DNA from: Chitinophagales bacterium
GTDB taxonomy: Bacteria; Bacteroidota; Bacteroidia; Chitinophagales; BACL12
DNA: 34,087 nt
Assembly: GCA_019694895.1 (NCBI GenBank)
Contig: JAIBBA010000019.1
Location: 1 to 34,087, forward strand
Direction of reading: 5' to 3'
In this document: in pieces, positions 1 to 34,087 of the stretch
How the letters are laid out: each line of letters opens with the position of its first letter
Numbering within the stretch: position 1 is the first letter of the stretch
Position numbers and translations under genes: made by a program
Notes under the pieces: model-generated
What the model saw: only the letters and a program-made list of their open reading frames with translations
Database searches by the model: none
Told to the model about the DNA's origin: nothing

Positions 1-620
1 GAAACATCATCACCTGTAAAACGGATATAAAACATTGCAGCAGGGTCTACGGTAATACCTGTCAGCAAAAAGCTAAAATCTGATTGATGTAAAACCAGGT
101 CAGACACCTCAGGAGAAATAAAATCCAATTCAGGGATAGGCGTGAAAGTAACACCATCATACGAATATGAACAGAGTAAACTATTTGCTCTTTCCTGATC
201 ATTTGATGCCCAGGCGCTGTATGCAATATTAAGTCCACCCAAGGTAATGCCGGTATTATTCTGCAAACGCAAGGTCATAGAACCAGGGGTAAAGTCGTCG
301 TTAGTAGGCTGAATCCAAATTCTGTTGCCATCGGGCATTGGCAGCCCATAGATACCTCCTGTTGTAATTCCGGCCCCACCGATGCCACGGGCAAAGTCGC
401 CTGTGAGGTTGGTTTCGCCAAAATCTACTGCACCGTCGGTAAAGCCTTCCGCACTCCAGATATCAGAATTGAGGGTTCCGGCACCTCCACCGGGCTGGAA
501 TCCGGCTCCGGCGTAGTCAGACAGGTCAACAGGCACATCTGTTCCAAGCGCATCGATGCTCAGCTGAGCAAAAATTGAAAGTGGAGACAAGAGTGCAAAT
601 GAGAGTAGCAATTTTTTCAT
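1..620 (-). CDS. Secreted protein of unknown function, 3' end outside window (partial)
   Basis: The reading frame runs leftward from an ATG at 618-620 and is open to the window edge, giving 206 codons without a stop. The N-terminus (MKKLLLSFALLSPLSIFAQ) is a clear Sec signal peptide with a lysine n-region, hydrophobic core and AQ cleavage region. The mature part is rich in G, T, D, N and S. It includes a beta-sandwich-like stretch around residues 115-206 (TLRLQNNTGITLGG, then AWASNDQERANSLLCSYSYDG). From memory this resembles segments of Bacteroidota extracellular proteins that often carry lamin-tail or T9SS sorting domains further downstream, but those would lie outside the window. The product is therefore probably exported to the periplasm or cell surface. 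Function is not recognised. Confidence 0.75.
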   Translation of the reverse strand, partial: MKKLLLSFALLSPLSIFAQLSIDALGTDVPVDLSDYAGAGFQPGGGAGTLNSDIWSAEGFTDGAVDFGETNLTGDFARGIGGAGITTGGIYGLPMPDGNRIWIQPTNDDFTPGSMTLRLQNNTGITLGGLNIAYSAWASNDQERANSLLCSYSYDGVTFTPIPELDFISPEVSDLVLHQSDFSFLLTGITVDPAAMFYIRFTGDDV

Positions 621-715
621 CAGAAGGGTATTTTTTAATGGTATAGGTGTAAAAATAAGCACTATTTGCGGGATCCTTGGGTCTGAACAGGCATGAAATA
701 TGTATATATGCAGCA

Positions 716-723
716 TAAATTTG
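716..723 (+). promoter_or_regulatory. Candidate -7 promoter box upstream of yqgE
   Basis: TAAATTTG is a perfect match to the Bacteroidota sigma-A -7 consensus TAnnTTTG and lies 68 nt before the yqgE start codon. No TTG -33 element is visible at the usual distance. Transcription from here would give a leader of roughly 60 nt. The box directly abuts an ATG at 724 that opens a short upstream ORF; a start site set by this box would fall after that ATG. Confidence 0.4.
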
Positions 724-791
724 ATGTTAAGCGGTTGGCATATTGCCGATCACTTTGCATATTTGGGGCTTAAACCGACAGTGCAGCAAGC

Positions 792-1358
792 ATGATCAAC
801 TATCCACATATACCTTCGGCAGGACATTTGCTTATCAGTGAACCATTTATGGCAGATCCGAATTTCAAGCGAACTGTTGTTTTGTTATGTGAACATATGC
901 AGGATACCGGAACGGTAGGCTTTATTCTGAATAAGTCGCTGAATGTTAAAGTTTGCGATGCCCTGATGGATTTTGATATTGTGCAGAGCGAATTATTTTA
1001 TGGTGGACCTGTAGCTCAGGATACGTTGCACTATTTACATCGATTTGGCGATAAAATTGAAGAAAGCTTTCATGTTATTGATGACATTTATTGGGGAGGA
1101 AATTTTGAACAGATAGGTGATATGCTGCGCGAAGGCACTTTAAACCCTGACCATATCAAATTCTTTTTGGGATATAGCGGATGGAGTCCCGGACAATTGG
1201 AGGAAGAAATGGATGAAAAATCATGGCTCTTATCAAAAGCAAAAGGGCATTATGTTTTCGATATCGGGCGCAGTGAATTATGGAAAACAGTATTAAATGA
1301 TCTTGGCGGCGATTATAAAATGATCACCAACTACCCTGAAGATCCGAGGCTGAATTAA
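792..1358 (+). CDS. yqgE: YqgE/AlgH family protein (UPF0301/DUF179)
   Basis: The 188-residue product matches the whole YqgE/AlgH family in length. It shows the family hallmarks: a GHLLISEPF..DPNFKRTVVLL block at residues 11-32, GFILNKS at 43-49, GGPV at 71-74 and FLGYSGWSPGQLE at 125-137. The protein is expected to be cytoplasmic. AlgH was named from alginate regulation in Pseudomonas, but the biochemical role of the family is unresolved, so no reaction is assigned. The ATG fits the usual short N-terminus. It overlaps by 4 nt (ATGA) the stop of a 23-codon upstream ORF (724-795). The gene converges on pdeM with only 4 nt between stop codons. Confidence 0.93.
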   Translation: MINYPHIPSAGHLLISEPFMADPNFKRTVVLLCEHMQDTGTVGFILNKSLNVKVCDALMDFDIVQSELFYGGPVAQDTLHYLHRFGDKIEESFHVIDDIYWGGNFEQIGDMLREGTLNPDHIKFFLGYSGWSPGQLEEEMDEKSWLLSKAKGHYVFDIGRSELWKTVLNDLGGDYKMITNYPEDPRLN

Positions 1359-1362
1359 GATT

Positions 1363-2007
1363 TTAGTTTATTCTGACGATTTGCGCATCGGCAATTGCGA
1401 ATACCTGATCAGTTTTGTTTGGAGTGATGGCATGCCCACCTGTAAATGTGCCGAAAGATGGCAACACACCTTTTTCTTTGCCAAACCAAAAGCATGGCAA
1501 TCGCATGGATTGTTTAGCCTTTCCTGCGAGGCGAATACAGGGATGTATGTGTCCATGCAGCAAATAATGACCTTCAGGTATATCAGATAAATCGTCGTGT
1601 GCAAGTACAATATTATTGGCGATTATTTTATCTTCATGAATATCAATATTAAGATCAGCATAGCGTGAGCGGTCTAAAATGTCGTGATTGCCAATTACGA
1701 GATCGATAGGCATATTATTTCCGTTTCGCCACTTCGCGAAAGCATCTATTCCGGGATTATTTTCACTGTGAAACATATCACCAAGGAATACTACTCGTTG
1801 AGGGGAATAAGTTCTAATGAGCACATCTACTCGCCTGAGATCCTCCTGCAAAATTGCAGCCGGAATGGCGATGCCATGTTTCCTGAAATGTGTTTCTTTA
1901 GAAAAATGTGCATCGGCAATGATAAGCCATTGCAGGTCCTGCCAATAGAGGGCAAAATCCGGCGACAATCGAAAAGAATTGCCCTTTATGGAAACAGCAA
2001 TCGGCAT
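1363..2007 (-). CDS. pdeM: Ligase-associated DNA damage response endonuclease PdeM (metallophosphoesterase)
   Basis: The 214-residue calcineurin-like phosphoesterase has its metal-binding motifs in order: D32-x-H34, GD at 76-77, GNHD at 106-109 and HGHIH at 151-155. The overall length and the N-terminal LxIADAHFSKETHFRKHGIAIP stretch are typical of PdeM, the nuclease found beside an ATP-dependent DNA ligase, an Lhr-like helicase and an exonuclease in a bacterial DNA-damage-response cluster. It lies 58 nt downstream of the DEXH helicase on the same strand, which supports the call. A TAnnTTTG box sits exactly 4 nt before the ATG, so the gene may also have its own promoter. The ligase and exonuclease partners are not in this window. 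Assignment rests on motif and synteny reading. Confidence 0.9.
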   Translation of the reverse strand: MPIAVSIKGNSFRLSPDFALYWQDLQWLIIADAHFSKETHFRKHGIAIPAAILQEDLRRVDVLIRTYSPQRVVFLGDMFHSENNPGIDAFAKWRNGNNMPIDLVIGNHDILDRSRYADLNIDIHEDKIIANNIVLAHDDLSDIPEGHYLLHGHIHPCIRLAGKAKQSMRLPCFWFGKEKGVLPSFGTFTGGHAITPNKTDQVFAIADAQIVRIN

Positions 2008-2011
2008 GAGA

Positions 2012-2019
2012 CAAAGGTA
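2012..2019 (-). promoter_or_regulatory. Candidate -7 box 4 nt before pdeM start
   Basis: On the minus strand the sequence reads TACCTTTG, then TCTC, then the pdeM ATG. This is a perfect TAnnTTTG match whose 4-nt spacing would put the transcription start at or next to the start codon. No convincing -33 TTG is seen. It lies within the 58-nt helicase-pdeM gap. Confidence 0.45.
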
Positions 2020-2065
2020 ATACTTACTATAAATTTAGTTTACAGGAGAAATGCAACGCCAACAC

Positions 2066-4531
2066 TTATTTATTCTCTCTCAACATTTGTTGAATCCGCG
2101 ATGCCAGGCTTTCTGATGTGAGTTTATTGCGCGACAAATCATCAACAACAATAGGGAATGCAAAAGGTGAAAAGCGGTCGGTATGTTTAATCAGAATTTT
2201 CGATTTCGAAATGCGCAATAAGGCGGTACGAAGTCGCGCATTTTCCATCTGATCATTTAATATTTCATCATAGGCTTGTTTAATGAGTAGGTTTGAAGGT
2301 TCATATTTCCGCAGCACATCAAAAATCAATTGTGCACTTGATTGCAGATCCCTGGCTCTTTTCTGTTCACCGGGATAACCTTGAAAAACCATTCCGGAAA
2401 TGACAGAAATATCACGAAATTTTCTTCGTGCCATTTCAGTTGCATTTACAGATTGAAATACATCATCGTCGAGGCCTTTAATTTCAAATAATTCCCGAAT
2501 CACAGATTCATTGATTTCAACCGGGTGATTGCACAATAATTCAAAACCATAATCATTCATGGCCACTGAAATACTGAGTTCCTGTTTTTTACTTATCCTG
2601 AATGCTATTAAACCCGCAAGCACTTCATGCACAACACGCCCTTCAAAGGGATAAATAAATATGTGAAGTCCTTCTTTGCTTTCGGCAGTTTCTACAAGAA
2701 TAGTATCGTAAGCCGGGATGGCCGACCTGTCGCGTTGCAAATCCAATAAAGGCTGAAGATGCGTATATTCAAAATTATGCAAGTTTGATTCGGCTGCCTG
2801 TCCAAGTTGTTTGCGCATCATATCTGCCATATAACTCGACAAGGGCATTCTTCCACCCATGTATGATGCCGTAATGGCTTTTTGTTCCTTGGTAATTTTC
2901 ACAAATGCCGTCATCTCCCTGAGCATCAGAAACTCAAGACAATGTCCGGCAAACCAAAATACATCGCCGGGTTTCAGGGATGCAATAAAATATTCTTCAA
3001 TACTACCCAACTTGCCACCATTCATCAGTTTAATTGCAACTACCGTATCGCTCACAATAGTTCCGATTGAAAGCCGATGCCGCGTAGCAGCTTTTTTGTG
3101 CATAATGCGATATACATCTCCTACCCTGCCGACTTTATTAAATTCATCATATGCTTGTAATGTTTGTCCGCCCTGGGTTATATGTTGCAGCAACCATTGC
3201 CATTCTTCAGGCGACATTAAATGATAAGCATAAGTGCTTTTTACTTCGCGATATAATTCGTTGGATTTAAATCCGCCGCTGATACTGAGCGTGACCATAT
3301 ATTGAATCAATACATCAAAACTCATCACCATAGGATCACGTTTCTCAATTACATTTTCCTCCATAGCAGCTCGAATTGCAGAAATTTCTACCAATTCAAG
3401 TGCATGTGTCGGAATAAAATAAATGGTTGAAACAGCTCCCGGTTGATGTCCGCTTCTTCCGGCGCGTTGTGTAAATCGTGCAACACCTTTTGGTGAACCA
3501 ATTTGAATTACGGTATCAACAGGTCGGAAGTCAACACCAAGATCTAAACTGGAAGTGCATATCACTGCCTTTAATGCGCCATTGTGCAAATTTTCTTCAA
3601 CCCAATCCCGCACTTCACCTGATAAACTGCCGTGATGCATGGCCATAACGCCAGCCAATCGCTCATCATTCTCTAATAATGCATGATACCATATTTCAGC
3701 CATGGCACGGGTATTGGTGAATACCAACGTAGTAGTTGAACGATGAATAATATCTATGATATTAGGTAATAATTTCAATCCGATATGTCCCGCCCAGGGT
3801 AAAACATCTATATGCTCGGGTAATACCGTATGAATATCGATTTGTTTTTTTTGCTCACTGCGGATGATGATACTTGTATGCTCAGGAGCATCCACACCTA
3901 ACAGCACTTCCATAGCTTCAACCAGATTACCAATGGTTGCAGAAATCCCCCAGATGCGCAATTGTTTTTTTTGATCTTCACGAATTCCGCGAAGCCTGCT
4001 GATAGCTAATTCAACCTGTACTCCACGTTTGCTTCCCAATAATTCATGCCATTCATCCACCACGACACAAGAAAGATTTTCAAAAATTGTTTCGTAACCG
4101 ATCTGGCATAACAAAACATGCAAACTTTCGGGAGTGATGATGAGCACATCAGGCATTTGTTTTTTTTGCGCCTGTTTGTCTTTTGCAGAGATGTCACCGG
4201 TTCTGATTTCCACACGCCAACCCATGTCAAAAAGATCGCAGGCCTCCTGAAGTGCATTGCGAATATCTTTTGCCAATGCACGTAAGGGAGTTATCCAAAT
4301 TACTTTTAATCCACTTGTGGCTTGGTGATTTCCTTTTGCCATATGATCGGCAATAATCGGCAGCCACATGGCAAAAGTTTTACCGCTACCGGTAGGCGCA
4401 TTTAGAATTCCGTTATATCCCTGCTGATAGGCTGCGGCGAGTTCCTGCTGAAAATCGTATTGTTTCCAGTTTCTGGTGGCATACCAGCTTGCTATAATCT
4501 GATCGTAATCGTACACGATATAGGCACACAA
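2066..4531 (-). CDS. Ligase-associated DNA damage response DEXH-box helicase (Lhr-like)
   Basis: The 821-residue superfamily 2 helicase carries Walker A APTGSGKT (45-52), DEWH Walker B (159-162), SAT motif III (197-199) and QRAGRSGH motif VI (355-362), followed by the long winged-helix/C-terminal region typical of Lhr-type helicases. It belongs to the subgroup encoded with PdeM and an ATP-dependent ligase in DNA repair, as shown by pdeM immediately downstream. The start is uncertain: no ATG is available, and TTG at 4529-4531 or GTG at 4514-4516 are the realistic options. An in-frame stop at 4586-4588 excludes a much longer form. It follows the GH57 gene with a 20-nt gap, suggesting co-transcription. 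Helicase identity is firm; the precise DNA substrate is not visible from sequence. Confidence 0.93.
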   Translation of the reverse strand: MCAYIVYDYDQIIASWYATRNWKQYDFQQELAAAYQQGYNGILNAPTGSGKTFAMWLPIIADHMAKGNHQATSGLKVIWITPLRALAKDIRNALQEACDLFDMGWRVEIRTGDISAKDKQAQKKQMPDVLIITPESLHVLLCQIGYETIFENLSCVVVDEWHELLGSKRGVQVELAISRLRGIREDQKKQLRIWGISATIGNLVEAMEVLLGVDAPEHTSIIIRSEQKKQIDIHTVLPEHIDVLPWAGHIGLKLLPNIIDIIHRSTTTLVFTNTRAMAEIWYHALLENDERLAGVMAMHHGSLSGEVRDWVEENLHNGALKAVICTSSLDLGVDFRPVDTVIQIGSPKGVARFTQRAGRSGHQPGAVSTIYFIPTHALELVEISAIRAAMEENVIEKRDPMVMSFDVLIQYMVTLSISGGFKSNELYREVKSTYAYHLMSPEEWQWLLQHITQGGQTLQAYDEFNKVGRVGDVYRIMHKKAATRHRLSIGTIVSDTVVAIKLMNGGKLGSIEEYFIASLKPGDVFWFAGHCLEFLMLREMTAFVKITKEQKAITASYMGGRMPLSSYMADMMRKQLGQAAESNLHNFEYTHLQPLLDLQRDRSAIPAYDTILVETAESKEGLHIFIYPFEGRVVHEVLAGLIAFRISKKQELSISVAMNDYGFELLCNHPVEINESVIRELFEIKGLDDDVFQSVNATEMARRKFRDISVISGMVFQGYPGEQKRARDLQSSAQLIFDVLRKYEPSNLLIKQAYDEILNDQMENARLRTALLRISKSKILIKHTDRFSPFAFPIVVDDLSRNKLTSESLASRIQQMLRENK

Positions 4532-4551
4532 AAATGCAGTCCAAAATACAA

Positions 4552-6969
4552 TTAAAACCTGATCTTCAATTGTTCGCCCACTGCTTTAAATTTCAGCAAC
4601 CAGCGCTTATACTCCTCATCTCCCATACTGCGCATGAAGGCTTTATTATTGATGAAATCGCGTCCAATGCGGAAATATTTATTCTGAATTTTCCAAAGGC
4701 GATATTTCACTTTTAATTCGTGCAGTCGGATGATGATTTTACTCATATTTTCGAGCAGTGACATATCATGTGGTGCATGAGCAAGATGCAATACCATGTC
4801 ATATAATCTTCGTGCAGCCACATGTCCGATATGTTCAACATCCAGTGTCACCTCCCATTTGATAGCCGCTTCTGTCAATTGGTCCAGTTTGTGCAGATCT
4901 CCTGAAGGATGTGTAAACCAATTTTTGAGATCGGCGTTTATCACGGCGATTAAATTGGCGTGCAACAATGGCGGAATAGATTTTTTTTGTTGACGAAGCA
5001 TATCCATCAAAGTATATGTTCGTTCATAAACTGCGCGATAGCTATCTTCTGCGGCATGCACATCAGCACTTAAAATTCGTGCGATCAAAAATTCGCGCTC
5101 ATCGTGAAATACATCGTTGATAGAAAATGTGCCCGGAAAAACGCGATGTATGGTGGTAGTAATTGTGCTGATATCACTATTTCTGAAGGCATCGCGCAGG
5201 TTGAGGAAAATTTCTTCAAAATGATCCTCATCCATTTTATCAGCATATCCACCAATAACATGATGTTGCCCCAGATATAATGCTGAAAAAAACAATTGTT
5301 CGCTGGCATAAGTGAATGTGGACGCCAGCTGCAAGTGGCCGCTTACCAATACGAGATCACCGGACAATAATTTTTCAAAAAATACAGGTTTTACATGATA
5401 ATTCAATCGAAATCCCTGCTGCATAGTATTATCGAAAATACTCATCACGGCGTGATGAATACCAACACGTGTAAGCGTCAAACGTTGTTTGTGGATTTCA
5501 TTGACATATACACCAGCTGCCGTTTTATATTTCTCGATATTTGAGGGTGCCTTATCTAATAAGAGAATAAATTGATCTTTGAGGGTTGATGAAGTTTCAT
5601 GCTCTGCAATTTGTATTACCCTGTCGGCATACTGCATGATTTGCTTTGTTTCAATTCTGCTTACTTCATCAAAAAACCATCCACAACTGGTAAACATCAA
5701 CATCGCATGACGTTGCATTTCGAGCAGTCGAATTACTCTTATTTTTTCTTCATACTGCAATTTTCTTCCGCAGCCCTTCAATAAAAATGCATCAATTTCT
5801 TCTTCGTTGCGATTTAATACTACGGTAATATAACCATTTCGTAAATGCCATGGATCGTCCGTATATGTTTTCAATTCCTGTTCAAAAATGACATCTGCCT
5901 GATCTTTCAACCAGTTCAACGCATTGCGCAAAGGTTCGCGCCAAAGTTGATGGAATCCGGGATTTCCGCCATCGGTACATCCGCAATTACTCCTCCATCG
6001 TTCAACACCATGCACACAACTCCAGGAGCTGTTTTCATGAATTTTTGTTTCATAAACCGGAGGGAATTTCGCGAGAAACTGACCATAATTTGTAATGACA
6101 ACGTCCTCATCCTTTTTCAGATAATCGAGACATGAAGCGAGGGCCATATCTCCGCGATAATGATGATGACCATATGATTCACCATCTGTGGCAATATTGA
6201 TCAATGAAGGATGATCAAGGGCAATTTCATTACTACTCAGTGCTTCAGCAAATTTCTTTCCGGAATTCAACAATCCGGCAAAGGCGACGTCGCGGGATAT
6301 TCTGCCATTGTAATAGAAAACGGTAATTGATTTTCCGCTAGGCAATTTCACTAAATATGGGCGAGTGGTATCAATGGTATTTTCATCAACCGGCATCCAG
6401 CTATCATCCTGCATATTGCGAATGGCTTTTGCCTGACGAGGGGCAAGTATGGTGTATGCGATATTGTGATGTGCCAAGACCTCGAGCGTAGCGGTATCTA
6501 CAGCCGTTTCAGCGAGCCACATACCTTCAGGGTGTCGTCCAAAACGATGCCTGAAATCTGCAATTCCCCACAGCACCTGTGTTTCCTTATCTCGCTCAGA
6601 GGCAAGGGGCATGATGATGTGATTATAGACCTGGGCGATGGCGTTTCCGTGGCCGTCAAAATGCGTGAGGCTTTCCTTATCTGCCTGCAAAATGGCATTG
6701 TAGGTATCACTGTCGTGTTGCGCAATCCACGATATCAGGGTAGGTCCGATATTAAAACTGATACGGCTGTAATTATTGACGATATCGATAATTCGTTGCT
6801 CATCATTTAGAATACGTGACGCCGCATTAGGTCCGTAACACTCCGCATTTATGCGCTCATTCCAATCATGATAAGGGGCTGCCGATTCCTGCTGCTCGAT
6901 AATTTCCAGCCATGCATTCTCACGGGGCGGCTGATAAAAATGCCCGTGAATGCAGATATACTTCTTCAT
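4552..6969 (-). CDS. GH57-type glycoside hydrolase with DUF3536 region (alpha-amylase/alpha-mannosidase-like)
   Basis: The product is 805 residues from the preferred ATG at 6967-6969. It opens with KYICIHGHFYQPPREN; HGHFYQPP at 8-15 corresponds to the GH57 HxHQP motif. Further GH57-like features are GMWLAETAVD around E154 (possible nucleophile) and TDGESYGHHH around D262 (possible acid/base). Residues from about 400 to the end correspond to the DUF3536 C-terminal region. No signal peptide is seen, so it should act in the cytoplasm, probably on an alpha-glucan; the substrate is inferred only. An in-frame ATG at 6999 would add ten residues, but a TATTTTTG promoter box lies inside that extension and homologues begin near MKKYICIHGHF, so the shorter form is chosen. 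It is first in a run with the helicase and pdeM. Confidence 0.88.
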   Translation of the reverse strand: MKKYICIHGHFYQPPRENAWLEIIEQQESAAPYHDWNERINAECYGPNAASRILNDEQRIIDIVNNYSRISFNIGPTLISWIAQHDSDTYNAILQADKESLTHFDGHGNAIAQVYNHIIMPLASERDKETQVLWGIADFRHRFGRHPEGMWLAETAVDTATLEVLAHHNIAYTILAPRQAKAIRNMQDDSWMPVDENTIDTTRPYLVKLPSGKSITVFYYNGRISRDVAFAGLLNSGKKFAEALSSNEIALDHPSLINIATDGESYGHHHYRGDMALASCLDYLKKDEDVVITNYGQFLAKFPPVYETKIHENSSWSCVHGVERWRSNCGCTDGGNPGFHQLWREPLRNALNWLKDQADVIFEQELKTYTDDPWHLRNGYITVVLNRNEEEIDAFLLKGCGRKLQYEEKIRVIRLLEMQRHAMLMFTSCGWFFDEVSRIETKQIMQYADRVIQIAEHETSSTLKDQFILLLDKAPSNIEKYKTAAGVYVNEIHKQRLTLTRVGIHHAVMSIFDNTMQQGFRLNYHVKPVFFEKLLSGDLVLVSGHLQLASTFTYASEQLFFSALYLGQHHVIGGYADKMDEDHFEEIFLNLRDAFRNSDISTITTTIHRVFPGTFSINDVFHDEREFLIARILSADVHAAEDSYRAVYERTYTLMDMLRQQKKSIPPLLHANLIAVINADLKNWFTHPSGDLHKLDQLTEAAIKWEVTLDVEHIGHVAARRLYDMVLHLAHAPHDMSLLENMSKIIIRLHELKVKYRLWKIQNKYFRIGRDFINNKAFMRSMGDEEYKRWLLKFKAVGEQLKIRF

Positions 6970-6974
6970 TACTG

Positions 6975-6982
6975 CAAAAATA
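6975..6982 (-). promoter_or_regulatory. Candidate -7 box 5 nt before GH57 gene start
   Basis: The minus strand reads TATTTTTG, CAGTA, ATG. This perfect TAnnTTTG match supports the start at 6969 over the longer frame from 6999. It also suggests a very short or absent leader. No -33 TTG is evident. Confidence 0.4.
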
Positions 6983-7083
6983 ACCATTCGATTCTGCATT
7001 TGAGCATATATTAATCATCATTCGAATCGGAAACATTTGCGCATGTTTTTCAAAATTTATTGTAATGTTCACGGGAATCCTTA

Positions 7084-7097
7084 CTTCAAAATTGAAG
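7084..7097. repeat. Short inverted repeat in the GH57/7184 divergent spacer
   Basis: CTTCAA-AA-TTGAAG is a perfect 6-bp inverted repeat separated by two bases, inside the 214-bp AT-rich spacer between two divergent genes. It could be an operator for either gene or a chance palindrome. Apart from this and the two promoter boxes at the edges of the spacer, nothing else is recognised there. Confidence 0.2.
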
Positions 7098-7171
7098 CAA
7101 CTTCCATATACAATGCATAGGGAACAGATTTCATCAATTGTTGAGGTGTGAGGCAATTAATTAAGGTTCCG

Positions 7172-7179
7172 TAACTTTG
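7172..7179 (+). promoter_or_regulatory. Candidate -7 box 4 nt before the 7184 gene
   Basis: TAACTTTG is followed by ACCC and then the ATG at 7184. It is a perfect TAnnTTTG match with the same 4-nt spacing as seen before pdeM and the gene at 22571. The nearest upstream TTG (7141-7143) is 28 nt away, longer than usual for a -33 element. Confidence 0.45.
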
Positions 7180-7183
7180 ACCC

Positions 7184-9274
7184 ATGCGCAAGGTGATTTT
7201 ACCTACACTGCTATTGATTGCAACTGTCAGTTCGTTCGGACAGGCCTCCTTCGATCATACAGTAATTGAAGTGGGTAATCTCGGAATGTATATCACCAAT
7301 GCCGGCACGCTTGGTCGTCCTGATGTGCGCAATACCCCTACCGGTGACCCTTCAATGGAATATCCGATTAATTCCGGAATTGAACACTTATTTGAAGGCG
7401 GATTCTGGATAGGTGCTATTGTCGACGGGCAATATTTGGTAAGCACCTCAGCCAAGGATGCTGCAAGTGGTTACACTACCGGACTTGCAGGATATGAATT
7501 CACATCTGAAATCGGAAATACTATTGCTCAACGGTCATCCCTTACTTCAAGTGATTATTTTAATTTCGACGCAATTTCACATCAGGATTTATTGGTAGAT
7601 ATTTCCGATAAAAATGTGATCGTTCCCGGCACTGCCATCACTATTGCGGATCATACTCAACCACTGTATGCCGATATTCATCTGGAAACTTATGCATGGA
7701 ATTATTCCTTCGCAGATTATTTTGTGTTACTGAATTATACCATCACAAATAATTCAACTTCAGTTTGGGATAGCGTATGGTGCGGCATCTGGAATGATAT
7801 GGTGGTGCGCAATGTGAATGTTTCCACCGATTATGGCTCCGCATTTTTCAGTCATGGCGGATACGGGTATCTTGGCGACGATTTTACAAATTATGCATTC
7901 GATGTTGATGGCGATCCCGGTTTCACAAATGCATATGGTGCTTTTCAATTTCTAGGTATAGAATGGAGAGACCAATTTATTCACCCGAACAACAATGACC
8001 TGCTTACAGCAAATGGTTATCCCGCTGCTGAAGTAAATAGTAATTTCTGGATATTCAATTCAACGGCGACTCCACCATATAATGCACCGGCCAATGATGT
8101 GGAACGCTATGATAAATTAAAGCAAGGTCTTAATTATGCTGATCCTGATATAGTTGAATTTTTAAAGGACCCCAGTACAACAGGAGGACTTACAAATTTA
8201 CTTTCCGCAGGTCCGATGATAAGTGTTGAACCGGGAGAAACTTTTCACGTAGTATTTGCAGCAGTTTGCGCCAAGCAGATAGAAAACGGAGGCACTACGG
8301 GTGTGGATATGGATACACCTGAAGCTCAAGCCGAATTATTGGAACATCTCAGTTGGTCGAAGCGCACCTACCTTGGCGAAGATCAAAATGAAAATGGATT
8401 ATTGGACATTGGTGAAGACCTTGATGCCGATACCATACTCGACAGATATATATTACCTGAACCACCGGCAACGCCAAAAATGAAAGTCATTGCCGATGAT
8501 CAGCGCATAGATATTTATTGGGACAATCGCGCAGAATTTTCGGTAGACCCTATTTCAAAAGAAATGGATTTTGAAGGATATCGCTTGTATCGCACACAAC
8601 CCGGTGACGATTTTAATCTCAACCTTATTGGTGATGCGAATATGATTGCTCAATGGGATCTTCCGGCTAACGGTATCGGATTTAATAACGGGTTTTCAGC
8701 TATTGCCCTTACAACTCCGGAAATTATTGATGAGGATACATTTTATTACAAATACACACTTGATCCCGTATTAAACGGATGGCAATATTTGATAATTCTT
8801 ACTGCATTCGACCGCGGTGATGAAGACCTTCATATTGAAAGCCTGGAATCTTCTTTTATTGAAAATGCTGTCCATGTGTTTCCGGGTACTTCACCAAATA
8901 ATGATGCAAATACCGAAATTGGTGTTTACCCAAATCCATATCGCCTCCAAGCCGCCTGGGACGGAAGCACAGGAACAACAGGTAAGATCATGTTTTACAA
9001 TCTTCCTGAACATTGTACCATTTCTATCATGACATTGAGCGGCGATATTGTTGCAGAACTCAATCACGATGCTGCAACCTATACCGGTAGCGACAGTGAA
9101 TGGTTTGCAACCTATGCAGGCAACGAAGATGAACGCATATTTAGTGGCGGAGAACATGCCTGGAACTTGTTGAGCGAAAGTAACCAGACAATTACACAAG
9201 GAATTTATTTATTCAGCGTGAAAGACCTTGACAATGGGAATATCAAACAAGGTCGATTTGCTATTATTAAATGA
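7184..9274 (+). CDS. Large secreted protein with fibronectin-III-like region and sorting-domain-like C-terminus
   Basis: The 696-residue product starts with a Sec signal peptide (MRKVILPTLLLIATVSSFG). Residues about 22-395 form a large unrecognised region rich in aromatic residues, D and N. An aspartate-rich, calcium-loop-like stretch (DQNENGLLDIGEDLD) follows at about 399-413, then an FN3-like segment (from PPATPKMKV near 425, containing FEGYRLYRT). A YPNPY motif occurs near 581, and the tail ends QGIYLFSVKDLD...GRFAIIK. This PNPY-plus-GIYLF...KFxIIK arrangement resembles C-terminal sorting domains of T9SS-type secreted proteins, although it is not the canonical type A tail. The protein is therefore probably surface-exposed or released. 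Enzymatic function is unknown; no catalytic motif was recognised. It converges on lptD with an 18-nt gap. Confidence 0.82.
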   Translation: MRKVILPTLLLIATVSSFGQASFDHTVIEVGNLGMYITNAGTLGRPDVRNTPTGDPSMEYPINSGIEHLFEGGFWIGAIVDGQYLVSTSAKDAASGYTTGLAGYEFTSEIGNTIAQRSSLTSSDYFNFDAISHQDLLVDISDKNVIVPGTAITIADHTQPLYADIHLETYAWNYSFADYFVLLNYTITNNSTSVWDSVWCGIWNDMVVRNVNVSTDYGSAFFSHGGYGYLGDDFTNYAFDVDGDPGFTNAYGAFQFLGIEWRDQFIHPNNNDLLTANGYPAAEVNSNFWIFNSTATPPYNAPANDVERYDKLKQGLNYADPDIVEFLKDPSTTGGLTNLLSAGPMISVEPGETFHVVFAAVCAKQIENGGTTGVDMDTPEAQAELLEHLSWSKRTYLGEDQNENGLLDIGEDLDADTILDRYILPEPPATPKMKVIADDQRIDIYWDNRAEFSVDPISKEMDFEGYRLYRTQPGDDFNLNLIGDANMIAQWDLPANGIGFNNGFSAIALTTPEIIDEDTFYYKYTLDPVLNGWQYLIILTAFDRGDEDLHIESLESSFIENAVHVFPGTSPNNDANTEIGVYPNPYRLQAAWDGSTGTTGKIMFYNLPEHCTISIMTLSGDIVAELNHDAATYTGSDSEWFATYAGNEDERIFSGGEHAWNLLSESNQTITQGIYLFSVKDLDNGNIKQGRFAIIK

Positions 9275-9277
9275 TGA

Positions 9278-9289
9278 TCAATTAATTGA
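9278..9289. repeat. 12-bp palindrome between convergent genes
   Basis: TCAATTAATTGA is a perfect palindrome located between the stop codons of the secreted protein gene and lptD. It is AT-rich and lacks a following T-run, so it is not a convincing intrinsic terminator. It is the only structure in this 18-nt gap. Confidence 0.25.
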
Positions 9290-9292
9290 ATC

Positions 9293-11959
9293 TCAATATT
9301 CCGACCAGTCCTTTTTACGTGTAAGTTTTAAATCCTGCAGCACACTGGCTTTTACATTGATATTAAAGACATAAGACTGTCTTAATCCGAATGGTATCCA
9401 TTTGAAACTCATCTGCCAGCAATGTAAGTCACGGTAAATATCAATACTGGTGTAAGTAAATTCCTTTTGTTGAACGTCATAACCAGTAGTTACCTGCACT
9501 TTCCAATTTGGAGTAAGGCTTAAATCACCATTAAATGTTGCCGACTGAGTAGTATAAATACTATCACGCCCATCTATTGTTGGAGCATTGGTGACACGTA
9601 AATTATAGCCGACAGCAAAGCTCCAAGGCACTTCGAAATCGATATAAGCTGACGGATCGTTCCAAACCATTTCACGTTCCTCTTCAGTGCCGGCGTTGGT
9701 TGCGAGTGAAGGATTATTATTCCGCTTGGACTGAAAATCTGTACTCAAACTAATATTACCGCTATTGAATCTACCGATACGATGATTAACATCCCATTCA
9801 AACTGATCGATATTCCGACCTAAGGTATCCAGAATATATGGATCAAAACTTCCATTCACATTGATGCGAATATTTTTGAATAAGGTAGTGTAGGCACTAA
9901 ATCCGATGTCAGAAAAATTGAGTGAATCAGCAGCCAGATTGTATCCGCCGCTAACGCTGAAGTTTTCCAGAAGTTTTACTTTCTTTTCATGGGTAACACT
10001 ATCTTTCTTTGAATACACTTTCATTTCCAGTGTGTTTCCAATTCCAAGTGAAATAGTTCCCATTTCACCTCTTCCGGGACCACTGTAAACACCACCTTCA
10101 TAAATGGAATACAATGTAGGTTCTTCTTGTGAAGCGGTTGGATAATATTCACCATAATAGCCATATTTCGGCAAACTAAAATCGGGGGTGTAATTAAATG
10201 ACAATGTAGGTGTCATCACATGCCTGATTGCCTTCAACTTACCATTGAACTGTGCTAAGGAATAAATTTTGGTGTTCAGCGAGGCACCCATGGAATAATA
10301 TCGTGCAGCACTAAAACCTTCAACGGTATCTACCTGCACTAAATACTCGGTGGTAATGATACTATCTTCTCCTGTCCCGGTTTGAATTGTATCAGTTACC
10401 GTATAAGGATCATAACGTTTGCGAATGGATTCGAAATACCAGTTTTCGGTATAATTTACATTAGGGCTGAAAGTGAAATATTTTAAAACTTTCACCGGTG
10501 CAGATGCAGATACCTTATGTTGAAATCCGCTTCGCATGGCATCAAGTGTCGCCTGATCGAAAAATAATGAATCCGGCCTGGAAACAGAATTTTGCATATT
10601 CATAGAATAGGTAACTCCCAGCTGATACATAAAGCTGTTTTTATTATCTGTCAGCTTTTTCAGAGGGTAAATACGATTCATAGTCAAAGCTGCTTCAGGT
10701 AAGGTGGCGTTAACTGTCTTCTCGCTGATATTCTGACTGTGGCGCAATGCAGCGGTAAAGTTGAAAGGTGTTCCAACAAAATTATGCCCATAGGAAATGC
10801 TGGAATTGAGTGAATTCGAAAGATAGCTGCTTGAATAAGAGTTATCTTTCAGATAATTGGTAGACCCCAGATTCACACTTGCACTGAATTTTGAATTTGG
10901 AGTTGATTTAGCATCCTGACTATGCGACCATCTGATATAATATCCTGTATTTTCTGAATAATTAGGGCTGAAGGGAAAGTCATATTTATTAACGGCATAA
11001 TCGAGGTAAAGTGCACCATTAAATTTATACCTCAAATTATATCTCGAGCTGGTATGCAATCCCCATGAGCCACGTGAATAAATATCTCCCGTCAACATGA
11101 GATCATAATAATCGCTCAAGGCAAAATAATACCCGCCACCTTTCAGGAAAAAACCCTGTGTAGTCAAATTACCATATTGCGGTATGATGATGCCTGAAGT
11201 TTGTCCGCGCTTAATAGGAAAAATTCCGAATGGCAGAAACAAGGGCGTTGGAACATCAGCAATAACAAGGTTAGCCGGACCGGTTACGGCAACTTTTTGA
11301 GGTACTACTTTTGCTTTTTCCGCTGTAATATAAAAATGCGGATGATCTAATTCACAAGTAGTATATGTTAAGTGATCACCATAGTATGAATCGTCATCGT
11401 TTTTCTTTGCCTGTTCAACTGCAATATATCCTTCACCTTCCTGCGCTCGGAAATAATGTATTTTTCCTTTTTTCGTGCCGAAATTGTAACACATGTATTC
11501 CGCTTTGAACTCCTCATCTCCATCTTTAAAATAAACCAGATCGCCCTTTTTTCCGGTGCTATCGGTAATTTGTTTTGCGCAAATGGTCTTTTCCGCCCAA
11601 TCGAAAACAATGAAATCGGCCTTCAGATTAAACGATTGATAAGTGATTTCTCCTTTAGCATAGATGTATGTTTTGCCTGAGTCAAGGTCATAAATAATAG
11701 AGTCTACACCCTTATAATTAATGATCTGATCCAGTGCATCGGGCGAAACGGCATACCAAAGGTCGTTGCCATTCAATAAAAGCGAATCATTTTTCGTTGA
11801 ATCTATAGCTATCGAGGAATCTGGCACTGATTGTGCAGAGGAATACACAAACGCCTCGTTAGTTTGCACATTATTATATACAAAATTGCCGGAATGAGCT
11901 CCAATTGCCATGCCGATCGCGAATAGCAGCCATATTGTGATAAAAAATTTTCGCGACAC
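9293..11959 (-). CDS. lptD: Putative LPS-assembly outer-membrane protein LptD
   Basis: From a GTG at 11957-11959 the protein has 888 residues. It begins with a signal peptide (SRKFFITIWLLFAIGMAIGA), followed by an OstA/LptA-like periplasmic domain at about 70-180. A PTPLFLPFGIFPI segment with SGIIIPQYG lies near 235-260, matching the LptD-specific link to the barrel. The remainder is a long series of alternating strands expected to form the beta-barrel, including RDLHCWQMSFKWIPFG near the end. It would insert LPS into the outer leaflet with LptE and the LptA-like bridge. The frame extends 60 codons further upstream, but this would overlap the divergent amidase gene, so GTG is preferred. The linkage to the amidase, MlaD and OstA-like genes is typical for Bacteroidota. 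The length exceeds E. coli LptD, as usual in this phylum. Confidence 0.88.
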   Translation of the reverse strand: MSRKFFITIWLLFAIGMAIGAHSGNFVYNNVQTNEAFVYSSAQSVPDSSIAIDSTKNDSLLLNGNDLWYAVSPDALDQIINYKGVDSIIYDLDSGKTYIYAKGEITYQSFNLKADFIVFDWAEKTICAKQITDSTGKKGDLVYFKDGDEEFKAEYMCYNFGTKKGKIHYFRAQEGEGYIAVEQAKKNDDDSYYGDHLTYTTCELDHPHFYITAEKAKVVPQKVAVTGPANLVIADVPTPLFLPFGIFPIKRGQTSGIIIPQYGNLTTQGFFLKGGGYYFALSDYYDLMLTGDIYSRGSWGLHTSSRYNLRYKFNGALYLDYAVNKYDFPFSPNYSENTGYYIRWSHSQDAKSTPNSKFSASVNLGSTNYLKDNSYSSSYLSNSLNSSISYGHNFVGTPFNFTAALRHSQNISEKTVNATLPEAALTMNRIYPLKKLTDNKNSFMYQLGVTYSMNMQNSVSRPDSLFFDQATLDAMRSGFQHKVSASAPVKVLKYFTFSPNVNYTENWYFESIRKRYDPYTVTDTIQTGTGEDSIITTEYLVQVDTVEGFSAARYYSMGASLNTKIYSLAQFNGKLKAIRHVMTPTLSFNYTPDFSLPKYGYYGEYYPTASQEEPTLYSIYEGGVYSGPGRGEMGTISLGIGNTLEMKVYSKKDSVTHEKKVKLLENFSVSGGYNLAADSLNFSDIGFSAYTTLFKNIRINVNGSFDPYILDTLGRNIDQFEWDVNHRIGRFNSGNISLSTDFQSKRNNNPSLATNAGTEEEREMVWNDPSAYIDFEVPWSFAVGYNLRVTNAPTIDGRDSIYTTQSATFNGDLSLTPNWKVQVTTGYDVQQKEFTYTSIDIYRDLHCWQMSFKWIPFGLRQSYVFNINVKASVLQDLKLTRKKDWSEY

Positions 11960-11962
11960 AGG

Positions 11963-11970
11963 TAACTTTG
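11963..11970 (+). promoter_or_regulatory. Candidate -7 box upstream of the amidase gene
   Basis: TAACTTTG matches TAnnTTTG perfectly and lies 59 nt before the preferred amidase ATG. A TTG at 11935-11937 is 25 nt upstream, slightly long for a -33 partner. The box sits only 3 bp from the lptD GTG on the opposite strand, so the two divergent genes would share a very compact control region. Confidence 0.4.
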
Positions 11971-12029
11971 GAATAGTTTTAGAGTAAATGCGTAAATGAC
12001 AGCAAATATTGTGCAAAGCTATGGAAATT

Positions 12030-13202
12030 ATGAAGAAGCAGATCAGTAGAACCAGTGTTATCACAGGCGCCTTTATGGTGTTGTGGTTAGGCGTATGCGC
12101 ATTCAATACCCCATCGACACCGGAATTGCCTGCGTACAAATTGAAAACTGTTGTTATCGACGCCGGCCATGGTGGTCATGACATCGGATGCTCCGGTAGT
12201 GCAAACAATGAAAAGACAGTTGCCTTGAAGCTTGCCCTAAAGCTGGGTGAAATGATAGAAAAGAACTATCCCGATGTGAAGGTGATCTACACCCGTAAAA
12301 CAGACGTTTTTGTCGAATTATATGAACGAGCAGCAATCGCCAATCGAAACAATGCCGATTTGTTCATTTGCATCCACTGCAACGCCAATCCCAACAGCTC
12401 GCCCTATGGAACTGAAACCTATGTGATGGGTTTACACAAAACAGAGGCAAACTTAAACGTTGCAAAACGCGAGAATGATGTTATCCTGATGGAGGACAAC
12501 TACAATCAGCACTACGATGGGTTCAATCCCAATGATCCGGCATCACATATCATTTTCAGCCTCAATCAGCATGCATTCATGGACCAAAGCATCCTATTTG
12601 CATCATCAGTAGAAAAATATCTTAAAAGTCACGCCAAACGCAGCAGTCGCGGTGTTAAACAAGCCGGTTTCCTCGTGCTCTGGAAAACTGCCATGCCAAG
12701 TGTGCTCATAGAGACCGGATTCCTAACTAACAGCAGTGAGGAGAAGTTTTTAGCCTCTGAAAGCGGACAAACAACAATAGCCGAAAGCATTTTTTATGCG
12801 TTCCGCGATTATAAAAACGACATGGAAAACAACTCCGGAAAGGTAAGCGAGGCAACAGTTCAAGCTATTGAAGCGAATATGGACAAGGAGGTTGAAACAC
12901 CGAAAACTGAGCCTGTAACCACATCCACAGATAACAAAGGACTCACTTTCAGCGTTCAGTTCTATACAGCGGAATCTGAGGCTTCGGCCACTAAGTTTGC
13001 TGACCTAAAACCTGAAAATGTCACATATGTTAAAGAAAACGGTCTCTACAAATATCGACTTGGTCCATACAAAACCCTGGATGAAGCCACTAAAAAGCAA
13101 AGTTTTGCCCGAAATGCGGGTTATAAAGATGCATTTGTGATAGCTGTGAAAGATGGTAAACGCATTTCTATCGAGGAGGCCAAAGCCCTCGCCGGAAGCT
13201 GA
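12030..13202 (+). CDS. N-acetylmuramoyl-L-alanine amidase (Amidase_3) with C-terminal SPOR domain
   Basis: The zinc amidase cleaves the bond between muramic acid and the stem peptide of murein in the periplasm. From ATG 12030 (390 residues) there is an N-terminal export segment (KKQISRTSVITGAFMVLWLG), then the Amidase_3 domain. Zinc and catalytic residues can be placed at H47 (IDAGHGG), E61 (NNEKT), H116 (CIHCNANP) and E228 (LIETGFLTN). A linker rich in E, T and K leads to a SPOR-like domain at about 305-374 (FSVQFYTAES... YKYRLGPYKTLDEA), which binds denuded glycan at division sites. An in-frame ATG at 12021 and TTG at 12009 are alternatives; MKKQ gives the best signal n-region. It is divergent from lptD and followed by mlaD after 51 nt. 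Confidence 0.93.
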   Translation: MKKQISRTSVITGAFMVLWLGVCAFNTPSTPELPAYKLKTVVIDAGHGGHDIGCSGSANNEKTVALKLALKLGEMIEKNYPDVKVIYTRKTDVFVELYERAAIANRNNADLFICIHCNANPNSSPYGTETYVMGLHKTEANLNVAKRENDVILMEDNYNQHYDGFNPNDPASHIIFSLNQHAFMDQSILFASSVEKYLKSHAKRSSRGVKQAGFLVLWKTAMPSVLIETGFLTNSSEEKFLASESGQTTIAESIFYAFRDYKNDMENNSGKVSEATVQAIEANMDKEVETPKTEPVTTSTDNKGLTFSVQFYTAESEASATKFADLKPENVTYVKENGLYKYRLGPYKTLDEATKKQSFARNAGYKDAFVIAVKDGKRISIEEAKALAGS

Positions 13203-13241
13203 ACCAAAGGCTACAACGCAACTATTTTATAACTTAGCACG

Positions 13242-13249
13242 TAAATTAG
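13242..13249 (+). promoter_or_regulatory. Weak -7-like box 4 nt before the mlaD gene
   Basis: TAAATTAG, CAGG, GTG: seven of eight positions correspond to TAnnTTTG and the spacing to the start codon is the same 4 nt found elsewhere. A second similar octamer, TAACTTAG, lies at 13230-13237. Both have A instead of T at position seven, so this is only a possible internal promoter. Confidence 0.22.
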
Positions 13250-13253
13250 CAGG

Positions 13254-14192
13254 GTGAAGATCTCGAACGAATCGAAGGTGGGCATTTTGGCAGCAGTTGG
13301 TATCGCACTGTTGTTTATCGGATTCAATTATCTAAAGGGTATTAATGTATTCAGCAAAGGCATTGACTACAATGTTCAGTATGAGACTTCGGGAGGTTTA
13401 TTGGTTGGCGATCCGGTAATCATTGATGGACTAGCCGTCGGAAGAGTGAAATCTGTTACCCTGCAACAAGATCAATCCGGTGTTGATGTTATTCTCAATT
13501 TCGAACAACGGCTTAAAATCCCGGCAGATTCATATGCTTTGATCAGAGGAAACCTGATGGGTGAAAAATATGTGCAGATGTTTTTGGGTGATAGTTCAGA
13601 ACTCATCCCTGACGGCGGCACGCTTACCGGTAAAATTGAATCAGATTTAGCGAATACAATTAGCCAGGAATTCAAACCTATTACCGACAAAGTGAAAACC
13701 ATGCTCAGCTCTATGGATACTGCCATTAATGTGTTGCGCGGTATATTCACTGAGGAAGTACAAAATGACTTCGCCAAAAGTATGGCTAGTATTAAAACTA
13801 CTCTGGAATCATTCAATAATTCTGCAGACAGAGTCAATGCATTAATAAATAAGGAAGAATCAAATATTGACAGTATCATTACCGATGTGTCGGGATTTAC
13901 ACAAACTGTAAACCAGAGCAAGGATGAAATGACACAGATATTGGATAATCTGAAATTGATCAGCGATTCACTCAAAACGGTCGAATGGCAATCTTTGGCA
14001 GGCGAATTTCAAAAGGCTGCTGACAATATCAATGCAATAAGTGCTAAAATTAATTCAGGTGATGGCAGTTTAGGAATGCTGGTTAATGATCAACAGTTGT
14101 ACACCGACCTCACCAAGACACTAACAACTCTTGACTCTGTACTCAATGAGTTTGGTAAAGATCCTACACTCAGGATCAAATTCTTTAAATGA
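13254..14192 (+). CDS. mlaD: MlaD/MCE family periplasmic lipid-transport protein
   Basis: The 312-residue product has a single N-terminal transmembrane anchor (VGILAAVGIALLFIGFNYL, residues 9-27). An MCE/MlaD domain follows at about 37-115 with the typical YETSGGLLVGDPVIIDGLAVG and LMGEKYVQM elements. A long helical C-terminal part with coiled-coil character and poor conservation completes it. Family members form rings that carry phospholipids or other lipids across the periplasm. The start is GTG; the context MKISNESKVGILA is the usual N-terminus of Bacteroidota homologues. The stop overlaps the OstA-like start (ATGA), indicating translational coupling and a shared envelope-lipid role. No ABC permease or ATPase (MlaE/MlaF) is in the window, so the partner complex must be encoded elsewhere. 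Confidence 0.9.
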   Translation: MKISNESKVGILAAVGIALLFIGFNYLKGINVFSKGIDYNVQYETSGGLLVGDPVIIDGLAVGRVKSVTLQQDQSGVDVILNFEQRLKIPADSYALIRGNLMGEKYVQMFLGDSSELIPDGGTLTGKIESDLANTISQEFKPITDKVKTMLSSMDTAINVLRGIFTEEVQNDFAKSMASIKTTLESFNNSADRVNALINKEESNIDSIITDVSGFTQTVNQSKDEMTQILDNLKLISDSLKTVEWQSLAGEFQKAADNINAISAKINSGDGSLGMLVNDQQLYTDLTKTLTTLDSVLNEFGKDPTLRIKFFK

Positions 14193-15730
14193 TACCTGCT
14201 TCCGACATGCGGAAATCAGTGCGTTACATTTTTCAATTTATACTGGTTGCAACAATTTGTTGTACTGATACCATATTTGTTTACGGACAATCTGATAGTT
14301 CTGCTATCCAAATTAAAAGCGCCGATTATCTGGAAATTATTCAACGAAAAAATGTAAGCATCAATCGGCTGGTACATAATGTAGTGTTAACACAGCGAAA
14401 TCTGACATTATATTGCGATAGTGCCTTTCTTTATAAGTCTGAAAATATCGCCAGGATTTATGGCCATGTGCATCTCAGTCAGAGCGATAGTATAGATGCA
14501 TACGGAGATTCAGCAATATATGATGGTAATACACGCATGGCACACCTATTTGGCAATGTGCGCCTTACCGATAATTCGATGACGCTTACTTCCAAGGATT
14601 TGAGTTACGATATGTCATCGCGTGTTGCCACTTACGTAAACGGAGGAAAAGTTACCGATGGCGAAGCCGTGCTGACTAGCAGAACAGGATATTATTATGC
14701 ATTCACCAATGATGCATTTTTTAGAAATGATGTTGTGCTCAAGCACCCGAAATATCAACTCGAAGCAGATACACTCCAATACAATACCGGAACCGAAACG
14801 GCATTCTTCCATGGCCCAACACGTATTACCAATGAAAACAGTACCGTATTGTGCCGAAAAGGATATTACCAAACAAATACCGGAATCGCAGTTTTTCATG
14901 ATCAGGTAACCCTCAATAATCCACCTCAGAAATTACTCGCCGACAGCATTTACTACAACCGCGAAACAGGTATCGGGAAGGCATTCAGGCATATCGTGTT
15001 TACGGATACCGCTCAACAGGTAATTCAATTCAGTAACGTTGCCGAGTACGACGAAAAAAATAATTCAATCTTTTCTACCGACGGATCTGTTGCAGGCTAT
15101 GTGATGGAAGATGATACGCTATTCATTGGCGGCGATACCATCAGAACTGCGCAGGATAGTTTAGGTCGCAAAACCATGTATGTTTTTCGCAATGTGAAAA
15201 TCTACAAAAGCGATCTGCAAGGGCTGTGCGATTCATTGAGTTATTCTGATGCGGACTCTACCTTACGTATGTACGGACTGCCTATTATGTGGAGCGATAG
15301 CACACAATTTACTGCCGACACCATGCACCTGGTGATGCTGCATCAACAATTGAATCAAGTGCAGTTATTTTCGAATGGATTTATTATTAATGAAGATGAC
15401 AGCCTAATCTATAACCAAATTAAAGGCAGAAATATATACGGATATTTTTCAGACAATGACCTCAAAAAAATCAAAGCGATAGGGAATGGCGAAAGCGTGT
15501 ATTTCGGCAAAGATGATGCTAACAGATATATTGGAGTAAATACGTTGTATTGCAGTGAAATTAATATTTATCTAAGCGACAAAAAATTCCATCGCATCGC
15601 ATTTAAAAATGCACCGGATTCAAAATTCCAGCCGATGCAAAATATCAATTTAAAGGATTACCAGCTCAAAAATTTCAACTGGCGCTACGAGGAACGGCCT
15701 TCGTCGCTTGACGATCTGCTTAAGGATTAA
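14189..15730 (+). CDS. OstA/LptA-like periplasmic protein
   Basis: The 513-residue protein has an export signal (MRKSVRYIFQFILVATICC..VYGQ; an internal ATG at 14207 would begin exactly there). It is followed by many short alternating-strand repeats such as NVVLTQRNLTLYCDSAFLY, IYGHVHLSQSDSIDAYGDSA and HLFGNVRLTDNSMTLTSKDL. This stacked beta-jellyroll pattern is that of the OstA-N/LptA superfamily, which in LptA bridges LPS from the inner membrane to LptD. It is much longer than E. coli LptA (about 185 residues), as seen for OstA-like proteins of this phylum. The ATG at 14189 overlaps the mlaD stop by 4 nt and is kept for that reason. It lies in the same neighbourhood as lptD, supporting a role in LPS transport. 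Confidence 0.85.
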   Translation: MIPASDMRKSVRYIFQFILVATICCTDTIFVYGQSDSSAIQIKSADYLEIIQRKNVSINRLVHNVVLTQRNLTLYCDSAFLYKSENIARIYGHVHLSQSDSIDAYGDSAIYDGNTRMAHLFGNVRLTDNSMTLTSKDLSYDMSSRVATYVNGGKVTDGEAVLTSRTGYYYAFTNDAFFRNDVVLKHPKYQLEADTLQYNTGTETAFFHGPTRITNENSTVLCRKGYYQTNTGIAVFHDQVTLNNPPQKLLADSIYYNRETGIGKAFRHIVFTDTAQQVIQFSNVAEYDEKNNSIFSTDGSVAGYVMEDDTLFIGGDTIRTAQDSLGRKTMYVFRNVKIYKSDLQGLCDSLSYSDADSTLRMYGLPIMWSDSTQFTADTMHLVMLHQQLNQVQLFSNGFIINEDDSLIYNQIKGRNIYGYFSDNDLKKIKAIGNGESVYFGKDDANRYIGVNTLYCSEINIYLSDKKFHRIAFKNAPDSKFQPMQNINLKDYQLKNFNWRYEERPSSLDDLLKD

Positions 15731-15737
15731 TTTGGAA

Positions 15738-16958
15738 TCAGATATTCTCCAACACAAATCCCAATCTTGCCATATCATACCAGAATGAAGGGTATGATTT
15801 CTTTACAACTTCCGGTTCTTCAATGGTGATAGATGGCGCAACCAAAGCAAGCGGCGCAAAACTCATTGCCATGCGATGATCTTCATACGTACTGATGGTT
15901 GCTTCAACAGGATTAATTTTCCCTGATAATATCCATTCGCCAGGCTCACGTTCTTCAAATGTTACATTGAATTTTGCCAATTCAGATTGCAAGGCTGCTG
16001 TTCTATCCGTTTCTTTTATACGCAAACTTTCCACGCCGGTAAATCTTGCAGGTATACCCAAAGCAGCACAAGTAACAGCAACTGTTTGTGCTATATCGGG
16101 ACAATCACTATAATCCTGATCAAGCAAGGAGGTGCAATTTCCGGTATTTGAAATTATCATTTCCTTTCCTTCGAAAAATGTTGTCACGCCAAGCTTAGCA
16201 TAGATATCAGGAAGCACGCTATCGCCTTGCAAACTCTTTTCAAAAAGACCAGATATGCGCATGTGTGATCCCGGCGATAATGCGCAAATACTGTAGTGAT
16301 ATGATGCAGCACTCCAATCGCTTTCTGCCTGCATAGCAACAGACCGATAGCTGCCATTTTTTATCGTAATAGTTGCTCCTTCCCATTTGCAATCAATACC
16401 AAGCTCCTGCATGGTGCTCAAGGTCATTTGAATATACGGCGCGGATGCAATTTTCCCATCAAGAATCAGTGTGAGACCTTTTTTCAATGTAGGTCCAATC
16501 ATCATCAATGCCGAAATATACTGCGAACTGATATCTGCCCGAATGCGAATGGTTCCACCCGGTAATTCCTTGCCTTTTATTCTCACAGGCGGATACCCTT
16601 TTTTCTCAATGTAGGTAATATCGGCTCCCAATTTTTCTAAAGCCTCCACCAATACACCGATTGGTCTTTGCTGCATGCGTGCACTGCCTGTAAGCATGCG
16701 TTCACCTTCAAGTGTGCTGTAATATGCTGTCAGAAAACGCATGGTGGTTCCTGCTGCACCAACATCACTAATGGAAGGTTGTTGCTTCAATAAACGCTGC
16801 AATGTCGTTGTATCGTCAGAAGGGGATAAATTGCGTATTTCAAATCCCGAAGTGCATAATGCCTGCATCAACAACAAACGATTGCTGATGCTTTTACTTC
16901 CTTCAAGTGTTATTGCACTGCGAATAGGCTGCAGTGGCGCCTTTATTTTCATCTTCAT
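15738..16958 (-). CDS. aroA: 3-phosphoshikimate 1-carboxyvinyltransferase (EPSP synthase)
   Basis: This enzyme transfers the enolpyruvyl group of PEP to shikimate 3-phosphate, the sixth step of the shikimate pathway, in the cytoplasm. The 406-residue form shows GSKSISNR at 20-27 (K22 and R27 contact the substrates), AAGTTMR at 68-74, QQRPIG at 96-101, SSQY at 144-147, DCPD at 285-288 (catalytic Asp) and KETDR at 315-319. The preferred ATG at 16956-16958 shares its A with the aroB stop (TGATG), a classic coupling arrangement. An in-frame ATG at 16970 would add four residues and overlap aroB further. It is the last gene of the operon and converges with the OstA-like gene across 7 nt. Confidence 0.95.
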   Translation of the reverse strand: MKMKIKAPLQPIRSAITLEGSKSISNRLLLMQALCTSGFEIRNLSPSDDTTTLQRLLKQQPSISDVGAAGTTMRFLTAYYSTLEGERMLTGSARMQQRPIGVLVEALEKLGADITYIEKKGYPPVRIKGKELPGGTIRIRADISSQYISALMMIGPTLKKGLTLILDGKIASAPYIQMTLSTMQELGIDCKWEGATITIKNGSYRSVAMQAESDWSAASYHYSICALSPGSHMRISGLFEKSLQGDSVLPDIYAKLGVTTFFEGKEMIISNTGNCTSLLDQDYSDCPDIAQTVAVTCAALGIPARFTGVESLRIKETDRTAALQSELAKFNVTFEEREPGEWILSGKINPVEATISTYEDHRMAMSFAPLALVAPSITIEEPEVVKKSYPSFWYDMARLGFVLENI

Positions 16959-18019
16959 CACAAACCACAATAAAATTGTAAGGCTGCAGCAATCTGATCA
17001 TCGGTAGCAACGAGATCGTACTGACACAAACCAATATGCTGCAATAAACTAAATCGTATTTTTTGTTGCGAATTCTTTTTGTCGAGTTGCATGATATCCA
17101 TCAATGCATTTACAGACACTTTTTCAAGCGGATATTTTCCATACCGATGCATCAACATGTTCGTCACCTCCATTAATTCGCTTTCAGAGAAACCACAAAT
17201 CACTGTCGAGAGCTGTGCCTCGCATATCATGCCAATAGCTATCGCTTCGCCATGCAACAGCGGATCTTCATCGTTTAATAAACTCCAGGTTTCAACGGCA
17301 TGGCCAATGGTATGTCCGAAGTTTAATATTTTGCGCAACCCCTTTTCATAGGGATCTTTTTCTACAACATCTTTTTTTATTCGAACAGACCGTTCAATCA
17401 ATTGCTGCACCAGCGATACATCATGCAAATCTGCATTATGCAATGTCCGGAGATAATCTGCATCCGCAATAAACCCATGCTTCAACATTTCCGCGAATCC
17501 ACTTTTTACTTGCCTTTCTGACAGAGTGGTTAAATATGCAGGCGAAATAAAAACAGCTTTAGGATCGCGAAACACGCCTACAAGGTTTTTTACGCCATCG
17601 AGGTCGATTCCAAGTTTACCACCAACAGAGGCATCTACTTGCGATAATAAGGTTGTTGGTATTTGAATAAAATCAATTCCACGTTTGTATGTTGATGCAG
17701 CAAATCCTCCCATATCGCCAATCACTCCACCACCTAAATTTATCAATAAGCTTTTTCTTCCTGCTATACATTTTGCGAGCGACTGCCATATGGTAATACA
17801 GGTATTAATATTTTTATATGCCTCACCGGAAGGTATGGTGAAAATTTGATGTTCCGGCAATAAAGGTTTCAATAAAGGATAGCAATGCTTCTCTGTTTCA
17901 CCATCGCAAAGCACAAATAATTGCTCATATTGTTGCGCAATTATCCAGGCTGAAAGGGCACCATGATGTTCAGGTGAACTGTCGATATAAATTGGATAGG
18001 AAGCTGTTTGCAATACCAT
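16958..18019 (-). CDS. aroB: 3-dehydroquinate synthase
   Basis: This enzyme converts DAHP to 3-dehydroquinate, the second step of the shikimate pathway, using NAD and a divalent metal. The 353-residue protein has GGGVIGDMGGF at 96-106 (NAD binding), PTTLLSQVDASVGGK at 121-135, and likely metal ligands E177 (FAEMLKHG), H236 (NFGHTIGHAVE) and H256 (LLHGEAI). Length is typical. The ATG overlaps the stop of the ABM gene (TAATG) and its own stop overlaps aroA (TGATG), so aroB and aroA are likely translated in a coupled fashion, keeping two steps of one pathway together. Confidence 0.96.
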   Translation of the reverse strand: MVLQTASYPIYIDSSPEHHGALSAWIIAQQYEQLFVLCDGETEKHCYPLLKPLLPEHQIFTIPSGEAYKNINTCITIWQSLAKCIAGRKSLLINLGGGVIGDMGGFAASTYKRGIDFIQIPTTLLSQVDASVGGKLGIDLDGVKNLVGVFRDPKAVFISPAYLTTLSERQVKSGFAEMLKHGFIADADYLRTLHNADLHDVSLVQQLIERSVRIKKDVVEKDPYEKGLRKILNFGHTIGHAVETWSLLNDEDPLLHGEAIAIGMICEAQLSTVICGFSESELMEVTNMLMHRYGKYPLEKVSVNALMDIMQLDKKNSQQKIRFSLLQHIGLCQYDLVATDDQIAAALQFYCGL

Positions 18020-18306
18020 TATCTAATTTTTTCAACTGACCAGGCATCGGGGCGTTCAGAAAACAACAATTTTGTTGCCGACCAGGTTGTTTTAAATAAT
18101 TCTGATTTGCGATATTCATCCAGAGATGCCAGATTTTCCCAAATACTAATGGTCATAAAAATGTTTGATTGTAGTACATCTCTGGTAAGGTCAACACCTT
18201 TGCAGCCCGGAAATGCTTCAATCTTGTGCTGTGCGTCCGAAAATATTCGGAGAAAATCTTCAACCTTTCGGTGGTCGAAGGTCATTTTTACAATGCGGAT
18301 GATCAT
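18019..18306 (-). CDS. ABM-domain (antibiotic biosynthesis monooxygenase-like) small protein
   Basis: The 95-residue protein has the compact ferredoxin-like ABM fold signature: an initial strand MIIRIVKMTF, a helix with VEDFLRIFSDAQHKIEAFPGCKGVDL, then FMTISIWENLASLDEYRKSELF. Members are small dimeric enzymes, including quinol monooxygenases and heme-degrading proteins, but many are uncharacterised and no specific substrate can be assigned. It is embedded between the SAM-hydrolase gene (4-nt ATGA overlap) and aroB (1-nt TAATG overlap), so it is co-expressed with the shikimate genes. Family assignment is by pattern recognition of length and sequence. Confidence 0.8.
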   Translation of the reverse strand: MIIRIVKMTFDHRKVEDFLRIFSDAQHKIEAFPGCKGVDLTRDVLQSNIFMTISIWENLASLDEYRKSELFKTTWSATKLLFSERPDAWSVEKIR

Positions 18307-19076
18307 TCAAATTCTATTTGTATGGTGTTATCTAAATGGAGGCCTAACAACTGACTTGCATTTCCTTTGTGGATGGCGATTTCCAGATAGCCGGAAGAAT
18401 TAAATAAGGCCAGTTTCTCCCCTTCCGGCACATCTGTATATGTGGATGAAATTTCGCGAATTTCTTCGGTACGTTTATAATTGATCACAAATTCTCTTCC
18501 TCCACGCAATTTTTCAAAACGCTCCTTTGTGATGTTGATGATCAGGTTTCCAAATCTATCGATATAAGCTATGTTTGCCCTAATGAGATATGCATTATCC
18601 GGCGGGCGCAAATAAGTCTTTGTTTCCAGCGATCCCAAAGGAGTGCCGATTTGTTGTAAAGTTTTACCTTGCAATAAACTGATAGCAGCATGCACTAATA
18701 TATCTTTCGCAGCAAACGAAGATTGTTGTCCATGTGAAATAGGTATTTCCACAATCTGGTCGGGAGCATCTTCCACCATAAGTGAAAACAATCCATTATC
18801 CATACCGATAAAGTACTGATCACGCATGCGAATGGCAACAGCCTTAACGGGACTGCGAGATTCGGCATGAACGCTTACAAGATGAATTGTAGACGGCGGG
18901 AAATGAAAACATGCATTGCGCATTACAAAAGCAGCCTCCTGAATATTAAATGGGGCGATCTCGTGGGAAATGTCCACAATCAAGGCTTGTGGTGCGCCTG
19001 ACAGTAATTTCCCCTTTAACACTGCCACATAGTAATCCTTTACACCGAGGTCTGAGGTAAGGGTTACGATAGGCAT
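18303..19076 (-). CDS. SAM hydroxide adenosyltransferase/hydrolase family protein (DUF62)
   Basis: The 257-residue protein begins PIVTLTSDLGVKDYYVAVLKG, the diagnostic N-terminus of the DUF62 family, which splits S-adenosylmethionine to adenosine and methionine (or halogenates it in specialised members). FIGMDNGLFSLM near 88-99 and IANIAYIDRFGNLIINI-like sequence near 170-185 also fit. The expected VDPGVG-type segment reads VSVHAES here, and the HGRD segment reads FAAKD, so two residues of the described catalytic triad are not in their usual places (see findings). It is the first gene of the four-gene operon with ABM, aroB and aroA. It is divergent from phoH, and its ATG is 43 nt from the outermost phoH start. 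Confidence 0.87.
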   Translation of the reverse strand: MPIVTLTSDLGVKDYYVAVLKGKLLSGAPQALIVDISHEIAPFNIQEAAFVMRNACFHFPPSTIHLVSVHAESRSPVKAVAIRMRDQYFIGMDNGLFSLMVEDAPDQIVEIPISHGQQSSFAAKDILVHAAISLLQGKTLQQIGTPLGSLETKTYLRPPDNAYLIRANIAYIDRFGNLIINITKERFEKLRGGREFVINYKRTEEIREISSTYTDVPEGEKLALFNSSGYLEIAIHKGNASQLLGLHLDNTIQIEFE

Positions 19077-19114
19077 AAATGGGAACTAAGGGCTGCTGGT
19101 TAGTTCAAAAAAGG

Positions 19115-19122
19115 TAAATTTG
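19115..19122 (+). promoter_or_regulatory. Candidate -7 box at the phoH 5' end
   Basis: TAAATTTG is a perfect TAnnTTTG match. It overlaps the outermost possible phoH start (TTG at 19120), which favours the downstream TTG at 19150 as the true initiation codon if this promoter is used. No -33 TTG is apparent. The same short spacer must also carry the promoter of the divergent SAM-hydrolase operon. Confidence 0.4.
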
Positions 19123-20121
19123 CATGAACGTTCAAAATTACCAATAAAATTGATTGAAGTAACCATTCCTTTAGACGGTGTGCGGCCGATTGACTTCTAT
19201 GGTATACACAATGCGCGCCTTGGCATCATCAAAAAAACATTCCCATTTCTCAATATCTCCGCCCGAGGTAGTGAGCTGAAAGTGCGTGGGAATGAAAAAG
19301 ATATCGAAGATTTTAAACATCGCATCGACCTGGTCATCAACCACCTCGAAAAATTTAATACTATCAGCGACAGCAATCTGCAAAGCATCTTATTCGGCGT
19401 GCCCGAAACTGAGCTTGTCGATCTGCCTGAATTACCTGATGATGTGATTGTTCACGGTCCATCCGGTTATCTGGTTAGAGCACGCACACCTAACCAGAAA
19501 AAAATGGTAAGCCTGGCAACTGCCAATGATATTGTTTTCGCCATTGGCCCGGCCGGAACAGGAAAAACGTATACCGCCGTTGCACTCGCCGTGAAGGCAT
19601 TGAAGGAGAAAGTTGTAAAACGCATCATCCTCACACGGCCCGCCGTTGAAGCCGGCGAAAATTTAGGATTTCTTCCCGGTGATCTGAAAGAAAAAATCGA
19701 TCCATATCTGCGACCATTATATGACGCCCTGGATGATATGTTGCCGATAGAAAAACTGAATTTATACATGCAAAATCGCGTGATAGAAATTGCACCTTTG
19801 GCATTCATGCGCGGAAGAACACTCGACCATTCATTTATTATTCTTGATGAAGCTCAGAATGCTACAGATGCACAGTTGAAAATGTTTCTTACACGCATCG
19901 GACCCAGCGCAAAATGTATTATTACCGGCGATCTTACCCAAATCGACTTGCCGAGAAATCAGCAATCGGGTTTATTTACATCGTTGAGAATTCTGAAAGA
20001 TATCGATGGCATTGGCACCATTTTCCTCAATGAAAATGATGTTGTTCGTCACCGCCTCGTGAAGCAAATCATCAAAGCATACGATGTAGAAAAATCGCGG
20101 CAGGAGCACCACGGCGAGTGA
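19120..20121 (+). CDS. phoH: PhoH family ATPase (PhoH-like protein)
   Basis: The protein has up to 333 residues. An N-terminal KH-like region (about 12-80) precedes the PhoH ATPase domain with Walker A GPAGTGKT at 143-150, the DEAQN Walker B at 243-247 and GDLTQIDLP at 270-278. Family members are cytoplasmic RNA-related ATPases, often linked to ribosome maturation with YbeY; the exact role is not settled. No ATG or GTG exists in a suitable position: an in-frame stop at 19087-19089 limits the frame, leaving TTG at 19120 or TTG at 19150 (start LIEVTIPLDG). The second matches usual homologue N-termini and lies downstream of the -7 box. It converges with the carbonic anhydrase gene with 14 nt between stops. 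Confidence 0.93.
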   Translation: MHERSKLPIKLIEVTIPLDGVRPIDFYGIHNARLGIIKKTFPFLNISARGSELKVRGNEKDIEDFKHRIDLVINHLEKFNTISDSNLQSILFGVPETELVDLPELPDDVIVHGPSGYLVRARTPNQKKMVSLATANDIVFAIGPAGTGKTYTAVALAVKALKEKVVKRIILTRPAVEAGENLGFLPGDLKEKIDPYLRPLYDALDDMLPIEKLNLYMQNRVIEIAPLAFMRGRTLDHSFIILDEAQNATDAQLKMFLTRIGPSAKCIITGDLTQIDLPRNQQSGLFTSLRILKDIDGIGTIFLNENDVVRHRLVKQIIKAYDVEKSRQEHHGE

Positions 20122-20135
20122 TAATTAAAGCAGCA

Positions 20136-20780
20136 TTAGGATTGATAACCGGCAGGTAATAATCCATATTCTTTCCACTCATCAATCGGAAGCGGAAGTT
20201 CGTTTATTAAGCCATGTGCAATATCCAAAACCCATCCATGCAATTTTGGATAGGCGCCTTCATTAAATGCTGCGTGCATCACGCTTGTTTTGCATAATTG
20301 GCGCAATTGCCTGATTACATTTAATTCCGAGAGTCTGTTTAACCTTTCCTGATAATCTTCAATCGCGTCGAGTTCCTTTTTATACTCCATGGCAATATCT
20401 CTGATATTCATGGTCCAGTTCTCTACAATATTCATGGTAGTTCCTGAATAGGCAGCTTCCACCCCACCACATTTATAATGTCCACAGATGATCACATGTT
20501 CAACCTTCAACACTTTCACTGCGTACTCCAGCACCGACAAGAGGTTCATATCATTTAGGAATACCTGATTTGCCACATTCCTGTGGATGAAGATTTTACC
20601 CGGATCGGCACCGGTAAAAAGGTCAATTGGAAGGCGGCTATCGCTGCAACCGATATACAGAAATGGTGGATTTTGCCCAACTGACAACCGACCAAAATAA
20701 GACGGATCTTCTGCCAATTTCTCGGTTACCCAATCCTTGTTATTGATCAATAACTGCTCGTAGGTGGTCTTGTTTTCCAT
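20136..20780 (-). CDS. Beta-class carbonic anhydrase
   Basis: This zinc enzyme interconverts CO2 and bicarbonate. The 214-residue product carries the zinc ligands and dyad at C45-x-D47-x-R49 (IGCSDSRLP) and H101-x-x-C104 (ICGHYKCGGVEAA), the full beta-CA signature. IFIHRNVANQ at 63-72 is also characteristic. No signal peptide is visible, so it is cytoplasmic. It is divergent from an SbtA-like bicarbonate transporter, which suggests a joint role in supplying bicarbonate for carboxylation reactions or pH balance. A TACTTTTG box lies 11 nt upstream of the ATG. Confidence 0.95.
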   Translation of the reverse strand: MENKTTYEQLLINNKDWVTEKLAEDPSYFGRLSVGQNPPFLYIGCSDSRLPIDLFTGADPGKIFIHRNVANQVFLNDMNLLSVLEYAVKVLKVEHVIICGHYKCGGVEAAYSGTTMNIVENWTMNIRDIAMEYKKELDAIEDYQERLNRLSELNVIRQLRQLCKTSVMHAAFNEGAYPKLHGWVLDIAHGLINELPLPIDEWKEYGLLPAGYQS

Positions 20781-20791
20781 ATGATAATGGT

Positions 20792-20799
20792 CAAAAGTA
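20792..20799 (-). promoter_or_regulatory. Candidate -7 box of the carbonic anhydrase gene
   Basis: The minus strand reads TACTTTTG, a perfect TAnnTTTG match, ending 11 nt before the ATG. Immediately upstream lies a 5-bp inverted repeat, ACTGG-TTTTT-CCAGT (20810-20824), which could be an operator. Confidence 0.4.
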
Positions 20800-20809
20800 G
20801 TATAAACAG

Positions 20810-20824
20810 ACTGGTTTTTCCAGT
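20810..20824. repeat. Inverted repeat next to the carbonic anhydrase promoter
   Basis: ACTGG TTTTT CCAGT is a perfect 5-bp inverted repeat with a 5-base centre. It sits just upstream of the candidate -7 box of the carbonic anhydrase gene. It may be a protein-binding site or a chance element. Confidence 0.25.
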
Positions 20825-20855
20825 GTCAGGTGAAAATAGCCCCTATCAAGGGCTG

Positions 20856-20909
20856 TTAACATTCATAAAATCTTGAAAATGTTAAAATTTAACGCCGATT
20901 GAACATTTT
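20856..20909. promoter_or_regulatory. Three AACATT-type half-sites in the carbonic anhydrase/sbtA spacer
   Basis: TTAACATT (20856-20863) and AATGTTAA (20878-20885) form a perfect 8-bp inverted repeat around a 14-bp centre. A third copy, AACATTTT (20902-20909), is an inverted match to AAAATGTT at 20876-20883. The cluster lies 33-87 bp upstream of the sbtA-like ATG, a plausible operator position for a regulator of both divergent genes. AT-richness raises the chance of coincidental repeats. Confidence 0.35.
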
Positions 20910-20942
20910 ATAAGAGGCACTGTTTCGGACAAAATCACACAT

Positions 20943-21899
20943 ATGAGCGGTTTCCTTGACCCTGTTGTATTGTTCTTCATTCTCGGTGCACTGGCAGGCG
21001 TTTTAAAAAGCGATTTAAAAGTCCCGGAAGCATTTTATCACACTTTAAGTATTTACTTGTTATTAGCCATCGGCATCAAGGGTGGCATAGAACTTTATCA
21101 TGCAAACCCTTCGGGAATTTTATTGCCGGCAATTGCAACGATAACGGCAGGAATAACAGTAACACTGATAGCGGCTTTATTGCTAAAACGTATTGCAAAA
21201 TTCAATAATCCGGATGTATGGTCAATTGCAGGTCATTACGGTTCTGTGAGTGCGGTAACATTTGCAGTAATTCTCACATTCCTTAATGATAAACAAGTTC
21301 CATACGAGGAATTCATGACAGTCCTGTTGGTTACCCTGGAAATACCGGCAATTGCGTTTGCAATTTTTGCATATAAGTCATCTGTCAGTTCAGGCAAAAT
21401 TGAAATTCGAAAGTTAGCACATGAAGTATTCTTTGGTAAAAGTATTTTATTGCTGCTTGGCGGATTAGGCATAGGATATTATACGGCCGCAGCAAATAAT
21501 CAACAACTCAACTTTTTTTTCTTTGACCTATTCAAAGGGTTCCTTGCAATATTCATGCTTGAAATGGGAATTGTTGCGAGTGCACGATTCGCTGACTTGA
21601 AAAAAGTTGGCATTTCGCTAATACTGTTTGGTGTAATGATGCCATTGATTGGGGCATCAATAGGAATTCTCGCAGGAAATATTGTAGGCTTGTCTGTCGG
21701 AGGAACTGCAGTCCTTGCAACGATGTGCGCAAGTGCATCATATATAGCAGCCCCTGCAGCAATGCGGATTGCTATACCGGATGCAAATCCCACTTACAGC
21801 CTTACTGCCGCGCTTGGTATTACCTTCCCTTTTAACATTATTATAGGTGTAAACCTATATTATCGAATGAGTGTTATCGTTGATGGGATATTGAATTAA
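20943..21899 (+). CDS. sbtA: SbtA-like sodium-dependent bicarbonate transporter
   Basis: The 318-residue integral membrane protein has about ten hydrophobic segments and is nearly all membrane. Its N-terminus (LDPVVLFFILGALAGVLKSDLKVPEA) and the AIGIKGGIEL and AGHYGSVSAVTFAV stretches are diagnostic of the SbtA bicarbonate:sodium symporter family first described in cyanobacteria. In many bacteria a PII-like SbtB gene follows; none is present here. The divergent carbonic anhydrase makes a bicarbonate-handling role likely. It converges with the DinB gene with 16 nt between stops. Transport specificity is inferred from the family. Confidence 0.92.
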   Translation: MSGFLDPVVLFFILGALAGVLKSDLKVPEAFYHTLSIYLLLAIGIKGGIELYHANPSGILLPAIATITAGITVTLIAALLLKRIAKFNNPDVWSIAGHYGSVSAVTFAVILTFLNDKQVPYEEFMTVLLVTLEIPAIAFAIFAYKSSVSSGKIEIRKLAHEVFFGKSILLLLGGLGIGYYTAAANNQQLNFFFFDLFKGFLAIFMLEMGIVASARFADLKKVGISLILFGVMMPLIGASIGILAGNIVGLSVGGTAVLATMCASASYIAAPAAMRIAIPDANPTYSLTAALGITFPFNIIIGVNLYYRMSVIVDGILN

Positions 21900-21915
21900 T
21901 ACCAATACTTTCTTT

Positions 21916-22437
21916 TCAAATTAAATACTTTTCTTTAAACAACTTCATGTGATGCAGCTCATGACCCACAATGATAAAGCCAAGTGCGTTCACCGATATT
22001 TCCTTGCCATTGCCTGTTCCGGTGCGTGCAATCATATCGTCTGTAAAAGATTCAAATAACATTATGGTAGCATGACGCACCGCTGCAAATTCCTGTAACA
22101 AAGAAACCATGCTCCTGTTATCGGCCATTGATGCCGGAGCATAATCATTTTCCTCAAAACCGGGTAAAGGAGTTTTGTCTTTGCGGGCAAATCGCAAAGC
22201 ACGATAGCACATAATGCGCTCTGTGTCTATCAGATGTTGCAACACCTCTTTCACGCTCCACTTTCCGGGGGCATAACGAAACAAGGCCTTCTGCTCATCT
22301 ATCCCTGCAAGCATGTCGATGGTCTGTTGAACATGTTGCGACAACATCTCAAGCACATCATCTCCTTCTACCAAGGCTATATATTTTTCCTGATATGGAA
22401 ATACTTCTCCGGGTTGTGGTTTTTTCCAATTCGCCAT
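21916..22437 (-). CDS. DinB-family protein
   Basis: The 173-residue four-helix-bundle protein has the DinB metal triad at H68 (VLQHLIDTERI) and H159-x3-H163 (GHELHHMKLF). The family includes metal-dependent thiol transferases and hydrolases as well as many uncharacterised members; no substrate can be given. The start MANWKKP at 22435-22437 is preferred over an upstream TTG at 22455. A FAVRHATIMLFESF helix lies between the two metal-binding parts. Two further DinB-like genes occur at 27886 and 28403. Confidence 0.87.
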   Translation of the reverse strand: MANWKKPQPGEVFPYQEKYIALVEGDDVLEMLSQHVQQTIDMLAGIDEQKALFRYAPGKWSVKEVLQHLIDTERIMCYRALRFARKDKTPLPGFEENDYAPASMADNRSMVSLLQEFAAVRHATIMLFESFTDDMIARTGTGNGKEISVNALGFIIVGHELHHMKLFKEKYLI

Positions 22438-22558
22438 TTTTTCAACTTTTATCAATGATCACAAAAATGAATTTCTTTCGGCAAAGTAACAAGCATGATC
22501 TAAACTATTATTGTTAAAATCCTTCCATCTCTATAGGACACCAATCTCCCGCAACGCT

Positions 22559-22566
22559 TATCTTTG
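22559..22566 (+). promoter_or_regulatory. Candidate -7 box 4 nt before the 22571 gene
   Basis: TATCTTTG, CGGC, ATG: a perfect TAnnTTTG match with the 4-nt spacing also seen before pdeM and at 7184. It fixes the start at 22571, since a longer reading frame from 22511 would run through the promoter. No -33 TTG is found at normal distance. Confidence 0.45.
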
Positions 22567-22570
22567 CGGC

Positions 22571-23056
22571 ATGAAAAAGGTTTTCGACTCTGTGAAAACA
22601 GCACTTGGTGAAACAACAGGTGTACTGGGCGAAGGGTATCTGGCAGCAACAGACTTACTAAAGGAAACATTATCCAACTTCTACGATGTGAAAGACCTCA
22701 CCAAAGAGAAGATGGCTTCCATCACCAACGATGTTATAGCACTGGCTCCAATAATCGAACAAACCGGTTACAGAGCAAAAGAAATCAATATCGGCGTTGG
22801 CATACCACCTCGAATGGTATTTCACTTCGAAAAATTTGCCGACATCAAAGATGAAGAAATCAAGCGCATACTCGACGAAAATAAAGACAAAAAACTGCTT
22901 AGCGTGCTGGTAAATACCTTAGTATCAGCAGATGCATTTCAGCAAAAGATAACCTTGGGCAGTTTTTCATTTAATGAGATCAGCATAGAGTTGAGTGTGC
23001 CACCTGAAGTAAATGTTAAATTTGTGAACGCAGCCACCCAACAAACTGTTATCTGA
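22571..23056 (+). CDS. Conserved-looking protein of unknown function
   Basis: The 161-residue protein (MKKVFDSVKTALGETTG...) has no signal peptide or membrane segment. The first 60 residues look helical and charged (TKEKMASITNDVIALAPIIEQ). Residues 75-161 alternate strand-like and helical segments, with two similar edge strands, INIGVGIPPRMVFHF and ISIELSVPPEVNVKF, suggesting an internally repeated or symmetrical fold. I do not recognise the family. It is followed after 2 nt by a membrane metallophosphoesterase gene, so it is probably co-translated with it and may be its partner. Confidence 0.75.
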   Translation: MKKVFDSVKTALGETTGVLGEGYLAATDLLKETLSNFYDVKDLTKEKMASITNDVIALAPIIEQTGYRAKEINIGVGIPPRMVFHFEKFADIKDEEIKRILDENKDKKLLSVLVNTLVSADAFQQKITLGSFSFNEISIELSVPPEVNVKFVNAATQQTVI

Positions 23057-23058
23057 TC

Positions 23059-24324
23059 ATGGACATTATTTCGCTGCTTACTCGACTGGCATTTACAGCC
23101 ATATTTTATTTCATCCCGGATATTTTCATCCATGGCGCCGTAAAGGCCTCGTTTGCAAAAAATCCGAAACGGGCATTAAAAAGATATTGGTCACTAAATA
23201 TTGCGCTTTTCTTTATTACGAGCAGCGGATTTCTGCTCATGCAATTTATGAGTCCCGACTTTGCCAGGATCAATCTGTACTTTTTCGGTATATTCGTAAG
23301 CCTCTTATTTGCCAAACTCATAGTAGCGATAATTTTATTAATCGCTGAGGATATCTGGCGCATACCTTACAGTCTTTTCACACGAAAAAAACGAAATGTT
23401 GAATCTACGCCTGAAAAAGCACCATTGCTGATTAGTCGCAGGAAATTCATTGCAAAATCCGCACTCATTGCCGGAGCCTTACCGTTTACCGGATTTATGT
23501 ATGGCATTTTTAAAGGCAGATATCGATTTACCATTCATCGCGAAACATTGTATTATTCTAATCTCCCTGATGCATTCGATGGATTTACCATCACACAACT
23601 CAGCGATCTGCATATGGGTTCATGGGATACCAACGCGAAATACCATATTCAGACTTTGGTTGATGAGGCAAATGCACTAAAATCTGACTTAATATTATTT
23701 ACCGGCGATATCGTGAACAGCAGAGCTGATGAAATGTCGGGATGGTATGAAATAGTAAAACAATTACAGGCACCTTTCGGTAAAATTTCTATCCTCGGCA
23801 ATCACGATTATGGCGACTATGTGAATTGGAAAACGCCTGAGGCCAAAGCGGCAAATCTGGCATTGGTGAAAAATATTCATCCTGCCATAGGTTTCAATTT
23901 GTTGTTAAATGAAAATACATCAATAGAAAAAGAGGGAGCCAAAATCTATATTGCAGGTGTAGAAAACTGGGGGAAAGGTGATTTTCCGAAGTTCGGCGAT
24001 CTCGACCTCGCATATAAAGGAATTCCTAATGATGCATTCATGCTTCTCATGTCGCACGACCCATCGCATTGGGATGCAAAAATATTGGAGCATCCGCGTT
24101 TACCAAATCTCACATTGAGCGGGCATACACACGGATTTCAAATGGGTATAGAAGTGCCTGCAATTCGATTCTCTCCCTCTCAATTTATTTATCCGCAATG
24201 GGCAGGACTCTATACCAAAAAAGATACGCATATCTACGTTAATCGCGGACTGGGAACAGTGGGTTATCCGGGACGTTTGGGCATTTGGCCTGAAATAACA
24301 CAAATTACACTCCGTAAAAAATAA
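23059..24324 (+). CDS. Membrane-anchored metallophosphoesterase (YkuE-like)
   Basis: The 421-residue protein has hydrophobic segments at about 5-26, 43-63 and 72-98, then a Tat-like SRRKFIAKSALIAGALPF at 126-143. A calcineurin-like phosphoesterase domain follows. Its metal motifs are D183-x-H185 (LSDLHMG), GD at 216-217 (TGDIVN), GNHD at 247-250, H333 (SHDPSHW) and H356-x-H358 (GHTHGF). The domain probably faces the periplasm or membrane surface. Relatives include phosphatases acting on lipid or undecaprenyl-type phosphates and the YkuE group, but the substrate is not evident. The gene starts 2 nt after the preceding unknown gene and is followed within 16 nt by a lipoprotein gene. Confidence 0.9.
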   Translation: MDIISLLTRLAFTAIFYFIPDIFIHGAVKASFAKNPKRALKRYWSLNIALFFITSSGFLLMQFMSPDFARINLYFFGIFVSLLFAKLIVAIILLIAEDIWRIPYSLFTRKKRNVESTPEKAPLLISRRKFIAKSALIAGALPFTGFMYGIFKGRYRFTIHRETLYYSNLPDAFDGFTITQLSDLHMGSWDTNAKYHIQTLVDEANALKSDLILFTGDIVNSRADEMSGWYEIVKQLQAPFGKISILGNHDYGDYVNWKTPEAKAANLALVKNIHPAIGFNLLLNENTSIEKEGAKIYIAGVENWGKGDFPKFGDLDLAYKGIPNDAFMLLMSHDPSHWDAKILEHPRLPNLTLSGHTHGFQMGIEVPAIRFSPSQFIYPQWAGLYTKKDTHIYVNRGLGTVGYPGRLGIWPEITQITLRKK

Positions 24325-24340
24325 ATTGTAATTTTAAAAT

Positions 24341-24973
24341 ATGAAATATATTATTCCTGTTATTCTGCTCGCAGTTACCTTGTCTTGCGAAAAAAAAGAA
24401 AAACAATTTGATGCAGATGGCGTCTTGTTGGCACAGTTTCTTGAATCAGATTCCGGAAGCGGACTTGACTTCAGTCCGATGCAAAATGACGATAGTTCAA
24501 GGGTGATCAATTTTACGCCCACCATTTACAACTTTAAGAAAAAACCATATACGGGAAAAGTTACTGCGTATGACGACAAGCAACGAAAAATATTCGACGG
24601 GAATTTAAATGATGGTTTACCCGAAGGCAACTGGATATTTTATTACGCTTCAGGTGTTGTTCAGATTGAAGGCACTTATACAAAGGGGTTGGAAACAGGT
24701 ATATGGAAAAATTATTATACCGTAGACAAACCAAAAGTGATCAAACAATATGATCAATCCGGATATTTATTGATGCGCAAAGAATTTTACGATACAGGCA
24801 AATTGAAGAACTACCAAAATGTAAAATGTCCGCAATATGGCGATATCGCTCGTCGTGTGCAGTTTAAATACAATGGTGCCATAGAGTATCTGGACGCTGA
24901 GAGAGAACTTGGCAAATTAGACCCGGCTGAATTGCAAACTGTATTGTTGAACGACAAATTGATGGTCAAATAA
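24341..24973 (+). CDS. Lipoprotein with MORN/YwqK-like repeats
   Basis: The 210-residue protein has a lipoprotein-type N-terminus, MKYIIPVILLAVTLSC, with the candidate lipidated cysteine at position 16 followed by a charged stretch (EKKEK). Residues about 69-160 contain MORN/YwqK-type repeats, for example PYTGKVTAYDDKQRKIFDG, PEGNWIFYYASGVVQIEGTY, GIWKNYY and RKEFYDTGKLKNYQ. Such repeats are common in Bacteroidota surface or periplasmic proteins; databases sometimes call them toxin-antitoxin YwqK antitoxins, for which there is no support here. Function is unknown. Position between a phosphoesterase and an L,D-transpeptidase suggests an envelope role. Confidence 0.82.
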   Translation: MKYIIPVILLAVTLSCEKKEKQFDADGVLLAQFLESDSGSGLDFSPMQNDDSSRVINFTPTIYNFKKKPYTGKVTAYDDKQRKIFDGNLNDGLPEGNWIFYYASGVVQIEGTYTKGLETGIWKNYYTVDKPKVIKQYDQSGYLLMRKEFYDTGKLKNYQNVKCPQYGDIARRVQFKYNGAIEYLDAERELGKLDPAELQTVLLNDKLMVK

Positions 24974-25016
24974 GCCGACCTTACTTCAACATAATTTAAT
25001 TACCATTTCTGCGTTA

Positions 25017-25030
25017 TGGGTGAAAACCCA
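25017..25030 (+). promoter_or_regulatory. Small hairpin with GAAA tetraloop before the L,D-transpeptidase start
   Basis: TGGGT-GAAA-ACCCA forms a 5-bp stem closed by a GNRA-type GAAA loop, ending 5 nt before the ATG at 25036. The hairpin is contained in a six-codon ORF (ATG 25016 to TAA 25034-25036, MGENPN) whose stop overlaps the downstream start as TAATG. It could modulate translation initiation, or be coincidental. Confidence 0.3.
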
Positions 25031-25035
25031 AATTA

Positions 25036-25689
25036 ATGCGCACGCTCCTTCTCTTTGTAATAGCTTGTAGTGTTGCTGCTGCATGTGAATCATCTGACGG
25101 GATGACAACCGACGAAACAGATGAAATAGTCGTTAAGGAGGTCAATATCGATTCTATAGACCACTGCTATTTAGTGGGTAAGCAAGCCGAAGCCAAAGCA
25201 TTCTGTAAATCAGAAGGATATAATAAGCATTATTGTTTTCTACTTGACATGAGCCGCCATTCGGGACGCTACCGATTTTTTATATGGGATTTTGATAGCA
25301 ACAAAGTAGTGGACAGTGCACTGGTAAGTCATGGTTGCGGTATAAGCAATTGGGGTGATGATGGCACTGCTGATGCACCGGTTTTCAGTAATGAATATGA
25401 GAGCCACTGTTCATCATTAGGAAAATATCGCGTTGGCGAAAGAGCGTGGAGTCAATGGGGAATTAACATAAAATATCAATTATACGGTCTCGATAGCACC
25501 AACAGCAATGCAAACGGACGCAGGATAGTATTGCATAGTTGGGAATTTGTTAACGACATTGAAGTATATCCGGATGGCTCACCGGAAGGATGGGGTTGCC
25601 CTGCAGTTAGTAATGCATTTATGGCACGACTGGATACCCGGTTAAAAAAATCAACCGAACCTGTTTTACTCTGGATGTATACGCATTAA
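25036..25689 (+). CDS. Murein L,D-transpeptidase catalytic-domain protein (YkuD_2), probable lipoprotein
   Basis: The 217-residue protein begins with a hydrophobic export segment ending in VAAAC (possible lipidated C17). The catalytic region contains H167 in VLHSWEF and C188 in GWGCPAVSN, the His and Cys of the L,D-transpeptidase motif as found in the YkuD_2 subfamily. LVSHGCGISNWG near 97-107 and SSLGKYRVGE near 126-135 are also typical. It would act on murein peptides in the periplasm, forming 3-3 cross-links or exchanging D-amino acids; which of these is not evident. It follows the YwqK-like lipoprotein by 62 nt and abuts the convergent T9SS gene with no spacer between stop codons. Confidence 0.88.
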   Translation: MRTLLLFVIACSVAAACESSDGMTTDETDEIVVKEVNIDSIDHCYLVGKQAEAKAFCKSEGYNKHYCFLLDMSRHSGRYRFFIWDFDSNKVVDSALVSHGCGISNWGDDGTADAPVFSNEYESHCSSLGKYRVGERAWSQWGINIKYQLYGLDSTNSNANGRRIVLHSWEFVNDIEVYPDGSPEGWGCPAVSNAFMARLDTRLKKSTEPVLLWMYTH

Positions 25690-27786
25690 TTAACGCATCA
25701 AATGCAATGCTCCTGAATAGGTGCGATTTTCTCCATCGCAAAGCATTTTGATCAGATACACATATGTACCGATCTCTTGAGGAATTCCGCCGGAGGTTCC
25801 ATCCCATCCTTCAGAATCAGTTGTAGCATAATAATCATATACTACCTGTCCCCATCTGTCGAATACTTTAAAGTATTGGATATCCTCACACAAATTCGCT
25901 ACAGGAGGTATTCTAAAGACATCATTGATACCATCATCATTTGGCGTAAATGCATTTGGAAAAGCTACTCCTGCGGCTACTAAAATGGTAATGCAATCTG
26001 TTGAAGAACAACCTGTAGGATGCGTGGCCGTTACACAGTAAGTAGTAGTTTCATACGGATTAATAACAGGATTTGCAGCAGTTACATCGTCGATATTATA
26101 ATCGGGTGACCATAGGTAAGTATAGGTATCATCAAGATTAGAATACAAGGTCATATAGTTGCCCATTTCGAGCGATGTATCGGGGAAAGCGGTAATTTCT
26201 ACTGTATCAATAACATCTACCACCACTTCACCGATTAGCTGACATCCAAGATCATCTTCAATGATAACAGTATAGGTCATATCTGTTTCAGGAATGACAG
26301 TAACATCAGGAGTAGTTGAAGCATCTTCATCATTCCAGTGATAACTAACAGATCCGGTTCCTGTTGCAACAGCACTCATAAATAATTCATTTCCCTGACA
26401 AACAACTGCATCATCAGGAATCATATCGAGTGTAAGTTCAACATATAATTGATCTGCAATTGGAAGTGCAAGGCCACCGACATAGTTTCCGTTTGAACCG
26501 GCAGTTGCGCCATTAACTGAGTTAAAACATGGTGAAGCTGCGCCTTCTCCAACAGTAATTCCTGAAGAACCACCGCCGGCATCAAGGTTTACGTTTGGAG
26601 GTACTGCACCGGAAGGCATCCAAAGAACACCACCAGAGCCCCCGCCTCCGGGACCCACGCAGTTAACGCCATCAAAGGTATTATCTACATCACCACCATC
26701 GCCGCCGTGAACTTGAACATTTACTACTGAAGAGATTGAGGCTGCATCAATAAGCACAGCACCTGCTCCGCCTCCTCCACCTGCTCCGTCATCAAAAGCA
26801 GTTGTGGTTACGGACATACCATTTGATCGTATAAAGAAATTATTTCCCTCAATATTATTAGCTATAATTATAATGATACCACCACCATTACCACCCGAAG
26901 TACCTGTGCCAAGGTTTGAACTACCCTGACCTCCGCCGCCACCCATAAAGATGCGGTTTTCAGCATTGTCATAAATGAGCGGATTACCCCCTATTCCCGG
27001 GTATGAACCACCACATGAACCTGCAGGAGGGAACAACAATTGTCCACCACCTCCACCGGGAGCATAGCTTGATCCGCCACCACCGCCGGTCTGGCGATCG
27101 TTTCCTCCACCACCACCGTTGGCCGGCGCACCACGAGCATACCTATCGTCGCCGTTTTCGCTGATGCCTTCTCCTTTTTTACCGGCTTTGTCTTCACCGG
27201 CTGTTGTCACATATCCATCAAATCCGACTGGCGACCCTGTTAAACACGGAGTATTAAGCACCACACCCGCGCCACGGAATCCAATGCCTGAAGCATCTAT
27301 ATCTGCACTTAAAGTAAGTGTCCCATTTGCGATAAGCGCTACAACTCCCCCTACTGTACCACTCCAGGGAAGTCCTGTCACAGTTCCTGTAACTTCGACA
27401 TCCGTATATTCCGGTATGCGCACCAACTGCACTCTACCGGGAATGCTGTATAACTTTTCAATAACCTCATTGAGTGTAACCACGTTGAAGGAAATAGCTT
27501 GAACCGTGAAAAGCTCATACACACCGCTTTTCGCATAATTCAATATCGAGCCGTATGTATTGTCATTGTCGGCATCAGCGTCTACACCACGCATCTGAAT
27601 CATGGCCACGTTATCACCTACCGCTAACCCAATAGGGGTTGCAGTCAATGTAATGGAATTATTACATTTGTCGATACCTGTGACCTCATAATAGGTGTTT
27701 ATAACCCCTGAAATAGGAGTTTGTCCGTACACGGACAGCCCAATTGTGAGGAGCACACTACAGGTTAAAATCCTAAACTTCGGCAT
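25690..27786 (-). CDS. Glycine-rich T9SS type B secreted protein (gliding-motility-associated C-terminal domain)
   Basis: From ATG 27784-27786 the protein has 698 residues. A signal peptide (MPKFRILTCSVLLTIGLSVYG) is followed by a beta-rich part to about 220. A glycine-rich section at about 223-415 has several runs of four to five glycines (PANGGGGGNDR, FMGGGGGQGSS, GAGGGGGAGAV). Two PKD/SprB-like beta domains follow at about 460-602 with VCQGNEL and SYHWNDE. The C-terminal 90 residues (FPNAFTPNDDGINDVFRI, then KVFDRWGQVVY, then GTYVYLIKM) are a classic CHU_C type B sorting domain. It is expected to be delivered to the cell surface by T9SS as an adhesin or matrix component. The frame extends 15 codons further upstream, but MPKF gives a proper signal peptide and a TATCTTCG -7-like box lies within the extension. 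Confidence 0.92.
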   Translation of the reverse strand: MPKFRILTCSVLLTIGLSVYGQTPISGVINTYYEVTGIDKCNNSITLTATPIGLAVGDNVAMIQMRGVDADADNDNTYGSILNYAKSGVYELFTVQAISFNVVTLNEVIEKLYSIPGRVQLVRIPEYTDVEVTGTVTGLPWSGTVGGVVALIANGTLTLSADIDASGIGFRGAGVVLNTPCLTGSPVGFDGYVTTAGEDKAGKKGEGISENGDDRYARGAPANGGGGGNDRQTGGGGGSSYAPGGGGGQLLFPPAGSCGGSYPGIGGNPLIYDNAENRIFMGGGGGQGSSNLGTGTSGGNGGGIIIIIANNIEGNNFFIRSNGMSVTTTAFDDGAGGGGGAGAVLIDAASISSVVNVQVHGGDGGDVDNTFDGVNCVGPGGGGSGGVLWMPSGAVPPNVNLDAGGGSSGITVGEGAASPCFNSVNGATAGSNGNYVGGLALPIADQLYVELTLDMIPDDAVVCQGNELFMSAVATGTGSVSYHWNDEDASTTPDVTVIPETDMTYTVIIEDDLGCQLIGEVVVDVIDTVEITAFPDTSLEMGNYMTLYSNLDDTYTYLWSPDYNIDDVTAANPVINPYETTTYCVTATHPTGCSSTDCITILVAAGVAFPNAFTPNDDGINDVFRIPPVANLCEDIQYFKVFDRWGQVVYDYYATTDSEGWDGTSGGIPQEIGTYVYLIKMLCDGENRTYSGALHLMR

Positions 27787-27885
27787 ATTGCAGTGTGTGT
27801 GGTTTTTTACGAAGATAAGTAATCGCCACAAAATTGCAGATATTCAACGGATTTTGGGACTTAATTATTCACATTTACCGGGAAT

Positions 27886-28416
27886 ATGACACCAATTTCA
27901 GTCACAAAACAAGTCGAAAACACCATAAATCTGATACCATCAGAATTATCGCACTTTGATGAACAGGCATTTTTTAATCGCAACGGCGATACCTGGAGCC
28001 CGGCAGAACAAGTAAAACACCTTGAACTTGCCGTAAAACCCCTGATTTTGGCCTTTCGACTTCCGAGTTTTGTTTTGCGTCTCCTCTTCGGTAAGCCCAA
28101 TCGCCCCGGAAGGAGTTATGACGAGCTTTTGACGAAATATCACCTTAAGTTGAGCGAAGGCGGAAAAGCATCTGCCCCATATGTGCCGAAAGCACTCGAT
28201 ACCGCTGCTGAAAAATCGACCGTAATTAACGATTGTCTTACCAGGCATCATAAAATGTTGAAAGCAGCTAACAGCTATAATGATACTAACCTGGATAAAT
28301 ACCTCCTCCCTCATCCTCTTTTAGGAAAGATCACACTCAGAGAAATGCTGTTCTTTACCGACTTTCATATTCGTCACCACCTGCAATCAATACAACAACT
28401 ATATGGCAACAAATGA
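27886..28416 (+). CDS. DinB-family (DinB_2) protein
   Basis: The 176-residue helical-bundle protein has WSPAEQVKHLELAV near the N-terminus (H45) and DFHIRHHLQSIQQL at the C-terminus (H161-x3-H165), the DinB-type metal triad. Between them lies a proline-containing segment (LLFGKPNRPGRSYDELL) and KYLLPHPLLGKITLREML, as in DinB_2 proteins. The substrate is unknown. Its end overlaps the next DinB gene by 14 nt in another frame, implying coupled translation. It lies divergent from the T9SS type B gene across a 99-bp spacer. Confidence 0.85.
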   Translation: MTPISVTKQVENTINLIPSELSHFDEQAFFNRNGDTWSPAEQVKHLELAVKPLILAFRLPSFVLRLLFGKPNRPGRSYDELLTKYHLKLSEGGKASAPYVPKALDTAAEKSTVINDCLTRHHKMLKAANSYNDTNLDKYLLPHPLLGKITLREMLFFTDFHIRHHLQSIQQLYGNK

Positions 28417-28885
28417 AGCTGCTCGCATCGCGAAATTATTTTCAGATTGGTATGATGGCACACCGTGGACAGATATCAAAATGACAGATATCCTCATGGA
28501 CATTACACCCGAAATAGCTGCCGCTCATCCAATACCGGGTGCAAACAGTATCTGGCAATTAGTATATCATTGTTTGGGGTGGCGCATCAATGTATTGCAG
28601 AAAATTCAGGGTGCCGAATTCAAATCGCCGGAGGATAATTACTTATCCGAACCGCAGGATTTTTCTGCTTCGGCATGGCAACAATTACTGAAGGATTATG
28701 CGCAAAATGAAAAGGACTGGCAGCTCTATTTATCAAACATCAATGATGACATTTTAGACAGCGGATATCTTCCGAGCAAAACTAAATTTACTTGTTATGA
28801 AGTAATTCACGGGCTCTTGCATCACGATAATTATCATTTCGGACAAATACTTATGTTGAAAAAAATATTAATTTCGAAACAGTAA
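28403..28885 (+). CDS. DinB-like family protein
   Basis: The 160-residue product has the DinB metal pattern at H56 (LVYHCLGWRINVLQ) and at HGLLHHDNYHFGQI near 136-149 (H141-x3-H145). An ANSIWQL helix lies before the first histidine. It is distinct in sequence from its upstream neighbour, so the pair is not a recent duplication. It starts inside the end of the preceding DinB gene and converges with the amylase gene with only 3 nt between stops. Function is unassigned beyond the superfamily. Confidence 0.85.
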   Translation: MATNEAARIAKLFSDWYDGTPWTDIKMTDILMDITPEIAAAHPIPGANSIWQLVYHCLGWRINVLQKIQGAEFKSPEDNYLSEPQDFSASAWQQLLKDYAQNEKDWQLYLSNINDDILDSGYLPSKTKFTCYEVIHGLLHHDNYHFGQILMLKKILISKQ

Positions 28886-28888
28886 TAA

Positions 28889-30760
28889 TTATTTTCCCAT
28901 CATTTCAGGTGTAACATTTACACATTCATCTAGTGTAAAAGGAAATACTACAGTCCCTGAAACTGCCGGGATTGTTAGTGCAACATTAGCTTTCTTAATT
29001 TTTGTAATTTCAGATTCCAATGGTTGATAATAATATCTCATCCCCGGCATATTCAACTTTACCTTTTGCTCCTTTGCACTATTATTCAATACAACATAAA
29101 CGGTTAGATTATTATTACTTCTCGCAAAAACATAAACGCCCGATTTATTATCTGCAATAATAGTTTGATAATCGCCTGTCTGTAGCACATCAAACATGTT
29201 TCTCAACTTGCCAAGTTTTCTGTAATAGTCTAACAATTCTGTATTTACCTCAACCGTATCAACCGGTGTTCTTACTTCTTGCGATGACAATTTTTGCTCG
29301 GGCTGATAGTTCATATCCTGCCATACCATTGGCTTCCGGCAATCGGGGTCGTTTGCGCCCCACATACCCACTTCATCACCGTAATACAACATCGGAGCAC
29401 CTACGTAAGTATATTGAAAAAGCGCCATCAACATTTGCCTTTTGTATTCTTCATCAGTGGGCTTGCCTACATGATATGCGGGATTTGTTGATTTAGTTGC
29501 GTTAAAATATTCACCCCAAGTACGAAACCGTGCAATATCCGGATTATGCAAAAAAGATGTGAAGCGCTGCGTATCGTGACTATCATACAAATTCTGCATT
29601 ACGTAAGTGAAATCCGGTCTATAGGCCTGACGTAAATCAGCAAGTAAGGAATCGAAGGTGGTTACAGAAATGCGCGATTGTTTGTTTATAAAAAACTCAC
29701 TTGCAATCACACCAAATCCATAATTCATTACTGCATCAAATTCATCTCCTTGTAAATAAGGTGCAACTACTTCCTTTTTATCAATTACTTCCGCAGTTAA
29801 ATATGCTTCCGGATTAATAGATTTCACCCACAAGCGCCATGATTTCCAAAAATCGTGATCCACACAAAAAGCCACATCCAACCGCCATCCGTCTATACCG
29901 TTTGCTGCATTCCCATCAGGTGCCATCCATCTTTTGGTGCAGTCAAAAATATATTGTTTCGGACCGGCCACAATTCCCATCGAATCTTCTTTTATTTCAG
30001 GGAGATCCGGAACACCAAACCAACCCTGATATTTAAATGTGGTTCCTGCAAGGCTATCATCCCAACTATAAATGGTAAACCAATCTTTGTATTTAGAATC
30101 CTGCTGATTTTTTACCACATCCTGAAAAGCAAAACTATTTATGCCCATATGATTAAACACGCCGTCGAAAATGATTTTAATACCGCGTTTGTGACAGGAG
30201 TTTATTAATTGCAGTGCCAGTTTATCTGCTGCCGTCCAATGCCAGGTTGCAGGATTTATCGGGTCTTCACTTGCTATCAACTTTTTATCACCCTCAGGAT
30301 CTGGACCAAAATTCGGATCTACATGATGATACATTACCGCATCATACTTATGCAAACTCGGCGCCCAAAAAACAGGATTCAGATAAATGGCATTAATGCC
30401 AAGACTGTCGATATACCCTAAGCGATCGATAATCCCTTGCAAATCGCCCCCGTATCGCCTGCGTTGAACATTGTAGTTAAAATCTTGTCCATTGGCGAGT
30501 TCCCACGGTTGCATGGCATACCAGTCTGATGTCCATGGCATGATTTCCCAGGCTGCAGTATCATTATGCGGCCAGCAACCTTTGATATCGGCAAGCGTGG
30601 GATCGTTTGAAGGGTCCCCATTGCGAAAGCGGTCGGGGAAAATCTGATACCATATTGCCTCTTTTGCCCATGCAGGGGTCTGAGCACCTGATGGAAGCGC
30701 CCTTAGCATACAAATTGATGCAATTAACAGAAGTTTATGTTTCACAGTGTAAATTTGCAT
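28889..30760 (-). CDS. Secreted GH13 alpha-amylase family enzyme
   Basis: The protein has 623 residues from ATG 30758-30760, with a signal peptide ending near LPSGAQ. The GH13 barrel follows directly (AIWYQIFPDRFRNGD). Conserved regions are FDGVFNHMG (region I), GWRLDVA with nucleophile D295, LTAEVID with acid/base E324 and YDSHDTQR with D396. NPATWHWTAAD and GAPMLYYGDEVGMWG are also typical of the neopullulanase/cyclomaltodextrinase-like branch. A small C-terminal beta domain follows (VYVFARSNNNLTVYVVLNNS). It should hydrolyse alpha-1,4-glucans or maltodextrins outside the cytoplasm. An ATG at 30775 would add five residues and abut the divergent CotH start. No susC/susD-like genes are nearby, so it is not part of a visible PUL. 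Confidence 0.93.
   Translation of the reverse strand: MQIYTVKHKLLLIASICMLRALPSGAQTPAWAKEAIWYQIFPDRFRNGDPSNDPTLADIKGCWPHNDTAAWEIMPWTSDWYAMQPWELANGQDFNYNVQRRRYGGDLQGIIDRLGYIDSLGINAIYLNPVFWAPSLHKYDAVMYHHVDPNFGPDPEGDKKLIASEDPINPATWHWTAADKLALQLINSCHKRGIKIIFDGVFNHMGINSFAFQDVVKNQQDSKYKDWFTIYSWDDSLAGTTFKYQGWFGVPDLPEIKEDSMGIVAGPKQYIFDCTKRWMAPDGNAANGIDGWRLDVAFCVDHDFWKSWRLWVKSINPEAYLTAEVIDKKEVVAPYLQGDEFDAVMNYGFGVIASEFFINKQSRISVTTFDSLLADLRQAYRPDFTYVMQNLYDSHDTQRFTSFLHNPDIARFRTWGEYFNATKSTNPAYHVGKPTDEEYKRQMLMALFQYTYVGAPMLYYGDEVGMWGANDPDCRKPMVWQDMNYQPEQKLSSQEVRTPVDTVEVNTELLDYYRKLGKLRNMFDVLQTGDYQTIIADNKSGVYVFARSNNNLTVYVVLNNSAKEQKVKLNMPGMRYYYQPLESEITKIKKANVALTIPAVSGTVVFPFTLDECVNVTPEMMGK
30750..30757 (+). promoter_or_regulatory. 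Candidate -7 box of the CotH gene
   Basis: TAAATTTG is a perfect TAnnTTTG match 17 nt before the CotH TTG start. It lies inside the first codons of the divergent amylase gene, so the two genes have interlocked 5' ends. No TTG lies at the normal -33 spacing. Confidence 0.4.
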
Positions 30761-30774
30761 AAATAAGTGCTGCA

Positions 30775-33057
30775 TTGAAAAGTTCGTTACTCATATTTTA
30801 TCTGTGTCTGCTCAGCACCTTCGTTGCAAAGGCTCAAATGACACCACCCTATAGTATTTTATATGACGACACACAAGTGAACAAGATCTATATCACCATG
30901 GATATAGATTCGCTTTCAGAAATGTACGATGAACTTGAAAACGAACATGAGTATGCAGTGCAATTTGTTTTCGACAGAGGTACACAAACCGACACCTTAC
31001 AGGATGTAGGATTTAGATTGAGAGGTAATACCTCTTTATCCAGTGCAAAAAAATCATTTAAAGTTTCGTTCAATACTTACAATCCGGGTCGCACGTTTGA
31101 AACTGCCAAGAAATTAAATCTTATCGGCAATCACAACGACCCTACTATGGTTCGTGAAAAAACGTATTTCGACATTTATAATCGCCTAGGGCTTCCCATG
31201 CGCAGAGTGGGATTTGCTGAAGTGTATATTAACGATCAATATTTTGGATTTTATACCGTAGTTGAAGAATATGACGATATCTGGTGCCGCGACCGCTATG
31301 GCGATGATGCAGGTGCTCTGTTCAAATGTTTATACGGTAGTACATTTACCTATAATGGGGAAAATACAGGTGCATACAACACATACGAACAACAATCAAA
31401 TGAACAAGTGAATATGAAAGGCGAATTGGCTCACATGTTCGATGTATTGAATAACACACCCATTGCCGATCTCCCTTGTGCTTTCGAACCCTTATTTGAT
31501 GTAGATCAATTTTTAAAGATCTATGCCTTAGATATCTCTACCGGTCACTGGGATAATTATGGCGCCAATCAAAATAATTATTATCTCTACCATGATTTAA
31601 AATCAGGGCAATATAAATTCCTGAGCTATGATTGCGATAACGTCCTTGGCATCGATTGGTTCGGAATTGACTGGGGAACACGCAATGTTTACGACTGGAA
31701 TTTTGATGGCCGACCATTAGTTGAACGATTGCTGCAAGTTGATGTATATCGCGAACGTTTCAGCTATTATCTCAACCTCATTGCCACTTATGGCATGGAT
31801 ACCGATTATTGGTATCCGCGTTTAGACGACATCCGCGACCTTATCGCTCCGTCAGCATTAGCTGATATTTATCGCACCATGGATTATGGATATTCGTATG
31901 GCGATTTTCTTGATGGTTTTGATACAGATGATATAGACGGACATTGCCCTTACGGTATCAAGAATTTTTTCGACGCACGCATCAACAGCACACTTGATCA
32001 GGTGGAATTAAGTGATATCGCACCTATCATTCATTTCCCCCAACAAGATCATATGCTTTTAGAACATGGTGATTATTTAAATATCACTGTTTTCATTGAA
32101 GAAGATGTTTCCGTATCCGCTGTTCAGTTATTGTATAGTAATAATGAAACTGGTTACAGCACTGCAGATTTATATGACGATGGTGCACATGGTGATGGCA
32201 TTGCGGGTGATAACATTTATGGTAACACCGTAATTGTACCTATGGATGGCACCACTTTTTATTATCATATTATCGCATCTGATAATACAGGAAATGAAAG
32301 TGTTTATCCTGTTTGTGAAAACATCGCACGCACAATCGGATATACAACACCAACATTACATATCAACGAAGTGATGCCTGATAATGTAAGCACGGTGCCC
32401 GATGGAGCCGGTGAATTTCCTGATTTTATAGAATTATATAATTACGGTTTATATGCCATTGACATCAGCAATTTATTTATCACCGATGAATTGGACAGGC
32501 CAACAAAATGGCGACTGCCTGATATGATGCTTCCTTTTGACAGTTATGTGTTAATCTTTGCCGATAATGAAACGGAACAGGGCCTCAATCATGCTACCTT
32601 CTCTATCGATGCAGATAAGGATGACTTATTTATTTATGGCGATGTCACTACCGATTATTATTTAATCGATTCCACCTCATTCAAGAATATTCCACCTGAT
32701 GTTTCATGGGGCAGATTACCAAATGGAACTGGTCCATTTACGAATTTACCAGTTGCTTCCCCGGGAGCTTATAATACGGTGGACACCGCCTCCGTGCCGG
32801 ATTTGTTCGAAGTAATACTGACCAATAATCCGGGAACGCATACTTCTGAGGTAATCATTACCAACGATATTGCCCAAACCATTACACTCCATATTTTCAA
32901 CATGGCAGGGCAGGAAGTATTTAAAGAAGCACCTGCCACATTGCCCGCCGGCACCTATAGTTACAGCATTCCTGCAAATCGCCTGGGTTCCGGTGCATAC
33001 CTGATTCGTATTGGCCATGGCGATAAGGTTACAATGATTACATACTCTGTATTATAA
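30775..33057 (+). CDS. CotH kinase family protein with lamin-tail domain and T9SS type A sorting domain
   Basis: The 760-residue protein has a signal peptide (MKSSLLIFYLCLLSTFVAKA). The CotH kinase-like domain spans about 25-405, with FRLRGNTSLSSAKKSFKVSF, MVREKTYFDIYNRLG and KFLSYDCDNVLG, the last holding the conserved Asp region. A beta-sandwich spacer (about 410-515) precedes a lamin-tail domain (about 520-650, LHINEVMPDN..PDFIELYNYG). The end is a T9SS type A tail (FNMAGQEVF...LGSGAYLIRI). CotH proteins are atypical kinases known from Bacillus spore coats; the target of secreted Bacteroidota forms is unknown. Only TTG is available as start, since an in-frame TAA lies at 30760-30762. It is divergent from the amylase gene. 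Confidence 0.92.
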   Translation: MKSSLLIFYLCLLSTFVAKAQMTPPYSILYDDTQVNKIYITMDIDSLSEMYDELENEHEYAVQFVFDRGTQTDTLQDVGFRLRGNTSLSSAKKSFKVSFNTYNPGRTFETAKKLNLIGNHNDPTMVREKTYFDIYNRLGLPMRRVGFAEVYINDQYFGFYTVVEEYDDIWCRDRYGDDAGALFKCLYGSTFTYNGENTGAYNTYEQQSNEQVNMKGELAHMFDVLNNTPIADLPCAFEPLFDVDQFLKIYALDISTGHWDNYGANQNNYYLYHDLKSGQYKFLSYDCDNVLGIDWFGIDWGTRNVYDWNFDGRPLVERLLQVDVYRERFSYYLNLIATYGMDTDYWYPRLDDIRDLIAPSALADIYRTMDYGYSYGDFLDGFDTDDIDGHCPYGIKNFFDARINSTLDQVELSDIAPIIHFPQQDHMLLEHGDYLNITVFIEEDVSVSAVQLLYSNNETGYSTADLYDDGAHGDGIAGDNIYGNTVIVPMDGTTFYYHIIASDNTGNESVYPVCENIARTIGYTTPTLHINEVMPDNVSTVPDGAGEFPDFIELYNYGLYAIDISNLFITDELDRPTKWRLPDMMLPFDSYVLIFADNETEQGLNHATFSIDADKDDLFIYGDVTTDYYLIDSTSFKNIPPDVSWGRLPNGTGPFTNLPVASPGAYNTVDTASVPDLFEVILTNNPGTHTSEVIITNDIAQTITLHIFNMAGQEVFKEAPATLPAGTYSYSIPANRLGSGAYLIRIGHGDKVTMITYSVL

Positions 33058-33063
33058 TGATAA

Positions 33064-33094
33064 TTGCCAATTGTCGGCTAAAGCCGTAAATTTG
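33064..33094 (+). promoter_or_regulatory. Candidate full promoter of yebC (-33 TTG and -7 TAAATTTG)
   Basis: TTG at 33064-33066, a 20-nt spacer and TAAATTTG at 33087-33094 match the Bacteroidota sigma-A promoter layout; this is the only site in the window where both elements fit. A perfect hairpin CGGC-TAAA-GCCG (33075-33086) lies between them and could be an operator. The start codon is 19 nt downstream. Confidence 0.5.
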
Positions 33095-33113
33095 CTGCCT
33101 CAAAACAATTATT

Positions 33114-33833
33114 ATGGGACGCGCATTCGAATATCGCAAGGAAAGAAAATTCAAACGCTGGGGTGCAATGGCTACTGCCTTTACCCGTGTAGGACGTGAA
33201 ATTGCCATCGCTGTAAAAAACGGCGGACCTAATCCTGAAGCGAATCCCAAGCTGCGTATTGCCATTCAGAATGCTAAGGCGGTACAGATGCCGAAAGACC
33301 GTGTAGAAGCTGCTATCAAACGCGCATCAAGCAAGGATGAAAAAGATTTTGAGGAAGTGGTATACGAAGGTATCGGCCCCGGTGGTGTAGCCATCATGGT
33401 TGAATGTGCTACCGATAATACTACTCGCACCGTTGCAAATGTTCGCGTACTCTTCTCTAAAGGAGGAGGTGCTTTGGGTACCAGCGGATCAGTTGGTTAT
33501 TTATTTGAACGAAAAGGTATTTTCAAAGTTGAATCCGGAAAGATTAAACTCGATGTTGTTGAATTAGACCTCATCGATGGTGGTGCCGAAGATATTTATG
33601 AAGAAGATGGAACTGTTTACATCGAAACATCTTTCAACGATTTCGGAAATATGCAGAAGAAACTTGATGAACTGAATATCGAGATCAGTGGTGCCGAATT
33701 ATTGCGTATTCCCATGAATAAAAATGCGGTTCCTCCCGACGCTGAAAAACTCGTGCACAATCTCATCGAAAAACTCGAAGAAGACGAAGACGTAGTGAAT
33801 GTATTCCACAATATGGTGGAAACCATGGAGTAA
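33114..33833 (+). CDS. yebC: YebC/PmpR family protein (transcription/translation factor)
   Basis: The 239-residue protein matches the YebC/TACO1 family over its full length. It opens with a GRAFEYRKERKFKRWGAMA block and continues with FTRVGREI and ANPKLRIAIQNAKAVQMPKDRVEAAIKRA. The second and third domains contain YEGIGPGGVAIMVECATDN and KGGGALGTSGSVGYLFERKG. Homologues act as DNA-binding regulators or as translation factors that help ribosomes pass proline stretches; the choice cannot be made from this sequence. The N-terminus has an extra-basic FEYRKERKFKRW in place of the common GHSKW start, as often in this phylum. The gene is monocistronic, with a good promoter upstream. Confidence 0.95.
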   Translation: MGRAFEYRKERKFKRWGAMATAFTRVGREIAIAVKNGGPNPEANPKLRIAIQNAKAVQMPKDRVEAAIKRASSKDEKDFEEVVYEGIGPGGVAIMVECATDNTTRTVANVRVLFSKGGGALGTSGSVGYLFERKGIFKVESGKIKLDVVELDLIDGGAEDIYEEDGTVYIETSFNDFGNMQKKLDELNIEISGAELLRIPMNKNAVPPDAEKLVHNLIEKLEEDEDVVNVFHNMVETME

Positions 33834-33842
33834 GTTTTTTTT

Positions 33843-33874
33843 CGCGCTAAGACGCAAAGTTGCAAAGGCGCAAA
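33843..33874. repeat. Degenerate octamer tandem repeat
   Basis: Four consecutive 8-mers can be read: CGCGCTAA, GACGCAAA, GTTGCAAA and GGCGCAAA. The last three fit GNNGCAAA exactly. The run directly follows yebC and a T-rich tract. Similar GCAAAG-type runs recur between genes in many environmental genomes, from memory. No hairpin terminator is formed. Confidence 0.6.
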
Positions 33875-33881
33875 ACAAATT

Positions 33882-34087
33882 CCCCAAACACACGAGTCAC
33901 GTATTGCCCAAAACTCACGATTTACGAGTCACGTATTACCCCAAACTCACGAGTCACGATTCACGTATTACCCCAAACTCACGAGTCACGATTCACGAGT
34001 CACGATTCACGTCTTACCCCAAACTCACCACCCGCCTGCTCAGCGAGGTAAACTCACCCACTCACCACTCACCACTCACCACTCACC
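33882..34087. repeat. Heptamer-based tandem repeat array reaching the window edge
   Basis: The region is built from 7-mers of form ANTCAC(G/C), where N is C, G or T, joined by an 11-nt linker TATTACCCCAA. Unit boundaries (starting CCCCAA) are 33882, 33907, 33939, 33971 and 34017. Unit lengths are 25, 32, 32 and 46 nt, that is 2, 3, 3 and 5 heptads plus linker. Unit four is unit three with exactly two extra heptads. The right end, after an unrelated 20-nt piece (CACCCGCC...GAGG), becomes pure ACTCACC repeats running off the window. Period seven is not a multiple of three, so this is not coding. Confidence 0.8.

Follow-up and report, generated by a model that had tools for sequence, protein, structure and literature searches.

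The window analysed here, meaning the whole stretch of 34,087 bp, is the entire contig C151 of a 3.29-Mb genome assembled in 235 contigs (G000); a genome of the same genus (G001) served for comparison. Towards the right end, positions 30775-33057 encode a protein of 760 aa that combines CotH kinase and lamin-tail domains with a T9SS sorting domain (NCBIfam TIGR04183), the last suggesting a member of the Bacteroidota. It is followed on the plus strand by a yebC/TACO1-type gene (33114-33833), recognised from its ORF and from Pfam (PF01709, 3e-50; PF20772, 1.4e-24) and NCBIfam (YebC/PmpR) matches of its product. The window end (33851-34087) is occupied by a tandem-repeat array, with its heptads 54 bp downstream of the yebC stop and oriented against that gene.

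Architecture of the array

We read the array by direct inspection, Tandem Repeats Finder (TRF) and parsing, and all three agree that an octamer array precedes a heptamer array, as a first-pass annotation had reported. Three GNNGCAAA octads of the GCAAAG family (period 8), in the order GACGCAAA GTTGCAAA GGCGCAAA, occupy 33851-33874 on the plus strand, on which all features below are also given, and TRF calls period 8 at 33844-33874. Thirteen heptads come after them, parsed into groups of 2, 3, 3 and 5 with 11-nt spacers in between; ANTCACG accounts for 11 of the 13 and the other two are variants. Group 1 (ACACACG AGTCACG, 33888-33901) is followed by the variant spacer TATTGCCCAAA (33902-33912). 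Group 2 (ACTCACG ATTTACG AGTCACG, 33913-33933) and group 3 (ACTCACG AGTCACG ATTCACG, 33945-33965) are each followed by the exact spacer TATTACCCCAA (33934-33944 and 33966-33976, also seen in the genome search), and group 4 (ACTCACG AGTCACG ATTCACG AGTCACG ATTCACG, 33977-34011) by the variant TCTTACCCCAA (34012-34022). The remainder consists of a single ACTCACC (34023-34029), a 22-nt hairpin-like module with a small stem in the predicted fold (34031-34052) and ACTCACC heptads to the contig end (34052-34087), one at 34052-34058 and four in 34060-34087, so that the array indeed ends as ACTCACC repeats at the window boundary.

Two earlier descriptions of this array hold in part. The linker, said to be fixed, is 11 nt long each time, but its sequence is not constant, with two exact copies and two variants. 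The order C, G, T at the second heptad base is present in group 3 and at the start of group 4 (C, G, T, G, T) but not in groups 1 and 2. The proposed higher-order repeat with whole-heptad steps was confirmed as a two-level tandem repeat, and TRF detects a 32-bp period over 33891-33997 (3.3 copies, 92% matches). The array contains at least three head-to-tail 7-bp units, as heptameric simple repeats do.

Neighbouring heptads share their second base in 47 of 102 pairs, a small excess over the 38.7 expected. Mini-hairpins formed through complementary second bases of neighbouring heptads were considered and rejected (15 pairs vs 14.8 expected). Array folding was no better than that of shuffles (z 0.12, -1.51 and -0.30). 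No Rfam family matched 33000-34087 up to E 1, and blastn with low-complexity filter found no plasmid relatives of the array at E 1e-5. The exact linker TATTACCCCAA has five copies genome-wide, two of them in the window array, where about 1.6 would be expected with equal base use. It looks local, because no heptad array was seen in the 2.4-3.0 kb surrounding its three other copies. The 22-nt module, allowing up to three substitutions, has six copies in 552,695 bp of G000, adjoining ACTCACC units, and three of these copies stand in tandem with ACTCACC at one locus (L040); 342,818 bp of G001 contained none at the same threshold.

Gene order across the window edge

In G001, yebC (88% at the amino-acid level) and csp, which encodes a cold-shock protein (Pfam CSD), are convergent across a 116-bp spacer that holds no array. 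The sole G000 match of the G001 csp protein is on the minus strand at the extreme start of contig C119. That contig opens with CCACTCACCACTCACC, a 16-nt suffix/prefix overlap with the window end in the same ACTCACC phase, and proceeds to the csp terminator and the csp gene (-). The 56 nt between the csp stop and the array have a predicted fold of -18.5 kcal/mol, and the gene after csp resembles, as read by eye, the dehydrogenase subunit next to csp in G001. Since ACTCACC arrays occur in many contigs, the join of C151 and C119 rests on synteny and not on the 16 nt. Judged from gene order, the window edge is an assembly break within the array between convergent yebC (+) and csp (-), and uncertainty there is limited to copy number. 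The yebC-side spacer in G000 measures at least 254 bp, and the G-rich strand of the window array is the csp coding strand.

Period-7 and period-8 arrays in the genome

The first-pass annotation had suggested a genome search for heptad and linker. The linker is confined to the five copies given above, but the heptad proved genome-wide: in G000, ANTCACNANTCACN is matched 222 times in forward and 176 times in reverse orientation. The reversed control, which is not clean for this pattern, has 47 and 44. A de novo search of 20 G000 stretches, mostly chosen for hits, plus the window (319,448 bp, periods 6-12) returned 46 arrays, of which 28 have period 7, 17 period 8 and one period 10. A second G000 sample, 19 stretches taken without regard to hits (228,725 bp, periods 4-15), yielded seven arrays, with periods 7 (four), 8 (two) and 14 (one), six of them outside ORFs. 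The same finder returned 0 arrays in ten third-order Markov shuffles of these 228,725 bp. The window array is not due to chance.

Beyond what the annotation had recognised, the window heptads represent just one word family among at least seven in G000, nearly all of period 7 or 8. Written on one strand, these are ANTCACG/ACTCACC, GGTATCA, YTCTCCT, RATTAGCC, GCAAAGNN, CACACTTG and GAAGRTTY. G001 has several words in common with G000, plus GGAATRA, CACATGAA and CGTGTCGA, and different words often share one genome and one spacer. At one G001 locus (L233, 4212-4561), two stops converge, one followed by a long GTAGTGA/GGTGAGT array and the other by an inverted array that faces it; by sequence, the pair could fold into a long spacer hairpin.

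About a quarter of the arrays lie directly behind genes. The examined stretches of G000 and G001 contain 109 arrays of period 6-9, of which 27 lie no more than 10 bp behind an ORF stop and 4 at 11-40 bp; 18 are inside ORFs and the other 60 elsewhere. Counted by gene, a post-stop array within 60 bp was found for 3 of 173 genes in the G000 stretches taken without regard to hits, for 14/231 genes in the chosen G000 stretches and for 18/225 in the chosen G001 stretches.

Orthologous post-stop sites in two genomes

Arrays stand no more than 40 bp from the stop in 16 long-enough G000 genes; a G001 search with 15 of these located 13. At five of these 13 sites G001 also has an array, and at eight it has none. 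From G000 to G001, the words at the five sites are GGAGAGA to GGTGAGT, GTGTGCAG to GGTGAGT, CGTGAAT to CGTGTCGA and ATTAGCC to GGAATRA, with RATTAGCC kept at the fifth. In the reverse direction, 15 G001 genes were taken, 13 searched in G000 and seven found. Counting arrays within 60 bp, three of the seven sites have an array in G000 and four do not. The words here, from G001 to G000, are GATTAGCC to GTGTGGAA (L228_9153 in G000, score 13), CGTGTCGA to ATTAGCCG and GGTGAGT to ACGCAGAG octads. We left uncounted a weak GTAGTGA run that shares its spacer with the last of these, a TGATACC array at a different site about 200 bp off, two empty sites, and three additional matches that were small or at a contig edge.

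Both genomes thus carry an array at 8/20 orthologous post-stop sites, with the word kept at one of the eight, or at 7/20 by strict score, the L228_9153 site falling below the baseline cut-off of 14. The eight exceed the rate among genes in the examined stretches (35/629, p 1e-5) and among genes with spacers of at least 100 bp (34/252, p 0.005), as do the seven (p 1e-4 and 0.02). These are small numbers from sites that are not fully independent, and the baselines run high, because they are mostly drawn from stretches chosen for arrays.

It seems that between two related species some array places are kept while the repeated word changes. One explanation is that what persists is the post-stop place and not the word: 7- or 8-bp arrays, taken from the words available across the genome, would refill the spacer behind a given gene time and again, and would do so with a favoured polarity relative to its stop. 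We consider this possible but somewhat doubtful; differential loss from an ancestral multi-word array would produce the same picture of shared sites. Refilling, if true, would be an active process, either exchange or copying between arrays or selection for any array whatever, provided its polarity behind that gene is right, and not the history of one inherited microsatellite.

Orientation relative to stop codons

Orientation was scored in genes for which no array stands within 60 bp of the orthologue's stop and for which the two reading frames terminate no more than two codons apart. In 10/10 such cases the coding strand is the G-rich one, six being of GTGA type and four of GGAGA/GGAAAGA type by eye (sign test 0.002, with several of the ten sharing a contig). 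An eleventh case (L037_1992) has the same orientation and was left out because its stop seems to be made by the array itself. The uniform orientation of these ten clearest cases could reflect selection.

Across other phyla, raw counts near stops also lean one way (48 sense, 11 anti), and 42 of 43 arrays inside ORFs are antisense, as ORFs pass through the C-rich strand. ORF-based counts of this kind are confounded, because CGTGANT carries TGA and GTG whereas ANTCACG is stop-free; the G-rich strand itself ends ORFs, which also confounds the raw 48:11 bias. With TAA/TAG stops only, the counts shrink to 16 vs 7 (p 0.09), which is suggestive only, and we rejected a cross-phylum orientation rule. 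More generally, ORF-based claims on array orientation are biased when one strand carries stop codons.

These observations bear on whether the arrays might act in the transcript as 3'-UTR control elements: terminator helpers, RNA stabilisers or a safety net of stops, a heptad with TGA giving stops in all three frames within three units. The 27 of 109 arrays within 10 bp behind a stop and the ten uniformly oriented cases would suit such a role. So would the successful prediction, from the window array, of an unseen minus-strand gene beyond the edge, where csp (-) was later found, and part of the account of GGGAATC repeats reports the same geometry (Rehm et al. 2015, PMC4692102). Against it, one YTCTCCT array, which follows a stop in L207 at 32 bp, has the reverse orientation, the orthologue of that gene being outside the comparison. 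At 31-80 bp from stops, the GTGA arrays of G000 and G001 divide into 5 sense vs 2 anti, and the window array itself stands 54 bp behind the yebC stop and opposite to that gene. The safety net does not cover all words, since GGAGARA, GTGTGCAA and CGTGTCGA carry no stop; most orthologues have no array, folding is not unusual by the z values above, and the bias in other phyla is confounded. On this sequence evidence a function in the transcript is possible, and we consider it unlikely as the explanation of the arrays.

Recurrence of the heptad word in other organisms

Four exact ANTCACG heptads occur in at least 118 stretches of species genomes, where about 0.007 would be expected with equal base use. 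Among the matches listed (80 named) are Bacteroidota, Pseudomonadota, Gemmatimonadota, Acidobacteriota, Chloroflexota, Cyanobacteria, Verrucomicrobiota and Planctomycetota, with isolates of Luteimonas, Lysobacter, Halomonas, Psychroflexus, Aequorivita and Calothrix. Recurrence over so many phyla might suggest that ANTCACG is the binding site of a widely shared factor. However, in the window's phylum three ANTCACG heptads were counted by hand in 11/296 genomes, its own included, and the reversed control word, made of the same letters, in 29/296, 19 of them in one family; moreover, the word differs at orthologous sites. ANTCACG is not privileged, because the reversed control is no rarer, and its recurrence says little, because arrays of many words are common. 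We therefore regard a shared binding site as quite improbable. The general feature is the period, and ANTCACG is one word among many: the at least 118 loci, which were chosen for a heptad array, hold 100 other arrays, 64 of period 7 and 15 of period 8.

ANTCAC arrays occur in 20/60 relatives, with an unclean reversed control. GGTATCA arrays occur in 4/60, with 242 and 56 matches in two same-genus genomes and 7 and 30 in two genomes of another family, and ATTAGC octads in 6/60, with 55 and 46 matches and then 1 or 2 each. The family with 19 genomes carrying the reversed word (f37) has arrays of AGCACTN heptads with up to 90 matches per genome. In a viral collection, four exact ANTCACG heptads occur in 22 stretches (L281-L302), in which 77 of 87 arrays have period 7.

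Possible transposase association and possible assembly artefact

REP elements are dispersed intergenic repeats, often found behind genes, and the arrays might likewise be moved by a Y1/REP-associated transposase. G000 has three Y1_Tnp genes and G001 two, and the 22-nt hairpin-like module adjoins ACTCACC units at all six places examined. None of these five Y1_Tnp loci, however, has a heptad or octad array in its flanks up to 1.5 kb, and four of the five stand, by eye, amid other GC-rich hairpin repeats. Nor do numbers follow one another in further genomes, with nine Y1_Tnp matches and one array match in G006, no Y1_Tnp and one array match in G002, and neither in G003. Unlike REP/RAYT systems, the array has, the 22-nt module apart, no conserved palindromic hairpin unit. 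A Y1-transposase (REP-type) origin is not supported and appears highly improbable. At one G000 locus (L245, contig C16, about 800-1300), a Y1_Tnp gene lies beside near-identical GC-rich hairpin repeats of the CCCGACCCCGGAGGGGTCGCATGTTTGTATCCCCC type, likely a REP/transposase pair independent of the heptads.

An assembly artefact is scarcely credible. The array does stand at a contig end, and other G000 contigs (C54, C33, C8) end in or near arrays, but many arrays lie within contigs in both assemblies, so that this is no single, non-recurring artefact, and C119 resumes the array in phase and restores the G001 gene order. Of 31 contig ends in the G000 stretches taken without regard to hits, two carried arrays, one being a weak period-9 run, so no general rule on arrays at contig ends follows.

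Proposed origin of the arrays

We consider it fairly probable that the window array is a heptad- and octad-phased microsatellite mosaic that changes by whole units through slippage and exchange, in a permissive spacer between convergent genes. Arrays would sit and grow in such spacers, often right behind a stop codon; here, on the csp side, the array would have grown right behind the csp terminator. Units would be gained and lost as whole heptads by slipped-strand mispairing and unequal exchange, and at a second level heptad groups would be copied along with their 11-nt spacer. As species diverge, one word could give way to another from the genome's vocabulary at a given site, through differential loss from a mixed array or exchange between arrays.

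Slippage and unequal exchange fit because the groups differ by whole heptads, the heptad-plus-spacer unit is repeated, G001 has no array at this locus and the period is 7 or 8 whatever the word. Slippage alone accounts neither for different words at one site nor for the unit length of 7-8. The array sequence probably has no word-specific job; this lack of function, like slippage and exchange, is something we infer. The interpretation in the first-pass annotation is partly supported, and the edge, by synteny, appears to be a contig break continued in C119.

Comparison with known repeat systems

Cyanobacterial heptamer repeats go by the name STRR, and the likeness to them that had been pointed out earlier is supported. 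STRR words differ from the window words, and descent cannot be shown for a 7-nt word. A full-text literature search, judged by title and abstract start, found no paper describing this word family. Six doubled words were absent as text from the PMC papers searched, which leaves room for a description under another name or in other journals.

Passages of Rehm et al. (2015, PMC4692102) describe GGGAATC and GGGGA(C/T)T heptamers in Xanthomonas and Nostoc as dispersed and intergenic, with a variable unit number, mostly between the same genes in two species and varying in length and sequence; they also mention tandem heptanucleotides at many places in Calothrix and other cyanobacteria. The arrays described here resemble the Xanthomonas and Nostoc heptamers, as portrayed there, in being of period 7, dispersed and intergenic. 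Unlike them, they comprise many words and periods of 7 and 8, and the words differ at most shared sites. Unlike GGGNATC heptamers, the units of the window array have no run of three or more G for a G-quadruplex: CGTGANT has no G-run, and GGTGAGT has only GG.

A second likeness is to the TAACTGA direct repeats of Beggiatoaceae, Cyanobacteria and some Bacteroidetes, which parts of the report (MacGregor 2015, PMC4679880) describe as intergenic and mixed with other heptamers, with contigs ending in arrays (Elizabethkingia) and indels mostly in 7-nt steps (Cyanothece). Our arrays share with them, as described in those parts, the intergenic position, the admixture of other heptamers and contigs that end in them. 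The TAACTGA word is not at the window locus, which has other words, and in Beggiatoaceae, by the same partial account, TAACTGA lies mostly just upstream of start codons, whereas the arrays of G000 and G001 are often behind stops.

An excess of heptamers has been noted in prokaryotes since at least 2007, when, as cited in the passages of PMC4692102, a survey by Mrazek described it as general and offered, but did not show, polymerase slippage as its cause. That heptamers might mirror the length of DNA gripped by the polymerase is an idea those passages cite from a 2007 paper. An STR survey reports, in part of its text, that a subset of 6-9-bp repeats is enriched in prokaryotic phyla (PMC12699852), and the portion of PMC4060949 concerned adds nothing further on heptamers. 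Two genomes of one genus, with partly shared words and sites where the word has changed, make it testable whether unit length is set by the replication machinery, and whether the site or the word is under selection. Taken together, the arrays are best read as a known kind of bacterial microsatellite, as in Xanthomonas, Nostoc, Beggiatoaceae and the cyanobacterial STRRs.
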